Shown here: one piece after another, positions 1-64,000 of the stretch
How the letters are laid out: each line of letters begins with the position of its first letter
Position numbering within the stretch: position 1 is the first letter of the stretch
Assembly (NCBI RefSeq): GCF_024346355.1
Contig: NZ_JAGQCU010000002.1
Location: 1-64,000, forward strand
DNA length: 64,000 nucleotides
Direction of reading: 5' to 3'
Source: Cyanobium sp. ATX 6A2
GTDB taxonomy: Bacteria; Cyanobacteriota; Cyanobacteriia; PCC-6307; Cyanobiaceae
Notes under the pieces: model-generated
The model's input: only the letters and a program-made list of their open reading frames with translations
What the model was told of the DNA's origin: nothing
The model's database searches: none
Program-made: the position numbers and the translations under genes

Positions 1-59
1 CGCTTCTTGGCGGTGGCCTGCTCGTAGTCACCGAATCCGAGCTGCTTGCTGCCCATCAT
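1..59 (-). CDS. IS5-type transposase, N-terminal fragment
   Basis: Reading the minus strand from 59 gives Met-Met-Gly-Ser-Lys-Gln-Leu-Gly-Phe-Gly-Asp-Tyr-Glu-Gln and then a lysine-rich stretch. This matches the start of a common IS5-family DDE transposase group. Two adjacent ATG codons (59 and 56) can serve as start. Only 19 codons are visible because the window begins inside the gene, so intactness cannot be judged. Confidence 0.6.
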   Translation of the reverse strand, partial: MMGSKQLGFGDYEQATAKK

Positions 60-125
60 CCCAGTGCGTACCAGCGATTGCAGAGGTATTTTCGCGCGGA
101 TGGCGCGGGTTTTCCAGAGCCTCCC
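1..125 (-). mobile_element. IS5-family insertion sequence, left part cut by window edge
   Basis: The end of an insertion sequence lies here. It contains the first codons of a transposase on the minus strand and about 65 bases of outer sequence. The element probably ends near 124/125, where the bases ctaa at 125-128 fit the YTAR-type target duplicated by IS5 elements. The other end and the second target copy are outside the window, so the boundary is inferred. Confidence 0.55.
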
Positions 126-173
126 TAACAACTGGCACTTTCTCACGCATGCTGACGTGCTGAATCCTGATGG

Positions 174-187
174 CGCATACTTATGCG
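174..187. promoter_or_regulatory. 14-nt palindrome upstream of SDR gene
   Basis: The sequence cgcata-ct-tatgcg is a perfect inverted repeat 19 bases before the start of the dehydrogenase gene. Its size and place would suit a dimeric repressor of TetR type, but no regulator gene is visible. It is a candidate site only. Confidence 0.25.
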
Positions 188-206
188 AATGGAAGAGGGA
201 TAGTCG

Positions 207-1043
207 ATGACCTTCTGGCAGAACAAGAGCGTCGTGATCACAGGTGGCGGTTCGGGCATCGGCAAAGCCTTGGGCGCAGGGCTCGCGCAACGGGGCGCCA
301 GGGTCTGGCTGAGCGATGTCAACGGCGACTCCGCAACTGAAGCCGCCAGCGAGATCGGCGGTGACGCGGAGTCCCTGGCACTGGATGTCACCGACGCGGA
401 CTCCATGGCAGCGCACATCGATGAAGTCGCACGTGTGCATGGCCGCATCGATGCGGTATTCAACAATGCTGGCATTGGTGTTGGAGGTGACATTCGCGAG
501 TTGAATCTGGCTCACTTCAACCGTTCGATCGACGTGAATATTCGTGGCGTAATCCACGGCATCATGGCTGCCTTCCCTCACATGAAAGCGCAAGGTGGTG
601 GCATCATCGTCAACACGGCCTCGGCCGCTGGCCTTCTGGGATTGCCCCTACTGGCGCCTTACTCCATGAGCAAGCACGCCGTCGTCGGCTTGAGCAGTGC
701 GCTGAGATTCGAGGCGGCCGAGCACGGCATTCAACTGAATGTTCTGTGTCCGATGGCCATCGAAACTCCGCTTCTCGAGACGGATATTTCCCGCGATCTC
801 GGTGCGTCGTGGCGCCCCGACATCAGGTCGTACCTCACTCAAGTGGGTGGGCCGCCCTACCCTGTCCACAAGTTCATCGACTATGCGTTACGACAGATCG
901 AAAAGAACAAGGGCATTGTCGTTGCGCCTTTCGGGGGTCGGGTGCGCGTCGCCCTCAGCAAGGTGCTGCCCGGTGTCATTGAGCATCTCACGAGGAAAGC
1001 CTATTTGGAAGCGCTCACGACCCGGCCGAAGGACTCTCCATGA
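207..1043 (+). CDS. SDR family NAD(P)-dependent oxidoreductase
   Basis: This 278-residue protein is a classical short-chain dehydrogenase. It has the dinucleotide motif TGGGSGIG near residues 12-19, the NNAG motif near residue 88, a catalytic Ser in NTASAAG and the YSMSK (YxxxK) active site. The substrate is unknown. The ATG at 207 follows a purine-rich stretch (gaagaggga). The gene is lower in GC and uses more AT-ending codons than the mol genes that follow, and it sits about 80 bases from the end of an IS5 element, so recent horizontal gain is plausible. Confidence 0.9.
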   Translation: MTFWQNKSVVITGGGSGIGKALGAGLAQRGARVWLSDVNGDSATEAASEIGGDAESLALDVTDADSMAAHIDEVARVHGRIDAVFNNAGIGVGGDIRELNLAHFNRSIDVNIRGVIHGIMAAFPHMKAQGGGIIVNTASAAGLLGLPLLAPYSMSKHAVVGLSSALRFEAAEHGIQLNVLCPMAIETPLLETDISRDLGASWRPDIRSYLTQVGGPPYPVHKFIDYALRQIEKNKGIVVAPFGGRVRVALSKVLPGVIEHLTRKAYLEALTTRPKDSP

Positions 1044-1110
1044 TCTCGCCGCGGTGCTCGGAGAGACGTAGCCACCGCCTGGCTTGAGCAGCCACGGCAG
1101 ATGCCCTTGA

Positions 1111-1695
1111 TCAGCCCTGCCCCGCCGGCTGATCGGCAGGCTCGCCCAGCCGCGGCAGCAGCGCCACCAGGTTGCAGGGGCGGGTGGTGGCGTCGAGCTG
1201 GGCGCGGATCAGGCGGTCCCAGGCGGTTTCCACCGCGTCCAGCGAACCGGGCAGCACGAAGATCACCGTGCCGTTGGCCACCCCGGCCAGGCAGCGGCTC
1301 TGCAGGCTGCTGGTGCCGATCGTGTCGAAGGAGAGCACCCGGAACAGCTCGCCGAACCCCTCGATCGTCTTGTCCAGCAGAGGGGCCACCGCCTCGGGTG
1401 TGCCGTCGCGGCCGGTGAGGCCGGTGCCGCCGCTGCTGATCACCACCTGCACCACCGGATCGGCAATCCAGCGGCTCACCTCCGCCCGGATGCGATAGCG
1501 GTCGTCGGGCACGATCAATCGCTCCGCCAGCCCATGGCCGGCCGCCTCCAGCCGCGCCTGCAGGGCAGCGCCGCTGGTGTCATCGGCCAAGGTGCGCGTG
1601 TCCGACACCGTGAGCAACGCCACCGTCAGTCCCACCGCTCCGCCGCCGCTGCAGCCATTGTGGGGGCGATCGGCACCGCCACCTCCACGAGCCAT
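1111..1695 (-). CDS. moaB: MoaB/MogA-like molybdopterin biosynthesis protein
   Basis: The product belongs to the MoaB/Mog family, which adenylates molybdopterin ahead of molybdate insertion. The core begins at VALLTVSDTR, and the motif SSGGTGLTGRDGTPEA is the family signature for substrate binding. I chose the ATG at 1695; a GTG at 1635, just before the core, is the alternative because the first 20 residues are glycine-rich and atypical. The chosen ATG overlaps head-to-head with the ATG of moaD at 1694 inside ccatgg. The gene is divergent from moaD-moaE, within a molybdenum cofactor cluster that would serve enzymes such as nitrate reductase. Confidence 0.88.
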   Translation of the reverse strand: MARGGGGADRPHNGCSGGGAVGLTVALLTVSDTRTLADDTSGAALQARLEAAGHGLAERLIVPDDRYRIRAEVSRWIADPVVQVVISSGGTGLTGRDGTPEAVAPLLDKTIEGFGELFRVLSFDTIGTSSLQSRCLAGVANGTVIFVLPGSLDAVETAWDRLIRAQLDATTRPCNLVALLPRLGEPADQPAGQG

Positions 1696-1942
1696 GGGCC
1701 ACACCCCGGAGCTGCGCGTGCTGCTGTTCGCCGCCCTGCGCGAGCGGGCCGGCTGGCGGGAACGCCAGCTCGCCGCGACCCGCGGCGCCACCCCCACCAC
1801 GGTGTGGGGCCAGTTGGGGCTGGAGCCCGCCGATCCCGCCGCCACCATCCGCGTGGCGATCAACCAGCGCTTCGCCCGCTGGGACTCACCCCTGGCCGGC
1901 GGCGATGAGCTGGCCTTCCTGCCACCGATCAGCGGCGGCTGA
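1694..1942 (+). CDS. moaD: MoaD, molybdopterin synthase small subunit
   Basis: This is an 82-residue ubiquitin-like sulfur carrier. It starts with the typical strand ELRVLLFAALRERAG and ends in Gly-Gly, the tail that is thiocarboxylated and donates sulfur to precursor Z in the MoaD-MoaE complex. The start at 1694 gives the expected family length. The gene ends 13 bases before moaE. Confidence 0.9.
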   Translation: MGHTPELRVLLFAALRERAGWRERQLAATRGATPTTVWGQLGLEPADPAATIRVAINQRFARWDSPLAGGDELAFLPPISGG

Positions 1943-1955
1943 CCCCCCAGTGCCC

Positions 1956-2417
1956 ATGGCCGCGCCGCTGCTCACGATCGAGCTGGACCCCGGGCCCTTC
2001 CAGCCACTGGGGGCTCTCGAGGGCTGGCAGAGCCTGGTGTGCTCCCGCCTGGGCGGCCTGCCGGCCGCCGAGAGCAGCTTCGTGGGCCGGGTGCGGCCCC
2101 ACACCAGCGCCGGCCAGCCCCTGGCCGCCCTGGAGCTCGAGCACTACCCCGGCATGACCGAAACCCAGCTGCAGCGGCTGGCGGCCGCGGCGGCCAGCCC
2201 CCCCGAAGTGGCCGCCGTGCTGGTGCGGCACCGGATCGGCCGGGTGCTGCCGGGCGATCCGATCGTGCTGGTGGCCGTGGCCGCCGACCGCCGTGGCCCC
2301 GCCCAGCGCTGCTGCCAGGAGCTGCTGGAAGCCCTCAAGCACGAGGCGCCCTTCTGGAAGCGGGAGTGGCTGGCGGATGGCAGCGGCCACTGGCTGGGGG
2401 GCAACACGCCGCTCTGA
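1956..2417 (+). CDS. moaE: MoaE, molybdopterin synthase catalytic subunit
   Basis: The 153-residue product is the large subunit of molybdopterin synthase. It shows the conserved FVGRVRPH region, the LELEHYPGMTE segment, HRIGRVLPGD, and the C-terminal lysine region LKHEAPFWKREW that holds the catalytic lysines. It is encoded 13 bases after moaD, consistent with equimolar expression. The ATG at 1956 is preferred to an upstream GTG (1905), which would overlap moaD. Confidence 0.93.
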   Translation: MAAPLLTIELDPGPFQPLGALEGWQSLVCSRLGGLPAAESSFVGRVRPHTSAGQPLAALELEHYPGMTETQLQRLAAAAASPPEVAAVLVRHRIGRVLPGDPIVLVAVAADRRGPAQRCCQELLEALKHEAPFWKREWLADGSGHWLGGNTPL

Positions 2418-2438
2418 ACGCCAGGCTCTGAACGCCAG
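2411..2438 (+). repeat. 14-bp direct duplication spanning the moaE stop codon
   Basis: The unit gctctgaacgccag occurs twice without a gap (2411-2424 and 2425-2438). The first copy contains the moaE stop codon. It looks like a small local duplication and has no visible role. Confidence 0.6.
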
Positions 2439-2451
2439 AGGGAGACACCAC

Positions 2452-3726
2452 TCAGAAGATCGGCAGCCGCAGCAACTGGGCCCAGAGCTCGGTGCCGGCG
2501 TCGAGCGCGCCCAGCTCGGCGGGGATCTCCAGCAGCAGGTCGGCCCGGTGCAGCGAGCCGATGCGCGAGGAGGCCTGGGAGCCGCTCACCCGGGCCAGCA
2601 GCGCCCCATCGGCAGCCACCACCAGCTGGGCCCGGGCCAGTTCAGGCCGGCCCGCACCGCGACGCAGCGCCTCCTCCAGCCGCACCTTCAGGCGCGGCAG
2701 CGGCACCGGCTCAGTCCCCTCCAGCCGCTGCAGCGCCGGCCAGAGCAGCTGCAGCGCCGTGATCGCCGCCGCCACCGGGTTGCCCGGCAGCCCGAAAAAC
2801 GGCAGCCGCCGCTCCCCCTGCTCCAGATGTCCATAGGCAAAGGGCCGGCCCGGCTTGAGAAACAGCTTCCAGAAGCCCACCTGCCCCAGTTCCGCCACCA
2901 GAGCGCGGATCCAGTCGCTGTCGCCGGACGACACGCCGCCGGTGCTCACCACCACATCGCAGCAACCGGCCAGCTCCAGCAGGGCCTGGCGCAGCGCTTC
3001 CGGCTGATCGGCCACCACCCTCCGCTGCGCCACCCCGAAGCCGAGCCGCTCCAGCAGGGCGGCCAGCAGGGTGGAATTGCTCTCCCAGATCAGGCCTGGG
3101 GCCCGCGGCAGGCCCGGCAGCAGGAGTTCATCGCCGCTGATCAGCAGCCCCAACCGCGGCCGCCGCCACACCGCCAAGCGCTCCACACCACAGCTGGCCA
3201 GCCGACCCAGCTCCGCCACCCCCAGCCGCTGGCCCGCCACCACCAGCTCCTGGCCCGCGGCGGCCTCCTCCTCGGGCCCGCGGATCCAGGGGTTGGGGCC
3301 GCAGGCGCCCACCAGCTCGATCGCCACGCCGTCGGCCTCCTCCAGGGCGCGCACCAGCTCCTGGGGCAGCACCCGCCCACTGCCCTCCGGCACCACGGCC
3401 CCGGTGAGGATGCGCACCGCCTGGCCGGGCTCGAGAGCGCCCGCGAACGGCTCGCCCGCCGCCGAACGGCCCACCAGCCACCAGCGATCTCCCGGCCGAG
3501 GCCCCCCCGCACCGGCGATGGCGTAGCCGTCCATGATCGAGGCCCGAAAGCCCGGCACCGCCGTCGCGGCAGGCACCGCCGCAGCGGTGACGCGGCCGGC
3601 ACAGGAGGCCAGCGGCAGCTCTTCACTCACCCCCAGCGGCTGCAGCGTCTCGAGGATGCGGGTCAGGGCCTGATCGAGCGGCAGACCTTCGCGGCCGTAG
3701 GGCTCCTGGGAGGTGGTGTCAGCCAT
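2452..3726 (-). CDS. moeA: MoeA, molybdopterin molybdotransferase
   Basis: This 424-residue enzyme inserts molybdate into adenylated molybdopterin. It carries the MoeA hallmark SIMDGYAI near the N-terminus, the MoaB-like core with [12 protein letters not shown], and the conserved GLPGNPVAA segment. I chose the ATG at 3726 (MADTTSQEP), which overlaps the end of moaC by 8 bases. A GTG at 3744 would add six residues. The overlap points to translation coupled to moaC on one minus-strand transcript. Confidence 0.92.
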
Positions 3727-4201
3727 CGGGGTGGCGCCAGTCACCCTGGCGGCCGCCGCTCTTGCGCAGCACCCGCACCGGCCCGATGGTCATGGCCGGG
3801 TCCACGGCCTTGAGCATGTCGTAGAGGGTGAGCAGCCCCACCTGCACGGCGGTGAGCGCCTCCATCTCCACCCCCGTCGGACCGGTGGTGCGGGCCTGGG
3901 CCCAGAGCCGCAGACCACTGCCATCGGCGGCGGGATGGATCGCCACCTCCACACCCGTGAGCGCGATCGGGTGGCAGAGGGGGATCAGCTCCCAGGTGCG
4001 CTTGGCGGCCTGGATCGCCGCCACCCGGGCCACCGCCAGCACGTCCCCCTTGGGGGCCCCACCAGAACGCACCAGGGCCAGCGTCTGCGGCGCCATGGCG
4101 ATCAGGCCCTCGGCCTCGGCCTCACGCCTGCTGGCCGGGCGATCCCCCACCTCCACCATGTGCGCCTCGCCGGCGGCGTTGAGATGGCTCAGCTCCGGCA
4201 C
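3719..4201 (-). CDS. moaC: MoaC, cyclic pyranopterin monophosphate synthase
   Basis: The 160-residue protein catalyses the second half of cyclic pyranopterin formation, after MoaA. Family signatures are [15 protein letters not shown] at the start, [17 protein letters not shown], the LIPLCHP active-site motif, and [25 protein letters not shown]. Length is standard. It is the first gene of a moaC-moeA pair; moaA is not in the window. Confidence 0.95.
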
Positions 4202-4307
4202 TGCAAACCCATCCGCGGCGTGCCTCCAGCATGGTCGACGGCTCCGGCTCTCCAGGCAAGGGGGGTGGCGGCGATGATGCCCTCTCCCCCCCAGTCAGCG
4301 CCTGACC

Positions 4308-5282
4308 ATGCCAACCGCCGGCACCAGCTCCGCGGCGCCGGACGCCACCCTGGCCCCGCCCAACTGGGCCGACGACAGCACCCCGCTGGGGCGACTGATC
4401 TCGGCCGTGCTGGCGGTGGAGCCCCTGCGCCAGCTGCTGTTTCAGCAGGCCCGCAGCATGATGATCCGCACTGCCGAGCAGCGGGGCATCCCCTGGCGTG
4501 CCCGCCGCGACGAGCTGCGCCGCCAGGCCGAACCGCTGCTGGCCGCCTGCACCAACCCGGCCACCACCACCCCCCACTACTACCGGGCCCGCTTCCACGC
4601 CTACAACCAGGGCAATCTCTGCTGGCAGGCGGCCTGCGAGGCGGAGCAGGCCACCGCTTCAGTGGCGCTGCGGGTGTGGAAGAACGAACCGCTCACGCCC
4701 GAAGCCGCCGAGGCGCGCATGCGCGAAGCGATCTTCGCGGCGATCGCGCCCAGCCTCACCAGCCCGGTGCGGGATGCGCTCGATGTGGGCTGTTCGGTGG
4801 GCATCAGCACCCTGCTGCTCAAAACCTGGATCGAGGCCCGCCAGGGCCACCCCGTGCGCGTCAGCGGGCTCGACCTCTCCCCCCAGATGCTGGCGGTGGC
4901 GACGGTGCGCGATCACCAACACCGCATCCACGCCTGGCACCACGCCGCGGCCGAGGCCACCGGCCTGCCGCCGGCCAGCGTCGATCTGATCACCCTGCAG
5001 TTCGTGTGCCACGAATTGCCGGCCGAGGCCATCGCCGCGGTGCTGCGCGAGGCCGCCAGGCTGCTGCGCCCCGGCGGGGTGCTGGCGATGGTGGATCAGG
5101 ATCCGCAGTCACCCACCATCCGTGCCATGCCAGCCCCCCTGGCCACCCTGCTCAAGAGCACCGAGCCCTATCTGGCCGAGTACTTCGCCCTCGACATGGA
5201 GGCCGCTCTCCGGCAGGTGGGCTTCACGGACATCCGCTGCGTCGCCTCCGACCACCGCCACCGTGTGCTTGTGGCCCGTTGA
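4308..5282 (+). CDS. class I SAM-dependent methyltransferase
   Basis: The 324-residue product has a helical N-terminal part of about 140 residues followed by a Rossmann methyltransferase domain. Motif I is DVGCSVGIST, motif II includes SGLDLSPQML, and the post-I and motif III region is PASVDLITLQFVCHELP followed by LLRPGGVLAMVD. The substrate cannot be read from the sequence. The TGA stop overlaps a TTG start for the following transporter, so the two are probably co-translated. Confidence 0.85.
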   Translation: MPTAGTSSAAPDATLAPPNWADDSTPLGRLISAVLAVEPLRQLLFQQARSMMIRTAEQRGIPWRARRDELRRQAEPLLAACTNPATTTPHYYRARFHAYNQGNLCWQAACEAEQATASVALRVWKNEPLTPEAAEARMREAIFAAIAPSLTSPVRDALDVGCSVGISTLLLKTWIEARQGHPVRVSGLDLSPQMLAVATVRDHQHRIHAWHHAAAEATGLPPASVDLITLQFVCHELPAEAIAAVLREAARLLRPGGVLAMVDQDPQSPTIRAMPAPLATLLKSTEPYLAEYFALDMEAALRQVGFTDIRCVASDHRHRVLVAR

Positions 5283-6547
5283 ACCGCCAGTCCCTGACCC
5301 TGGCCCAAGGTCAGTCGCGCCGCTCCGCCCTCCTCTGCGCGTTTCTCACGCTGCTCAACGACCGCCTGAGCGAAACGCTGATCTTTCCCCTGCTGCCCTT
5401 CCTGCTGGCCGGCTTCACCGGCGACGGGCGCGTGCTGGGCCTGCTCACCGGCAGCTATGCCTTGGCCCAGTTCGCGGTCACCCCCTTGATCGGGGCCCTC
5501 AGTGATCGCTTCGGCCGCCGACCGGTGATCTCGGTGTGCGTGGCCGGCTCGGTGCTGGGCATTGGCCTGTTCGCCCTCACGATCACCACCGACTGGCAGA
5601 GCCTGCCCTGGGCCGCCGGGTCCAGCCTGCCCCTGGCGCTGCTGTTCGTGGCCAGGCTGATCGATGGTGTGAGCGGTGGCACCGCCGCCACCGCCGGCGC
5701 CGTGCTGGCGGACATCTCGCCGCCGGAGCAGCGGGCCCGGGCCTTCGGGCTGATCGGGGTGGCCTTCGGGCTCGGCTTTATCCTCGGCCCGGCCCTGGGG
5801 GGCGTGCTGGGGCGGGTGCACGTGAACCTGCCGGTGTTGGTGGCCGTGGCCATCGCCCTGCTGAATCTGGTGCTGGTGCTCACGCTGCTGCCTGAAACCC
5901 ATCCGATCGATGCCCGCATCCCACTGCCGCGCAAGCGGGAGCTGCAGCCCTTCACCCAGCTGGCCCGGGTGTTCAGCAATCCCCAGGTGCGGCGGCTGTG
6001 CGCGGCCTTCTTCCTGTTCTTCCTGGCCTTCAACGGCTTCGCCGCCGTGCTGATTCTTTACTTCAAGCAGCAGTTCGGCTGGGGGCCTGGCCTGGCGGGT
6101 GCCGCCTTCGTCGTGGTGGGGGTGGTGGCCACGGTGGTGCAGGGGGGCCTGATCGGTCCACTGGTGACGCGCTTCGGCGAGTGGCGCCTCACCCTGGCAG
6201 GGATCGGCTTCGTGATCAGCGGCTGCGCCCTGATCCTGCTGGCCACGGCCGAGACCTCCCGCGCCGTGGTGTTTCCGGCGGTGGCGATCCTGGCCCTGGG
6301 CACGGGTCTGGTCACCCCCTGCCTGCGCTCCCAGGTGTCGCGCCGCCTTGATTCCAGCGGCCAGGGAGCGGCCCTGGGCAGCCTGCAGGGCCTGCAGAGC
6401 CTGGGCAGCTTCATCGGTCCGGCGCTGGCCGGGCTGGCCTACGAAACCCTGGGACGCACCAGCCCCTTCTGGCTGGGCCTCAGCCTGCTGCTGTGGGTGG
6501 CGGCCATGGTGGCCGGCGGCGCCCGGCGCATGGGCGCCGCCCCCTGA
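5279..6547 (+). CDS. MFS transporter, drug-efflux-like
   Basis: About 420 residues with some twelve hydrophobic segments. The cytoplasmic loop between helices 2 and 3 carries GALSDRFGRRPV, the major facilitator motif A, and IGVAFGLGFILGPALGG resembles the motif C of drug:H+ antiporters. No ATG precedes the first helix in frame; I chose TTG at 5279, which overlaps the methyltransferase stop as TTGA. The substrate is not identifiable. Confidence 0.87.
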   Translation: MNRQSLTLAQGQSRRSALLCAFLTLLNDRLSETLIFPLLPFLLAGFTGDGRVLGLLTGSYALAQFAVTPLIGALSDRFGRRPVISVCVAGSVLGIGLFALTITTDWQSLPWAAGSSLPLALLFVARLIDGVSGGTAATAGAVLADISPPEQRARAFGLIGVAFGLGFILGPALGGVLGRVHVNLPVLVAVAIALLNLVLVLTLLPETHPIDARIPLPRKRELQPFTQLARVFSNPQVRRLCAAFFLFFLAFNGFAAVLILYFKQQFGWGPGLAGAAFVVVGVVATVVQGGLIGPLVTRFGEWRLTLAGIGFVISGCALILLATAETSRAVVFPAVAILALGTGLVTPCLRSQVSRRLDSSGQGAALGSLQGLQSLGSFIGPALAGLAYETLGRTSPFWLGLSLLLWVAAMVAGGARRMGAAP

Positions 6548-6621
6548 GCCCACAGCGGGTTCACACGGCGTCAAGCAAGCGGGGCACCGGACACAGCGCC
6601 CGTGATTGCTACGGTCGATCC

Positions 6622-8760
6622 ATGAGTAAAGCCGCCCCCAAGGTCTCCCCCGAGCTCTACATCAACAGGGAGCTCAGCTGGATCGACTTCAACTACCGGG
6701 TGCTGGCCCAGGCGCTCGACGAGCACACGCCGCTGCTGGAGCAGGCCAAGTTCAGCGCCATCTTCAGCAACAACCTCGACGAGTTCTTCATGGTGAGGGT
6801 GGCCTCCCTGAAGAGCCAGCTGGAGGCCGGCGTCTCCACCCTCAGCGACGACGGCCTCACCCCGCAGCAGCAGCTGGAGGCGATCCAGCACAAACTGCGG
6901 CCCCTGCTCGACCTGCAGCAGCAGCACTACCGTCATTCGCTCAAGGGTCAGCTGGCTGACCAGGGCGTTCACCTGATCGATTACGCCAACCTCCAGGAGG
7001 ATCAGCGGCAGTGGGTGGACGACTACTTCCGCAACGCCGTGTTCCCGGTGCTCACACCGCTGGCGGTGGACCCCTCCCATCCCTTCCCCTACATCAGCAA
7101 CCTCAGCCTCAATGTGGCGGTGCTGGTGCGCGACCCCGACAGCGGCCGGCAGCAGTTCGCGCGGGTGAAGGTGCCCCAGAAGATCCTGCCCCGCTTCCTG
7201 CCCATCCCGCCCAGGCTCAGCGGCCGGAGTCCGGATCCGGTGTTCACGGCCGTGCCGCTGGAGCAGGTGGTGGCCTTCAACCTCAGCCTGCTGTTCCCCG
7301 GCATGAGCGTGGAGGGGCACTACTTCTTCCGCGTCACCCGCGACGCCGACCTGGAGCTGCGGGATCTCGAGGCCGACGACCTGATGGAGGCCCTTGAGGC
7401 GGGCCTGCGCAAGCGCCGTCGCGGCGGTGAGGTGTTGCGCCTGGAGGTCACCGATGAGATGCCCGAATCAGTGCTCCAGCAGCTGATGGAGGGGGCCGAT
7501 GTGGAAGTCGATGACGTCTATCGGATCAATGGCCCTCTCGGTCTCGACGACCTCATGGGCCTGCTGGGCGTGCCCCTGGCCCGCCTCAAGGACCAGCCCT
7601 TCAAGGGCCGCACCCCGCCCGCCCTGGCGCGCACCCAGAAGAGCCAGCTCCAGGATGGCTCGATCAAGGAGGAGGAGTTCGAGAGCATTTTTTCGGTGAT
7701 CCGCCGCGGCGATGTGCTGCTGCACCACCCCTACGACCTGTTCGCCGCCTCGGTGGAGGAATTTCTCAACCAGGCCGCCGACGACCCCTCGGTGCTGGCG
7801 ATCAAGATGACGCTCTACCGCACCTCCAAGGATTCCCCGGTGGTGGCAGCCCTGATCCGGGCAGCCGAGAACGGCAAGCAGGTGATGGCCCTGGTGGAGC
7901 TCAAGGCCCGTTTCGATGAGGACAACAACATCCAGTGGGCCCGCCAACTGGAGAGTTCAGGCGTGCATGTGGTGTATGGGGTGATCGGGCTCAAGACCCA
8001 CACCAAGATCCTGCTGGTGATCCGCCGCGAGAAACGGGGGCTGAACAGCTATGTGCACATCGGCACCGGCAACTACAACTCCAAAACCTCCAGCCTCTAC
8101 ACCGACCTGGGCCTGCTCACGGCCCGTCCCGAATTCGGCGCCGATCTGGTGGAGCTGTTCAACTACCTCACCGGCTTCTCCAAACAGCAGAGTTTCCGGC
8201 GTCTGCTGGTGGCCCCGGTAACGCTGCGCAAAGGCATGGAGGATCTCATCCGCCGTGAGATCAGCCACGCCCAGGCCGGCCGTGGCGGCCACATCCGCGC
8301 CAAGATGAACGCCCTGGTGGATCCGGCGATCATCGCCCTGCTCTATCAGGCCTCCCAGGCCGGTGTGCAGATCGACCTCGTGGTGCGGGGCATGTGCTGC
8401 CTGAGGCCAGCTCTGGAGGGCATCAGCGACCACATCCGCGTGGTGAGCGTGATTGGCCGCTTCCTTGAGCACTCCCGGATGTTCTGGTTCGGCAACGCCG
8501 GCGAGCCGGAAATCTTCCTGGGCAGCGCCGACTGGATGCCGCGCAACCTCGACCGACGCGTGGAGGCGGTGGCGCCGATCGATGATCCAGACCTGCGCCG
8601 GCAGCTCGAGGGCCTGCTGGATGTCTACTTCAACGACACCGGCGCCTGGCACATGGGTCCGGACGGGCAGTTCAGCCAGCCGCTGCAGGAGGGCGAGCCA
8701 CAGCTGGTCCAGCAGGAGCTGATGGACCGCTGGCGCGGCGGGTTGGTTGATGCAGGCTGA
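6622..8760 (+). CDS. ppk: polyphosphate kinase 1
   Basis: This 712-residue enzyme reversibly transfers the gamma phosphate of ATP to polyphosphate. The N-terminal domain begins with the canonical YINRELSWIDFNYRVL, followed by SNNLDEFFMVRVASLK. The phosphohistidine is the His in LKTHTKILLVIRRE, and the C-terminal domain shows NYNSKTSSLYTDLGLLT and MNALVDPAIIALLY. ATG 6622 gives normal family length. It stands alone, with 74 bases to the upstream MFS gene. Confidence 0.96.
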   Translation: MSKAAPKVSPELYINRELSWIDFNYRVLAQALDEHTPLLEQAKFSAIFSNNLDEFFMVRVASLKSQLEAGVSTLSDDGLTPQQQLEAIQHKLRPLLDLQQQHYRHSLKGQLADQGVHLIDYANLQEDQRQWVDDYFRNAVFPVLTPLAVDPSHPFPYISNLSLNVAVLVRDPDSGRQQFARVKVPQKILPRFLPIPPRLSGRSPDPVFTAVPLEQVVAFNLSLLFPGMSVEGHYFFRVTRDADLELRDLEADDLMEALEAGLRKRRRGGEVLRLEVTDEMPESVLQQLMEGADVEVDDVYRINGPLGLDDLMGLLGVPLARLKDQPFKGRTPPALARTQKSQLQDGSIKEEEFESIFSVIRRGDVLLHHPYDLFAASVEEFLNQAADDPSVLAIKMTLYRTSKDSPVVAALIRAAENGKQVMALVELKARFDEDNNIQWARQLESSGVHVVYGVIGLKTHTKILLVIRREKRGLNSYVHIGTGNYNSKTSSLYTDLGLLTARPEFGADLVELFNYLTGFSKQQSFRRLLVAPVTLRKGMEDLIRREISHAQAGRGGHIRAKMNALVDPAIIALLYQASQAGVQIDLVVRGMCCLRPALEGISDHIRVVSVIGRFLEHSRMFWFGNAGEPEIFLGSADWMPRNLDRRVEAVAPIDDPDLRRQLEGLLDVYFNDTGAWHMGPDGQFSQPLQEGEPQLVQQELMDRWRGGLVDAG

Positions 8761-8900
8761 GGGGGCAACTGCGGCGGCGGTTGGCATCCGTTGACACCAA
8801 ACTGATGTCCAGCCAGTACCACATAGCTGGCGCCACTGAATCACAGACGATCACCGATCCGGAAACCGTTCAAGATCCGCCTCCTGTAACCATCGAGGGG

Positions 8901-8909
8901 TGCTACATT
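8901..8909 (+). promoter_or_regulatory. possible extended -10 element of the sigma factor gene
   Basis: The string tgctacatt resembles an extended -10 box (TGn followed by a TATAAT-like hexamer), 31 bases before the sigma factor start. No good -35 box lies at the right distance. A TTGACA also occurs further upstream near 8791. This is a weak assignment from consensus alone. Confidence 0.25.
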
Positions 8910-8940
8910 CCGCGCACAATTGATTTCGGGAGGCAAGGGT

Positions 8941-9939
8941 GTGGGGACGCCTGAGCAATCCGCTTCTGGCGTTTCGTCCAACAGCGCCGCGAAGCCTTCC
9001 AGCACAGCCAGATCCAGAACAAGCGCTACGCGTGGTGCATCCAGGCCCAGCACGCGCATCAACGCCGATTCCATCGGCTGGTATCTGAGCAACATCGGCC
9101 GCGTGCCGCTGCTCACGCCGGCCGAGGAAATTGAGCTGGCCCACCACGTTCAGGCGGGCAAACTGTTGCTGCAGCAGCCGGCCGAGCAGCTCACTCCCCA
9201 GCACCGCCGCCAGCTGCGCATGGCCCACCGGGCCCGCGAGCGGATGATGTCCGCCAACCTGCGCCTGGTGGTGAGCGTGGCCAAGAAATACCAGCACCAG
9301 GGCCTTGAGCTGCTCGACCTGGTGCAAGAGGGTGCCATCGGCCTGGAGCGGGCGGTCGACAAGTTCGATCCGGCCATGGGCTACAAGTTTTCCACCTACG
9401 CCTACTGGTGGATCCGCCAGGGCATGACCCGGGCGATCGACAACAGCGCCCGCACCATCCGCCTGCCGATCCACGTGAGCGAGAAGCTCTCGAAGATGCG
9501 GCGGGTGACACGGGAACTCTCCCACCGCCTCGGCCGCCAGCCCAACCGCCTGGAACTGGCCCACGCCCTCGGCATGAAGCTCCAGGAACTGGAGGAACTG
9601 ATCTCCCAGACCGCTCCCTGCACCTCCCTCGATGCCCATGCCCGCGGCGACGAGGACCGCAGCACCCTGGGCGAACTGATCGCCGATCCGGCCAGCAATC
9701 AGCACTTCGATGCGATGGATCGCCATCTGCAGAAGGAGCACCTGGGGGCCTGGCTGTCCCAGCTCAACGAGCGCGAGCAGACGATCATCAAGCTGCGCTT
9801 CGGCCTGGAGGGCAGCGAGCCCCTCACCCTGGCCGAGATCGGGCGCCTGATCAACGTGTCGCGGGAGCGGGTGCGGCAGCTGGAGGCCAAGGCGATCATG
9901 AAGCTGCGGCTGCTCAGTAACGTGCACAAAGTGGCCTGA
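8941..9939 (+). CDS. RpoD-type (group 2) sigma-70 factor
   Basis: About 332 residues with all RNA polymerase-binding and promoter-binding regions. Region 1.2 is SIGWYLSNIGRVPLLTPAEEIELA, region 2 contains RMMSANLRLVVSVAKKYQHQGLELLDLVQEG and the -10 reader KFSTYAYWWIRQGMTRAI, region 3 RLPIHVSEKL, and region 4.2 ends with the helix-turn-helix TLAEIGRLINVSRERVRQLEAKA. It lacks the long region 1.1 of the principal sigma factor, which points to a non-essential group 2 factor. The GTG at 8941 is chosen because gggagg at 8928-8933 sits seven bases before it. Confidence 0.93.
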   Translation: MGTPEQSASGVSSNSAAKPSSTARSRTSATRGASRPSTRINADSIGWYLSNIGRVPLLTPAEEIELAHHVQAGKLLLQQPAEQLTPQHRRQLRMAHRARERMMSANLRLVVSVAKKYQHQGLELLDLVQEGAIGLERAVDKFDPAMGYKFSTYAYWWIRQGMTRAIDNSARTIRLPIHVSEKLSKMRRVTRELSHRLGRQPNRLELAHALGMKLQELEELISQTAPCTSLDAHARGDEDRSTLGELIADPASNQHFDAMDRHLQKEHLGAWLSQLNEREQTIIKLRFGLEGSEPLTLAEIGRLINVSRERVRQLEAKAIMKLRLLSNVHKVA

Positions 9940-9958
9940 CGGGCTTCTGGTTGCGGCG

Positions 9959-10663
9959 TTGACAGGGCCCGGGCTGAACTGGCCCCAGCAAGCCATCGGG
10001 GTGGCGGCGGTGGCCACGTGGCTGGCGTTGCTGGCAGCTGCGGCTGTGGCCGTGCGGCGGCGCTGGAACGGCGCCGACAGCCCGGCCCGGCGGGAATGGA
10101 GCCGCAAGCTGGTGCACATCGGCAGCGGCGCTGTGGTGCCGATCGCCTGGGCAACCGGTATCGACCGCCTGCTCGCCCTGCCGGCCGCCGCGGCCATCAC
10201 CGTGGTGGCGGCCCTCAACCATCGGCTGCGGCTGCTGCCGGCAGTGGAAGACGTGGGCCGCCCCAGTTACGGCACCGTGGCCTATGGCGCCTCGATCACC
10301 CTGCTGCTCTGGCAGTACTGGCCCCAACAGCCGGCCCCGGTGGCGGCCGGGGTGCTGGTGATGGCCCTGGGCGACGGTCTCGCGGGCCTGGTGGGGCCTC
10401 TGGTGGCCAGCCCCAGCTGGCACGTGCTGGGCCAGCGCCGCTCCCTGGTGGGCACAGCCGTGATGGCCGGCGCCAGCCTGCTGATGCTGGTGCTGCTGCG
10501 CCTGGCCCTGATGGCGCTTGGCCCCGGCCTGGCAGCCCCCCCCTGGCCGTCCCTGGTGGCCATCGCCGCCGCCGCCACCCTGCTGGAGCAGGTGGCCATC
10601 GGCGGCATCGACAACCTCAGCGTGCCGCTGGGGGTGGCCTGGCTCTGGCAGCAGTTCAGCTGA
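9959..10663 (+). CDS. dolichol/phytol kinase-like integral membrane protein
   Basis: A 234-residue protein with about six hydrophobic helices. The segments REWSRKLVHIGSGAVVPIAW, DVGRPSYGTVAYG and the glycine-rich VMALGDGLAGLVGP are typical of the SEC59/DGK1/VTE5 family of CTP-dependent polyprenol and phytol kinases. In cyanobacteria such enzymes salvage phytol for tocopherol and chlorophyll. No in-frame ATG is near; I chose TTG at 9959, 20 bases after the sigma factor gene. Confidence 0.75.
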   Translation: MTGPGLNWPQQAIGVAAVATWLALLAAAAVAVRRRWNGADSPARREWSRKLVHIGSGAVVPIAWATGIDRLLALPAAAAITVVAALNHRLRLLPAVEDVGRPSYGTVAYGASITLLLWQYWPQQPAPVAAGVLVMALGDGLAGLVGPLVASPSWHVLGQRRSLVGTAVMAGASLLMLVLLRLALMALGPGLAAPPWPSLVAIAAAATLLEQVAIGGIDNLSVPLGVAWLWQQFS

Positions 10664-10680
10664 ACCACCAGCCACCGGCC

Positions 10681-11004
10681 CTAGGCCCGCAGCAGCTGCT
10701 CGCAGCGCCGCTCCCAGTCGTGGGGGGTGCCCAGACCGGCCACCAGCAGCCGGTCGTGCGGCTCGTGGTGCAGCCGCAGCTGCCATTGGCGGATCACGTC
10801 GGCCCGCTCCATCCAGGCCTCGATCACGGCCTGGTGGATCACCTCCAGATCCCAGTGCCGCTGCCGGCCGATGGCCTGGGCCCAGCCCAGCAGTCGATCG
10901 AGCTGAACGGGCCGGAAACCGGCGAAGGCCGGGCCCTCGCTCTGCTCGAGATAGAACAACTGCAAGGGATCCGAAAGACCACAGAACTGCAGGAGATAAC
11001 TCAT
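10681..11004 (-). CDS. hypothetical protein, 107 residues
   Basis: A small soluble protein, rich in Trp, His, Gln and Leu, starting MSYLLQFCGLSDP and ending RRCEQLLRA. I do not recognise a family. The ATG at 11004 is chosen over an earlier GTG-type start because the upstream codons (a leucine- and asparagine-rich stretch) look non-coding. It converges with the phytol-kinase-like gene, with 17 bases between stops. Confidence 0.6.
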   Translation of the reverse strand: MSYLLQFCGLSDPLQLFYLEQSEGPAFAGFRPVQLDRLLGWAQAIGRQRHWDLEVIHQAVIEAWMERADVIRQWQLRLHHEPHDRLLVAGLGTPHDWERRCEQLLRA

Positions 11005-11133
11005 CACGCACCTTGGATTGATGTGCGATGACCCTATGAAGACCCCACAAGAATGCTGTTCAGAAAGAACAGTTCGTTGCAGGAAGTTGTCGTCTTCGTT
11101 GATTGGCACTCGAAGCACTCGAGTGCAAGAGGC

Positions 11134-12210
11134 TCATACCGTCAGGGCCATGCTGCCGGCGGTGACGCGCACCGCATCGGCCAGCACAGCCAGCACCTCA
11201 GCCGTGGTGGCCAGATCGATGCAGGCATCGGTGATGCTCTGGCCGTAGGCGAGCTGGCTGAGGTCGGCGGCAAGCTTCTGGTTGCCGGCCACCAGGTGAC
11301 TCTCGAGCATCACCCCCATCACATGGCGTGAGCCGGCTCGCACCTGCCGTGCCACCTGGTCCGCCACCTCCGCCTGGCGGCGGAAGTCCTTGTTGGAATT
11401 GCCGTGGCTGCAGTCCACCATCACGCGGCTGGGCAAGCCCGCCGCCGCCAGATCGCTAGCCGCCTGTTCGATCGCTTCGGGGTGGTAGTTGGAGCCGTGC
11501 TTGCCGCCGCGCAGCACCAGATGGCCATCGGGATTGCCAGTGGTGGTCACGATCGAGGCGTGGCCGTCGCTGTTGATTCCGAGGAAGTGGTGGGGCCGGG
11601 CCGCGGCCTCCACGGCATTCACGGCCGTGGCGATGCTGCCGTCGGTGCCGTTCTTGAAGCCGATCGGCATCGACAGGCCCGAGGCCATTTCCCGGTGGGT
11701 CTGGCTCTCGGTGGTGCGGGCGCCGATGGCCGTCCAGCTGATCAGGTCGGCGATGTACTGGGGCACCACCGGATCCAGCAGTTCGGTGGCCGCCGGCAGG
11801 CCCAGTTCCGACACGTGCAGCAGCAGCGAGCGGGCCAGCCGCAGCCCGGTGTTGATGTCGTAACTGCCATCGAGGTGGGGGTCGTTGATCAGGCCCTTCC
11901 AGCCCACGGTGGTGCGTGGCTTCTCGAAGTACACGCGCATCACCACCTCGAGTTCGGCCGCGTGGCGCTGGCGGGCCTCGGCGATGAAGCCGGCGTACTC
12001 CTTGGCCGCCGCCACGTCGTGCACCGAACAGGGGCCCACGATCACCAGCAGGCGCTCGTCGCGGCCGTGCAGGATGTCCTGGATGCGCAGGCGGGTCTGC
12101 TGCACGGTGTCGGCGGCACGGCCGCTGATCGGCAGGTCGCGGCGCAGCAGGGCGGGCGGCACCAGGGGCCGCGTCTCCACCACATGGAGATCGCTGGTGG
12201 TGGCGTGCAT
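11134..12210 (-). CDS. aroF: 3-deoxy-7-phosphoheptulonate (DAHP) synthase, class I
   Basis: This 358-residue enzyme condenses phosphoenolpyruvate and erythrose 4-phosphate, the first step of the shikimate pathway. Signatures of the AroFGH type are VIVGPCSVHD, MRVYFEKPRTTVGWKGLINDP, IGARTTESQTHREMASGL, GFKNGTDG, VLRGGKHGSNY and the metal-site motif DCSHGNSNKD. Length is that of E. coli AroF/G/H. aroE, another shikimate enzyme, lies 12 kb away in the same window. Confidence 0.96.
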   Translation of the reverse strand: MHATTSDLHVVETRPLVPPALLRRDLPISGRAADTVQQTRLRIQDILHGRDERLLVIVGPCSVHDVAAAKEYAGFIAEARQRHAAELEVVMRVYFEKPRTTVGWKGLINDPHLDGSYDINTGLRLARSLLLHVSELGLPAATELLDPVVPQYIADLISWTAIGARTTESQTHREMASGLSMPIGFKNGTDGSIATAVNAVEAAARPHHFLGINSDGHASIVTTTGNPDGHLVLRGGKHGSNYHPEAIEQAASDLAAAGLPSRVMVDCSHGNSNKDFRRQAEVADQVARQVRAGSRHVMGVMLESHLVAGNQKLAADLSQLAYGQSITDACIDLATTAEVLAVLADAVRVTAGSMALTV

Positions 12211-12379
12211 GGGAAACAGGCTGCCTTGGCTGCCGCGCTCAGCCCATCAGCCTAGTCAGGGTGCCATCTGCTTCCCACTCTGCCCCGTTGCACTCGGTGG
12301 GATGGGGTGATGGCAGCGATCGCCACCAACAACCTGGGCCGCGGCCGAGAACAATGGGGGCAACGTGCAACGATCCGCG

Positions 12380-14998
12380 ATGAACGCCACCACAGCCCTC
12401 GCCGACTACCGCGCCGCCGCGGCCGAACGCGAGGTCCTGGGAGTTCCGGCCCTGCCGCTCACCGCCGAGCAGACCGCCGCCCTCACCGAGCTGCTGGCGG
12501 CGCCCCCGGCCGGCGAGGAGGCTTTTCTGAAGCATCTGCTGAGCGAACGCATCCCCCCCGGGGTGGACGAGGCGGCCTACGTGAAGGCCAGCTGGTTGCT
12601 GGCGGTGGCCAAGGGGGAAGCCACCAGCCCCCTGGTGAGCGCGCTGGAGGCGGTGCGGCTGCTGGCCACCATGATCGGGGGCTACAACGTGGGGGCGCTG
12701 ATCGAGCTGCTGGACAGCCCCGAACCCGCCATCGCCGAGGCGGCTGCGGCCGGGCTGAGCGGCACCGTGCTGGTGTACGACGCCTACCACGACGTGCTCG
12801 AGCTGGCTGAGTCCAACCCCTGGGCCCGCCGGGTGGTGGACAGCTGGTCGGCCGCCGAGTGGTTCACGGCTCGCCCCGAGCTGGCCGAGGAGATCACCGT
12901 GACCGTGTTCAAGGTGGAGGGCGAGACCAACACCGACGACCTCTCACCCGCCACCCACGCCACCACCCGGCCTGACATCCCCCTGCACGCCATGGCGATG
13001 CTGGAAACCCGCATGCCCGGTGGCCTGGAGCTGATCGCCGAGCTCAAGGGCAAGGGCCACCCGCTGGCCTACGTGGGCGACGTGGTGGGCACCGGCAGCT
13101 CGCGCAAATCCGCCATCAACTCGGTGCTCTGGCACATCGGCACCGACATCCCCCACGTGCCCAACAAGCGCGGCGGCGGTGTGATCCTGGGGGGCAAGAT
13201 CGCCCCGATCTTCTTCAACACCGCCGAGGATTCCGGCGCCCTGCCGATCGAGTGCGACGTCACGGCCCTCAGCAGCGGCGATGTGATCACGATCCGCCCC
13301 ACCGCCGGCACGATCGAGCGCGCCGCCGGGGAGCCCGACGCCGGCACGATCGTGGCCCGCTTCGAGCTCAAGCCCAGCACCATCGCCGATGAAGTGCGGG
13401 CCGGCGGCCGCATTCCCCTGATGATCGGCCGCGCCCTCACGGACAAAGTGCGCGCCCAGTTGGACCTGCCCGCCTCCGATCTGTTCATCCGGCCCACCCC
13501 GCCGGCCGACACCGGCAAGGGGTACACCCTGGCCCAGAAGATGGTGGGCAAGGCCTGTGGCCTGGCCGGCGTGCGCCCCGGCACCAGCTGCGAACCGCTG
13601 ATGACCACCGTGGGCAGCCAGGACACCACCGGGCCGATGACCCGCGACGAGATGAAGGAGCTGGCCTGCCTGGGCTTTTCCGCCGATCTGGTGATGCAGA
13701 GCTTCTGCCACACCGCCGCCTACCCCAAGCCGGTGGACCTCAAGACCCACGCCGAGCTGCCCGACTTCATGGCCTCGCGGGGCGGCGTGGCCCTGCGCCC
13801 CGGCGACGGCATCATCCACAGCTGGCTCAACCGCATGCTGCTGCCCGACACGGTGGGAACCGGCGGCGACAGCCACACCCGCTTCCCCCTGGGCATCTCC
13901 TTCCCGGGCGGTTCGGGGCTGGTGGCCTTCGCCGCCGCCATCGGCGCCATGCCGCTGGACATGCCCGAATCGGTGCTCGTGCGCTTCAGCGGTTCCCTGC
14001 AACCCGGCGTCACCCTGCGCGATGTGGTCAACGCCATCCCCTGGGTGGCCATCCAGAAGGGCCTGCTCACGGTGGCCAAGGAGGGCAAGCAGAACGTGTT
14101 CAACGGCCGCATCATGGAGATCGAGGGGCTTCCCGATCTCAAGCTGGAGCAGGCGTTTGAACTGACGGACGCCACGGCGGAGCGCTCCTGTGCCGGCAGC
14201 ACCATCAAGCTCTCGGTCGACACCATGAGTGAATACCTGCGCAGCAACGTGGCGCTGCTCAGGAACATGATCGCGCGCGGTTATGGCGATGCCCGCACCA
14301 TGGCCCGCCGCATCCAGGCGATGGAAGCCTGGCTGGCAGATCCGGTGCTGATGGAAGCCGACGCCGACGCCGAGTACGCCGAGATCATCGAGATCAACCT
14401 CGATGCGATCACCGAGCCGATCCTGGCCTGTCCCAACGACCCCGACAACGTCAAGACCCTCAGCGAGGTGGCCGGCGCGCGGATCGATGAGGTGTTCATC
14501 GGCTCCTGCATGACCAACATCGGCCACTACCGGGCCGCCGCCACCGTGCTCAAGGACCAGGGCGAGAACGCCGCCCGCCTGTGGGTCTGTCCGCCCACCC
14601 GCATGGACGAGGAGACGCTCAAGGAGGAGGGCTACTACGCCATCTTCGAGGCCACCGGCGCCCGCATGGAGATGCCCGGCTGCTCCCTGTGCATGGGCAA
14701 CCAGGCGCGGGTGGAGGACAACACCACCGTGTTCTCCACCAGCACCCGCAACTTCAACAACCGCCTCGGCAACGGTGCCCAGGTGTATCTGGGCAGCGCC
14801 GAACTGGCGGCGGTGTGCGCCCAGCTCGGCCGCATCCCCAGCAAGCAGGAGTATCTGGCCATCGCCGCCGAGAAGATCGATCCCTACGGCGACCAGCTCT
14901 ACCGCTACCTCAACTTCGATCAGATCGAGGGCTTCGAAGACCAGGGCCGGGTGCTCAGCACCGAGGAGGAGGCCCGCATGCTGGCCGAAGTGAGTTGA
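12380..14998 (+). CDS. acnB: aconitate hydratase B
   Basis: The 872-residue bifunctional aconitase B interconverts citrate and isocitrate in the cyanobacterial TCA branch. It has the AcnB domain order: N-terminal HEAT-like helices, the swivel domain with [17 protein letters not shown], then the [4Fe-4S] core with [12 protein letters not shown] and the cluster ligands in [33 protein letters not shown] is also typical. I chose ATG 12380; an in-frame GTG at 12365 would add five residues. Confidence 0.96.
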
Positions 14999-15005
14999 GC
15001 CGGGA

Positions 15006-16478
15006 GTGATCAGCAAGGCCGGCGCCTCAACCCGGCACGACGAATGGCTGCAACTGCGGGCCATTCGTCAGCTGCTCGAGCAGCGCGGTGTGGTGGTGGT
15101 GCTGGGCCTGGCGCTCACGGGCCTGGCAGTGGCCAGCACCGTGCTGCTGTTCACCCTCGGCATCGACGCCCTGGGCAGCTGGCGCATCCGCAGCCTGGAG
15201 CGGGCCCCGCACTGGCTGGTGCTCCCCGGCATCGGCGCCGGCGGCGGCCTGCTCGCCGGTCTGCTGATCCAGACCCTGGCGCCGGCGGCGTCGGGGGCCG
15301 GCATCACCCAGGTGATGCTGTTTCTGCGCAAGCGGGGAGTGCCGATCGGCCTGCGCATCGCCGTGGTGAAGCTGGTGGCCGGCATCCTGGCCATCGGCAG
15401 CGGCTTTCCCCTCGGCCCCTCCGGCCCCGCCATCCAGATGGGCAGCTCCATGGGCTGGAGCCTGGGACGGCTGCTCAAGGCGCCGCGGCCGTTCGTGCGC
15501 CTGCTGGTGGCCGCCGGCGGGGGCGCCGGCATCACCGCCGTGTTCAGCGCCCCGATCGCCGGCTTCTTCTACACGCTGGAGGCGCTGCTGCGCGGCGGCC
15601 GGCCGGTGGTGATGCTGATCGTGCTGACGCTCACCTTCTGGACCGACATCTGGGCCGATCTGCTGGGGCTGGCCGGCCTGGGGGTGGACAGCACCCGGCT
15701 GATCGTGAGCGGCGAACTGCAGCTCAAGCGCACGATCTTCGTGTACGTGCAGGTACTGCCCATTGATCTGATCCTGCTGTTCGGCCTGGGCGGGCTTGTG
15801 GCCCTGGTGGGCGAGGCCTACTGCCGCTTTCTGCTCAGCCTGCAGCGGCTCAGCAACCGCTGGCGCAGTTCCCTGGCCCTGAAGCTCTGCGTTGCCGGCG
15901 CCCTGCTGGGCCTGATGGATGCCTTCCTGCCGGAGATCTTCATCAACAACGCCGGCGTGCGCCTGGCGGTGGCCAGCGGTGAGGTGGACGTGACCATGGC
16001 CATCAGCGTCACCGTGGTGCTGTTCATCACCACCGCCCTGGCCGCGGCGGTGGGAGCGCCGGGGGGCCTGTTCGCGCCCATGCTCAGCCTCGGCGGCGCC
16101 CTCGGGCTGGTGGCGGTGCAACTGGTGGAGCTGGTGGGCATCCAGGCCCCCAACACCGCCGTGTTCGCCGGTATGGGGGCCTTTCTCACCGCCACCGCCC
16201 GCACACCGATCACGGCCCTGTTCCTGGTGTTCGCCCTGAGCAAGCAGTGGCTGCTGCTCAAGCCGGTGCTCAGTGCCTGCCTGGGCAGCATCCTGGTGGC
16301 GCGGCTGCTGGCCAGCGAGTCGCTGTTCGAGCGGCTGATCGAACTGGCGCCTCCGGGCCACCAGGGCTGGGCGGGCGAGCCCCCCACGCCCACGCCAGCG
16401 CCCAGCTCGGTGCCGCTGCGGCCCCGGCTCGGCGAGGCTGCCGGCCGGCGGGCCGGCCCCGGGGGAAGCCCCTCCTGA
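15006..16478 (+). CDS. ClC-family anion channel/transporter without gating glutamate
   Basis: About 490 residues with the repeated helical topology of ClC proteins. The anion-binding loops are recognisable: SGAGITQV corresponds to GSGIPQ, and GSGFPLGPSGPAIQMGSS to the GREGP filter loop. In that loop the conserved external glutamate is replaced by Ser. The APIAGFFYTLEALLRGGRP segment keeps the first of the usual Glu pair but has Ala at the position of the internal proton glutamate. The C-terminus is a proline-rich tail. GTG 15006 is the likely start, 7 bases after acnB. Confidence 0.88.
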   Translation: MISKAGASTRHDEWLQLRAIRQLLEQRGVVVVLGLALTGLAVASTVLLFTLGIDALGSWRIRSLERAPHWLVLPGIGAGGGLLAGLLIQTLAPAASGAGITQVMLFLRKRGVPIGLRIAVVKLVAGILAIGSGFPLGPSGPAIQMGSSMGWSLGRLLKAPRPFVRLLVAAGGGAGITAVFSAPIAGFFYTLEALLRGGRPVVMLIVLTLTFWTDIWADLLGLAGLGVDSTRLIVSGELQLKRTIFVYVQVLPIDLILLFGLGGLVALVGEAYCRFLLSLQRLSNRWRSSLALKLCVAGALLGLMDAFLPEIFINNAGVRLAVASGEVDVTMAISVTVVLFITTALAAAVGAPGGLFAPMLSLGGALGLVAVQLVELVGIQAPNTAVFAGMGAFLTATARTPITALFLVFALSKQWLLLKPVLSACLGSILVARLLASESLFERLIELAPPGHQGWAGEPPTPTPAPSSVPLRPRLGEAAGRRAGPGGSPS

Positions 16479-16484
16479 AGTGGA

Positions 16485-16525
16485 GCCGGGCCTGGTTTCC
16501 AGCCCCGGCGCACTGCGGTTTTTTT
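16485..16525 (+). terminator. possible terminator after the ClC gene
   Basis: A stem of gccggg...cctgg with ccag...ccccggc (16485-16509, one mismatch) lies seven bases after the ClC stop, and a run of seven T follows at 16519-16525. The ten-base gap between stem and T-run makes it an imperfect intrinsic terminator. Confidence 0.4.
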
Positions 16526-16643
16526 CAACGCCCCCCTATTCGACTCGACGCCCCTCTGTTACGAAGCCACTTTGTCGTGAAGCGATCGGGACTGGCCACT
16601 GTGACCATGACTACCGCAATTCACCCTTGAGCCGGAGGCATCC

Positions 16644-17078
16644 ATGGCTGCACTTCAACAGGCACGACGGCGGGCGGGCCGGCTGATTACGGCCGGCCTG
16701 GCCCTGACGGTGGCCGGAGGCCTCACCCTCAGCGGCTGCGCCCAGATGGGCCAGCGGGTTGACGACGCCGCCACAACCACGACCCAGGCCGCCCTCACTC
16801 CCACCGTCAATCCGGTGCTGGATCTGCTGCGTCAGGGCCAGAGCCAGGCGGAGGCGGGCAACCTCACCGGGGCCGTGGCCTCGATGAGCGGGTTCCAGAC
16901 GCTCTGGTCCAACGCGGCGCCGATCATCCGTCCCGTTGCCGGTGACAAGTGGCCGGCGATCGAGGCGGCGGCGAACACGGTGCTCGAGACCTTCGGCGCC
17001 GAGAAGCCCACGCTGGATGAGGCCGGGAGCGCCATCGGCGGCCTTCTGGGCCCGCTCTCCGCCCTGGTCGGCCAGTAG
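16644..17078 (+). CDS. small lipoprotein of unknown function
   Basis: A 144-residue exported protein. It has a positively charged start, a hydrophobic signal and the lipobox LSGC, so Cys32 or so should be lipidated. The mature part is alanine-rich and mostly helical, with a TQAALTPTVNPVLDLLRQGQSQAEAGNLTGA segment. A ggagg sequence lies ten bases before the ATG. I do not recognise a named family. Confidence 0.75.
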   Translation: MAALQQARRRAGRLITAGLALTVAGGLTLSGCAQMGQRVDDAATTTTQAALTPTVNPVLDLLRQGQSQAEAGNLTGAVASMSGFQTLWSNAAPIIRPVAGDKWPAIEAAANTVLETFGAEKPTLDEAGSAIGGLLGPLSALVGQ

Positions 17079-17136
17079 GCCCCCAACCCGGCAGCCGGGT
17101 GAGACGCTGGAGGGACAGCCGTCCCCTCCCACTCCC

Positions 17137-18801
17137 CTGAACCAGGAAACCCTGCTGTTTGAGCCGGCCCAGCCCCAGGCCGGGGCGCTGCGGACTGTGC
17201 TGGCCTTCCCCAGCACCTACTCGGTGGGGATCACCAGCCTGGGCTATCAGGTGGTGTGGGCCACGCTCGCCCAGCGGGCCGACGTGGATGTGCGGCGCCT
17301 GTTCACCGACCAGGGCGATCCGCCGCACCGTGACTGCGACCTGTTCGGGCTGTCGCTGAGCTGGGAACTGGACGGCCCGGTGCTGCTGGATCTGCTCGAG
17401 CAGCAGCGCATTCCGATCTGGACCCACGAGCGCGGCGACGCCGACCCGATCGTATTCGGCGGCGGCCCGGTGCTCACCGCCAACCCCGAGCCCCTGGCGC
17501 CCTTTTTTGATGTGGTGCTGCTGGGCGATGGCGAGCTGCTGCTGCCCGCCTTCATCGATGCCCTGCAGGCAGGCCGCGGCGCCCCCCGCGCCGAGCGCCT
17601 GGGCCAGCTGGCCCAGCTGCCAGGGGTCTACGTGCCCAGCCTCTATGCCCCCCGCTACGACGCCGATGGCGGACTGCTCGGCGTTGAACCCAGCGAGTCC
17701 GGCATCCCGGCCACCGTGGCCAAGCAGACCTGGCGCGGCAACACCCTCAGCCACTCGGCGGTGATCACCCCGGATGCGGCCTGGCCCTCAATCCACATGG
17801 TGGAGGTGGCGCGCAGCTGTCCGGAGCTGTGCCGCTTCTGCCTGGCCAGCTATCTCACCCTGCCGTTTCGCACCCCTTCGCTCGACGACGGCCTGATCCC
17901 GGCGGTGGACAAGGGCCTCACCGCCACCCACCGCCTGGGTCTGCTGGGGGCCTCGGTGACCCAGCACCCCCAGTTCGCCGACCTGCTGGCCTGGCTGGAT
18001 CAGGATCGCTTCGACGGCACTCGCGTCAGCGTGAGCTCCGTGCGGGCCGCCACGGTGACCCCCGAGCTGGGCCGGATCCTGGCCAAGCGGGGCAGCAAAT
18101 CGCTCACGATCGCCATCGAGAGCGGCAGCGAGCGCATGCGCCAGGTGGTGAACAAGAAGCTCGCCACCGAAGAGATCTACGCCGCCGCCCGCTACGCCAA
18201 GGAGGGAGGCCTCACGGGCCTGAAGCTCTACGGCATGGTGGGCCTGCCCACGGAAGAGGAGGCCGATGTGGAGGCCACCGCCGCGCTCCTGCTGGCCCTC
18301 AAGAAGGCCACCCCCGGCCTGCGGCTGAGCCTGGGCGTGAGCACCTTCGTGCCCAAGGCCCACACGCCGTTCCAGTGGCAGGGGGTGCGCCCCGAGGCCG
18401 ACAAGCGCCTCAAGCTTCTGGCCAAGCGCCTCAAGCCCAAGGGCATCGAGCTGCGCCCCGAGAGCTACGGCTGGAGCGTGATCCAGGCCCTGCTGTCGCG
18501 CAGCGACCGACGCCTGGCCCCGGTGATCGCCGCCGCCCGCGGCCGCCACGAGAGCCTGGGGGGCTGGAAACAGGCCTACCGCGCCGTGCTGGCGGGCGAG
18601 CACGATCCCGCACCGTCCCGCACCGCGGACACTCCTCTGCCGCCGCCCCCCCCCCCCTGGGAGGAGGTGGTCCACGCCACCTGGAGCGGCGAGCGGGTGC
18701 TGCCCTGGCGGCACCTGGAGGGAGGCTTGCCGGAGAGCACGCTGCTCCGGCACCGGCAGGAGGCCCTGGCGGCGGATCAAACCGGGGCGGCCCTGGGCTG
18801 A
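17137..18801 (+). CDS. B12-binding-like radical SAM protein
   Basis: About 554 residues. The N-terminal 200 residues resemble a cobalamin-binding-like region (PSTYSVGITSLGYQVVW, LGDGELLLP). The radical SAM core follows, with the [4Fe-4S] motif CPELCRFC (C-x3-C-x2-C) and later ESGSERMRQVVNKK and LYGMVGLPTEE. The reaction is unknown. The start is uncertain: no ATG, GTG or TTG is in frame between the preceding lipoprotein gene and the conserved core, and I placed it at a CTG (17137). The C-terminus has a run of seven prolines coded by a C-tract. Confidence 0.8.
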   Translation: MNQETLLFEPAQPQAGALRTVLAFPSTYSVGITSLGYQVVWATLAQRADVDVRRLFTDQGDPPHRDCDLFGLSLSWELDGPVLLDLLEQQRIPIWTHERGDADPIVFGGGPVLTANPEPLAPFFDVVLLGDGELLLPAFIDALQAGRGAPRAERLGQLAQLPGVYVPSLYAPRYDADGGLLGVEPSESGIPATVAKQTWRGNTLSHSAVITPDAAWPSIHMVEVARSCPELCRFCLASYLTLPFRTPSLDDGLIPAVDKGLTATHRLGLLGASVTQHPQFADLLAWLDQDRFDGTRVSVSSVRAATVTPELGRILAKRGSKSLTIAIESGSERMRQVVNKKLATEEIYAAARYAKEGGLTGLKLYGMVGLPTEEEADVEATAALLLALKKATPGLRLSLGVSTFVPKAHTPFQWQGVRPEADKRLKLLAKRLKPKGIELRPESYGWSVIQALLSRSDRRLAPVIAAARGRHESLGGWKQAYRAVLAGEHDPAPSRTADTPLPPPPPPWEEVVHATWSGERVLPWRHLEGGLPESTLLRHRQEALAADQTGAALG

Positions 18802-18804
18802 GCC

Positions 18805-19701
18805 TCAATCAAACACCGCCGTGCGGCCGCGATACACCATCACCTGCCGGCGCAGGTGCAGGCGCAGGGCCCGGGCCAGGGCCAGGCGCTCGGTATCACG
18901 GCCCTTGCGGATCAGGTCTTCGACCTCGTCGCGGTGGCTCACGTGCACGGTGGCCTGCTCGATGATCGGCCCGGCGTCGAGCTCCTCGGTCACGTAGTGG
19001 GCCGTGGCGCCGATCAGTTTCACCCCCCGCTCCCAGGCGCGGTGGTAGGGCTGGGCTCCCTGGAAGGCAGGCAGGAACGAGTGGTGGATGTTGATCACCG
19101 CGTGGCCCGAGGCGCCGGCGGTGCCCCTGCCGCGGCCGGCAACGTGAAAACGCTCGAGGAAATCGCCGCTCAGCACCTGCATGTATTTGGCCAGCACCAC
19201 CAGCTCGATGCCGTGCTCAGCCAGCAGCCGCAGCTGCTCGGCTTCCACCTCCGCCTTGGTGCCGGGACTCACCGGCAGATGCGCGTAGGTGGCCCCGAAA
19301 TCCTCGGCGGTGGCCTGCAGCTGTGGATGGTTCGACACCACCAGCGGCACGGTCATCGGCAGCTCGCCGGCGCGGGTGCGCCAGAGCAGGTCCACCAGGC
19401 AGTGATCCTGGCGGCTCACGAAGATCGCCACCCGCGGCAGCTCGTCGGAGAAATGCACCTGGCCCTCACCGCCGAGGCGCTCGGCCAGGGCGGTCACGGC
19501 CGGGGCGATGGCCGCCCGCGGCAGCCCGAAGTGCTCCAGCTGCCATTCGATGCGGCTGAGGAAGAGGCCGGCACCGGCGTCGGTGTGGTGATCGGCGTGA
19601 CGGATGTTGCCACCATTGGCCGCCACCCAGCCCGACAGTTCGCTCACCAGGGCGGGGCGATCCGGGCAGATCACCTGGAGGATGGCAGTGGCAGGCGGCA
19701 T
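18805..19701 (-). CDS. purU: formyltetrahydrofolate deformylase
   Basis: PurU hydrolyses 10-formyl-THF to formate and THF. The 298-residue protein has an N-terminal ACT domain (TAILQVICPDRPALVSELSGWVAANGGNI) and a C-terminal formyltransferase-like domain with VVSNHP, the catalytic NIHHSFLPAFQGAQPYHRAWERGVKLIGATAHYVT segment and DAGPIIEQ. The Asn, His and Asp of the active site are all present. Released formate could feed PurT, also encoded in this window. ATG 19701 gives standard length. It converges with the radical SAM gene with 3 bases between. Confidence 0.95.
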   Translation of the reverse strand: MPPATAILQVICPDRPALVSELSGWVAANGGNIRHADHHTDAGAGLFLSRIEWQLEHFGLPRAAIAPAVTALAERLGGEGQVHFSDELPRVAIFVSRQDHCLVDLLWRTRAGELPMTVPLVVSNHPQLQATAEDFGATYAHLPVSPGTKAEVEAEQLRLLAEHGIELVVLAKYMQVLSGDFLERFHVAGRGRGTAGASGHAVINIHHSFLPAFQGAQPYHRAWERGVKLIGATAHYVTEELDAGPIIEQATVHVSHRDEVEDLIRKGRDTERLALARALRLHLRRQVMVYRGRTAVFD

Positions 19702-19723
19702 CGCAGCAGGGGCCGGCAGGGAC

Positions 19724-19984
19724 TCAGAGCATGTGCATGCGTAGCACCTGACGGTTGGCGCGCCGCACCCGGGCGCGGATCGTGGTGAGGCCGAGACGCT
19801 CATGGGCTGCCACCCGGTGGCAGCCGTTGAAGCCCCACAGTTCCCCCTCCACCTCCAGCACGTCGATGGGCTCCTTCTGGCCCTCGGCGGCGATGGCCTC
19901 CATCAGGTCACGCACCTTGGCCTCATCGAGGACGCGCTCCAGGGGCCGGCGGATGGCAGCCAGGGGCAGCACAGCTTCCCGCAT
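19724..19984 (-). CDS. srx: sulfiredoxin
   Basis: This 86-residue ParB-like-fold protein has the sulfiredoxin signature GFNGCHR, where the Cys attacks the ATP-activated sulfinic acid of overoxidised 2-Cys peroxiredoxin. The motifs IRRPLERVLDEAKVRDLMEAI and EPIDVLEVEGELWGF agree with other cyanobacterial sulfiredoxins. It lies 22 bases upstream of purU on the same strand. Confidence 0.9.
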   Translation of the reverse strand: MREAVLPLAAIRRPLERVLDEAKVRDLMEAIAAEGQKEPIDVLEVEGELWGFNGCHRVAAHERLGLTTIRARVRRANRQVLRMHML

Positions 19985-20113
19985 CCATCCATCGCATCCT
20001 CATACCGTTTTAAGGCCGCACGGCGGAAGAGGTTGCGAGCGGCGACAACCGCGGCAACCGGGCCCCGGAGCACCGATACAGTCAGCCCCTGCCACTGCCG
20101 CTGCGCCCCGCCG

Positions 20114-20635
20114 ATGGCCCCTGCCCAGGTCTTCACGCCGCTGCCTTCCACGCAGCTCTCCACCCTGCTGCAGCAGCTGCGCCGGCTGCTGTCCGTCGCC
20201 CTGGCGGCAGTGCTCTGCTTCAGCCTCGCCGCCTGCGGCGGCGCCAAGGCCCAGCCACCCACCCTGAGCGCCGAGGACATCACCTACATCGAACGGCAGG
20301 CCGAGGGCTTCCTGGCCGCCCGTGATCGCCTGCCCGAGCTGGCCGATCTGGTGAACCAGCGCGACTGGACCTTCACCCGCAACCTCATCCACGGCCCGAT
20401 GCAGGAAGTGGGCCGTCACATGCTGTACATCAACCGCCGCCTGCTGCCAGACGACCAGGCGGAAGCCACGCGGCTGGCCGATCAGCTCAAGCGCTCCCTG
20501 GCCCAGCTCGATGAGGCCGCTCGCCTGCAGGACGCCGACGCCCTGCGCAAGACCTACATCTCGGTGGCCAGCGGCTTCGGCAAGTACGCGCAGATCCTGC
20601 CCGCCCAGGTGCAGGAAGACCTCAAGCAGATCTGA
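20114..20635 (+). CDS. psbQ: PsbQ-like photosystem II lipoprotein (CyanoQ)
   Basis: A 173-residue exported protein with signal peptide and lipobox LAAC, giving a lipid-anchored lumenal protein. The mature region is a four-helix-bundle type sequence (FLAARDRLPELADLVNQRDWTFTRNLIHGPMQEVGRHMLYINRRLLPDDQ), as in cyanobacterial PsbQ, which stabilises the oxygen-evolving complex. ATG 20114 starts directly before the signal. Confidence 0.85.
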   Translation: MAPAQVFTPLPSTQLSTLLQQLRRLLSVALAAVLCFSLAACGGAKAQPPTLSAEDITYIERQAEGFLAARDRLPELADLVNQRDWTFTRNLIHGPMQEVGRHMLYINRRLLPDDQAEATRLADQLKRSLAQLDEAARLQDADALRKTYISVASGFGKYAQILPAQVQEDLKQI

Positions 20636-20685
20636 GCCACCGGCTTGCGCTGACGCCAGGCGAGCCGGGCAAGCCGGCTGACCCG

Positions 20686-21783
20686 GTGCTCGTGCTGGGG
20701 GCAGGCCTGGTGGGACTGGCCAGCGCCTGGCTGCTCCAGCGCCGCGGCCATCCCGTGGTGCTGGTGGATCCCGCAATCGATGGGCCGCCACCAGCCGGCG
20801 GCGGCAGCTGGGCCGCCCTCGGGGTGCTGATGGCCCAGGTGTTCCATCGTTCCAGCGGCCGGGGCTGGCGGCTGCGCCAGCGCAGCCACGCCCTCTGGCC
20901 CCAGTGGCTTGACGCCCTCGAGGCCGAGGGCCATGCCGTGGCCCGGCGTGCGGGACTGCTGCTGCTGGCCTCCGGTGATGCCGAGCTGGCCCGCCAGCAG
21001 CGGCTCGCCGCCGAGCGCCAGCGCCGCGGTGTGTCCCTCGGCCTGTGGTCACCCGAGCGGCTGCGGGAACTGCGGCCCCAGCTGCCGGCCGCCGCCCTGG
21101 GGGGCCTGCATTCCCCGGGTGATGGCCAGCTCGATCCGGGCCAGGCCATGGCCGCCCTGCTGGCCAGCGCCCGCGCCGGGGGGCTCACCTGCCTGCCTGA
21201 AGCCGCCAGCCGGCTGGAGCGCACCGGGCAGGGGGCTGGCGGGGGTTGGCGCCTGATCGGCAGCGCCGGCAGCAGCGTGGAAGCGCCCTGGCTGGTGCTC
21301 TGCACCGGAGTGGCCACGGCAGCGCTGCTGGAAAGCCTGGGTCACAGCCTGCCCATGGAACCGGTGCTGGGTCAGGCGCTCGAGCTGGAGCTCAACGGCC
21401 AGCCCGCCTGGAGCGCCCCGGACAGCGGCTGGCCCGGCGCGGTGGCGTGGCGCGGCATCAACCTGGTGCCGCGGCCCGACCTGCCCGGTGGGCGGCGGCT
21501 CTGGCTGGGGGCGACCCTCGAACCCGGTTGCCGGCCCAACCCCGAAGCCCTGAGCGATCTGCGCGGCTGGGGAGAGGCGGGGCTCGACTGGCTCGGCAGC
21601 GCCACCGTGACCCGTCACTGGCAGGGCCAGCGCTGCCGGCCCTGCCAGCAGCCCGCCCCGGTGCTGGAGGTGCTGGAGCCCGGCCTGGTGGTGGCCAGCG
21701 GCCACTACCGCAACGGTGTGCTGCTCGCACCGGCCACGGCGGAATGGGTGGCCAGCCGAATCACGACCGGTGTCGGAGCATGA
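20686..21783 (+). CDS. thiO: FAD-dependent oxidase, ThiO/glycine oxidase-like
   Basis: A 365-residue D-amino-acid-oxidase-family flavoprotein. The N-terminus has the FAD-binding dinucleotide motif VLVLGAGLVGLASAWLLQRRGHPVVLVD, and GLHSPGDGQLDPGQAMAALL plus the C-terminal GHYRNGVLLAPATAEWVA are typical of glycine oxidase ThiO, which supplies iminoglycine for thiazole synthesis. GTG 20686 is taken as start; it directly precedes the first beta-strand. Thiamine role is inferred from family only. Confidence 0.8.
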   Translation: MLVLGAGLVGLASAWLLQRRGHPVVLVDPAIDGPPPAGGGSWAALGVLMAQVFHRSSGRGWRLRQRSHALWPQWLDALEAEGHAVARRAGLLLLASGDAELARQQRLAAERQRRGVSLGLWSPERLRELRPQLPAAALGGLHSPGDGQLDPGQAMAALLASARAGGLTCLPEAASRLERTGQGAGGGWRLIGSAGSSVEAPWLVLCTGVATAALLESLGHSLPMEPVLGQALELELNGQPAWSAPDSGWPGAVAWRGINLVPRPDLPGGRRLWLGATLEPGCRPNPEALSDLRGWGEAGLDWLGSATVTRHWQGQRCRPCQQPAPVLEVLEPGLVVASGHYRNGVLLAPATAEWVASRITTGVGA

Positions 21784-21805
21784 AAAAAGCCCCCGGACGG
21801 GGGCT
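21783..21805 (-). terminator. intrinsic terminator of dnaK
   Basis: On the minus strand a stem agccccc/gggggct with a four-base loop is followed by six T (21783-21788 on the plus strand are A). It lies about 40 bases past the dnaK stop and just after the thiO stop, so it ends dnaK transcription in this convergent pair. Confidence 0.8.
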
Positions 21806-21843
21806 GGGGAGCAGCAAGGGCTCGGGGCTCAGGCGCTGGCGGC

Positions 21844-23760
21844 TTACTTGCTCTCGGTGAATTCGGCGTCGATCACATCGTCGCTACCGGCTCCACCGGC
21901 CGCCTCGGCCCCGGAGCCGCTGCCGCCGGGGGCTCCGGCAGCGGCGGCATCGGCACCGGCCGCCTGCTGGTACACGGCGGCACCGGCGGCATAGAGGGCC
22001 TGCTGGAGGGTTTCCAGTTCGCTCTTGATGGTGTCGAAGTCTTCCTTCTGCAGGGCCTCCTTGAGCTTGGCGCTGGAGGTCTCCACCTTGGCCTTGTCCT
22101 CTGCGCCCACCTTGTCACCCAGTTCGCCGAGCTGCTTCTCAGACTGGTAGATGAGGGTCTCGGCCTGGTTCTTGAGGTCGATGCGCTCGCGCTTCTCCTT
22201 GTCGGCGGCAGCGTTGCTCTCGGCGTCCTTGACCATCTTGTCCACCTCGTTTTCGCTGAGGGTGGAGGCACCGGTGATGGAGATGCTCTGCTCCTTGCCG
22301 CTGCCCTTGTCCTTGGCGGTCACGCTGAGGATGCCGTTGGCGTCGATGTCGAAGGTCACTTCGATCTGGGGCACGCCGCGGGGAGCCGGGGGGATGCCAT
22401 CGAGGCGGAAGGTACCCAGCGACTTGTTGTCGCTGGCCATCTCGCGCTCACCCTGGAGCACGTGGATCTCCACGTTGGTCTGGCCATCCACCGCGGTGGA
22501 ATACACCTCCGTTTTCTTGGTGGGGACGGTGGTGTTGCGGGTGATCATCTTGGTCATCACGCCGCCCAGGGTCTCCACCCCCAGCGACAGCGGCGTGACG
22601 TCCAGAAGCAGGATGTCCTTCACCTCGCCGGCGAGCACGCCGCCCTGGATGGCGGCGCCCACGGCCACCACTTCATCGGGGTTCACGGTCTGGTTGGGGT
22701 CCTTGCCGGTGATGCGCTTCACCAGCTCCAGCACCGCCGGGATACGGGTGGAGCCACCCACCATCACCACTTCATCGAGCTCGGCGGAGGCGAGCTTGGC
22801 GTCCTTGAGGGCCTGCTCCACCGGCACGCGGCAGCGGTCGATCAGGCTGGAGGCGAGCTCTTCGAACTTGGCCCGGGTGAGGGTGAGATCCAGGTGCTTC
22901 GGACCCTCGGGAGTGGCCGTGATGAAGGGCAGGTTGATCTCGCTCTGGGTGGCGCTGGAGAGCTCGATCTTGGCCTTCTCGGCGGCCTCGGTGAGGCGCT
23001 GCAGAGCCTGCTTGTCCTGACGCAGATCGATGCCCTCGTTGGCCTTGAAGCTGTCGGCCAGATGGTCGACGATCACCTTGTCGAAGTCGTCACCGCCCAG
23101 GTGGGTGTCGCCGGAGGTGGAGAGCACCTCGAACACGCCGTCGCCCACCTCCAGCACCGACACGTCGAAGGTGCCGCCACCGAGGTCAAACACCAGGATG
23201 CGCTCGTTGCTCTTTTTATCCAGGCCGTAGGCCAGGGCCGCGGCGGTGGGCTCGTTGATGATCCGCAGCACCTCGAGGCCAGCGATCTTGCCGGCGTCCT
23301 TGGTGGCCTGGCGCTGGGAGTCGTTGAAGTAGGCAGGCACGGTGATCACCGCCTGGGTCACCGTTTCACCGAGGTACTTGCCGGCGTCTTCGGCCAGCTT
23401 GCGCAGCACCTGGGCGCTCACCTCCTCGGGGGCGAACTGCTTGCCGAGCACCGGGCACTTCACCTTGACATTGGCACCGGATTTCTCCACCCCATAGCTC
23501 ACTTCCTTCGACTCCTCGTTCACCTCATCCACCCGGCGGCCGATGAAGCGCTTCACGGAATAGAAGGTGTTCTCCGTGTTCATCACCGCCTGACGCTTGG
23601 CGATCTGCCCCACCAGCTGATCCTGGTTCTTGGTGTAGGCCACCACCGAGGGGGTCGTGCGGAACCCTTCGGCGTTGGCGATCACCGTGGGCTTGCCGCC
23701 CTCCATCACGGCCACGCAGCTGTTCGTGGTGCCGAGATCGATGCCAACAACCTTGCCCAT
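21844..23760 (-). CDS. dnaK: molecular chaperone DnaK (Hsp70)
   Basis: The 638-residue Hsp70 has the nucleotide-binding domain with [10 protein letters not shown]-type start ([21 protein letters not shown]), [33 protein letters not shown] and [12 protein letters not shown], then the substrate domain and a Gly/Ala-rich C-terminus ending [12 protein letters not shown]. The IDAEF ending is the typical form that recruits partners. No CIRCE repeat is seen upstream. Cyanobacteria carry several dnaK genes; this conventional form is most like DnaK2. Confidence 0.97.
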
Positions 23761-23895
23761 GGATTCCGTCCTCTCTTGGTTAACCGAAGATTTGATGTGT
23801 GCATCCTCAGCAGCGAGGCCCTTCCAGGGCGAGGTGTGGTTCCCGAACAGCTGCCGTACCGAGACCTACGGTTCAGCCGTCAGCGCCGCGCCGCC

Positions 23896-24783
23896 ATGGG
23901 TTCGCCGATCACCGCCACCACGGCCCTGGTGGGGGTGCTGGGGGATCCGGTGCGCCATTCGCTCTCGCCGGTGATGCACAACGCAGCCCTGGCCGCTCTC
24001 GATCTCAACTGGGTGTATGTGGCCCTGCCAACCCCGGCCGGGCAGCTGGCGGTGGTGGTGGAGGGGCTGGCGGCCGTGGGCTGCCGGGGCCTCAACGTGA
24101 CCCTCCCCCACAAGCAGTCGGTGGCGACGCTGTGCCGGGAGCTGAGTCCCCTGGCCGCCCGGCTGGGGGCGGTGAACACCCTGGTGCCCCATGCCGATGG
24201 CGGCTGGCTGGGCACCAACACCGATGTGGAGGGCTTCCTCGCCCCCCTGCGCCGTGGCGGCCCGGAAAGCTGGAGCGAGCGGCGAGCGGTGGTGCTGGGC
24301 TGCGGTGGCAGCGCCCGCGCCGTGGTGGCGGGCCTGGCGGAGCTGGGTGTGGGGGCCATTGCCGTGAGCGCACGCCGCAGCGAGGCCGTGGCGGCATTCG
24401 TGGCCGGCTGCCGCGGCTGGGCGCCACAGCTGCGCGGGCTGGACTGGTCGCAGCTCGATGGCGCCCTGGCCGGGGCCGCCCTGCTGGTGAACACCACCCC
24501 GGTGGGCATGGCCGCCGCCGGCGATCCGGAAGCCGCCGCGCACTGCCCGCTGAGCCCCCGCCAGCTCGATGCCCTGCCGGCCGGTGCCACGGTGTACGAC
24601 CTCATCTACACGCCGCGGCCCACGGCGCTGCTGCGGGCCGCGGGCGAGCGGGGCTGCCGCAGCCTCGACGGCCTGGAGATGCTGGTGCAGCAGGGGGCCG
24701 CGGCCCTGCGCCTGTGGAGTGGCTGCAGCGCGGTGCCTGTGGCCGCCATGCGCGCCGCCGCGGCGGCGGCCCTGGCCGGCTGA
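23896..24783 (+). CDS. aroE: shikimate dehydrogenase
   Basis: AroE reduces 3-dehydroshikimate with NADPH. The 295-residue protein has the substrate loop GDPVRHSLSPVMHNAAL, the NVTLPHKQ motif with the catalytic Lys, the Asp-containing LGTNTDVEGF, and the NADP-binding VLGCGGSARAVV. NTTPVGM and DLIYTPRPTALL follow. It diverges from dnaK across about 135 bases. ATG 23896 is chosen since the homologous region starts right after it. Confidence 0.95.
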   Translation: MGSPITATTALVGVLGDPVRHSLSPVMHNAALAALDLNWVYVALPTPAGQLAVVVEGLAAVGCRGLNVTLPHKQSVATLCRELSPLAARLGAVNTLVPHADGGWLGTNTDVEGFLAPLRRGGPESWSERRAVVLGCGGSARAVVAGLAELGVGAIAVSARRSEAVAAFVAGCRGWAPQLRGLDWSQLDGALAGAALLVNTTPVGMAAAGDPEAAAHCPLSPRQLDALPAGATVYDLIYTPRPTALLRAAGERGCRSLDGLEMLVQQGAAALRLWSGCSAVPVAAMRAAAAAALAG

Positions 24784-24830
24784 GGGCGGCCGCTGCCCTC
24801 ACTAGCCTGACCGCAGTGACTGCCGCAGCG

Positions 24831-25298
24831 ATGCAAGGCCCTCCGATCTGGCAACGCCTGCTGGCTGCCCTCGCCTACCTGCTGCCCTGGAGCGATGCCC
24901 TGGGCTTCGGCCGCAGCCTGTTCGGCCTGTTCCCGGCCCTGCAATGGCTGAGCCTGCCGGCGCTGCCGCTGCTGCTGCTGCAACAGGCGGTGCCCTTCGG
25001 GGGCTTCGTGCTGTTCCTGGTGCTGTTCCTGGCGGTGGTGCGCAACAACCGGGTGCCCTACCTGATCCGCTTCAACGTGCTGCAGGCGATCCTCATCGAC
25101 ATCCTGCTCATCCTGCTCACCCTGGCCTTCAGCGTATTGCTGGCCCCACTGGCCGGCGGCTTCGCCGTGCGCACCCTCAGCAACACCGTGTTCCTGGCGG
25201 CCCTGCTGCTGGTGAGCTTCGGGGTGGTGCAGAGCCTGCGCGGTCAGGAGGCCGATATTCCCAGCCTCTCCCAGGCCGTGCGCATGCAGCTCAACTGA
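24831..25298 (+). CDS. Tic20-family membrane protein
   Basis: A 155-residue protein with four hydrophobic helices. The pattern LLAALAYLLPWSDAL, then VRNNRVPYLIRFNVLQAILIDILL, is that of the cyanobacterial relatives of the chloroplast import protein Tic20. Its role in cyanobacteria is not established. A GTG at 24816 could add five residues to the ATG chosen here. Confidence 0.8.
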   Translation: MQGPPIWQRLLAALAYLLPWSDALGFGRSLFGLFPALQWLSLPALPLLLLQQAVPFGGFVLFLVLFLAVVRNNRVPYLIRFNVLQAILIDILLILLTLAFSVLLAPLAGGFAVRTLSNTVFLAALLLVSFGVVQSLRGQEADIPSLSQAVRMQLN

Positions 25299-25415
25299 GA
25301 GCTGGGTGGGCGTGCTGCCGGTGCTGGTTGCCGGTGGAAGCTGCCGGCGCTGGGATAAGTTGGTCGATCCGTCGCTGATGGGCCTTGCCCCCATCGGCCC
25401 CTCCCCCAGGCGACC

Positions 25416-25778
25416 ATGACGCAGTCTTATTACGAAACCATGTACATCCTTCGTCCGGACATCCCGGAGGAGGAGGTGGAGAGTCATATCACCCGTTACC
25501 GCGACCTGGTGATCGAGGCAGGTGGCGAGGTGCTCGACTGCCAGATGCGGGGCAAGCGCCGCCTGGCCTACCAGATCGCCAAGCACCGGGAAGGCATCTA
25601 CGTGCAGCTCAACCACGACGGCGACGGCCAGCAGGTGGCACCCCTGGAGCGAGCGATGCGGCTGTCGGAGGATGTGATCCGCTATCTCACGGTCAAGCAG
25701 GAGGGCCCGATGCCCCCTCCCCGCAGCGTGCCCGCCGGGGTGAGCGAAGCCGGCGAGGTCGAGCGGCAGCCGGCCTGA
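25416..25778 (+). CDS. rpsF: 30S ribosomal protein S6
   Basis: The 120-residue protein begins [21 protein letters not shown] and contains [21 protein letters not shown], both standard for S6, which binds the central domain of 16S rRNA with S18. A short Pro/Glu-rich tail follows. It stands alone, without rpsR or ssb. Confidence 0.96.
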
Positions 25779-25815
25779 GTTGTGCTGACCGGAGGCTGCC
25801 CCTAGGGTCGAGCCC

Positions 25816-26271
25816 ATGGCACCGGATCCGTCCCCGTCCGCTGGACCCGAGTCCGGCGCCATTCCTCCCCCGCCGCAATGGTGGGATGGTGCCCCGGGTG
25901 GGGCTGACGCTTCCGATTCGGTGTTCTCCCCCCATCAGCAGACCTGGAAACGGGAATCACTGCAGCGGGAACTGGCGGCCTGCCGGGAAGAACTGGCCGC
26001 GATGCGGACCCTGCTCGACGACCTGCCTCAGATTTTTGAAAGCAAGTTCGAGACCCGCCTGCAGCCGCTGCTGGAGCAGAAACAGCGCCTGCTCGAGGGC
26101 AACCAGGGGCTGCGCCAGCAGCTCAGCCAGCTCCAACCCAGCGATGCGCTGATTGCCGGCCAGCTGATGCCTGCGGCTGATCCGCCGGCGTCGCCATCCA
26201 GCCGCCGCCGCCAGGCCTGGGGCCGCAGCCTGCGCCATGCCTTCGGGCTCGGCGGCAGGCAGACCGACTGA
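25816..26271 (+). CDS. hypothetical protein with coiled coil
   Basis: A 151-residue protein with a proline-rich N-terminus, a central coiled coil from about residue 38 to 105 (SLQRELAACREELAAMRTLL...LEGNQGLRQQLSQL), and a basic tail ending RRRQAWGRSLRHAFGLGG. No membrane segment or known domain is seen. It follows rpsF by 37 bases and converges with argG. Confidence 0.65.
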   Translation: MAPDPSPSAGPESGAIPPPPQWWDGAPGGADASDSVFSPHQQTWKRESLQRELAACREELAAMRTLLDDLPQIFESKFETRLQPLLEQKQRLLEGNQGLRQQLSQLQPSDALIAGQLMPAADPPASPSSRRRQAWGRSLRHAFGLGGRQTD

Positions 26272-26292
26272 CGACGGCCTGCCTGCCGCGGC

Positions 26293-27498
<1,206 letters not shown>

Positions 27499-27515
27499 CA
27501 ACACAGTCCTTGTGC

Positions 27516-27815
27516 TCAATCGCCCGATTCTCCCCTGTCAGCGGCGCCGGGGTCCGGCTCCAGGCGCCAGCTGGCCGTCAGCCAGAGGGCCATCAGCAGC
27601 GGTGGGCCCAGCACCAGGGCCCACACCAGCCGGCCAGTGGGCACCAGGGGAGCAGGCCAGTGCTGGCCCGCGGCCGCGAGCCCGGCGCTGAGGGCCAGGG
27701 CCAGGGCCCACAGGCGCAGCACCGTGCCCACAGCGCCGACGGCGGGCTGGGTCGGCGGCTCCGGCGGGGAAGCGGGTGGGGAGGCGGGCGGTGGCGGGGA
27801 GAGCGGCTCGGGCAT
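27516..27815 (-). CDS. small membrane protein, hypothetical
   Basis: A 99-residue protein with a proline-rich, probably cytoplasmic N-terminus of about 25 residues and two hydrophobic helices ([18 protein letters not shown] and [21 protein letters not shown]). It ends 17 bases before argG on the same strand and could be cotranscribed. I recognise no family. Confidence 0.55.
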
Positions 27816-27943
27816 GGGGGCGCTTGGAGCTGGGGGCTTGGTGGTTAGATTGATCGGTCGCGGTGGGGCTGTTCAGCACGCCAGGCCACCAGGGCCACGC
27901 CAGCGGAGCCCACCACCCACAAGCCTGACGAACCCCGGACCGC

Positions 27944-28219
27944 ATGAGCAAGCTCTCCGCCTCCAGCATCAGCCGCCTGGAGAGCGTCAATCCCTCCCTC
28001 ACCCGCTACGACCGCGACGAGCTGGCCCCGGTGCTGCCGCTGCGCGATGAGCCCGATCTGCTCAGCTGGCTGGAGAGCAGCGGCCGCCTGGTGGCCGAAG
28101 AGGAAAGTGCCAGCACCGATGTGAGCACCGTGGAGGAGGAGGAGCTCTCGGCGCTGATGGGCGAGAAGGAGGACTACAACAAGGACGACGAGCAGCAGGA
28201 CGAAGCCTGGGAAGACTGA
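27944..28219 (+). CDS. DUF3134 family protein
   Basis: A 91-residue acidic protein. The stretch NPSLTRYDRDELAPVLPLRDEPDLLSWLESSGRLVAEE matches the DUF3134 family of small cyanobacterial proteins with unknown function. The C-terminal 35 residues are strongly acidic. It ends 3 bases before mraY, suggesting a shared transcript. Confidence 0.75.
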   Translation: MSKLSASSISRLESVNPSLTRYDRDELAPVLPLRDEPDLLSWLESSGRLVAEEESASTDVSTVEEEELSALMGEKEDYNKDDEQQDEAWED

Positions 28220-28222
28220 GCG

Positions 28223-29332
28223 GTGGTGCGGGCAGCGGAAGGCAGGGAAGCCCAGGCCCCGCCACGGGACGCACGCCTGGCGGCCGGGTTGCTGACCCTG
28301 GCGCTTCTGGCGGCGTGCGGGCTGAGCGACTGGCTGGTGGCCAACTCGATGCTCACCCTGCCCCTGCTGGTGGCGGGGCTGGTGAGCGCTGGCGTCACAG
28401 CCTGGGGCGTGCCGCGGCTGCGACAGCTCAAGCTCGGCCAGGTGATCCGCGAGGAGGGCCCCCAGGCCCACCACAGCAAGGCCGGCACGCCCACCATGGG
28501 GGGGCTGCTGGTGGTGCCGGTCGGTGTGATCGTGGGCGGCCTGGTGAGTCCGGCTGATCCGCGCCTGCTGGCGGTGGCGACCGTCACCCTGGCCTTCATG
28601 GCCGTGGGCGCAGTGGACGACTGGCGCAGCCTCACCCGCCGCACCAACACCGGCCTGACGCCGCGGGGCAAGCTCCTGCTGCAGGCCGGCGCCGCCCTGC
28701 TGTTTCTGATCGGGGCGGCCAGCGGCGGCTGGCTGGGGGGGGCCAGCCCGGGCGATGTGGTCCTGCCCCTCGGCTGGATCCTGCCCCTGGGTCTGCTGAT
28801 CTGGCCCCTGGGCCTGTTCGTGTTCCTGGCCGAGAGCAACGCCACCAACCTCACCGACGGCCTGGACGGCCTGGCGGCCGGCTGCGGCGCCGTGGTGTTC
28901 ACCGGCATGGGGTTGCAGCTGATGCTGCGCGGCCACGAGGGCGACCCGGCCCTGGCGGCCTTCTGCACCGCCATGGCCGGCTGCTGGCTTGGGTTTCTGG
29001 CCCACAACCGCAACCCGGCCCGCCTGTTCATGGGCGACACGGGCTCGCTGGCGATGGGGGCGGCGCTGAGCGCGGTGGCCCTGCTCTCCAACAGCCTCTG
29101 GCCGCTGCTGGTGATGGGCGGGGTGTTTCTGGCCGAATCGCTGTCGGTGATCGTGCAGGTGTGGGTGTTCAAGGCCACCAAGGGGGCCGACGGTGTCGGA
29201 CGCCGGGTGTTGCGCATGGCGCCCCTGCACCACCACCTGGAACTGGGGGGCCTGCCGGAGATCCAGGTGGTGAACCGCTTCTGGATCACCAGCCTGCTAC
29301 TGGTACTCCTGGGCCTGGTGCTGCTGCCCTGA
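28223..29332 (+). CDS. mraY: phospho-MurNAc-pentapeptide transferase
   Basis: MraY forms lipid I from UDP-MurNAc-pentapeptide and undecaprenyl phosphate at the membrane. The 369-residue protein has about ten helices and the signatures [20 protein letters not shown] with the paired Asp, [27 protein letters not shown] and HHLELGG. GTG at 28223 is the likely start, next to the DUF3134 stop. Confidence 0.95.
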
Positions 29333-29402
29333 TCCCGGCATCGACGCTGGTCAGGAATCCAGCCCCGCGCGCACTCCCACCACCTCGCCTTCACACCGCC
29401 CC

Positions 29403-29660
29403 ATGGCCCATTTCACCTGGAGGGAAACCGGCCTCACCTCCGACTGCGCCAGCCTGGAGGCGATGGCGGCCCGCTTCGAGGAGGCGGCGGCGCTGATGCG
29501 CCGGATGGCCGGCGAGGGGTTTCAGCTCGAGCGCTGCAGCGCTGGCCAGCGCATCACTCACCCGGATCCGGCGGTGTTCGAGGCCTACGGGTTTGTGAGC
29601 GAAGAGCCGCCGGTGCGCCAGCTCACCCTGCTCAGTTCCGACGACGACTCCTCACCCTGA
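29403..29660 (+). CDS. hypothetical protein, 85 residues
   Basis: A short soluble protein beginning MAHFTWRETGLTSDCASLEAMAARFEEAAALMRRM and ending with an acidic/serine tail. It contains one Trp and two Cys and no membrane segment. Codon use is like its neighbours. No family recognised. It converges with the next gene, with two bases between stops. Confidence 0.6.
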   Translation: MAHFTWRETGLTSDCASLEAMAARFEEAAALMRRMAGEGFQLERCSAGQRITHPDPAVFEAYGFVSEEPPVRQLTLLSSDDDSSP

Positions 29661-29662
29661 GC

Positions 29663-29914
29663 TCAGCGGCTGCGCACGTAGCCCACCACCCACACCACCA
29701 CGAACACCAGCGACGACAGACCCAGGTAGAGCAGCACGTAGGTCTGCAGGGTGCTGATGTCGAGGCCGAAGGGCAAGCCCGCGGCCGCATCGCTGGCGGT
29801 GCTCAGGGCCAGCACCGGCGACGGCGACGGCAACGGCAGTTCCCCTGTCAATGGCAGGCCCTGTGTCAGTGGCAGGCCCTGATCATGGAGGCCCGGATCC
29901 AAGAGCCCTGGCAT
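29663..29914 (-). CDS. small single-span membrane protein, hypothetical
   Basis: A protein of up to 83 residues whose last 30 residues form one transmembrane helix (YVLLYLGLSSLVFVVVWVVGYV) followed by RSR. The N-terminal part has imperfect repeats of the type LPLTQGLPLTGELPLPSPSP and may not all be translated; the true start could be internal. Function unknown. Confidence 0.5.
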   Translation of the reverse strand: MPGLLDPGLHDQGLPLTQGLPLTGELPLPSPSPVLALSTASDAAAGLPFGLDISTLQTYVLLYLGLSSLVFVVVWVVGYVRSR

Positions 29915-29995
29915 CGACGGTGTGGCGCCTCGACCCTCTCTAGCAGGCTGTGACGGAGCTGCGGGAGGATCTCCGCTGCCGTAACGCCGTTCGCC

Positions 29996-31177
29996 ATGCC
30001 AGCCGTCTTTCCCCGCACCCTGATGCTGCTGGGCAGCGGTGAACTGGGCAAGGAGGTGGCGATCGCCGCCCAGCGGCTGGGCTGCCGGGTGATCGCTGTC
30101 GATCGCTACGCGGGCGCTCCGGCGATGCAGGTGGCTGACGCCTGGGAGGTGATCGCCATGACCGATGCCGACGCCCTCAAGGCGGTGGTGCGCCGGCACC
30201 GACCCGATCTGGTGATCCCCGAGATCGAAGCCCTGGCGGTGGACGCCCTGGCGGAGCTGGAAGCCGAAGGCATCACCGTGATCCCCACCGCCCGGGCCAC
30301 GGCGGTGACCATGAACCGCGATCGCATCCGCGATCTGGCCGCCAGGGAGCTGGGGCTGCGCACCGCCCGCTTCGCCTACGCCGAAAGCGCCGCGGAGCTG
30401 GCGGCCGCGGCCGCGCCCCTGGGCTGGCCGGTGGTGGTGAAACCGGTGATGAGCTCCTCGGGCAAGGGCCAGAGCGTGGTGCGGGAGCCCGAAGGGATCG
30501 CCGCTGCCTGGGAGGCGGCGATGGCCGGGGCCCGAGGAGCCGGAACGCGGGTGATCGTGGAGGAATTCCTGCGCTTCGAGCTGGAGATCACCCTGCTCAC
30601 CGTGAAGCAGTGGCAAGCGCCCACCCTGTTCTGCCCGCCGATCGGCCACATCCAGGAGCGCGGCGACTACCAGTGCAGCTGGCAGCCGGCCGCCATCGGC
30701 GCCACCCAACTGGCGCAGGCCCAGGCCATGGCCCGGGCGGTCACCGACAACCTGGGTGGAGCGGGCCTGTTCGGGGTGGAGTTCTTTCTGTGCGGTGCTC
30801 CGGGGGCCGAGGAGGTGGTGTTCTCCGAGCTCTCGCCCCGCCCCCACGACACCGGCCTGGTGACCCTGATGGGTCAGAACCTGAGCGAGTTCGAGCTGCA
30901 CCTGCGGGCGGTGCTGGGGCTGCCGATTCCCCGCATCGAGAGCAGGGGGCCGGCGGCCAGCCGCGTGATCCTGGCCGAGCGGGCAGCCGATCAGGTGGCC
31001 TTCACGGGAGTGGCCGAGGCCCTCAGCGAGCCCGACACCGAGGTGCTGCTGTTCGGCAAGCCCGACGCCCGGCCCAACCGGCGCCTGGGGGTGGCCCTGG
31101 CCCGGGGCGCCAGCGAGGCCGAAGCCCGCCGCCGCGCCGATGCTGCCGCCGGCCAGATCCGGGTAGTGGCCACCTGA
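29996..31177 (+). CDS. purT: formate-dependent GAR formyltransferase (PurT)
   Basis: PurT makes formyl-glycinamide ribonucleotide from formate, ATP and GAR. The 393-residue ATP-grasp protein shows MLLGSGELGKEVAIAAQRLG, VIPEIEALAVDALAELE, the ATP-binding loop MSSSGKGQSVV, and the metal-site segment LFGVEFFLCG...FSELSPRPHDTGLVTL. With purU, purL and purF also present, the window holds several purine steps, though not in one operon. Confidence 0.95.
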   Translation: MPAVFPRTLMLLGSGELGKEVAIAAQRLGCRVIAVDRYAGAPAMQVADAWEVIAMTDADALKAVVRRHRPDLVIPEIEALAVDALAELEAEGITVIPTARATAVTMNRDRIRDLAARELGLRTARFAYAESAAELAAAAAPLGWPVVVKPVMSSSGKGQSVVREPEGIAAAWEAAMAGARGAGTRVIVEEFLRFELEITLLTVKQWQAPTLFCPPIGHIQERGDYQCSWQPAAIGATQLAQAQAMARAVTDNLGGAGLFGVEFFLCGAPGAEEVVFSELSPRPHDTGLVTLMGQNLSEFELHLRAVLGLPIPRIESRGPAASRVILAERAADQVAFTGVAEALSEPDTEVLLFGKPDARPNRRLGVALARGASEAEARRRADAAAGQIRVVAT

Positions 31178-31229
31178 CCCCTGGCCGGGCAGGCTTTCGC
31201 CTCTTAAGGTGCGCCCACCAGGGGTGGGC

Positions 31230-32237
31230 ATGGGCCAGCAGCAGCAGCCAAAACGAGCTCCTTCCGGCGCCCGGGTCAGGGGCCGCCGCCTCACGCTGGT
31301 GCCGTTCGCCATGGGCCTGGCGCTGGGCTACGGCCTCTCGGGCCCCCTGCCGGGCCTTGTGAATGGAGCGGTGGCGGCCCTGAAGGGCGGCTCCGACTAC
31401 CTCTCGGACACCATCAGTCCGCTGGCCGGCCAGTCGATCCTCGTGATGGGGATCGACAAGGTGGGCGACAACACCGATGTGATCTTCACGGTGGAGATCG
31501 GGGACGGCACCACCCGGGTGACCCAGGTGCCGCGGGACACCTACGTGGAATCTGAGCACTACGGCGTGCTCAAGGCCAATGCCCTCTACGCCTTCGGCGG
31601 CATGGACGGCGCCCGCCGAGAACTGAGCGGCCTGCTGGACGATCCCATCCAGCGTTACTTGCTGGTGAATCTCAGGTCTGTGCAGCGTGTGGCCGACGCC
31701 CTGGGGGGCGTGGAGGTGGATGTGCCCCGGCGCCTGTACTACGTGGATACCGCCCAGGGCCTGTACATCGACCTCTATCCCGGCCTCCAGGTGCTCAGGG
31801 GTGAGGACCTGGAGGGATTTCTGCGCTTCCGCAACGACCCCGAAGGCGATCTGGGCCGCATGGAACGCCAGCGGATGGTGCTCGATCAGGTGTTCAGCAA
31901 ACTGGCGCAGCCCGCCATGCTCACCCGGCTGCCGGAGCTGCTGAAGATCGCCGGGGAAGACATCCAGACCAACCTCACCGCCCTGGAGTTCAGCCAGCTG
32001 CTGACGGCCATGGCCAGCACCGACCTGGTGGCCGACCAACTGCCGGGGCGTCTGTACTGGTACAACGACCTCAGCTTCTGGATGCCCGACAGCAACCCCG
32101 ATTACGGCCGCACTCCCGAGCAGCTCGCTGCCGAGGACGACGGCGGACGGGAGCCGGAGCCCTGGGACGATCAGCCCGGCTGGGCCGGGGAGAGCGGCCT
32201 TGAAGCCCAGGGCCAGCCCATCTACCGCCTCTACTGA
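31230..32237 (+). CDS. LytR-CpsA-Psr (LCP) family protein
   Basis: A 335-residue membrane-anchored protein: a basic N-terminus, one hydrophobic segment (TLVPFAMGLALGYGL), then the LCP domain with ILVMGIDKVGDNTDVIF, TQVPRDTYVE, NALYAFGGMDGARREL, and FLRFRNDPEGDLGRMERQRMVL, which holds the phosphate-binding arginines. LCP enzymes transfer lipid-linked glycans to the cell wall. ATG 31230 is chosen over a GTG at 31209. Confidence 0.88.
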   Translation: MGQQQQPKRAPSGARVRGRRLTLVPFAMGLALGYGLSGPLPGLVNGAVAALKGGSDYLSDTISPLAGQSILVMGIDKVGDNTDVIFTVEIGDGTTRVTQVPRDTYVESEHYGVLKANALYAFGGMDGARRELSGLLDDPIQRYLLVNLRSVQRVADALGGVEVDVPRRLYYVDTAQGLYIDLYPGLQVLRGEDLEGFLRFRNDPEGDLGRMERQRMVLDQVFSKLAQPAMLTRLPELLKIAGEDIQTNLTALEFSQLLTAMASTDLVADQLPGRLYWYNDLSFWMPDSNPDYGRTPEQLAAEDDGGREPEPWDDQPGWAGESGLEAQGQPIYRLY

Positions 32238-32262
32238 CCACAGGCGCTAAGGATTAGCTGGG

Positions 32263-34464
32263 CTAAGCACCACGCCGAACGAAGCGGTGGTGATCCAGCC
32301 CCTCGAGCAGCCCCCAGGCCTGGGGGCGGGTGGAGAAGAACACCCGGCGGTGTCCGCGCAGCCGATCCAGTGACCGGTCATGGTCCAGCGGCACCACGCC
32401 CAGGGACAGCCCGCGCAGCAGATCCCCATCCCCCTGCTGGCTGGCCTCCACCAGGAGGGCATGGAGCGGCAGCCGCCAGCGCAGTGCCAGGTAGCGCAGC
32501 GCCTCGGTCTTGGAGGCCGTCAGCGGCAGCACGTCCAGAAAGCAGTGATGGAAGAGGTGCGGGCGCGCCATCAGCGCGCGGCTGCGCAGGGTCTGGCGCA
32601 CCAGGGGCAGGATTCCCTGGTCGGCCTCGCTGAGCATGTAGCTCACCTTGAAAGGCCCCTGATCAGGGTCGCTCTGGCGGCGCAGGCGCGGCTCCAGCGC
32701 CGCCATCGCCGCCTCCACCCCAGCCCGGTCCCAATCCCGGGCGATGTGCTCCTGCCAGCGGCGGTCCACCCCACAGGCCGCCTCGGCGCCGTAGTGAATC
32801 TCCGTGCCGGCTCCGCTGATCCACACGCATGGGCGCGGCAGGTGCAGGGCGTCGTAGGCGATCCTGGCCGGATCAAAGCCGCGGCCAGACACCACAGCAA
32901 TGCCCAGCCGAGGGTCGCTGCCCAAGCGGCGGCGCAACTCCACCAGGCTGGGCTCGTCGGCGGCGGCCAGGCTTGCGTCCAGGTCGAGCGCCAGCAGCCG
33001 CTGCGGGGCTGGGGGGAACGCCGGTTCGCCGCCGGGTTCAGCGGTGCCGCCGACGGACGGGCGCGCCACGGCCCGCTGATACCAGAGGGGGGGCAGCTGC
33101 CCTGCCGCCTCCCGGGTGGCGGGCACCGCCTCAGCCAGATAGTGGCTGACATGCGCATCCCAGCTGTAGTAGCGGCTCACGGCCTCGATGCCGTTGTCGC
33201 GCCAGCGGCGCCAGCGCTCGGGCTGGGCCAGGGCGTCCTCCACCGACGTCTGCAGGGCGTCGAGATCGGACACGTCCACCAGCAGACCGTTGTGGCAGCG
33301 GCCGAGAATCTCCCGGGGTCCGCCGTCGTCGGTGGCCACCGCCGGCAGGCCACTGGCGGCGGCCTCCAGCAGGGTGAGGCCGAAGGGCTCGGTGAGCGCC
33401 GGGTTCACGAACACGCCGCCGAGGCGCGCCGCCCAGCGGTAGATCTCCGGAATCTGGTGGCGCCGATGTTGCTTCGGATAGGCGATCTGGCCGTAGAGAT
33501 CAAAGCGATCCACCAGCTCGAACACCTGCTGGAACACCTCCCGCTGCTGGCGGTCGAGCTGACGGGGATCATCGCGGCAGCCGAGCACCAGCACCAGGTT
33601 GTGGTGGCGGCGCAGGTGCTCGGAGCGGCCGAACACCTCCACCAGCGCGGGGATGTTCTTGCGGTAGTCGGCCCGGCAGATGGCCAGCACCGGCGGCTGG
33701 GACGGATCGCGCAGAAACGGGGCCATCAGCTCCTGCACGGCCAACTCCCGCTCCCCGGCCCGGGGCGCAAAGAACTGAAGACAGTCGACGCCGGGGGGGA
33801 TCACCCGGGCCCGGTCGGCACGAAAGCGGCCATAGCGGGCATATTGCTGCTCGCATTCCTGGCGCGTGCTGGTCACCACCAGCTGGGCATGGGCCAGGGC
33901 CAGTTCCTCGGCGTCGATGCGCTGGGCCATGGCGTACTGGGCATCGATCTGGCCAGCCTCCAGGCCAGCGGCCAGCAGGCGGCGGCGCTTCTCGCGGCCG
34001 AGGGAATGGCCGGTGAACACCAGCGGGATCCCCAGCCGGCGCTGCAGCAGGGCACCCACGTAGCCGGCGTCGGCGTAGTGCGCGTGGATCCAGTCCGGCA
34101 GGCGGGGCTGGGTCGACAACCGCTCGGCAAGGGCGTCGGCCAGCTCGTCGAGATGGGGCCAGAGCAGCTCCTTGCGCAGGTAGCGGGGCGGCCCGAAGGG
34201 CAGGCGCAGGATCGTGGCGCCGGGAGCGATGCGCTCCTCGGCCCAGGTGTAGTCGCCCGACAGGCGCCGGTCGCGAATCAGCCGGGTGACCACCTCCACC
34301 CGCTCCACCTCGGGGCGGGCCGCCAGGGCTCGGGCCAGTTCCAGCACATAGGTGGTCTGGCCGCCGGTGTCGGGATCACGGCCGAGCTCCAGATCACGGG
34401 ATCGGAACAGGCCGTGCAGGTGGAGGTGGAGGATGGAAAAACCGGGCTGGGCGGTGCTGTCCAT
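32263..34464 (-). CDS. spsA: sucrose-phosphate synthase with C-terminal phosphatase-like domain
   Basis: A 733-residue two-domain protein for sucrose synthesis, an osmolyte. Residues 1-470 are a GT4 glycosyltransferase (HLHLHGLFRSRDLELGRDPDTGGQTTYVLELARAL; NPALTEPFGLTLLEAAASGLP; ATDDGGP). From about 490 a HAD domain begins LLALDLDASLAA, with both aspartates of the DxD motif kept but Ala-Ser where Asn/Gly-Thr is usual. VVSGRGF, FKVSYM and QGDGDLLRG supply the other HAD motifs. It may therefore make sucrose in one protein; activity of the phosphatase part is inferred. Confidence 0.9.
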   Translation of the reverse strand: MDSTAQPGFSILHLHLHGLFRSRDLELGRDPDTGGQTTYVLELARALAARPEVERVEVVTRLIRDRRLSGDYTWAEERIAPGATILRLPFGPPRYLRKELLWPHLDELADALAERLSTQPRLPDWIHAHYADAGYVGALLQRRLGIPLVFTGHSLGREKRRRLLAAGLEAGQIDAQYAMAQRIDAEELALAHAQLVVTSTRQECEQQYARYGRFRADRARVIPPGVDCLQFFAPRAGERELAVQELMAPFLRDPSQPPVLAICRADYRKNIPALVEVFGRSEHLRRHHNLVLVLGCRDDPRQLDRQQREVFQQVFELVDRFDLYGQIAYPKQHRRHQIPEIYRWAARLGGVFVNPALTEPFGLTLLEAAASGLPAVATDDGGPREILGRCHNGLLVDVSDLDALQTSVEDALAQPERWRRWRDNGIEAVSRYYSWDAHVSHYLAEAVPATREAAGQLPPLWYQRAVARPSVGGTAEPGGEPAFPPAPQRLLALDLDASLAAADEPSLVELRRRLGSDPRLGIAVVSGRGFDPARIAYDALHLPRPCVWISGAGTEIHYGAEAACGVDRRWQEHIARDWDRAGVEAAMAALEPRLRRQSDPDQGPFKVSYMLSEADQGILPLVRQTLRSRALMARPHLFHHCFLDVLPLTASKTEALRYLALRWRLPLHALLVEASQQGDGDLLRGLSLGVVPLDHDRSLDRLRGHRRVFFSTRPQAWGLLEGLDHHRFVRRGA

Positions 34465-34523
34465 GGCCTCGGGATCAACACAACCTGGATTTGTCCTAGC
34501 CCGGAAATGGTGCTGCGTCCCGT

Positions 34524-35030
34524 TCAGCAGTTGCCGAACAGGGCGGCCTCCAGGTCGCGGAAGCAGCGGTAGGCGTCGGCGCAGTCGAGGCCGCTGACGG
34601 CGATGGCCACGGTCTGGCGCAGGGGATTGCAGGTCACACTCAGCGACACCGGCAGGTCGCGGTGATCCACGTGATACGTGGCACTGCGGCCGCCGTCGCC
34701 GTAGTGGGTTTCCGGATCCCGGCTGAATCCCTGGGCCCGGCTGAGCCGGGTGATGCCGTCCAGCGACGCCGTCAGATCGGCACTGGTGTGGATGGCGGCG
34801 GTGTGCACGTAGGGGCCGGGTTCCACTGCCGCCAACGGCTCCAACACCAGCAGATCAGCCAGCCGGCGCAGCCTGGGCAGCAGCCCGCCACCCACGGTGG
34901 CAGGCGCGGAGGTGGGGGGCTGCTCGGGCGAGGCCACCGGCAGCTGGGGGACCAGCAGCTGGGGGAGTAAGGCCGTGGGACGCAGTGCGGGCCGAGGGGC
35001 TGGTGGGCGGGCTGGAGAATCGGTGGGCAT
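34524..35030 (-). CDS. hypothetical protein, 168 residues
   Basis: The first 50 residues are proline-rich and low in complexity. The rest looks like a small folded domain (TRLSRAQGFSRDPETHYGDGGRSATYHVDHRDLPVSLSVTCNPLRQTVAIAVSG) ending with DAYRCFRDLEAALFGNC. There is no clear signal peptide. I do not recognise the family. Confidence 0.55.
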   Translation of the reverse strand: MPTDSPARPPAPRPALRPTALLPQLLVPQLPVASPEQPPTSAPATVGGGLLPRLRRLADLLVLEPLAAVEPGPYVHTAAIHTSADLTASLDGITRLSRAQGFSRDPETHYGDGGRSATYHVDHRDLPVSLSVTCNPLRQTVAIAVSGLDCADAYRCFRDLEAALFGNC

Positions 35031-35140
35031 CGGGAGCTGGAGTCAGGCGGAGCCGTGACGACGTCCTGCCCAGACCTTAAGCGCCAACACCAGCGGTGGA
35101 GTGCTCATTGTGAGCAGCACACCAGCCCTGGCCATGGGCC

Positions 35141-38100
35141 TCAAGCCGCCAGGGGCACCGGTGGATGCTGCGCCAACACCTGCTTGAGATACCGGCCCGT
35201 GTGGCTGGTGGGATGGGCCGCCACCTCCTCGGGAGTACCACAGGTCACGATCGCGCCGCCCCTGTCGCCGCCCTCGGGGCCCAGGTCGATGATCCAGTCG
35301 GCGCAGCGGATCACATCGAGGTTGTGCTCGATCACCAGGATCGAGTTGCCCTTGTCCACCAGCCGCTGCATCACCTCCATGAGCTTGTGCACGTCGTAGA
35401 AGCTCAGGCCCGTGGTGGGCTCATCGATCAGATAGAGGGTTTTGCCGGTGGCCCGGCGGGAGAGCTCGGTGGCGAGCTTCACCCGCTGGGCCTCGCCGCC
35501 GGAGAGGGTGGGGGCGGGCTGGCCGAGCTTGATGTAGCCCAGGCCCACGTCCACCAGGGTGCGCAGCCGGTCGGCCGCCTGGGGAATGGAGGAGAACACC
35601 TCGGCGGCCTGCTCCACCGTCATCTCCAGCACATCGGCGATGGTGTGGCCCCTGAACGTCACCTGCAGGGTTTCGCGGTTGTAGCGGGCGCCCTTGCACA
35701 CGTCGCACTGCACGTACACGTCAGGCAGGAAATTCATCTCGATCACATTCACCCCCTGGCCGCTGCAGGCCTCGCAGCGCCCCCCCTTGACGTTGAAGCT
35801 GAACTGGCCCACCTGGTAGCCGCGGGCCTTGGCCTCCACCGTGGCCGCAAACACCTGCCGGATCGGATCGAAGGTGCCGGTGTAGGTGGCGGGGTTGGAG
35901 CGTGGGGTGCGGCCGATCGGGCTCTGGTCGATCACGATCACCTTGTCGATCGCCTGGATGCCGCGCAGCTCGCGCACGCCGGCCGGGAACGGCACCTTCA
36001 GGCCCAGCTGATGCTCCAGGGCCGGGTGCAGCAGCTCATTCACCAGGGTGCTCTTGCCGCTGCCGCTCACCCCCGTCACGCACACCAGCCGGCCGAGGGG
36101 AAACTCCACGTCGAAGCCGGCCAGGTTGTTGCGCTCGCAACCCAGCAGGCTGAGCCGCCGGGAGCCGGCGCAGCGCCGTTCGGCCGGGGTGGGGATGGCG
36201 CGGCGGCCGCTGAGGTAGGCCCCGGTGAGGGAATCGGAGGCGTTCAGCAGGTTGTCGAGGCTGCCCTCGGCCACGATGTGACCGCCGTGCACGCCTGCTC
36301 CGGGACCGATGTCCACCAGGTGGTCGGCGGCGCGGATGGTGTCCTCGTCGTGCTCCACCACGATCAGCGTGTTACCCAGATCACGCAGCTTCAGCAGGGT
36401 GGCCAGAAGCCTGTCGTTGTCGCGCTGGTGCAGGCCGATGCTGGGCTCATCGAGCACGTACAGCACCCCGGTGAGACCGGCTCCGATCTGGGTGGCCAGG
36501 CGGATGCGCTGGGCCTCGCCGCCGCTGAGGGTCATCGCCGGCCGGTCGAGGCTGAGGTAGTCGAGCCCCACATCGAGCAGGAACTTCAGGCGCATGCGGA
36601 TCTCCCGCAGCACCAGCTCGCCGATCTGAATCTGGCGGGCCGTGAGCAGCGGGTCGGCGCCCTCGCTCTCACCCACCCCCATCAGGGCCTCGATGCGTCG
36701 CAGGCTCTCGCCCACGCTGGTGGCGGTGAGCTCATGGATCCGGTAGGGCCCCACCCGCACCGACAGGGCCTCCGGCTTGAGCCGCAGCCCGTGGCAGCTG
36801 GCGCAGGGCACCAGCTCCAGATACTTCTCCAGCTTCTGGCGCACGGCCTCACCGCTGGCATCGCGCAACTGGCGCTCGAGGATCGGCAGGATGCCCTCAA
36901 ACGGCCGCACGTAGGTCTCCGCCTTGCGGTAGCGGCTGTCGGCCTGGATCGCAATCGGCTCTTTGGAGCCGTTGAGCAGCACGTCCCGCTGTTCGGGGCT
37001 GAGCTGGTTCCAGGGCGACTTGATCTCGAAGCCGAAGGCCTCGCCCACCGAATAGAGCAGTGAGAAGTAATAGGCGTTGTCCTTCTCTGCCCAGGGAGTC
37101 ACCGCCGCGTACACGGGCAGGGAAGGATCGGGGATCACCCGCTCGGCGGTGAACCGGCGCAGATGACCGATGCCGTGGCAGTCGGGGCAGGCGCCGTAGG
37201 GACTGTTGAAGGAGAACAGCCGCGGTGAGAGCTCCTCCATCACCGCCCCGTGCACCGGACAGGCGAAGTTTTCGGAGTAGAGCCGCTCCCGTTCCAGACC
37301 CTCCGGCAGCTCCTCGCCGGTTTTGGGCACCAGCTCCACCAGGGCCAGGCCGTCGCCGCGCTTCAGCGCCGTGCGCAGGGAATCGGTGAGCCGCTCCTGG
37401 ATGCCGTCACGGGCCACCAGCCGGTCCACCACCACCTCGATGTGGTGGGCGTGGTTCTTGTCGAGCTCGATGTTGTCGGCCAGCTCCCGCACCTCGCCGT
37501 TGATGCGCACCCGGGCGAAACCTTCGGCCACCAGGCCCCCCAGCAACTTCACGTGGCTGCCCTTCTTGCCGCGCACCACCGGCGCCAGCAGCTGGTAGCG
37601 CAGGCCCTCGGGCAGGGTGAGGATCTGGTCCACCATCTCGTCGATGGTCTGGGGTCGGATCGAGCGGTCGCACTGGGGGCAGTGGGGCTCGCCGGCGCGG
37701 CCGAACAGCAGGCGCAGGTAGTCCTGGATCTCGGTGACCGTGCCGACGGTGGAGCGGGGGTTGTGGCTGGTGGACTTCTGGTCGATCGAGATCGCCGGCG
37801 ACAGCCCCTCGATGGCATCCACATCGGGCTTGTCCACCTGGCCCAGAAACTGGCGCGCGTAGGCCGAGAGGCTCTCCACGTAGCGGCGCTGGCCCTCGGC
37901 GAAGATCGTGTCGAAGGCCAGGGAGCTCTTGCCGCTGCCGCTCACGCCGGTGAACACCACCAGGCGGTTGCGGGGGATGGTGAGGTCGACGTTGCGCAGA
38001 TTGTGCTGGCGGGCGCCGCGCACACGGATCACATCCTCGAGGCTGCCGCCGTTGAGGGCCCTGAGGGCAAGGGTCTCGTCGATGGCGGTATGGCGCGGTT

Positions 38101-38203
38101 GATCCGAGCGGGGCTGCCGGACCGCGGCAGCACTCCCGGCCGCAGGCGACGCCGAGCTCGTGGCAACTGTGCCCTTGGCAGCTGAGCTCCGGCCAGAGGG
38201 CAT
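35141..38203 (-). CDS. uvrA: excinuclease ABC subunit A
   Basis: UvrA is the damage-sensing ATPase of nucleotide excision repair. The 1020-residue protein has two ABC modules with Walker [15 protein letters not shown] and [14 protein letters not shown], two [11 protein letters not shown] signatures, and zinc-binding pairs CPQCD, CPDCHG and CEACSG...CDVCKG. It is complete; the 45-residue N-terminal extension rich in Ser/Ala is longer than usual and the start may lie downstream. Confidence 0.97.
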
Positions 38204-38316
38204 GCGGCATCCTGCAGAACGACTGATCCTAGAAGCGCTGGTGCGGCCGCGAGAGTGGCGCTAAACAAGGTGCAGCGGCTGCAGCAGGCCTGAGGCGCCG
38301 CCGGTGACGCTGGTCC

Positions 38317-39219
38317 ATGGGCTCGGTCCTCACTATCCGCCCGCTGGAGCGGCGCCACATCCCGCTGGTGACGGACTGGGCCAGGGCCGAGGGCTTCACG
38401 CCGGGGGCAGGCGATGTGGCCATCTACCGCCACACCGACCGCCAGGGGCTGTGGCTTGGCTGGCTGGGCCAGGAGCCGGTGGGCTGCATCGCCGGCGTGC
38501 GCTACAACGCCGCCTACGGCTTCCTGGGCCTGTTTCTGGTGAGGCCCGTCCATCGGGGCCGGGGCTACGGCGTAGCGCTCTGGCGGCACGCCCTGGATCA
38601 CCTGGCCGATTTGCGCTGCATCGGCTTGGAGGCGGCACCGGAACGGGCACACGACTACGCAGGCTGGGGGTTCGCGCCGGCCTCCACCACCACCCGCTGG
38701 CAGCTGATCCGCGAGAGCCACCGCAGCGACAGCCACACCGACACCGACACCAGCGGTGGGTTCGGCGGGCCGGAGCCGCGCCTGCTGGAGGGCGCGGCCA
38801 TCCCGGCGGCGGCGGTGCAGGCCTACGACGCCCAGCGCGAACCCAGCCCCCGACCCCATTTCCTGGCCGATTGGCTCCAGCACCCGGCCGGCACGGTGCT
38901 GGCCCTGGTGGATGGCGAGGGCCGCTGCCATGGCTTCGGGCGGATCCGCCCCTGTCTACTGCGGCGGGGCGAGGGCTGGCGCGTCGGCCCTCTGCTGGCC
39001 GGCAGTCCGGCCCTGGCGGGCCAGTTGCTGGCGGGTCTCATCCACCGGCATCCGGGGGTGGTGCTGATCGACGCGCCGGGGGCCAACCCGGCGGCGGCGG
39101 CGCTGCTGGAAGGGCTGGGCTTCCGGCCCCTCTCACGCACCCTGCGGATGTATCGCGGCACGGCACCGACGGTGCCGCTCAGCGATGTCTACGGACTGGC
39201 CTGTCTGGAGCTGGGCTGA
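38317..39219 (+). CDS. GNAT family N-acetyltransferase
   Basis: A 300-residue protein with an N-terminal GNAT domain (TIRPLERRHIPLVTDWARAEGF, then the acetyl-CoA loop LFLVRPVHRGRGYGVALW) and a second, related C-terminal part with GEGWRVGPLLAGSP and ALLEGLGF, as in the tandem GNAT/acetyltransf_18 arrangement. A short Ser/His/Thr/Asp-rich linker joins them. The substrate is unknown. Confidence 0.85.
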   Translation: MGSVLTIRPLERRHIPLVTDWARAEGFTPGAGDVAIYRHTDRQGLWLGWLGQEPVGCIAGVRYNAAYGFLGLFLVRPVHRGRGYGVALWRHALDHLADLRCIGLEAAPERAHDYAGWGFAPASTTTRWQLIRESHRSDSHTDTDTSGGFGGPEPRLLEGAAIPAAAVQAYDAQREPSPRPHFLADWLQHPAGTVLALVDGEGRCHGFGRIRPCLLRRGEGWRVGPLLAGSPALAGQLLAGLIHRHPGVVLIDAPGANPAAAALLEGLGFRPLSRTLRMYRGTAPTVPLSDVYGLACLELG

Positions 39220-39347
39220 ACCGGGTCCGGGCCAGACGGGGACGGGGGGTAAGAACACTCATTCGGCCGCAGCGGTGGCCTGCGACACGCTTTCCAACGG
39301 CGGGCAACCGCAGGATCGACACCCGGGTCCCCTCGCCAGATGCCGCC

Positions 39348-39755
39348 ATGACGCGCCGCACCAGCCCCGACCCCGATCGCGGCGGCCACACCGCCTTTGG
39401 CTACCGCAACGCCCGGGACGTGATGGTGGTGCTGCGCTGCAGCGGACCGGATCAGTTCTTTCTCGAGCGGGTGGTGTTCCCCTTCGAGCTGCTCACCTTC
39501 CTGGCACCCCCGGACGCGGAGGTGCGCATCCACGGGCCGGCCGCGGGCGGCATGCGGTTACTGGAAGAGGTGTCCCTCGAGGAGCTGCGACTCGAACCGG
39601 TACCGGTGCCCCGCCACCCCCTGGAGCAGCTGAGCATGCGCCATCTGCTCAACGACCTGCAACAGCGCTACGCCAGCGATCCCAGCGACGCCAACCGCAT
39701 CCGCCTGGTGCAGCAGGAGGAGTTGCTGCGCCGCTGGCTGCCGGGGCAGGCCTGA
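39348..39755 (+). CDS. DUF1830 domain protein
   Basis: A 135-residue soluble protein. The core GYRNARDVMVVLRCSGPDQFFLERVVFPFELLTFLAPPDAEVRIHG matches the cyanobacterial DUF1830 family of unknown function. A helical C-terminal part with a YASDPSDANRIRLVQQEELLRRW stretch follows. It converges with the rhodanese lipoprotein gene; the stops abut. Confidence 0.75.
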   Translation: MTRRTSPDPDRGGHTAFGYRNARDVMVVLRCSGPDQFFLERVVFPFELLTFLAPPDAEVRIHGPAAGGMRLLEEVSLEELRLEPVPVPRHPLEQLSMRHLLNDLQQRYASDPSDANRIRLVQQEELLRRWLPGQA

Positions 39756-40310
39756 TCAGCGCTCCAGCGCGGGCTCGTAGCCACGGGGCAGCAGGTTCCA
39801 GTCGGCGCCATACACATGCACCCGGCGGGTGGAGCGCCCGCCGGCCTCGAAGGGCAACCCGGCATGGGCCCAGGCCAGCACGCTGCCGGCCAGGTTGCGG
39901 GCCGAATAGCCCTCCTCGATCAGCTGCCGGGCGTAGAGCCCGCTGCGCACACCGATGGTGCAGTAGGTCACGATCAAACGATCGCGGTGGCGCTCCCGAT
40001 CGCGCTCGAACGCCTGGCGGCTGATCGCCCCCGGCAGCATCGACACCGCCTGCTCGTGGGGTTCACGCACATCCACCAGCAGGGGCTGCCGGCCGGGCCC
40101 TGCTGAGCGACCATCGCTGAGCCATTCGGTCACGCTGATGTCCGGTACGGCGGGGAACAGACGCCGGCGGAAGGCGGCATAGCGGCGCTCCACCTCGGTG
40201 GCCAGTTGCTGATCGGAGGCTCCCCGCGGCAGCCGAGGCCCGCAGCCCACCACCGCCAGCAGGGCCAGGGCCAGGGCGAGGGATCGCAGCGGGGAGCTCA
40301 GGCCTGCCAA
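39756..40310 (-). CDS. rhodanese-domain lipoprotein
   Basis: A 184-residue protein with signal peptide and lipobox VVGC, so probably membrane-anchored outside the cytoplasm. The rhodanese domain has LLVDVREPHEQAVSMLPGAI and the active loop YCTIGVRSG (CxxGxR), where the Cys can carry a persulfide. Its start overlaps the end of the sulfide:quinone oxidoreductase gene by 13 bases, so it is translated from the same message and is a likely acceptor or carrier of sulfane sulfur. Confidence 0.85.
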   Translation of the reverse strand: MAGLSSPLRSLALALALLAVVGCGPRLPRGASDQQLATEVERRYAAFRRRLFPAVPDISVTEWLSDGRSAGPGRQPLLVDVREPHEQAVSMLPGAISRQAFERDRERHRDRLIVTYCTIGVRSGLYARQLIEEGYSARNLAGSVLAWAHAGLPFEAGGRSTRRVHVYGADWNLLPRGYEPALER

Positions 40311-41623
40311 CGCATCAGGCCCAGGCGCCGGGCCAGGCCCGCGAACGGCTTGAGGTAGGTGGCCTCATGGGGCTGGGCCTTGAGCATCCGGTTCCAGTAG
40401 ATCCAGGGGAAGCCGAAGCGCTCCAGCAGCCAGGCGAACCAGCGCTCCTTCACCGGATTCATCAGAAAGCTGCTCACGGGCTGCTTGCTGTAGTCGAACT
40501 CCACCATCATCACCGCGTGATCGTTGGTGATCAGGGGGCAGGCGCTGTAGCCGTCATAGGCGGGATCAAGGGGCCGGCCCTCCAGCACCGCCAGCACATT
40601 GGCCGCCACCACCGGCGCCTGCTTGCGCACCGCCGCCGCCGTCTTGGCGGTGGGGAAGGAGCCCACATCGCCGATGGCGAACACATTGCCGTAGTGCACA
40701 TGCCGGGCGGTGTGCGGATCCACCTCCACCCAGCCGCCACTCGCGCGCCCAGGGTCACCATCCCTGGGCCGAACGGCCAGGGGGCTGGCGGCCACAACCG
40801 GCGGCGCCGACATGGGCGGCACCACGTGCAGGAGGTCGAAGTGAATGGTGTCCATCCGCTCGCTCTGCCCAGGCTCCTGGAGGCGAAAGCTGGCCAGGCC
40901 GGCCTCTCCGTCCACCGCCACCAGATCGTGGTGGTAGCGCACCTCGGAGTGGTGGCGGGCGGCGATCTCAACCATCTTGTCGCTGTAGGCCTGCACCGGG
41001 AACAGGCTGGCCTGGGCCGTGCAGAACAGGATGCGGCTGTTCACGCCCACGCCGCTGCGCGCCGCGAACTGCTGATGGGCCAGGTGCATGATCTTCTGGG
41101 GCGCCCCGCCGCACTTGATTGCCGTGGCCGGCTGGGTGAACAGGGCCGTGCCGCCCTGGAACTCCTCGAAGCAGCGACGGGTGTAGCTGGCCATGGGCCG
41201 GCTGTAGATGCTGGTGACGTGGTGATGGCCCAGGGTCTCGGCCAGGCCCCGCACGGCGGTCCAGTTGAGCTCGATGCCCAGGGCCACCACCAGCACGTCG
41301 TAACCGAGACGCCGGCCGCCGATCAGGTCCACGGCGTTGTGGTCGGGATCGAAACCCACCACCTTGCTTTGAATCAGGGCCACTCCCTCCGGCAGCACCT
41401 CCCGCTCAGCGCGCCTGGTGTCCTCCGGGGCGATGAAGCCTCCGGCCACCAGCACCCAGCCCGACTGGTAGTCGTGGAAGGGCGATGGCTCAACGATGAC
41501 GATCTCCAGCTGGGGGCTGAGCTTGCGCAGCCAGCTGGCCAGGGTGATGCCACCGGTGCCGCCGCCGGCGATCAGCACCTGAACGTGCGATGCGGGTCGG
41601 AGGGGCATGGGGCTCAGGCTCAT
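40298..41623 (-). CDS. sqr: sulfide:quinone oxidoreductase, type II (HMT2/SQOR-like)
   Basis: A 441-residue FAD protein that should oxidise sulfide and pass electrons to quinone. The N-terminal dinucleotide motif is LIAGGGTGGITLA. Both redox cysteines of the type II group are in place: KCGGAPQKIMHL and YDGYSACPLIT, matching the pair in human SQOR. DLLHVVPPMSAPPVV, FAIGDVGSFPTAKTAAAVRKQAP, MMVEFDY and the C-terminal WIYWNRMLKA amphipathic membrane anchor also agree. It is followed, with overlap, by a rhodanese lipoprotein and is divergent from a thiol methyltransferase gene. Confidence 0.9.
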   Translation of the reverse strand: MSLSPMPLRPASHVQVLIAGGGTGGITLASWLRKLSPQLEIVIVEPSPFHDYQSGWVLVAGGFIAPEDTRRAEREVLPEGVALIQSKVVGFDPDHNAVDLIGGRRLGYDVLVVALGIELNWTAVRGLAETLGHHHVTSIYSRPMASYTRRCFEEFQGGTALFTQPATAIKCGGAPQKIMHLAHQQFAARSGVGVNSRILFCTAQASLFPVQAYSDKMVEIAARHHSEVRYHHDLVAVDGEAGLASFRLQEPGQSERMDTIHFDLLHVVPPMSAPPVVAASPLAVRPRDGDPGRASGGWVEVDPHTARHVHYGNVFAIGDVGSFPTAKTAAAVRKQAPVVAANVLAVLEGRPLDPAYDGYSACPLITNDHAVMMVEFDYSKQPVSSFLMNPVKERWFAWLLERFGFPWIYWNRMLKAQPHEATYLKPFAGLARRLGLMRWQA

Positions 41624-41637
41624 GAGTATTTCGACAT

Positions 41638-41653
41638 ATGATGCTTACGTCAT
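41638..41653. promoter_or_regulatory. imperfect palindrome between sqr and the methyltransferase gene
   Basis: Only 43 bases separate the divergent starts at 41623 and 41667. They are AT-rich and include atga-tgcttacg-tcat, an imperfect inverted repeat with matching ATGA/TCAT ends. A site here could control both directions. No regulator gene is adjacent, so this is a guess from position and symmetry. Confidence 0.3.
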
Positions 41654-41666
41654 TCCAGAATAGTCC

Positions 41667-42386
41667 TTGTTTCGCCCCGTGTTGTCCCGTCCTGCTGACT
41701 CCCTGTTGTCCTGTCACCGCTCCGGGGACCATTCCCGGCGCTGGGACCAGCGCTATCGCGAGGGCAGCGATGGCTGGGAACTCGGCCAGCCCGCCCCGCC
41801 CCTGGCGGAGTTCCTGCGTCACGATCCGCGCCGTCCAGAGCCGGGGGGTGCGGTGCTGGTGCCCGGCTGCGGCCGCGGCCATGAAGCGGCCCTGCTGGCC
41901 GAACTCGGCTTCTCGGTGGTGGGCCTGGATTTCAGCGGCGAGGCCCTGCGCGAGGCCCGCAGACTGCACGGTCCCGACCGCCCCGGGCTGCGCTGGCTGC
42001 AGGCCGACCTGTTCGACCCGGCGGCGCTGGAGGCTGCCAGGCTTGGGCCCGGCAGCCTGCGGGGTGTGCTGGAGCACACCTGTTTCTGCGCCATCGATCC
42101 GCAGCTGCGTGAGGCCTACGGGGCCACCGCGGCGCGCCTGTTGCAGCCGGGCGGCTGGCTGCTGGGCCTGTTCTGGTGCCACAGCCGGCCCGGCGGTCCA
42201 CCCTGGGGCAGTGATCCCCACGAGCTCGCTCACCTGTGGCGGCAGGCCGCTCTGGTGGAGGTGATCTGGGAGCCGGCCAGCGGCTCGATCGCCAAACGCA
42301 GCGACGAATGGCTGGGGCTGTGGCGCAAACCCATCAACCCCGAACGGTCACGCGATCAGGAGGACTCACCATGCTTGATCACCTGA
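41667..42386 (+). CDS. HOL/TPMT-type thiol/halide S-methyltransferase
   Basis: A class I methyltransferase of up to 239 residues. WDQRYREGSDGWELGQPAPPL, VLVPGCGRGHEAALLAELGFSVVGLD, TCFCAIDPQLREAY, GGPPWGSDP and the C-terminal SIAKRSDEWLGLWRK align with plant HOL1-type halide/thiol methyltransferases of the TPMT superfamily, which methylate thiols, bisulfide and halides with SAM. The start is uncertain (TTG 41667, GTG 41679 or a later TTG). Beside a sulfide oxidase it plausibly methylates sulfide or small thiols; this role is inferred. Confidence 0.82.
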   Translation: MFRPVLSRPADSLLSCHRSGDHSRRWDQRYREGSDGWELGQPAPPLAEFLRHDPRRPEPGGAVLVPGCGRGHEAALLAELGFSVVGLDFSGEALREARRLHGPDRPGLRWLQADLFDPAALEAARLGPGSLRGVLEHTCFCAIDPQLREAYGATAARLLQPGGWLLGLFWCHSRPGGPPWGSDPHELAHLWRQAALVEVIWEPASGSIAKRSDEWLGLWRKPINPERSRDQEDSPCLIT

Positions 42387-42913
42387 AGCAGCGCATGCAG
42401 AGGTGGGGCTTCACCTGGGAGGGGCTGCGCGACAACCGCCGCGGTGAGTGGTGGGTGCTGGCCCAGATGGCCCTGATTGCCGCGCACGCATTGCCGGCGG
42501 CACCGGCCCTGAGCGAATTCGGGCTGCACTGGCCGATGGCCCTGCGGCTCAGCGGCGCCATCGTGGTGGTGATTGGCCTTGCCGTTGGCGCCCAGGGTGC
42601 GTTGAACCTGGGCGACAGCCTCAGCCCCCTTCCAGAGCCGATCCCCGGAGCGGCCCTGGTCACAGAAGGTGCTTACGGCCGTTGCCGGCATCCCTTGTAT
42701 CAGTCGCTGCTGCTCTGCTCCCTGGGGGTTGTGCTGCTGCTCGGCAGCCTGCTGCACCTGGGGCTGCTGGTGGCCCTGGCCGTTGTGCTGGGGTTCAAGG
42801 CTCGGCGGGAGGAGCAGCGCCTCTGCGAAAGCCATCCCGACTATCCGACGTACCGGCAGAGCACGCCAGCGATCATTCCGCATCTGCCAGGACTGGACTG
42901 GAGAGGCTCATAG
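42371..42913 (+). CDS. ICMT/PEMT-family membrane methyltransferase
   Basis: A 180-residue protein with about four hydrophobic helices and the C-terminal signature of isoprenylcysteine/phospholipid methyltransferases: LVTEGAYGRCRHPLYQSLLLCSLGVVLLLGS, then KARREEQRLCESHPDYPTYRQSTPAIIP. Its ATG overlaps the end of the upstream thiol methyltransferase by 16 bases, so the two are coupled. The methanethiol methyltransferase MddA belongs to this superfamily, which makes a volatile-sulfur role conceivable, but the substrate cannot be assigned from sequence. Confidence 0.75.
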   Translation: MLDHLKQRMQRWGFTWEGLRDNRRGEWWVLAQMALIAAHALPAAPALSEFGLHWPMALRLSGAIVVVIGLAVGAQGALNLGDSLSPLPEPIPGAALVTEGAYGRCRHPLYQSLLLCSLGVVLLLGSLLHLGLLVALAVVLGFKARREEQRLCESHPDYPTYRQSTPAIIPHLPGLDWRGS

Positions 42914-43088
42914 CTCGCCGGCGCCGTTCCGTCGCGGTGCCTGTTGTCTCTCCTGGCCGCCTGGCCAGCCCTGCCAGGTCACCGCTCATCGAACCTGATA
43001 TCCAGGCCCTCCAGCAGCGGCGGCACGACGTCGGACACAGCGGCGAAAAGGGTTGGCCGCGGCACCTGGAAGACAGTTGGTCCAGGAT

Positions 43089-43625
43089 CTAGCTGGCACA
43101 CGCTGCCGTCAGGGAATGGAGCGTCTGAACCTGCCCGGGGGCCAGAGCAAAACTGAGCTCACCCTTTGAACTCGGCACGATCATCTGCATCGCGATGCCA
43201 TCGTCAGGAATCGGACTGAGGCACCCCGCTTCGTACTGGGCTGAATCGGCCGGGATGGCGCCACCTGCATTGATCAACAACTCCTCGCTGCGATTGGCGA
43301 GGCTCCAGGTCTGCTGATTGCCATCAGTGAGTATCAAAGGCAGGGCGTGATCCAGCTTCAGCCCGGAAGACTCAGCATTCAGTCGCAGTCGCAGGCCAGA
43401 CGGAGCGTTGACATCCGAGCGCTCAAAGAGCATTCCTCCCAGCCGGTGCCCAGAACCGTCGTCAAGAAACCAGTTTCCTGCTGTATCTGCCGAGGCTGCC
43501 AACGGGGCGAAGAAAGGTGAAGCCAGAAGGAGCGCCACTGCGAGCATCCCAGCACCTCCAATTGCGAGAATCCGCCGAACTCGCCGCATGATTCCAAGCG
43601 TGAATGAAGCAAAAGGAAGACTCAT
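43089..43625 (-). CDS. exported DUF3122-like protein, copy 1
   Basis: A 178-residue protein with an N-terminal signal (LAIGGAGMLAVALLLASPFFAPLAASA, cleavage near ADTAG). The mature part, NWFLDDGSGHRLGGMLFE... GLRLRLNAES... LDHALPLILTD... SLANRSEELLINAG... IPADSAQYE, resembles the cyanobacterial DUF3122 family; that label is tentative. It is clearly paralogous to the divergent gene at 43813. The start may be 43625 or ATG 43589. GC is lower than in the rest of the window. Confidence 0.7.
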   Translation of the reverse strand: MSLPFASFTLGIMRRVRRILAIGGAGMLAVALLLASPFFAPLAASADTAGNWFLDDGSGHRLGGMLFERSDVNAPSGLRLRLNAESSGLKLDHALPLILTDGNQQTWSLANRSEELLINAGGAIPADSAQYEAGCLSPIPDDGIAMQMIVPSSKGELSFALAPGQVQTLHSLTAACAS

Positions 43626-43812
43626 GGCTCTGATTCATCTGTACTCTCTAAGTCTAGTCATGGTTACGGCAGCGTATTCTGAGGCAAGTCAGATTTGATC
43701 CTCCACCTGAGGACACCAGCAGTGGTGAGTTGCTTGGCATTCTTCTGTAAAGAAAGACACCGTCAACCCGTCTATCGCCTTATCATTAGCTCACCTATAG
43801 TTGAAGTAGATC

Positions 43813-44319
43813 ATGAGGTTGCCCATCCGCCTTTCAGCGTTCCTGCAGAGATCGGCACTCAGCGTTCTGCCCTGTCTGTTGGCTGTTCTGCTGGGAGCTC
43901 TTCCTGTCATGGCGGCGGAGAGCTGGTCTCTCCACGATGGGGCTGGCCATCGCCTCAATGCACAAGTCTTCGAGCAGCCGTTCCCGGAGTATCCCGCAGG
44001 TCTTCGAATCCGCCTCAATGCGCTGGATGCCAATACAACACTGGATCACCAGCAACAACTGCTGTTGAGCGATTCAACGGGCCAGGAGTGGAGGTTGCCC
44101 AACCGCAGTGAAGAACTGGTTCAGAGAGGTCAATCGCCGATTCCATCCGGTTCGGCTCAGTTCGACATCAACGCCTTGCAACCTCGCCCAAGTGAGGCGC
44201 TTCCTCTCCATTTCACAGTCCCCACATCCACAGGTATCTTGAACTTCGATCTCACCCCCGATCAGGCCATGGAGCTTCACAGTTTAGAGTCTGTGCAACG
44301 GCGTGACGATCAGGGCTGA
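43813..44319 (+). CDS. exported DUF3122-like protein, copy 2
   Basis: A 168-residue protein with a cleavable signal (LPCLLAVLLGALPVMAAES). The mature part WSLHDGAGHRLNAQVFE... AGLRIRLNALD... LDHQQQLLLSD... RLPNRSEELVQRG... IPSGSAQFD... FDLTPDQAMELHSLESV matches copy 1 position by position, with the same tryptophan, GHRL, NRSEEL and SAQ landmarks. It diverges from copy 1 across 187 AT-rich bases and overlaps the 3' end of the second rhodanese gene by 10 bases. Function unknown; the periplasmic location and neighbours suggest a role under sulfide exposure. Confidence 0.7.
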   Translation: MRLPIRLSAFLQRSALSVLPCLLAVLLGALPVMAAESWSLHDGAGHRLNAQVFEQPFPEYPAGLRIRLNALDANTTLDHQQQLLLSDSTGQEWRLPNRSEELVQRGQSPIPSGSAQFDINALQPRPSEALPLHFTVPTSTGILNFDLTPDQAMELHSLESVQRRDDQG

Positions 44320-44882
44320 GCCCTGGCAAGGCCTTCTGACAATGACACGGGCTCTCCAGCTGTTGTCCAGCCAGCAAAGCTTGGTGGAAAGCCCTTCACA
44401 TCGGTAAAGCCTTGCAGACGAAGCGCCATCACACCCATCGCAGATCGATACCCCGTCGAGCAGTACAACACAACCTCTCGATCAGTCGGGATAGCATCCA
44501 GATGCCGGTCGAGCTCTTGAAGGGGGATGTTGATGGCTCCAGCGATATGACCGGCTTTGTACTCGGACGAACTCCGCACATCAATCAGGAAAGGGGTTGA
44601 GCCGTCGATCAAGTTTTTCAAGGCGCCAACCGTGCCTAGCGCATAATAGTCAGCCGGGATCGAGCTGAGATAGTGATCAACAGCACGCTCCAATGGGGAC
44701 ACGAGTTCGGGATGAACAAGCGCCTGATCATCAGATTGGGCTGTCCCAATGGTGGCTGCAGCCGCAAACCCTGAGTTCAATCCGATCAGCATATAGATTG
44801 CCAGAGCAAAGCCGCAGAGCGACGCTGACATCACGTCCCACAGCTCAGGCAGACTGACCGGATGATGACAACGTCGTTTCAA
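44310..44882 (-). CDS. membrane-anchored rhodanese-domain protein
   Basis: A 190-residue protein with one N-terminal hydrophobic segment (LCGFALAIYMLIGLNSGFAAA) acting as signal or anchor. The rhodanese domain has PFLIDVRSSSEYKAGHIAGAINIPLQELD and the active loop YCSTGYRSAM, with the catalytic Cys. It is 42 bases downstream of the c-heme protein gene on the same strand and is probably the last gene of the psbA transcript unit. It is a second, distinct rhodanese from the one at 39756. GC is lower than average. Confidence 0.85.
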   Translation of the reverse strand: MKRRCHHPVSLPELWDVMSASLCGFALAIYMLIGLNSGFAAAATIGTAQSDDQALVHPELVSPLERAVDHYLSSIPADYYALGTVGALKNLIDGSTPFLIDVRSSSEYKAGHIAGAINIPLQELDRHLDAIPTDREVVLYCSTGYRSAMGVMALRLQGFTDVKGFPPSFAGWTTAGEPVSLSEGLARAQP

Positions 44883-44924
44883 AGCGCGTACCGAGAGATC
44901 TGCTGTTGGGAGGTGTTCACCAGC

Positions 44925-45566
44925 TCAGGGAGTGGTGGCAAGTGCTTCTTGCAACTCCGGCAAATACACCGCATACATGCCGCGCAGATCACCGGGCTTG
45001 AAGTTGAAGGCCTTGTCGTTCGGGTAGTTGGCCTTCACGAAGCCCGGCCGGCTGTCTCTTGTGCCATGGCAGGCCAGGCAACTGGCCTCCACATTGATGC
45101 GCCGGTAATAGTTCAGGCCGGCTCCCTGCGCAGCCGTGGCGGGTTCCCACAGGCCCGTGATCTCGGGATGCCTGGCGAAGAGATCGATCACCTGGCTGTC
45201 CTGGGGGCCGGCGGGTGCATGGTCGGGGTTGCGGAACTTGGTGGCCACCTGGCGCACCTGCCAGCCGTTGTCCTTGCCGATCGCCATGGCCCGCATGCCC
45301 ACGGGCTTGCAGACCTCCTTCATTGTTTCGATGGTGGGTTCGTCGCTGACGCCCTCAAGGGTGGAGGCCAGTGCAATGCGCATCTGGTCAAGCTGTTCCA
45401 CTTCCACCACGGCCTTGGCCAGAGCCGAAGAATCGTGCGGTAGAGGGGCCTCTGCCGCCAGAGCCACAGGGGGCAAGGCTGCCGGCAGCCCGACAAGAGC
45501 AACGACCAGAAGCAGGGAGGAGAGGGCCAGCCATGCCAGCCGCGGGAGTTGGAAGATGGAGGTCAT
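44925..45566 (-). CDS. Tll0287-like c-type heme protein (DUF3365)
   Basis: A 213-residue exported protein with signal peptide (residues about 8-37, ALAAEA). It has one heme-attachment motif CLACHG preceded by YYRRINVEASCLACHG, and an upstream TMKEVCKPVGM segment that may hold the cysteine ligand known for Tll0287. DKAFNFKPGDLRGMYAVYLP is also typical of the DUF3365 family. Such PAS-like heme domains are thought to sense redox or gases or carry electrons. It lies 4 bases after the small membrane protein and upstream of a rhodanese. Confidence 0.85.
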   Translation of the reverse strand: MTSIFQLPRLAWLALSSLLLVVALVGLPAALPPVALAAEAPLPHDSSALAKAVVEVEQLDQMRIALASTLEGVSDEPTIETMKEVCKPVGMRAMAIGKDNGWQVRQVATKFRNPDHAPAGPQDSQVIDLFARHPEITGLWEPATAAQGAGLNYYRRINVEASCLACHGTRDSRPGFVKANYPNDKAFNFKPGDLRGMYAVYLPELQEALATTP

Positions 45567-45570
45567 GGGT

Positions 45571-45810
45571 TCAGGCGTTGGTGAACGCTGGCGACGTCCC
45601 TGAAGTCAGCAACTTCTGGACGATGGCAATACCGCTGACCGCCTGCCAGCCAAACAGCAGCAGCACCACATTGATCGCCACGTGCAGGGGAAGCAGTGCC
45701 CACATCAGCACAGGGTGGACGAAGTTCAGGGCGAAGGGCATAAAGCCTGGCTGGGCGAGGAAAGGGATCCGCGCAGCCGGTATAAACGGAAGGCTCGCCA
45801 GGAAACCCAT
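45571..45810 (-). CDS. short membrane protein, DUF4079-like fragment
   Basis: A 79-residue protein with one or two helices (FALNFVHPVLMWALLPLHVAINVVLLLFGWQAVSGIAIVQ). The FVHPVLMW motif is like the first helix of DUF4079, a cytochrome-b561-like cyanobacterial membrane family, but the protein is shorter than usual and may be truncated. It lies 63 bases after psbA and 4 bases before the c-heme gene, which suggests co-expression and possibly a membrane partner for the heme protein. Confidence 0.55.
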   Translation of the reverse strand: MGFLASLPFIPAARIPFLAQPGFMPFALNFVHPVLMWALLPLHVAINVVLLLFGWQAVSGIAIVQKLLTSGTSPAFTNA

Positions 45811-45873
45811 GGGCGAATCGGTAGGAATCCTGGAGATACCAATGGCATCGGCTGGACGGGGTTCAAAGCCGCA

Positions 45874-46953
45874 CTAACCGATCGGCGGAGCACTGAGGGC
45901 CATGGGCTCAGACGGCACAGCCGCCAGGTCGAGGGGGAAGTTGTGGGTGTTGCGCTCGTGCATGGCCTCAATGCCCAGACCCCCACGGTTGAGCACATCG
46001 GCCCAGGTGTTGATCACACGGCCCTGGTGGTCGAGCACCGAATGGTTGAAGTTGAAGCCGTTGACGTTGAACGAGAAGCTGATCACCGCCAGGGTGGCAA
46101 ACCAGATCCCCACCACCGGCCAGGCGGCCAGGAAGAAGTGCAGGCTGCGGCTGTTGTTGAAGGACGCGTACTGGAAGATCAGCCGGCCGAAGTAGCCGTG
46201 GGCCGCCACGATGTTGTAGGTCTCCTCTTCCTGGCCAAACTTATAGCCGCGGTTCTGGCTCTCGGTTTCGGTGGTCTCACGCACCAGCGAGCTGGTGACC
46301 AGGGAGCCGTGCATGGCGGAGAACAGGCTGCCGCCGAACACACCGGCCACGCCGATCATGTGGAACGGGTGCATCAGCACGTTGTGCTCGGCCTGGAGCA
46401 CCAGCATGAAGTTGAAGGTGCCGGAAATGCCCAGGGGCATGGGGTCGGAGAAGCTGCCCTGGCCGATGGCGTACACCAGCAGCACGGCGGTGGCCGCACC
46501 GACTGGGGCGCTGTAGGCCACGGCGATCCAGGGACGCATCCCCAGGCGATAGCTCAGTTCCCACTCCCGACCCAGGTAGGCATAGATGCCGATCAGGAAG
46601 TGGAAGATGATCAGCTGGTAGGGGCCGCCGTTGTAGAGCCACTCATCGAGGCTGCTGGCCTCCCAGATCGGGTAGAAGTGCAGACCGATGGCGTTGGAGC
46701 TGGGCACCACCGCCGCGGTGATGATGTTGTTGCCGTAGAGCAGGCTGCCGGTGATGGGTTCGCGGATGCCGTCGATGTCAACGGGGGGAGCGGCGATGAA
46801 GGCGATGATGAAACAGCTGGCTGCCGCCAGCAGGGTGGGGATCATCAGCACCCCGAACCAACCGATGTAGAGGCGGTTGTCGGTGCTGGTGATCCAGTCC
46901 TTGAAGGACTCCCAGGGGTGGCTCCGCTTGGGAGCCAGGGACGTTGAAACCAT
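45874..46953 (-). CDS. psbA: photosystem II D1 protein, low-oxygen D1' isoform
   Basis: A full 359-residue D1 with gap-free standard numbering. Ligands of the manganese cluster are all present (D170, E189, H332, E333, D342, A344), with YZ Tyr161, H190, H198, H215, H252, S264 and H272; the tail after A344 is normal. It carries Ala80, Leu158 and Ala286, the three changes that define the D1' isoform induced at low oxygen. Further unusual residues are Ala144, Ala162, Pro171 and Arg235. Glu130 is as in high-light D1. ATG 46953 gives the normal start. It heads a four-gene minus-strand group with the DUF4079-like, c-heme and rhodanese genes. Confidence 0.95.
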
Positions 46954-46986
46954 GACGGGAATGAGAACGGAGAACAGGGGAAGAAC

Positions 46987-47016
46987 GAGCAGGCGGGACC
47001 CAGAACCTGCCTGCTC
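46987..47016 (-). promoter_or_regulatory. hairpin in the psbA leader
   Basis: The arms gagcaggc and gcctgctc (46987-46994 and 47009-47016) can extend to eleven pairs with one G-T wobble, enclosing an eight-base loop. It starts 34 bases before the psbA ATG, within the probable 5' untranslated leader. No Shine-Dalgarno sequence is visible near the ATG. The hairpin may affect message stability or initiation, as leaders do in other psbA genes; this is inferred. Confidence 0.4.
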
Positions 47017-47123
47017 ATAACGGTAGCGTTGAATTGAGATAGGCGCGTAGCGCAGGGATGGGTGCTTGTGCTCATTTCCGCAGCCCCGCTGCTCAGACCT
47101 GCTGCTAGGCCCAGCTGGGGCGC

Positions 47124-47936
47124 TCACTCCGCCGGCAGCACCTGGCGGTAGCCATTGGCGCTGCACACCCGCAACGGCGTGGCGAACAGCTCGCTCAGGG
47201 GGCCGTCGCGCAGGAGCTCCTCCACCGGGCCGTCGCCCACCACCCGGCCCTCGCGCAGCAGCACAGCGCGGCGGATCTCGGGGATGATCGCCTCGATCTG
47301 GTGGGTCACCAGCAACAGAGTGGTGCCGGATCGGGCCAGATCCCGCAGCAGCCCCAGCAGCTGGTGCCTGGCCTGCAGGTCGAGGCCGTTGGTGGGTTCA
47401 TCGAGCACCAGCACCTCGGGCCCGTGCACCAGGGCCCGGGCCAGCAGCAGCCGGCGGCGCTGGCCATCGGAGAGCTGGCCGAAGGGCCGCTCGGCCAGCT
47501 GCGCCAGACCCAGCTGCGCCATCAGGGCCGTTACCCGCTCGGCCATGGCGGTGGTGGGCTGCTGGCTGCGGCCGATCCCCACCGAGCCGAAGAACCCCGA
47601 GAGCACCACATCGGCTGCCCTCACCTGGGGCCGGTACTGGGCCTGCAGATCCGGCGACACCAGCCCGATGCGCCCGCGCAGCTCCCAGAGATTCACAGTG
47701 GTGCTGCCGAAGATCCGCAGCCACGAGCCTGGCTTCACCACCGGATAGAGCTCGCGGCTGAGCAGCTTCACCAGCGAACTCTTGCCTGAGCCGTTGGGAC
47801 CGAGGATCACGGTGTGCTCGCCCCGGTGCAGGCACAGGCTGAGGTCGGTGAACACCGGCCTTGGCCCGAGCCAGGCCTCCACGGCCTGCAGCTCGAGGTA
47901 GGCGCTGGGATCGCTGGTCGCGGGCATGGCGCTCAC
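47124..47936 (-). CDS. ABC transporter ATP-binding protein
   Basis: A 270-residue ATPase with Walker [11 protein letters not shown], a Q-loop around [12 protein letters not shown], signature [32 protein letters not shown] and the switch His in [13 protein letters not shown]. It resembles the ModF/YlmA-like group of solitary ABC ATPases ([16 protein letters not shown]). No permease gene is adjacent. The start may be 47936 or ATG 47927. Confidence 0.88.
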
Positions 47937-47963
47937 CGTAGGCAGGAGCGCCGCTGCCGTCGC

Positions 47964-48791
47964 TCAGGGGCGCCGGAAGCGGCGCAGCTCCCAGGCCGCC
48001 AGCCGCTGATCGCCGTCGAAGCGCAGGCTCACCTGGTGGAAGCGCTCGGCATCGAGGCGGCAACCCACCTGCAGCACGAACGCCCCGGCCGGCAGCTGTT
48101 CCGGCAGAGAGCACACCAGGCCATCGGCGAAGCCGGCCGTGCGCTCGTGCAGGGCGAAGTGGGCGGCGCGGAAGGGCGCGCAGGGCTGGGGCGGCGGATC
48201 CTCCGCCGGCCAGCGGTGGGGCTCGAGGCGCTCCACGCTCCCCGGCCAGCCCTCCTGCTCCGCCAGCAGCTGGCGCCAGGCGGTGGCGGGCGGGCGCGGA
48301 GGATCGGCAGGGCTGGAGAGACTGCAGCGGAAGGCCACCGCCGCCAGCGCATCGAGCTGCCAGCGCAGGGCCTCGCCGCTGCCCACTGGGGCATAGAGCA
48401 GCACCAGCATGGAGCGGGAGCGGCGGTGGAAGAGGTTCAGCTCATGGCCGAAGCGCGGCTGGGCGGGGTCCAGCGCCAGGCTCGACTGCCCGCCGGCACC
48501 GGCAAACTGCCAGCACATACCGCCACGGTTGTAGGTGGAGCGCGACAGCGGCAACCGCCGGCGCCCGCCGGGGGCCAGCAGCAGGCCGCTGCCATCCCAC
48601 AGGCCCGTGTCCGCGTCGCTGAAGCTGATGGCGTAGGTGGTGTCTGTGATCGTGCGGCTGGGGTGGGCGAGATCCAGGGGCCCGGCCGCGGCGTCCCCCT
48701 CGCGCGGGCGCCGATACCAGTGGCTGGTGCCGCACCAGCGCCCCTGGAAATTGCGGCGGTTGAGCTCCCACTGGCGGTCGTGACCGGTCAT
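47964..48791 (-). CDS. DUF3598-like (lipocalin-type) protein
   Basis: A 275-residue protein starting QWELNRRNFQGRWCGTSHWYRR. The opening Trp-rich NFxGxWxGTSxW pattern and alternating strands fit the cyanobacterial DUF3598 calycin family related to phycobilin lyases; I am only moderately sure. It precedes the ABC ATPase gene on the same strand by 27 bases and diverges from an epimerase gene. Confidence 0.6.
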   Translation of the reverse strand: MTGHDRQWELNRRNFQGRWCGTSHWYRRPREGDAAAGPLDLAHPSRTITDTTYAISFSDADTGLWDGSGLLLAPGGRRRLPLSRSTYNRGGMCWQFAGAGGQSSLALDPAQPRFGHELNLFHRRSRSMLVLLYAPVGSGEALRWQLDALAAVAFRCSLSSPADPPRPPATAWRQLLAEQEGWPGSVERLEPHRWPAEDPPPQPCAPFRAAHFALHERTAGFADGLVCSLPEQLPAGAFVLQVGCRLDAERFHQVSLRFDGDQRLAAWELRRFRRP

Positions 48792-48842
48792 GGCGGGGCT
48801 GGAGCGGGATTCCTAGGGTCGCCTCTGCGACGCGGAGCGTCG

Positions 48843-49718
48843 ATGCGGATCACCATCCTGGGCTGCGGCTACGTGGGCACGGCCCTGGCTCGCCACTGGC
48901 GGCAGCAGGGGCACCACCAGCTGCAGCTCACCACCACCTCGCCACAGCGGCGCGCCGAACTGGCAGCGCTCGCCGATGCGGTGCATGTGCTCGAGGGCGC
49001 CGATGCCGCGGGGTTGCAGGCGGCGCTGGAGGGCAGCGAAGTGGCGGTGTTCAGCCTGGCCCCCACCGGCACCAGCCAGGTGGGAGCGGAGGCCTATGAG
49101 GCCACCTACCTGCGCAGCTTCGAGGCCCTGGAGCAGGTGCTGCCGCGGCTGCCGCGACTGCGCCAGCTGATCTACACCGGCAGCTGCTCGGTGTACGGCG
49201 ACGCCGGCGGAGGCTGGGTCGATGAGACCACCCCGCCGGTGCCCCGCGACCGCCATGGCCAGATCCTGCTGGCCAGCGAACAGCGGCTGCAGGCCTGCGG
49301 GGACGGGCAGCGGCGCGTGGCCATCCTGCGGCTGGGGGCGATCTATGGCCCCGGCCGGGAGCTGGAGCCGCGCCTGCACCGACTGGCGGGCAGCACGCGG
49401 GCGGGGGACGGGGCCAGCTTCACCAGCTGGATTCACCGCGACGACGTGGTGGGCGCCCTGGCCTGGGCCGTGGACAGCGGCCTCGAGGGCATCGTCAACC
49501 TGGTGGACGACGAGCCCCTGACGGTGCGTGAGCTCTGCGAGAGGGTGCTCACGGCCGCCGGTCTGGAGCCGGTGCGCTGGGACCCGCAGGCCAGGCCGGA
49601 ACGGACCCCGGCCAACCGGCGCATTGCCAACCAGCGGCTGCACGACCTCGGCTACCGCTTGCGCCATCCCCGGCTGCTGCCAGCATCGAACGGAAGGCCG
49701 GCCAACCCCAGCGCGTGA
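48843..49718 (+). CDS. NAD-dependent epimerase/dehydratase family protein
   Basis: A 291-residue extended-SDR-like protein with the N-terminal motif ILGCGYVGTALARHW, VFSLAPTGTSQVG, YTGSCSVYGD and RLGAIYGPGRE, then WIHRDDVVGAL and NLVDDEPLTVRELCE. The YxxxK catalytic motif is not evident, as in the atypical YeeZ/YbjT-like members, so the activity is open. Its stop overlaps the start of the next gene. Confidence 0.83.
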   Translation: MRITILGCGYVGTALARHWRQQGHHQLQLTTTSPQRRAELAALADAVHVLEGADAAGLQAALEGSEVAVFSLAPTGTSQVGAEAYEATYLRSFEALEQVLPRLPRLRQLIYTGSCSVYGDAGGGWVDETTPPVPRDRHGQILLASEQRLQACGDGQRRVAILRLGAIYGPGRELEPRLHRLAGSTRAGDGASFTSWIHRDDVVGALAWAVDSGLEGIVNLVDDEPLTVRELCERVLTAAGLEPVRWDPQARPERTPANRRIANQRLHDLGYRLRHPRLLPASNGRPANPSA

Positions 49719-49909
49719 GCCAAACCCTGTTCCTGGTCCTGGTGATCCCCCTGGCCCTGCTGCTGCTGGGCACCGTGCTGCTGGAGGGCAACCAGGGCCG
49801 GCTGCCGGTCTGGCTGGAGAGCCTCAGCCGTCACCAGGGGTGGATCTGGAACGGCGGCATCGGCCTGATCATCGCCCTGTCGCTGCTGCGCTTTCTGCTG
49901 GGGCGCTGA
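49715..49909 (+). CDS. small membrane protein, 64 residues
   Basis: It has two hydrophobic helices (LFLVLVIPLALLLLGTVLLEG and WIWNGGIGLIIALSLLRFLL). The GTG start overlaps the stop of the epimerase gene as GTGA, a common coupling arrangement. Family unknown. Confidence 0.6.
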   Translation: MSQTLFLVLVIPLALLLLGTVLLEGNQGRLPVWLESLSRHQGWIWNGGIGLIIALSLLRFLLGR

Positions 49910-49932
49910 GGTGGACCGCTCAGAACTCAGCC

Positions 49933-50520
49933 TCAGCTCACGGTGTAGCCCCGGCCTTCCAGGCAGGCGGTCACGGCACGGTTGAAGGCCTGGCGGCGGT
50001 ACTGCAGCAACTGCTGCTGCTCGGCTTCGCGAATCCGTTGCTGCCGCTGCAGGTCGCGGGAGGCCTGCTGGCGGTCGCGACTCTGATCCACCTGCCGTCC
50101 AGCTCCGACGATGGCACCACCAGCGGTACCGGCCAGGGCGCCACGCCCGGTGTTCCCCATGATCGCGCCTGCGGCCGTGCCCACCAAGGCACCGCGTGCA
50201 GTGGAGCGGGCCACATCAGACGCCCCCTGGTTCCTGGCCCGTGGTTCCGGTGTGATCTGGGAGGGGGTGTCTGGAATTGGAGCGGTGGGATCAAAACCAG
50301 TCTGGTCCATCGCCCAGAGCCGGCACTCCAGGCTGTCCTGCCGCTGCTGCTCAGCGCTCTGGCCGCCAGCGGGGTAGATGAACAGGTCCTGGGCTGTGGC
50401 GCGGAGCGACAGACCGGCGGCCAGTCCCCCCGAGCAGAGCAGCGTCGCAGCAACCCGGGCTGCACGAGAGGCAACACCAGAACAGTTGGTGAAGTGGCGC
50501 TGGGGCAGATCGGGCAACAC
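49933..50520 (-). CDS. glycine-zipper exported protein
   Basis: A 195-residue protein with a signal-like N-terminus (AARVAATLLCSGGLAAGLSLRATAQ). The centre holds glycine-zipper repeats (ARGALVGTAAGAIMGNTGRGALAGTAGGAIVGAG), followed by an Arg/Gln-rich coiled-coil region and RAVTACLEGRGYTVS. Similar proteins are envelope-associated in many bacteria. Exact role unknown. Confidence 0.75.
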   Translation of the reverse strand: MLPDLPQRHFTNCSGVASRAARVAATLLCSGGLAAGLSLRATAQDLFIYPAGGQSAEQQRQDSLECRLWAMDQTGFDPTAPIPDTPSQITPEPRARNQGASDVARSTARGALVGTAAGAIMGNTGRGALAGTAGGAIVGAGRQVDQSRDRQQASRDLQRQQRIREAEQQQLLQYRRQAFNRAVTACLEGRGYTVS

Positions 50521-50584
50521 GGTCAGGGCCTGAGGCAGTTAGGTGGCCATGAGCATGGCAGAGGTGTGCATGGCGCCAGGCGCC

Positions 50585-51544
50585 TCAGGCCGCCACGGTG
50601 ATGTCGCCGAGTTCCTGGGCACGGCGCTCCCGGGCCGCCCCGCAGAGCTCCTCGCTCACCTGCCAGAGGCGCTGGCACTGCTGGGAATCAAGGGCCGCCG
50701 GAGCCACGCGGGCTTCGCTGGGCCAGCCGCGCATGCCGCCGAACTGATCGGGGCCGTAGTGGCCCCCGGGTTTGGCCTCGGGGGCGGTGGCGGCATGGAG
50801 CTGGGGCAGGGCGCCCATGGCCGCGCTCTGAAACAACGGCGCCATCAGCCGGTAGGCGAGGGGTTCAATCCACGACCCGCTTGCAGCCACCGACGCGGGC
50901 TGCAGGTTGGTGCGCGCCACCCCGGGATGGGCCGCCAGGGAACGCACCCCGGCATCCTCGGCATCGAGGCGCCGCTGCAGCTCGCGGGCGAACATCACAT
51001 TGGCCAGCTTGCTCTGGCCGTAGGCCTTCCAGCGGTCGTAGCGGCGCTCACCCTGAAGGTCGTCGTAGTCGATGCGGCCGAAGTACTGGGCGCCGGAGGT
51101 CACGGTGACCACCCGGGCATCGGGCCGGCCGCGCAGCAGCGGCACCAGGGCCTGGGTGAGGGCGAAGTGGCCCAGGTGGTTGATGCCGAACTGAAGCTCG
51201 AAGCCATCGCGGGTGAGGACCCGGGGAAGCCCCATCACACCGGCGTTGTTGATCAGCAGATCGAGCCGGCCGTAGCGCTCGGCGAGCTCCTGGGCGGCCC
51301 TGAGCACCGAGGCCAGATCAGCCAGGTTCACATCGAGCAGATCCACAGCGCCACCATCGGCCACGGCACCCAGGAGCTCCTGGCGGGCGCATTCGGCCCT
51401 GGTGCGGGAGCGACAACCCAGAATCACGGTGGCCCCCCTGGCCACCAGGGCACGGGCAGTTTCCAGCCCCAGACCACTGCTGGCGCCAGTGATCAGGGCC
51501 AGGCGACCCGATTGATCAGGGATGTCAGCGGTGGTCCAGGGCAT
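50585..51544 (-). CDS. SDR oxidoreductase, protochlorophyllide reductase/retinol dehydrogenase-like
   Basis: A 319-residue short-chain dehydrogenase with ALITGASSGLGLETARALVARGATVILGCR, NNAGVMG, INHLGHFALTQAL, the Ser in VTVTSGA and the YGQSKLAN active site. This group includes light-dependent protochlorophyllide reductase relatives, but the cysteine-rich features of true POR are missing. ATG 51544 overlaps head-to-head with the ATG of the deacetylase gene at 51543. Confidence 0.88.
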   Translation of the reverse strand: MPWTTADIPDQSGRLALITGASSGLGLETARALVARGATVILGCRSRTRAECARQELLGAVADGGAVDLLDVNLADLASVLRAAQELAERYGRLDLLINNAGVMGLPRVLTRDGFELQFGINHLGHFALTQALVPLLRGRPDARVVTVTSGAQYFGRIDYDDLQGERRYDRWKAYGQSKLANVMFARELQRRLDAEDAGVRSLAAHPGVARTNLQPASVAASGSWIEPLAYRLMAPLFQSAAMGALPQLHAATAPEAKPGGHYGPDQFGGMRGWPSEARVAPAALDSQQCQRLWQVSEELCGAARERRAQELGDITVAA

Positions 51545-52310
51545 GACGACCGTGAGCAGATACCCAGTGAATGTAACGGTGTATGAACAGCCCTTGGGGC
51601 GGCTGGCCCGGACCCTGGCCTGGGGGCTGCTGCTGCTGCTCAGCCTGCGGATCTCCTGGCTGATCCGCAGGCTCCTGGCACCACTCCTCCCCCAGGTGCT
51701 GTTCTGCGCCCGGGGCCAAGGGGCGGATGGGGCCAGGCGGGTGGCCCTCACCCTCGATGACGGCCCCAGTGGTGCCGGCAGCCTGGAGCTGCTCGATCTG
51801 CTGCGCCAGCTCCAGGTACCGGCCACCCTGTTCCTGATCGGCGACCACCTCAACCGGGGCGGCGAGGGTTTCGTGGCGCGGGCCCTGGCCGATGGCCACC
51901 AGATCGGCAATCACATGGCGCAAGACAGCATCTCCGCGCGCCTGCCCCCAGAGGGGTTTCTCAACCAGCTGCGCCGCACCGAAGCCGCCCTGCGTGGCGC
52001 GGCCGCTCCCCGCTCCCTGGCGCTGCGCTGGTTCCGGCCCGGGGGCGGCCGGTTCCACCGGGCCATGCTCGAGTCCGTCAGCGCCGAGGGCTACCGGCTG
52101 GTGCTGGGGTCGGTGTTTCCCTACGACACCAACCAGCCGCCGCTGTGGTTCCTGCGCCGGTTCCTGCTGGCCAACGTGCATCCGGGCGCCATCGTGGTGT
52201 TGCATGACCGGCCCGACACCATCGCCGCCACCCTGCACACCCTGCGGGCCGTGGTGCCGGAGCTGCGGCGGCGGGGCTACCGGTTCGTGAGCCTCGATCA
52301 GCTCGGCTGA
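51543..52310 (+). CDS. polysaccharide deacetylase (NodB domain)
   Basis: A 255-residue membrane-anchored protein: one N-terminal helix (TLAWGLLLLLSLRISWLI), then a NodB domain with RVALTLDDGPS (metal Asp), DGHQIGNHMAQD, WFRPGGGRF and GAIVVLHDRPDT. Family members deacetylate cell-envelope sugars. The start is ATG 51543, though GTG codons at 51567 or 51579 are possible. Its 3' end overlaps recN by 13 bases in convergent orientation. Confidence 0.86.
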   Translation: MTTVSRYPVNVTVYEQPLGRLARTLAWGLLLLLSLRISWLIRRLLAPLLPQVLFCARGQGADGARRVALTLDDGPSGAGSLELLDLLRQLQVPATLFLIGDHLNRGGEGFVARALADGHQIGNHMAQDSISARLPPEGFLNQLRRTEAALRGAAAPRSLALRWFRPGGGRFHRAMLESVSAEGYRLVLGSVFPYDTNQPPLWFLRRFLLANVHPGAIVVLHDRPDTIAATLHTLRAVVPELRRRGYRFVSLDQLG

Positions 52311-53986
52311 CGCTCCAGCAGGCTGGCGGCGTAGGACTGCATGGCGTCTGCGTCGCCCCCGGCCAGCTCGGCCAGTTCGCTCCGGCGGGCGGGTGTGTCC
52401 CGCAGGTGGGACACACGGGTATGGGTGTGGCCGTCCACCACCTGCTTGGACACGCGGAAGTGGTGGTCGGCCGCGGCCGCCACCAGGGGCTGGTGGGTGA
52501 CACAGAACACCTGCCGCCGCTGGGCCAGCCGCTGCAGCAGGGCCGCCATCGCAGCACTGACGCGGCCGCTGACGCCGGCATCGATCTCATCGAACAGCAG
52601 GGTGACGTGCGGATCGGCCGCCGCCAGGCAGGTTTTCAGGGCCAGCAGGAAACGGCTCATCTCCCCGCCGGAGGCCACCTCCGCGAGGGGCGCCAGGGGC
52701 TGGCCGGGGTTGGCGGAGAACAGGAACCGCACGGCATCGGCCCCCTCCTCGCCGGGTTCGCAGGCCTCGAGTGCCACCGCGAAGCGCACCTGGGCCAGGC
52801 CCATGGGCCGCAGGGCCTCCATCAGCTGGGTCTGAAGGGCCTCGGCGGCGGCGGCCCTGGCGGCGCTGAGCACGGCATTGGCCTGGTCACGACGCTCCCG
52901 GGCGCTGGCCTCCGCAGCCGCCAGCTGCTCCAGCTCGGCAGCGGTGCCGCCGGGGGCAAGCTCCGCTCGCAGACGATCGCGCAGGCCGATCAGCTCCGCC
53001 AGCTCCAGGCCCTGACGGCGCTCCAGAGTGCGCAGATCGGCGATGCGCTGCTGCAGCTGATCGAGGCGCTCGGGATCGCTCTCCAGGCTGCCGCCGTAGC
53101 GATCCAGCTCGCGGGCCAGATCCTGCAGGTCGGCAAGCGCCCCGGCCAGCCGCTCCCGCAGCGGCTCCAGGGAGCCATCCAGCCCAGCCATCAGCTGCAG
53201 TTCCTGATCACAGGCGGCCAGATGGTCGAGCACCGACGGTGCCGCTTCGGCCCCCTCCTGCAACCGGCCCAGCAGCGTCATCACCCCCTCCTGCAGGCGC
53301 ACGCCATGGGCAAGGCGGTCCTGCTCCAGCTGCAGCAGCTGGCGCTCCTGGGGGTCATCCAGGGCAGCCGCCTCCAGCTCGGCCAGCTGCTGCTCCTGCT
53401 GTGCCCGCTCCCGCTCCAGGTGCTGCCAGTGGGAGCGGGCCTGCCCCAGGGCGCCGGCGGCCGCCCGCCAGGCCCGCCAGCTGAGGGCCGCCGGCTCCAG
53501 GGCACGCAGCAGGGCCTCAGCGCCGAAGCGATCGAGCCAGCGCCGCTGCTGACCCGGACGGGCCAGCTGCTGGGTCTGACCCTGCACGGTGAGATCGAGC
53601 AGCAGCGGCCGCAACTCCTGAATCTGGGCGCGATTCACGGCCACGCCGTTGAGGCGGTGGCGACTGCTGAGGCGGCCATCCCCCAGCCGCCACTCCCGGC
53701 TGAGCACCAGCTCGCCGTCGTCGCACTCCAGCTCCTGCTCCCCCAGCCAGGCCAGCAGCGGCGGCGTGAGCCCGAAGCTGGCCTCGATCCGGGCCTGGCG
53801 GCAGCCCTGACGCAGCAGGCGGCTGCCGCCGCCGGGCTGACCGCCGCCCAGCAGGGCATCGAGGGCATCGAGCAGGATCGATTTTCCGGCACCGGTCTCG
53901 CCGGTGAGCACCGTGAACCCGGCCTGAAAGTCGAGCTCAAGCCGCTCGATCAGGGCGATGTTCTCGAGGCGCAGTCCGGTGAGCAC
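52298..53986 (-). CDS. recN: DNA repair protein RecN
   Basis: A 562-residue SMC-like ATPase for double-strand break repair. It starts VLTGLRLENIALIERLELDFQAGFTVLTGETGAGKSILLDAL with Walker A, has central coiled coils rich in Gln/Glu/Leu, and ends with FLFSANPGQPLAPLAEVASGGEMSRFLLALK and LLFDEIDAGVSGRV (Walker B). GTG at 53986 is chosen as it lies just before the first strand and yields normal length. Confidence 0.94.
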   Translation of the reverse strand: MLTGLRLENIALIERLELDFQAGFTVLTGETGAGKSILLDALDALLGGGQPGGGSRLLRQGCRQARIEASFGLTPPLLAWLGEQELECDDGELVLSREWRLGDGRLSSRHRLNGVAVNRAQIQELRPLLLDLTVQGQTQQLARPGQQRRWLDRFGAEALLRALEPAALSWRAWRAAAGALGQARSHWQHLERERAQQEQQLAELEAAALDDPQERQLLQLEQDRLAHGVRLQEGVMTLLGRLQEGAEAAPSVLDHLAACDQELQLMAGLDGSLEPLRERLAGALADLQDLARELDRYGGSLESDPERLDQLQQRIADLRTLERRQGLELAELIGLRDRLRAELAPGGTAAELEQLAAAEASARERRDQANAVLSAARAAAAEALQTQLMEALRPMGLAQVRFAVALEACEPGEEGADAVRFLFSANPGQPLAPLAEVASGGEMSRFLLALKTCLAAADPHVTLLFDEIDAGVSGRVSAAMAALLQRLAQRRQVFCVTHQPLVAAAADHHFRVSKQVVDGHTHTRVSHLRDTPARRSELAELAGGDADAMQSYAASLLERQPS

Positions 53987-54101
53987 GGCCGCCGCGGGAT
54001 AGAACAGGTGTACGCAGCGACCGTAGCGGCAGTTTCTGTCGTTTAGAAGAGGAAACCAGCCCAGCCCCTGGGGCGATGCCGACACCATCGATGACGACAC
54101 C

Positions 54102-56165
54102 ATGGTGAGCAGTTCCCCCGCCTCCGAGGCCAGCACCAGCATCAAGCCCAACGACACCAGCACCTCCGAGCGCACTGCTCTGGAATCGGCCGCGGCGGCC
54201 ATGCAGGCCGCTGTGCACCAGACCTCACCCCCCCACCCGTCTGGATCAGCCGGATCTGCTGGTGGCGTGGCTGACAGTGGTGAGCTCACCGATTTCATCG
54301 AGGCCTCCGGGCTGCTGGCCTACGACCCGGCGGCCATCACCCGCATCTACGCCGGCCGGCCGGAGCGGCTGCTGCGGCGCCTGTGGCAAACGCTGGTGCC
54401 GATCGGCCTGTTTCTGCTGGGGGTGGGCTTCGACAAGCTCACCCGGCGGCTGCACAACCCCAAGCACGCCCGAGCCCGCTCCCGGGAAGCGGCCGATCTG
54501 GTGGCCTCCCTGGGCCCGGCCTTCATCAAGGCTGGGCAGGCCCTCTCCACCCGCCCCGACATCGTGCCGCCGCTGCTGCTGGAGGAACTCGCCCAACTGC
54601 AGGACCAGCTGCCGGGCTTTGACCCGCAGCTCGCCATGGCCTGCATCGAGGAGGACCTGGGCGCGCCGGTGGGGGAGATCTTCGCAGACCTCGAGCGCGA
54701 ACCGATCTCGGCGGCCTCCCTGGGCCAGGTGCACCGTGGCGTGCTGCACAGCGGTGAGCGGGTGGCGGTGAAGGTGCAGCGGCCGGGCCTGCGTGAGCAG
54801 ATCACGCTCGATCTCTACATCGTGCGCAACCTTGCCGCCTGGCTTAACCGCAATGTGCGTCTGATCCGCAGCGATCTGGTGGCGCTGATCGACGAGCTGG
54901 GCGCACGCGTGTTCGAGGAGATGGATTACCTCAACGAGGCCGACAACGCCGAGCGCTTCGCCCAGCTCCACGCCCATAACCCCCGCATCGCCGTGCCCTG
55001 CATCCACCGCCAGGCCACCAGCCGGCGGGTGCTGACGATGGAATGGATCGATGGCGTCAAGCTCACCAGCCTGGAGGCGGTGCGGGAGATGGGCGTCGAT
55101 CCCGATGACCTGGTGCAGGTGGGGGTGAACTGCAGTCTGCAACAGCTGCTGGAGCACGGCTTCTTCCACGCCGATCCCCACCCGGGGAACCTGCTGGCCC
55201 TGAGCGACGGACGGCTCGCCTACCTCGATTTCGGCATGATGAGCACGGTGAGCCGCGAGGCGCGCACCGGCCTGATCCAGGCGGTGGTGCACCTGGTGAA
55301 TCGCAACTTCAGCAAGCTCAGCAAGGATTTTGTGAACCTCGGTTTCCTGGCCGAGGACGTGAACCTGGCGCCGATTGTGCCGGCCTTCGAGAGCGTGTTC
55401 GGCCAGGCCCTGGAGATGGGCGTCAGCCGCATGGACTTCAAGGCCGTCACCGACGACCTCTCCGGGGTGATGTATCGCTTTCCCTTCCAGGTGCCGCCCT
55501 ACTACGCCCTGATCATCCGCTCACTGGTGACCCTGGAGGGCATCGCCCTGAGCGTGGATTCCAACTTCAAGATCCTCGGCGCCGCCTATCCCTACTTCGC
55601 CCGGCGGCTGATGGAGGATCCCGATCCCAGCCTGCGCCAGAGCCTCAAGGAGATGCTCTTCGACGGTGAGGTGTTCCGCTGGCAGCGGCTCGACAACCTG
55701 ATCGCCAGTGCCGCCCAGGGCTCGCAGCTGGACCTCGACAGCCTGCTCGATCAGGTGCTCGACTTCCTGTTCTCCGCCAACGGCGGCCTGCTGCGCCGGC
55801 AGCTGGTGGAGTCGGTGATCACCCGGGTGGACGCTCTGGCCTGGCACACCACCCTGCGGCTGGGCAAGCGCCTGCCGGAGCGGCTGCAGCCTCCTGGCCT
55901 GCGCCGGCGTCGAGCCGAGGGTCCCGGTGATGTGCTGCTGAGCCTTGAGCCGATCCGCCAGCTGGTGGCCATCCTGCGGTCCCTGCCGGGGTTCGAGCCC
56001 CAGCTGCTCGTGAAGCGTCTGCCGCGGTTGCTGGGGGAGCGGGAACTGCGCCGGATGGGTGTGGATGTGGCCCGTGGCCTGGCCGAGCGGGGGGTGGTGC
56101 GACTGCTGCGCGACGTGCTCGTGGACCCCTCCCTGAGGCCAGCCCATGGGGTGGTCAGCGCCTGA
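54102..56165 (+). CDS. ABC1/AarF (UbiB-like) kinase family protein
   Basis: A 687-residue atypical kinase. The conserved ABC1 elements are the KxGQ motif in FIKAGQALSTRPD, the alanine-rich loop AASLGQVHRG, VAVKVQRPG, EMDYLNEADNAERF, HADPHPGN (catalytic loop) and LDFGMM. The first 60 residues are low-complexity. Members support quinone, tocopherol or prenyl-lipid metabolism and stress response in cyanobacteria and plastids. Confidence 0.92.
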   Translation: MVSSSPASEASTSIKPNDTSTSERTALESAAAAMQAAVHQTSPPHPSGSAGSAGGVADSGELTDFIEASGLLAYDPAAITRIYAGRPERLLRRLWQTLVPIGLFLLGVGFDKLTRRLHNPKHARARSREAADLVASLGPAFIKAGQALSTRPDIVPPLLLEELAQLQDQLPGFDPQLAMACIEEDLGAPVGEIFADLEREPISAASLGQVHRGVLHSGERVAVKVQRPGLREQITLDLYIVRNLAAWLNRNVRLIRSDLVALIDELGARVFEEMDYLNEADNAERFAQLHAHNPRIAVPCIHRQATSRRVLTMEWIDGVKLTSLEAVREMGVDPDDLVQVGVNCSLQQLLEHGFFHADPHPGNLLALSDGRLAYLDFGMMSTVSREARTGLIQAVVHLVNRNFSKLSKDFVNLGFLAEDVNLAPIVPAFESVFGQALEMGVSRMDFKAVTDDLSGVMYRFPFQVPPYYALIIRSLVTLEGIALSVDSNFKILGAAYPYFARRLMEDPDPSLRQSLKEMLFDGEVFRWQRLDNLIASAAQGSQLDLDSLLDQVLDFLFSANGGLLRRQLVESVITRVDALAWHTTLRLGKRLPERLQPPGLRRRRAEGPGDVLLSLEPIRQLVAILRSLPGFEPQLLVKRLPRLLGERELRRMGVDVARGLAERGVVRLLRDVLVDPSLRPAHGVVSA

Positions 56166-56185
56166 AAAGCCCTTAGGGTTGCCCC

Positions 56186-56797
56186 ATGACCACCTTTCGC
56201 CTGCGCCAGCGGCAGCTGGCACGATCCCATCGCTCCCGGCTGCTCGCCGCGATCCTCGGCCTGGGCCTGGGCCTGGGCCTGGCAGCCCCGGCCGTTCAGG
56301 CCGCTGAAAATCTGGTGTTCGTGAGCGGCGCCTTCCGGCGATCGATCCCGGTGAGCGACCTGGAACTGCTGGCCGAAACCGGCGTGGCCCAGGGCCTGCT
56401 CTCCGATGTCATCCGTATCAGCGAACAGGATCCCGCCATGGTCTCGGATCTGCTCAACCAGTCGATCAGCCTGCCGGTGACCCTGGTGAGCCGCCTGCTC
56501 GGCACCCGCATCGGCGAGGCCCTGCTCGACCGCCTGGCCCAGATCTTCCATCCCCTCATGGCCCCTGGCGTGGGGGTGCCGGCCCTGCGCTCGGCGATCG
56601 TGATGGGACTGGTGGAAGGCGATGGTGAGCTCTCGGCCATCTCCTTCCTGCGGGCCTACCCCACCAGTGAGCTGGAGGTGAACATCCCCAACCTGCTGGC
56701 GGTGGTCGAGCGCGCCAGCTCGGTGAGCGAACTGGTGCGCTTCTTCTCCGAATCTCCCCTCGACGGCCTGCGCGGCACCAACGGAGCCGAGAACTAG
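56186..56797 (+). CDS. DUF1400 family exported protein
   Basis: A 203-residue protein with a basic N-terminus and signal sequence (LLAAILGLGLGLGLAAPAVQAAE). The mature part LVFVSGAFRRSIPVSDLELLAETGVAQGLLSDVIR... followed by helical segments resembles the DUF1400 domain, often found ahead of alpha/beta hydrolases in cyanobacteria. Here no hydrolase follows. It is 20 bases after the ABC1 kinase gene. Confidence 0.78.
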   Translation: MTTFRLRQRQLARSHRSRLLAAILGLGLGLGLAAPAVQAAENLVFVSGAFRRSIPVSDLELLAETGVAQGLLSDVIRISEQDPAMVSDLLNQSISLPVTLVSRLLGTRIGEALLDRLAQIFHPLMAPGVGVPALRSAIVMGLVEGDGELSAISFLRAYPTSELEVNIPNLLAVVERASSVSELVRFFSESPLDGLRGTNGAEN

Positions 56798-56824
56798 ATT
56801 CAAGACAGCCGTCCACCACACCCC

Positions 56825-57943
56825 TTGCCCCTGCTCCAATCCCTGCGGCGTCTGGGCTTGGGACCCGGCAGCGCCCAGCCCACCCTGCAGGACTGGCCAG
56901 GGCTGATCGAGGCCTACCGGCGCTGGCTGCCGGTGAGCGAGCGCACGCCGGTGATCAGCCTGCGGGAGGGGGCCACACCGCTGATCCCAGCCCCCTCGAT
57001 CGAGGCACGGGTGGGCAACCGGGTGCGGGTGCTGCTCAAGTACGACGGCCTCAACCCCACCGGCTCGTTCAAGGACCGGGGCATGACCATGGCCATCTCC
57101 AAGGCCCGGGAGGCGGGCTCGGAGGCGGTGATCTGCGCCAGCACCGGGAACACCTCGGCCGCCGCCGCCGCCTACGCCAGGCGCGGCGGGATGCGGGCCT
57201 TCGTGCTGATCCCCGACGGCTACGTGGCCCAGGGCAAACTGGCCCAGGCCCTGCTCTACGGCGCCGAGGTGATCGCCATCCAGGGCAATTTCGACCGCGC
57301 CCTGGCGATCGTGCAGGAGGTGGCTGAGCTCTATCCGGTGACCCTGGTGAACTCGGTGAACCCCTACCGGTTGCAGGGGCAGAAAACCGCCGCCTTCGAG
57401 GTGGTGGACGCCCTCGGCGAAGCGCCCGACTGGCTCTGCATCCCGGTGGGCAACGCCGGCAACATCAGCGCCTACTGGATGGGTTTCAACGAGTACCGCG
57501 ACGCCGGTCACTGCCGCACGGTGCCGCGCATGATGGGCTTCCAGGCGGCCGGTTCGGCGCCTCTGGTGCTGGGCCACACGGTGGAGCAACCCGACACCAT
57601 CGCCACAGCCATCCGCATCGGCAACCCGGTGAACCGGGACAAGGCCCTGGCCGTGCGCAGCGAGAGCGGCGGCGATTTCACCGCCGTCACCGACGCCGAG
57701 ATTCTGGACGCCTACAAGATGCTCGGCAGCCAGGAGGGGGTGTTCTGTGAGCCGGCGAGCGCCGCCTCGGTGGCGGGGCTGCTCAAGCGCCGGCAGGAGG
57801 TGCCGGCGGGAGCCACGGTGGTGTGCGTGCTCACGGGCAACGGCCTCAAGGACCCCACCACCGCCATCGAGCACAACGAGGCCCGCTTTCACACCGGCCT
57901 GGAGGCCGACACCGCCAAGGTGGCCCAGGTGATGGGCTTCTGA
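56825..57943 (+). CDS. thrC: threonine synthase
   Basis: ThrC converts O-phosphohomoserine to threonine with PLP. The 372-residue protein has the PLP-lysine motif NPTGSFKDRGM, STGNTSAAAAAYA, VGNAGNISAYWMGF and CEPASAASVAGLL. The likely start is TTG 56825. A terminator follows at 58011, and dnaN lies downstream. Confidence 0.95.
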   Translation: MPLLQSLRRLGLGPGSAQPTLQDWPGLIEAYRRWLPVSERTPVISLREGATPLIPAPSIEARVGNRVRVLLKYDGLNPTGSFKDRGMTMAISKAREAGSEAVICASTGNTSAAAAAYARRGGMRAFVLIPDGYVAQGKLAQALLYGAEVIAIQGNFDRALAIVQEVAELYPVTLVNSVNPYRLQGQKTAAFEVVDALGEAPDWLCIPVGNAGNISAYWMGFNEYRDAGHCRTVPRMMGFQAAGSAPLVLGHTVEQPDTIATAIRIGNPVNRDKALAVRSESGGDFTAVTDAEILDAYKMLGSQEGVFCEPASAASVAGLLKRRQEVPAGATVVCVLTGNGLKDPTTAIEHNEARFHTGLEADTAKVAQVMGF

Positions 57944-58010
57944 GGCCCCAGCCGGCAACGCTGGCACCCCCGGCACTCGCACCGCCACCCCCCATCCGCC
58001 AATGCGCCTC

Positions 58011-58031
58011 AGCCCAGCGGGGGCTTTTTTT
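58011..58031 (+). terminator. intrinsic terminator of thrC
   Basis: A stem agccc/gggct with a five-base loop (58011-58025) is followed by six more T, 68 bases past the thrC stop. This is a plausible rho-independent terminator, although the stem is short. Confidence 0.65.
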
Positions 58032-58431
58032 GGCCTGCAGGACCCGTGTGCCAATCAACAAGGCGGTTGAAAATGGTCGTGGAAAAGGGTGACGGAATCG
58101 GGGGAAATCGGAGGGCGTGGTGATGGCCCTGGCGAGCCATCGGATTCCCCAGGCCCGGGAAAGCGGGGAAAACCCGGCGATCTCCCCATTCCGAGTCGGA
58201 GATTCCGCAGCATCCAACCGCCAACATCCCAGAGCCACCAGCGCTGGTGGCTCATTTTCCCCGCTTTCCGCAGGCCCTATTACGACGGATTGATTGGTTT
58301 TAAGTTCAATCCTTCTCAATCCGTAGACGGGCGCACAACAGCGGATGTCCGGCGTTGCGCAATCAGCCGGCCTGTGGAAGCGTGGGAGCCCTTCAGCCCA
58401 GCGGCCCGCGTCCGGCCTGAACCCCCCTCCC
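58032..58431. other. gene-free region before dnaN, candidate oriC
   Basis: The only gap above 300 bases in the window has no convincing ORF or tRNA. It is more AT-rich than the flanking genes. It holds a 15-bp inverted repeat (58158-58172 / 58255-58269) enclosing a perfect 22-nt palindrome. A near-match to the cyanobacterial DnaA box TTTTCCACA lies at 58078-58086 (cgtggaaaa, 8 of 9), with weaker matches at 58065, 58164 and 58255. The position directly before dnaN matches that of oriC in Synechococcus elongatus and the genome start of marine picocyanobacteria. Origin function is inferred. Confidence 0.45.
58158..58269. repeat. 15-bp inverted repeat enclosing further hairpins
   Basis: The arms ggaaagcggggaaaa (58158-58172) and ttttccccgctttcc (58255-58269) are perfectly complementary. 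Between them, atctcc (58180-58185) can pair with ggagat (58198-58203), and gagccaccagc (58232-58242) with gctggtggctc (58243-58253). Transcribed, this would fold as a three-way junction. It may be a small structured RNA, a terminator complex, or an origin-associated cruciform. Confidence 0.55.
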
Positions 58432-59568
58432 ATGAAGCTGGTCTGCTCCCAGTCGGAACTCAGCGCCAGCCTGCAGCTGGTGAGCCGGGCCGTTGCCGCG
58501 CGTCCCACCCACCCGGTGCTCGCCAACGTGCTGCTCACCGCCGATGCCGGCACCGGCCGCCTCAGCCTCACCGGGTTCGATCTCAGCCTCGGCATCCAGA
58601 CCAGCCTTCCGGCCGAGGTGGAGACCAGCGGTGCCATCACCCTGCCGGCCCGGCTGTTCGGCGAGATCGTCACCCGCCTGTCGGCCGACAGCCCCATCGG
58701 CCTGCACTGCCCTGAGGGCACGGAGCAGGTGGAGCTCACCTCCCTCTCCGGCTCCTACCAGATGCGGGGCATGGCCGCTGAGGACTTCCCCGATCTGCCC
58801 CTGGTGCAGACCGGCCAGCCCATCCGCCTGGAGGCCGAGGCCCTGGTGAAGGGCCTGCGGGCCACCCTGTTCGCCAGCAGTGGCGACGAGGCCAAGCAGC
58901 TGCTCACCGGCGTGCACCTGAGGCTGGAGGGAGCGGGCCTGGAATGCGCCGCAACCGACGGCCACCGCCTGGCCGTGCTGCGGCTGGCCCAGGGGGTGGA
59001 GGCGAGCGAGCAGGAGCCGTTTGCGGTCACCGTGCCGGCCCGTTCCCTGCGCGAACTGGAGCGGCTGCTGTCGGGCCGCCAGTCCAGCGAGCCCCTGAGC
59101 CTGTTCTGTGATCGTGGCCAGGTGGTGTTCCTGTGGGCCGACCAGGTGCTTACCAGCCGCAGCCTCGATGGCACCTACCCCAACTACAGCCAGCTCATCC
59201 CCGAGAGCTTCAGCCGGGGCATCAGCCTCGATCGCCGCGCTCTGGTGTCTGCCCTGGAGCGGGTGGCCGTGCTTGCCGATCAGCACAACAACGTGATCAA
59301 GCTCAGCACCGAGGCCGGCAGCGGTCAGCTGCAGGTGCAGGCCGACGCCCAGGATGTGGGCAGTGGATCGGAGTCTGTGGCCGCGGAGATCAGCGGGGAG
59401 CCCATCCAGATCGCCTTCAACGTGCGTTACCTGCTCGATGGCCTCAAGGCCATGGGCTGCGAGCAGGTGATGCTGCACTGCAATGCCCCCACCACCCCAG
59501 CCGTGCTCAAGCCCCTGGATGACTCCGACTTCACCTACCTGGTGATGCCGGTGCAGATCCGCGTCTGA
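58432..59568 (+). CDS. dnaN: DNA polymerase III beta subunit (sliding clamp)
   Basis: The 378-residue clamp begins MKLVCSQSELSASLQLVSRAVAARPTHPVLANVLL and contains ATDGHRLAVLRL, DGTYPNYSQLIPESF and the C-terminal FNVRYLLDGLKAMG... YLVMPVQIRV. The three clamp domains are complete. It starts the conserved dnaN-purL-purF group. ATG 58432 fits the usual N-terminus. Confidence 0.97.
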   Translation: MKLVCSQSELSASLQLVSRAVAARPTHPVLANVLLTADAGTGRLSLTGFDLSLGIQTSLPAEVETSGAITLPARLFGEIVTRLSADSPIGLHCPEGTEQVELTSLSGSYQMRGMAAEDFPDLPLVQTGQPIRLEAEALVKGLRATLFASSGDEAKQLLTGVHLRLEGAGLECAATDGHRLAVLRLAQGVEASEQEPFAVTVPARSLRELERLLSGRQSSEPLSLFCDRGQVVFLWADQVLTSRSLDGTYPNYSQLIPESFSRGISLDRRALVSALERVAVLADQHNNVIKLSTEAGSGQLQVQADAQDVGSGSESVAAEISGEPIQIAFNVRYLLDGLKAMGCEQVMLHCNAPTTPAVLKPLDDSDFTYLVMPVQIRV

Positions 59569-59572
59569 CGCC

Positions 59573-60454
59573 TTGGCGCTTCCCGAGCAGCTGCTGCTCA
59601 GCGATCTGCTGAAGCGCCGGGTGCGCGATCCCGACGGCCTCGAGCGGGGCAGTGGCCTGGCGGTTTGGATGCACCCCCCCGTGCATCGCGTGCTCGGCTG
59701 GGCCAGCCGTCCCTCGCTGTTCGGCAACCGCCGTCTGGTGTGGCGGCTCAACCAGCTGGCCGGCCTGCTGGAGCTGGAGGCTCTGGTGAAGGGCGAGCCG
59801 GCCGACACCGATCAGGCCACCCTCGAGCGCCTGCCCACCCTCATCGATGCCGCCCTGCTCGATCGTGACCAGCGGCCGATCGGCACCGTGGTCGATGCCG
59901 CCATCGAGCTGCGCACCGGTGCCATCCGCCACTACCTGGTGAGTCGCAGCGATCCACGTCTGCCCGGCAGCAGCCGCTGGCGCCTCAGCCCCGAGCGCAT
60001 CGTCGACCAGCAGCCTGGCCTGGTGTCCACGGCGCTCACGGGGCTCGACGATCTGCCCCTGGCCCGGGCCAGTGTCCGCCAGGACCTGCTGCGCCGCTCC
60101 CGGCGCTGGCGTGAGCAGATGCAGGTGGCGGGCGAGCAGCTGGAGTCGCGGGTGGAGGGCTGGCTGGAGGAGCCCCCCTGGGAGGGCGGGGAGCCGCTGC
60201 GGCGGATCTGGACCCCCGAGGACGATGGCCTGGAGCCCGACGTCGGCGGCGACGATGGGATCGGTGACGTCGGGCCCGCTGACCTCGCTTCCGAGGAAGG
60301 CGCGGGGGCGGATTCCGGCTACGGGCCCCAGGGTTCGGACCCCCGGGGGTCCGAACCCTGGGACGAGGACGACTGGGACTGGGAGCCTCCCCGCCGGGAG
60401 CAGGAGTGGAGTGAAGACCAGGACCCCGACGCCGACCGGGACCCCTGGGTCTGA
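59573..60454 (+). CDS. PRC-barrel-like protein with acidic tail
   Basis: A 293-residue protein. Residues 1-170 look like two PRC-barrel-type units ([16 protein letters not shown]... ; [36 protein letters not shown]), a fold found in RNA- and membrane-complex proteins. The last 80 residues are acidic, Asp/Glu/Trp-rich and of low complexity. It starts at a TTG 5 bases after dnaN and is syntenic in related genomes. A 36-bp perfect palindrome lies inside its 3' end. Confidence 0.75.
60327..60362. repeat. 36-bp perfect palindrome inside the PRC-barrel-like gene
   Basis: The left arm cccagggttcggaccccc (60327-60344) is exactly complementary to the right arm (60345-60362), without a spacer. It is read in frame as part of the acidic tail (around [13 protein letters not shown]). 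Such a length cannot arise by chance and would form a cruciform or a very stable RNA hairpin. Confidence 0.9.
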
Positions 60455-60472
60455 ACGCCGGGTCTGAACCCC
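60447..60472 (+). repeat. 13-bp near-duplicate at the stop of the PRC-barrel-like gene
   Basis: The unit gggtctgaacgcc (60447-60459) is followed by gggtctgaacccc (60460-60472), and the first copy holds the stop codon. It parallels the duplication at the moaE stop. Confidence 0.45.
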
Positions 60473-60531
60473 ACCCTGCAGCGGTCGCCGCGACCTGCTC
60501 GGCCACACTGGAGCGATCCGACCCGCTGGCT

Positions 60532-62931
60532 GTGGTGGCTGCCCCCGACTTCCCTCTCGCCGAGGCGCTCAAGAAGGAGAACCTCAGCCAGGCCGACTAC
60601 GACGAGATCTGCCGCCGCCTCGGCCGCGCCCCCAACCGGGCAGAACTGGGCATGTTCGGGGTGATGTGGTCGGAGCACTGCTGTTACCGCAACTCGCGGC
60701 CGCTGCTGTCGGGCTTCCCCACCACCGGCCCGCGCATCCTGGTGGGCCCCGGCGAGAACGCCGGCGTGGTGGATCTGGGCGAAGGTCAGCGCCTGGCCTT
60801 CAAGATCGAGAGCCACAACCACCCCTCGGCCGTGGAGCCGTTCCAGGGGGCGGCCACGGGCGTGGGCGGCATCCTGCGCGACATCTTCACCATGGGCGCC
60901 CGGCCGATCGCCCTGCTCAATGCCCTGCGCTTCGGACCCCTGGAGGACGAGCGCAATGTGGGCCTGATGGAGGGCGTGGTGGCCGGCATCGCCCACTACG
61001 GCAACTGCGTGGGCGTGCCCACCGTGGGTGGTGAAGTGGCCTTCGACCCCAGCTACTCCGGCAACCCCCTGGTGAACGCCATGGCCCTGGGGCTGATGGA
61101 AACCGAGGAGATCGTGTGCTCCGGCGCCGAGGGGGTGGGCTATCCGGTGATCTACGTGGGCAGCACCACCGGCCGCGATGGCATGGGCGGCGCCAGCTTC
61201 GCCTCTGCCGAGCTCACCGAGGCCTCCCTGGATGATCGCCCCGCCGTGCAGGTGGGTGATCCCTTTCTGGAGAAGGGCCTGATCGAGGCCTGTCTGGAGG
61301 CCTTCCAGAGCGGTGATGTGGTGGCCGCCCAGGACATGGGCGCCGCCGGCCTCACCTGCAGCTGCTCGGAGATGGCCGCCAAGGGCGGCCTGGGCATTGA
61401 GTTGGAACTGGATCGGGTGCCCGCGCGCGAGGCGGGCATGACCGCCTACGAGTTCCTGCTCAGCGAATCCCAGGAGCGGATGCTGTTTGTGGTCAAGCCC
61501 GGCCGGGAGGAGGCGCTGATGGCGCGGTTCAGCCGCTGGGGCCTGCAGGCGGCCGTGGTGGGTCGGGTGCTGGAGGACAACATCGTGCGGGTGCTGCAGC
61601 ACGGCCAGGTGGCGGCCGAGGTGCCTGCCAGCGCCCTGGCTGACGACACGCCGATCAACCATCACGAGTTGATCAGCGAGCCGCCGGCCGCCATCCAGGC
61701 CCACTGGCGCTGGAGCGAAGACCAGCTGCCGGCTGCGGCTGCAGAGGGCATCACCCCCGCGGCCGGTGTCCGTGCCGGCCAGCCCACCAGCTGGAGCCAG
61801 GCCCTGCTGGAGTTGCTCGACGACCCCACCATCGCCTCGAAGCGCTGGGTGTATCGCCAGTACGACCACCAGGTGCAGGCCAACACCGTGGTGCCCCCCG
61901 GCGGTGCCGATGCGGCCGTGGTGCGGCTGCGGCCCCAGCAGGGAGAGGGCGCCATGGCGCCCGCGACCCGCGGCGTGGCGGCCGTGGTGGACTGCCCCAA
62001 CCGCTGGGTGGCCCTCGATCCCGAGCGCGGCGCCATGGCGGCGGTGGCCGAGGCCGCCCGCAACCTCAGCTGCGTGGGCGCTGAGCCCCTGGCTGTCACC
62101 GACAACCTCAACTTCCCCTCCCCCGAAACCCCCACCGGCTACTGGCAGCTGGCCCTGGCCTGCCGCGGCCTCTCGGCGGCCTGCAGCGCCCTCGACACGC
62201 CGGTCACCGGCGGCAACGTGTCGCTCTACAACGAGACCCGCCTGCCCGATGGCTCCATGCAGCCGATCCACCCCACCCCCGTGGTGGGCATGGTGGGTCT
62301 GGTGCACGATCTGGCCCAGGTGCGCGGCCAGGCCTGGCGCGAAGCCGGCGACGCCATCTGGCTGCTGGGGGTGCCGCTGGAAACGGGGGAGACTCCCGCC
62401 GATCCGCGCCTGGGCCTGGCCGGCAGCAGCTATCTGGAGCGGCTGCATGGAGCCGTCACGGGGCGCCCGCCCGAGATCGATCTGGCGCTGGAGCGCGCGG
62501 TGCAGGCCTTCCTGCGCCAGGCGATCGCCCAGGGCCTGGTGGCCTCCGCCCACGACCTCAGCGACGGCGGCCTGGCGGTGGCTGCGGCCGAGTGCTGCAT
62601 CGCCTCCGCTGCCGCCGCGCCCCTCGGCGCCGAGCTGGAGCTGCCGGCCAGCACGGTCCGGCTGGATCGGCTCCTGTTCGCCGAGGGTGGGGCCCGCATC
62701 CTCGTGAGTGTGCCGGTGCGGTGCGCCGACCGCTGGCAGGCCGCCCTTGAGGCCGCCGCCGCTGGCGATCCCATCTCCGCCGTCCGGCTGGGCAGCGTGC
62801 AGGCCGCCCCGCGGCTCCGCCTGCGCCAGGGTGATCAGTCCGTGCTGGATCTCCCCATCGCCGAGCTGCGGGCCAGCTTCGAGCAGGCGATCCCGCGCCG
62901 ACTCGGTGCGGATCTTCCGCCCACCAGCTGA
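60532..62931 (+). CDS. purL: phosphoribosylformylglycinamidine synthase subunit PurL
   Basis: A 799-residue PurL of the small type that works with separate PurS and PurQ. It has [92 protein letters not shown] and the C-terminal [14 protein letters not shown]. Start is GTG 60532 or the adjacent GTG 60535. Confidence 0.96.
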
Positions 62932-63008
62932 ACCGAGCCGCTCCACCCCCAGGTGCCGGATCCCTGGTGCAGAATGGTTCTTCGGCTAGCGCAACGAGAG
63001 GCCTGTGC

Positions 63009-63076
63009 TGATGGTGTTCTCGTGAAGGTGGTGCTCTCGTGACGATGGTGTTCTCGTGACCACGGTGTTCTCCGCG
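63009..63076 (+). repeat. 17-bp tandem repeat (four copies) across the purF start
   Basis: Units are 63009-63025, 63026-63042, 63043-63059 and 63060-63076, based on tgatggtgttctcgtga. Copies 1 and 3 each encode the mini-ORF Met-Val-Phe-Ser-stop, copy 2 can encode Val-Val-Leu-Ser-stop from GTG, and copy 4 is the beginning of purF itself. The stop in copy 3 (63057-63059) overlaps the purF GTG (63056-63058). Confidence 0.85.
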
Positions 63077-64000
63077 CGCAACCACGAGTCCAGCGGTGAG
63101 CGTCCTGACAAGCCCGAGGAGGCCTGCGGCGTCTATGGCGTGATGGCTGCGGATCAGCCCGTGGCCAACCTGGCCTACTTCGGCCTCTATGCCCTCCAGC
63201 ACCGCGGCCAGGAGTCGGCCGGCATCGCCGTGTTCGACGACGACGGTGAGGTGCGCCTGCACAAGGACATGGGTCTGGTGAGCCAGGTGTTTGACCAGGA
63301 CGTGCTGGCGCGGCTGCCGGGCTCCCTGGCCATCGGCCACAACCGCTACTCCACCACCGGCAGCAGCAAGGTGTGCAACGCCCAGCCGGTGCTGCTCAAC
63401 AGTCGCCTGGGCCCCTTTGCTCTGGCCCACAACGGCAATCTGGTGAATGCCGCCGAGCTCCGCCACGAGCTCGCCGAACTGGCCGACGAACTCACCTCCA
63501 CCACCGATTCCGAGCTGATCGCCTTCGCCGTTCAGCGGGCCGTGAACGGCGGCATGGACTGGGAGGCCGCCATCCGCACGGCCGCCGGCCTCTGCCGCGG
63601 GGCCTTCAGCCTGGTGATCGGCACCCCGGCGGGGCTGTTCGCCCTGCGCGACGGCCATGGCATCCGACCGCTGGTGTTCGGTCACCTGGGCGAGCAGGAG
63701 CAGGCCTGCTGGGTGGTGAGCAGCGAGACCTGTGGGCTGGACATCATCGGTGCCAGCTTCTGTGGCGATGTGCTCCCCGGTGAGCTGATTCATTTCCGTC
63801 TCCACGATCCCGAACCCCGTCGCCTGCGCTGGTGCGAGGAGCCCACCAAGCTGTGCGTGTTCGAGATGATCTATTTCGCCCGGCCTGACAGCCGCTTCTT
63901 TGGCGAATCGCTCTACAGCTACCGGGTGCGCATCGGCGAAGTGCTGGCCCGGGAAACCCCCGTGGCGGCCGACATCGTGATCGGCGTGCCCGATTCCGGA
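63056..64000 (+). CDS. purF: amidophosphoribosyltransferase, 5' part
   Basis: PurF transfers the amide of glutamine to PRPP, the first step of purine synthesis. The visible 315 codons contain the propeptide up to EEACGVYGV, where Cys becomes the N-terminal nucleophile, followed by the glutaminase domain with LQHRGQESAGIAVFD, IGHNRYSTTGSS, LAHNGNLVNA and the beginning of the transferase domain (IYFARPDSRFFGESLY, VIGVPDSG). Start is GTG 63056 (or GTG 63065); upstream in-frame codons lack other start codons until a stop at 63023. The gene runs past the window end. Confidence 0.95.
   Translation, partial: MTTVFSARNHESSGERPDKPEEACGVYGVMAADQPVANLAYFGLYALQHRGQESAGIAVFDDDGEVRLHKDMGLVSQVFDQDVLARLPGSLAIGHNRYSTTGSSKVCNAQPVLLNSRLGPFALAHNGNLVNAAELRHELAELADELTSTTDSELIAFAVQRAVNGGMDWEAAIRTAAGLCRGAFSLVIGTPAGLFALRDGHGIRPLVFGHLGEQEQACWVVSSETCGLDIIGASFCGDVLPGELIHFRLHDPEPRRLRWCEEPTKLCVFEMIYFARPDSRFFGESLYSYRVRIGEVLARETPVAADIVIGVPDSG

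Follow-up and report, generated by a model that had tools for sequence, protein, structure and literature searches.

The 488-nt spacer between thrC and dnaN of Cyanobium sp. ATX 6A2 is in all likelihood the chromosomal replication origin (oriC), a reading made from its sequence and those of its relatives. An origin at this place had been proposed in a preliminary description of the same DNA, and the proposal is now supported by the layout of a putative unwinding module, a cluster of DnaA-box-like sites, an adjoining unstable stretch, synteny, the GC skew of relatives and the loss of the box array in G037, the one well-assembled relative in which no DnaA was detected. The spacer lies in a window of 64,000 nt (the whole stretch of DNA that was analysed), which is part of contig C12 (249,879 bp) of a 3.0-Mb draft genome; judged by DnaN, it stands closest to named metagenome-assembled genomes of Cyanobium (92% identity), in a collection search that may have left out the genome itself. 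The long gap before dnaN noticed earlier is present between thrC and dnaN, its 3' end abutting the dnaN ATG at 58432, in the gene order thrC, spacer, dnaN, unnamed ORF, purL. The NCBIfam cut-offs were exceeded by thrC, dnaN and purL.

56825-57943, plus strand: thrC (threonine synthase), upstream neighbour; ORF, NCBIfam TIGR00260, 320.5 bits against a cut-off of 167.1
57944-58431, no strand: proposed oriC region, the thrC-dnaN spacer; DnaA-box PWM matches
58432-59568, plus strand: dnaN (DNA polymerase III beta clamp); ORF, NCBIfam TIGR00663, 346.1 bits against a cut-off of 137.65

The arrangement is widely kept: 77 of 80 named relatives have a co-directional thrC ahead of dnaN (distance 363-1797 nt, median 442), and in the remaining three the contig breaks off 471-788 nt before dnaN. 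A GC-rich repeat followed by a T run after thrC, at 58007-58034, is probably the thrC terminator, as judged by eye and from similar sequence in relatives. Elsewhere in the window, between 43000 and 46000, GC content drops to about 57-60% as against about 70% in the surroundings.

That a dnaN-adjacent origin is known in S. elongatus, as stated in the preliminary description, is confirmed by the account in PMC7198777, where the S. elongatus oriC is placed near dnaN, at a skew shift point, and binds DnaA. The Ori-Finder/DoriC predictions for cyanobacteria also have dnaN flanking, as here; PMC4674748 gives dnaN on one side of the predicted oriC in 55 of 68 cyanobacteria. The Cyanobium spacer resembles the oriC of S. 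elongatus PCC 7942 in its position near dnaN and is likely a dnaN-linked origin of the kind already known in cyanobacteria. It departs from the published description of PCC 7942 in its boxes, since the S. elongatus consensus is quoted as TTTTCCACA in PMC4674748 and the spacer holds no perfect copy of it, its boxes reading TTTTCCCCG, CTTTCCGCA and similar. A literature search on the thrC-dnaN region together with Prochlorococcus found nothing.

The preliminary description had also reported a perfect 15-bp inverted repeat, which is indeed present at 58158-58172 and 58255-58269 with arms 82 nt apart; a repeat of at least 15 bp arose in none of 500 dinucleotide shuffles of the spacer. The right arm together with three further bases reads as TTTTCCCCG and CTTTCCGCA, directly adjoining 9-mers that both resemble cyanobacterial DnaA boxes. 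It is this right arm with the trio and unstable stretch, and not the 8/9 DnaA box singled out earlier, that is the key element of the spacer.

58255-58263, plus strand: unwinding-module DnaA box 1, TTTTCCCCG, opens the right arm; motif, PWM
58264-58272, plus strand: unwinding-module DnaA box 2, CTTTCCGCA, abuts box 1; motif, PWM
58273-58276, plus strand: 4-nt GC-rich gap GGCC between box 2 and the trio; motif
58277-58288, plus strand: DnaA-trio-like element CTA TTA CGA CGG (complement 3'-GAT AAT GCT GCC-5'); motif
58279-58330, no strand: probable DNA unwinding element, overlapping the end of the trio; computed stability, right end set by eye

The dnaN start codon follows the module at a distance of 144-177 nt. 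Computed stability puts a probable unwinding element next to the boxes: scanned in 5-nt steps, the spacer is least stable in the 45-mer beginning at 58279, on their trio side, and only 0.2% of positions on the 250-kb contig are as unstable. With the basal unwinding system (BUS) of Bacillus subtilis and many other bacteria, as it is described in PMC8287927, the module shares tandem boxes (published as no more than 3 nt apart), a 4-nt gap to the trios (published as about 4 nt; here boxes and gap span 58255-58276), a first trio of 3'-GAT-5' and adjacent unstable DNA, and the spacing of 13 nt between box 1 and the trios falls inside the published peak of 10-13. The difference lies in the trios. 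The rule given in PMC8287927 requires three or more trios whose central base is A (3'-NAN-5'), no further than 16 nt from a box, whereas the trio-like element here consists of two consensus trios followed by two eroded ones, so that CTA TTA CGA keep the central A in two of three, and no other register works. The module would act like a BUS, yet it is not classed as one under the published three-trio rule. A degenerate form of the tandem pattern occurred once in the whole 3.0-Mb genome (control 0). Among 30 relatives it was met in 12, once each (control 0), and 11 of these 12 matches lie just before dnaN, the exception being G035.

The putative mechanism of opening is modelled on S. elongatus, whose DnaA, according to PMC8287927, unwinds scaffolds with cognate boxes and trios in vitro, both being needed. 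DnaA, encoded on another contig, would load on the box array and be oriented by the box pair at 58255-58272; the DnaA filament would then extend onto the trio strand at 58277-58288, after which 58279-58330 would melt and the helicase load.

Upstream of the module the spacer carries further DnaA-box-like sites.

58078-58086, minus strand: DnaA-box-like site TTTTCCACG (8/9 box); PWM, mismatch count
58143-58151, plus strand: DnaA-box-like site GATTCCCCA; PWM, with the TCCNC letters identical in 10/10 genus sequences
58155-58172, minus strand: reversed abutting DnaA-box pair TTTTCCCCG and CTTTCCCGG, containing the left arm 58158-58172; genus alignment, PWM (first box)
58180-58188, plus strand: weak DnaA-box-like site ATCTCCCCA; alignment, PWM
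58201-58209, plus strand: DnaA-box-like site GATTCCGCA; alignment, PWM

The 8/9 box of the preliminary description, TTTTCCACG, is the sole spacer site within one mismatch of TTTTCCACA, and at least one such site was seen in 17 of 200 shuffles; no spacer site lies within one mismatch of TTATCCACA. The weaker boxes mentioned alongside it were borne out more strongly, with six sites within two mismatches of TTTTCCACA where 1.27 were expected and six reached in 0/200 shuffles. Using a DnaA-box PWM trained on 59 other genomes, close relatives included and the Cyanobium genome itself excluded, 12 matches (some overlapping) were found in the spacer against 0.6 expected. The scan covered the organism's own 249,879-bp contig, on which the densest 300-nt windows for PWM matches are those of the spacer, so that on this contig the box cluster is denser than the rest; the next box-dense place, at 166.8 kb, has 8 matches per 300 nt and 40% GC. 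A PWM made from box 2 alone was too strict (one match in the spacer, 13 on the contig), and the combined PWM was used in its place. The contig region at about 166.7-167.2 kb, outside the window, is an AT-rich island of 40% GC, compared with mostly about 70% in the window, and is possibly foreign DNA. Within the left arm, the first box matches the PWM and has a GGAAAA core identical in 10/10 genus sequences, while the second does not match the PWM and keeps its GGAAA core in 8/10.

The inverted repeat had been described as enclosing two hairpins, one of them a perfect 22-nt palindrome, in a single three-way fold. The palindrome is present.

58232-58253, no strand: perfect 22-nt palindrome GAGCCACCAGCGCTGGTGGCTC; sequence

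A palindrome of at least this length was seen in 1 of 500 dinucleotide shuffles of the spacer, and no second copy was found among the genome matches listed. Folding 58150-58330 as single-stranded DNA (z -5.93) also gave the second inner hairpin. These elements invite the alternative that transcription across the spacer yields a structured small RNA, as had been suggested earlier, or a dnaN mRNA with a long 5' leader, and folding of 266 nt as RNA gave z scores of -1.95 on the plus strand and -3.93 on the minus strand. The arms, perfectly complementary here, are also paired in the RNAalifold consensus of 10 genus sequences, in which 63.0% of arm cells are paired as against 40.9-49.1% in slid controls. 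The excess over the slid controls is, however, what conserved box cores would produce, and the arms pair in the consensus because these cores are invariant while the variable positions mismatch. Complementarity between left and right arm ranges from 9 to 15 of 15 pairs across the 10 sequences, and the pair-breaking positions are mostly box position 7 and the junction. Letter shuffles reached as many paired cells in 112 of 500 cases (61.7% on average against 63.0%) and as much covariation in 192 of 500. The covariation analysis called for in the preliminary description gave no compensatory change in the stem beyond that of shuffles, with 12 arm pairs changed on both sides compared with a shuffle mean of 11.8; covariation was not above the slid controls either, and the RNAalifold covariation term was unfavourable (+1.89). 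In nine other genus sequences the palindrome keeps 0-5 of 9 pairs and the third helix 0-7 of 9, with 46.7% and 48.9% of cells paired, respectively. An Rfam search of the window gave nothing at gathering score; the region's four matches at E 0.29-1.8, to mir-3150 (twice), GHRLOS and PYLIS_2, were far under the gathering scores and were set aside as chance. Since relatives have mismatches in the arms outside the box cores and do not keep the inner palindrome, an RNA fold is not supported, and neither the single enclosed fold nor the undescribed small RNA was upheld; we regard a small RNA or leader as very improbable.

The inverted repeat is most plausibly two DnaA-box pairs facing opposite ways, whose full match in this genome is fortuitous; it exists because a second box pair sits upstream in reverse orientation. 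It would serve as a double-stranded DnaA-binding array and not as an RNA stem. Conservation of the arms in related thrC-dnaN spacers, which had been proposed as a check, was found for the box cores and not for the other arm positions, which mismatch.

To follow the module through the family, up to 650 nt before dnaN were collected from 77 genomes, namely 70 of the 108 with a dnaN match (30 as loci, 40 fetched) and seven more genus members, with five duplicate loci removed; the 38 left out include records starting just before dnaN, split dnaN matches and extra members of sampled genera. One box with the start of the trio, TTCCNCA-N1-5-CTA, was found on the dnaN-facing strand of 61 of the 77 spacers, compared with 1/77 on the other strand and a mean of 0.65 (maximum 2) in 20 shuffles. 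The gap from box 2 to CTA was 4 nt in all 61 chosen matches, with 1 to 5 allowed; the count uses the match nearest dnaN, a choice which favours it, as 4 of the 61 genomes have a second match further upstream. With both boxes in the pattern, 38/77 spacers matched in the strict form and 50/77 in a looser one, against none on the other strand and none in shuffles. Box 2 is variable at position 7 (A16 C20 G5 T19 in the 60 with full context) and has T at position 2 in 51/60, its other core letters being fixed by the pattern. In the trio, position 4 is C in 59, and positions 7 and 10, which lie outside the pattern, are C in 61/61, giving a period of three.

The TTCCNCA-CTA motif was absent from 16 of the 77 family spacers and its N4 form from 46 of the 80 named ones, many misses showing near variants by eye such as TTCCCCCA and TTTTCCCCC. 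A relaxed box and trio form was present in 65/77 family and 69/80 named spacers (the sets overlap), with two matches in each set on the other strand and shuffle means of 1.0 and 0.8. A still looser motif (relax2) also hit the other strand in 25/77 and 31/80 spacers and was for that reason not used. Three central-A trios were met in all 21 low-GC motif genomes (below 0.45), in 1/5 of middle GC and in 5/35 of high GC (0.55 or more), so failure of the three-trio rule is typical of GC-rich members. Similarly, at least one perfect TTTTCCACA box in the 650 nt before dnaN was found in 19/25 genomes with GC below 0.5 and in 3/40 with GC of 0.58 or more, a count which leaves out 12 family genomes of intermediate GC. 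By these counts, GC-rich members have eroded boxes and trios with the box-gap-trio geometry held fixed.

GC skew along the window and along the organism's own contig was uninformative. The contig showed no minimum at the spacer; its cumulative minimum is near 21 kb, and left and right did not differ (p 0.38). In relatives, skew was sampled in single-contig genomes as 20 or 40 stretches of 20 kb, which do not amount to whole profiles. For G050, a low-GC genome, skew to the right minus that to the left of dnaN was +0.069 (0/2000 permutations as high; rank test 0.017); the skew switches sign in the interval from -70 kb to +14 kb around dnaN, and the best split is 66 kb away. G007, from the genus of the window, gave +0.022 (one-sided permutation p 0.006, rank test 0.0066, 40 stretches) with the best split about 70-140 kb from dnaN; its first 20 stretches had given a two-sided rank test p of 0.076 and a best split at 3,075-3,175 kb. 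In G011, also of this genus, the difference of +0.015 was not significant (permutation p 0.061, rank test 0.16). The skew score at dnaA was negative in all three of these relatives, and 5 to 7.5% of positions in the sampled relatives score as high as dnaN. Skew in the three single-contig relatives thus fits dnaN better than dnaA, significantly so in two. A GC-skew minimum elsewhere, together with unconserved arms, had been named beforehand as evidence against an origin here; the origin reading was not refuted in this way, as the skew of three relatives favours dnaN, the own contig being flat, and the box cores of the arms are conserved. The records of the single-contig or nearly closed relatives G035, G050, G063, G069, G093, G100 and G111 were deposited starting at or near dnaA (contig C1) or just before dnaN. 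Record start points were considered as origin support and dropped, as several begin just before dnaN and others at or near dnaA. Rotation of family records to dnaA may misplace the origin, because dnaN fits the skew better where tested.

Just before dnaN there is a further conserved block.

58353-58385, plus strand: conserved block CGTTGCGC...CTGTGGAAGCGTGG, probably the dnaN promoter; relatives' alignment

The block, TTGCGC...CTGTGGAAGCGTGG, is nearly invariant within the genus, and a TTGC-...-TGTGGAA-like block no more than 150 nt from dnaN was found in 80/80 named and 62/77 family genomes. Its second part reads TGTGAAA or TATGAAA in a minority of the wider family, and for this reason TGTGGAAGC, considered as a DnaA box, was dropped; from the alignment, 58353-58385 is probably a dnaN promoter rather than a DnaA box. 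The block also lends itself to another explanation, in which the spacer does no more than serve as the dnaN promoter region, autoregulated through its DnaA boxes, and replication begins at another place, at several, or without DnaA. The flat skew of the own contig would agree with this, and some cyanobacteria do replicate without DnaA-oriC according to PMC7198777. However, the box-gap-trio module points at an unstable stretch, which a promoter would not need, and the skew favours dnaN over dnaA in 3/3 relatives. The same paper describes V-shaped skew in most species of its clades C-G, to which Cyanobium may or may not belong. On balance we give the promoter-only explanation scarcely any weight against that of an origin.

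The Cyanobium genome has one DnaA-family match over the cut-off, on another contig (dnaA at L083 1468-2889), and this DnaA aligns end to end with residues 20-465 of the DnaA of 8btg, which we take to be that of B. subtilis. A DnaA-family match was found in 108/121 family genomes, and among the 76 of them with completeness of 90% or more and contamination of 5% or less, 75 have DnaA. In G037 (95% complete, 20 contigs), no DnaA was detected by the family search, with the Cyanobium DnaA as query or by a separate search. Its dnaN lies at G037:C1:734292-735440 with thrC still its neighbour, and the spacer between them is 150 nt long, the next shortest being 337 nt among 74 genomes measured. This spacer has no TTYCCNC core on either strand, compared with at least two in the other 76 of 77, and no trio-like element; the promoter-like block before dnaN remains, as judged by eye. 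G037 is possibly a lineage that lost DnaA-dependent initiation, and would look like a joint loss of the initiator and its binding array, in one draft genome whose dnaA could be unassembled given its completeness and 20 contigs. Such a joint loss would also fit DnaA-box autoregulation. Repeated weak DnaA-family matches of identical score and frame length in G111 (at least 11) and G035 look like the AAA+ ATPase of a multi-copy element.

With respect to how DnaA reads the box, PMC5742627 reports that a major-groove helix recognises the 3' portion of the box, and that the T435M variant binds the box defectively. At the residue aligned with E. coli T435 (motif GGKDHxTV), Ser is found in the Cyanobium DnaA and in 11 other GC-rich relatives and Thr in 18, among 30 read (L258-L286), a split confounded with GC content and shared descent. 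G065, G099 and G110, which have Thr and higher GC, also have C at box position 7. A wider scheme, which we offer tentatively and consider rather unlikely, is that GC-rich Cyanobium-side picocyanobacteria use a worn-down unwinding module, with boxes unconstrained at position 7, trios in which only alternating units remain CTA (CTA CGA CTA CGG) and fixed geometry, that is tied to a DnaA with T435 changed to Ser and hence a shifted DnaA-DNA code, one lineage of the family having dropped DnaA and the array together.

These data place a probable origin in GC-rich picocyanobacteria of the Cyanobium type, where consensus box searches find almost nothing and skew is weak. TTYCCNC boxes in tandem, followed by 4 nt and CTA, would provide a simple anchor for locating the origin in relatives, and the gradual wear of boxes and trios as GC rises, together with G037, would form a natural series on which to ask which bases of the module DnaA needs.
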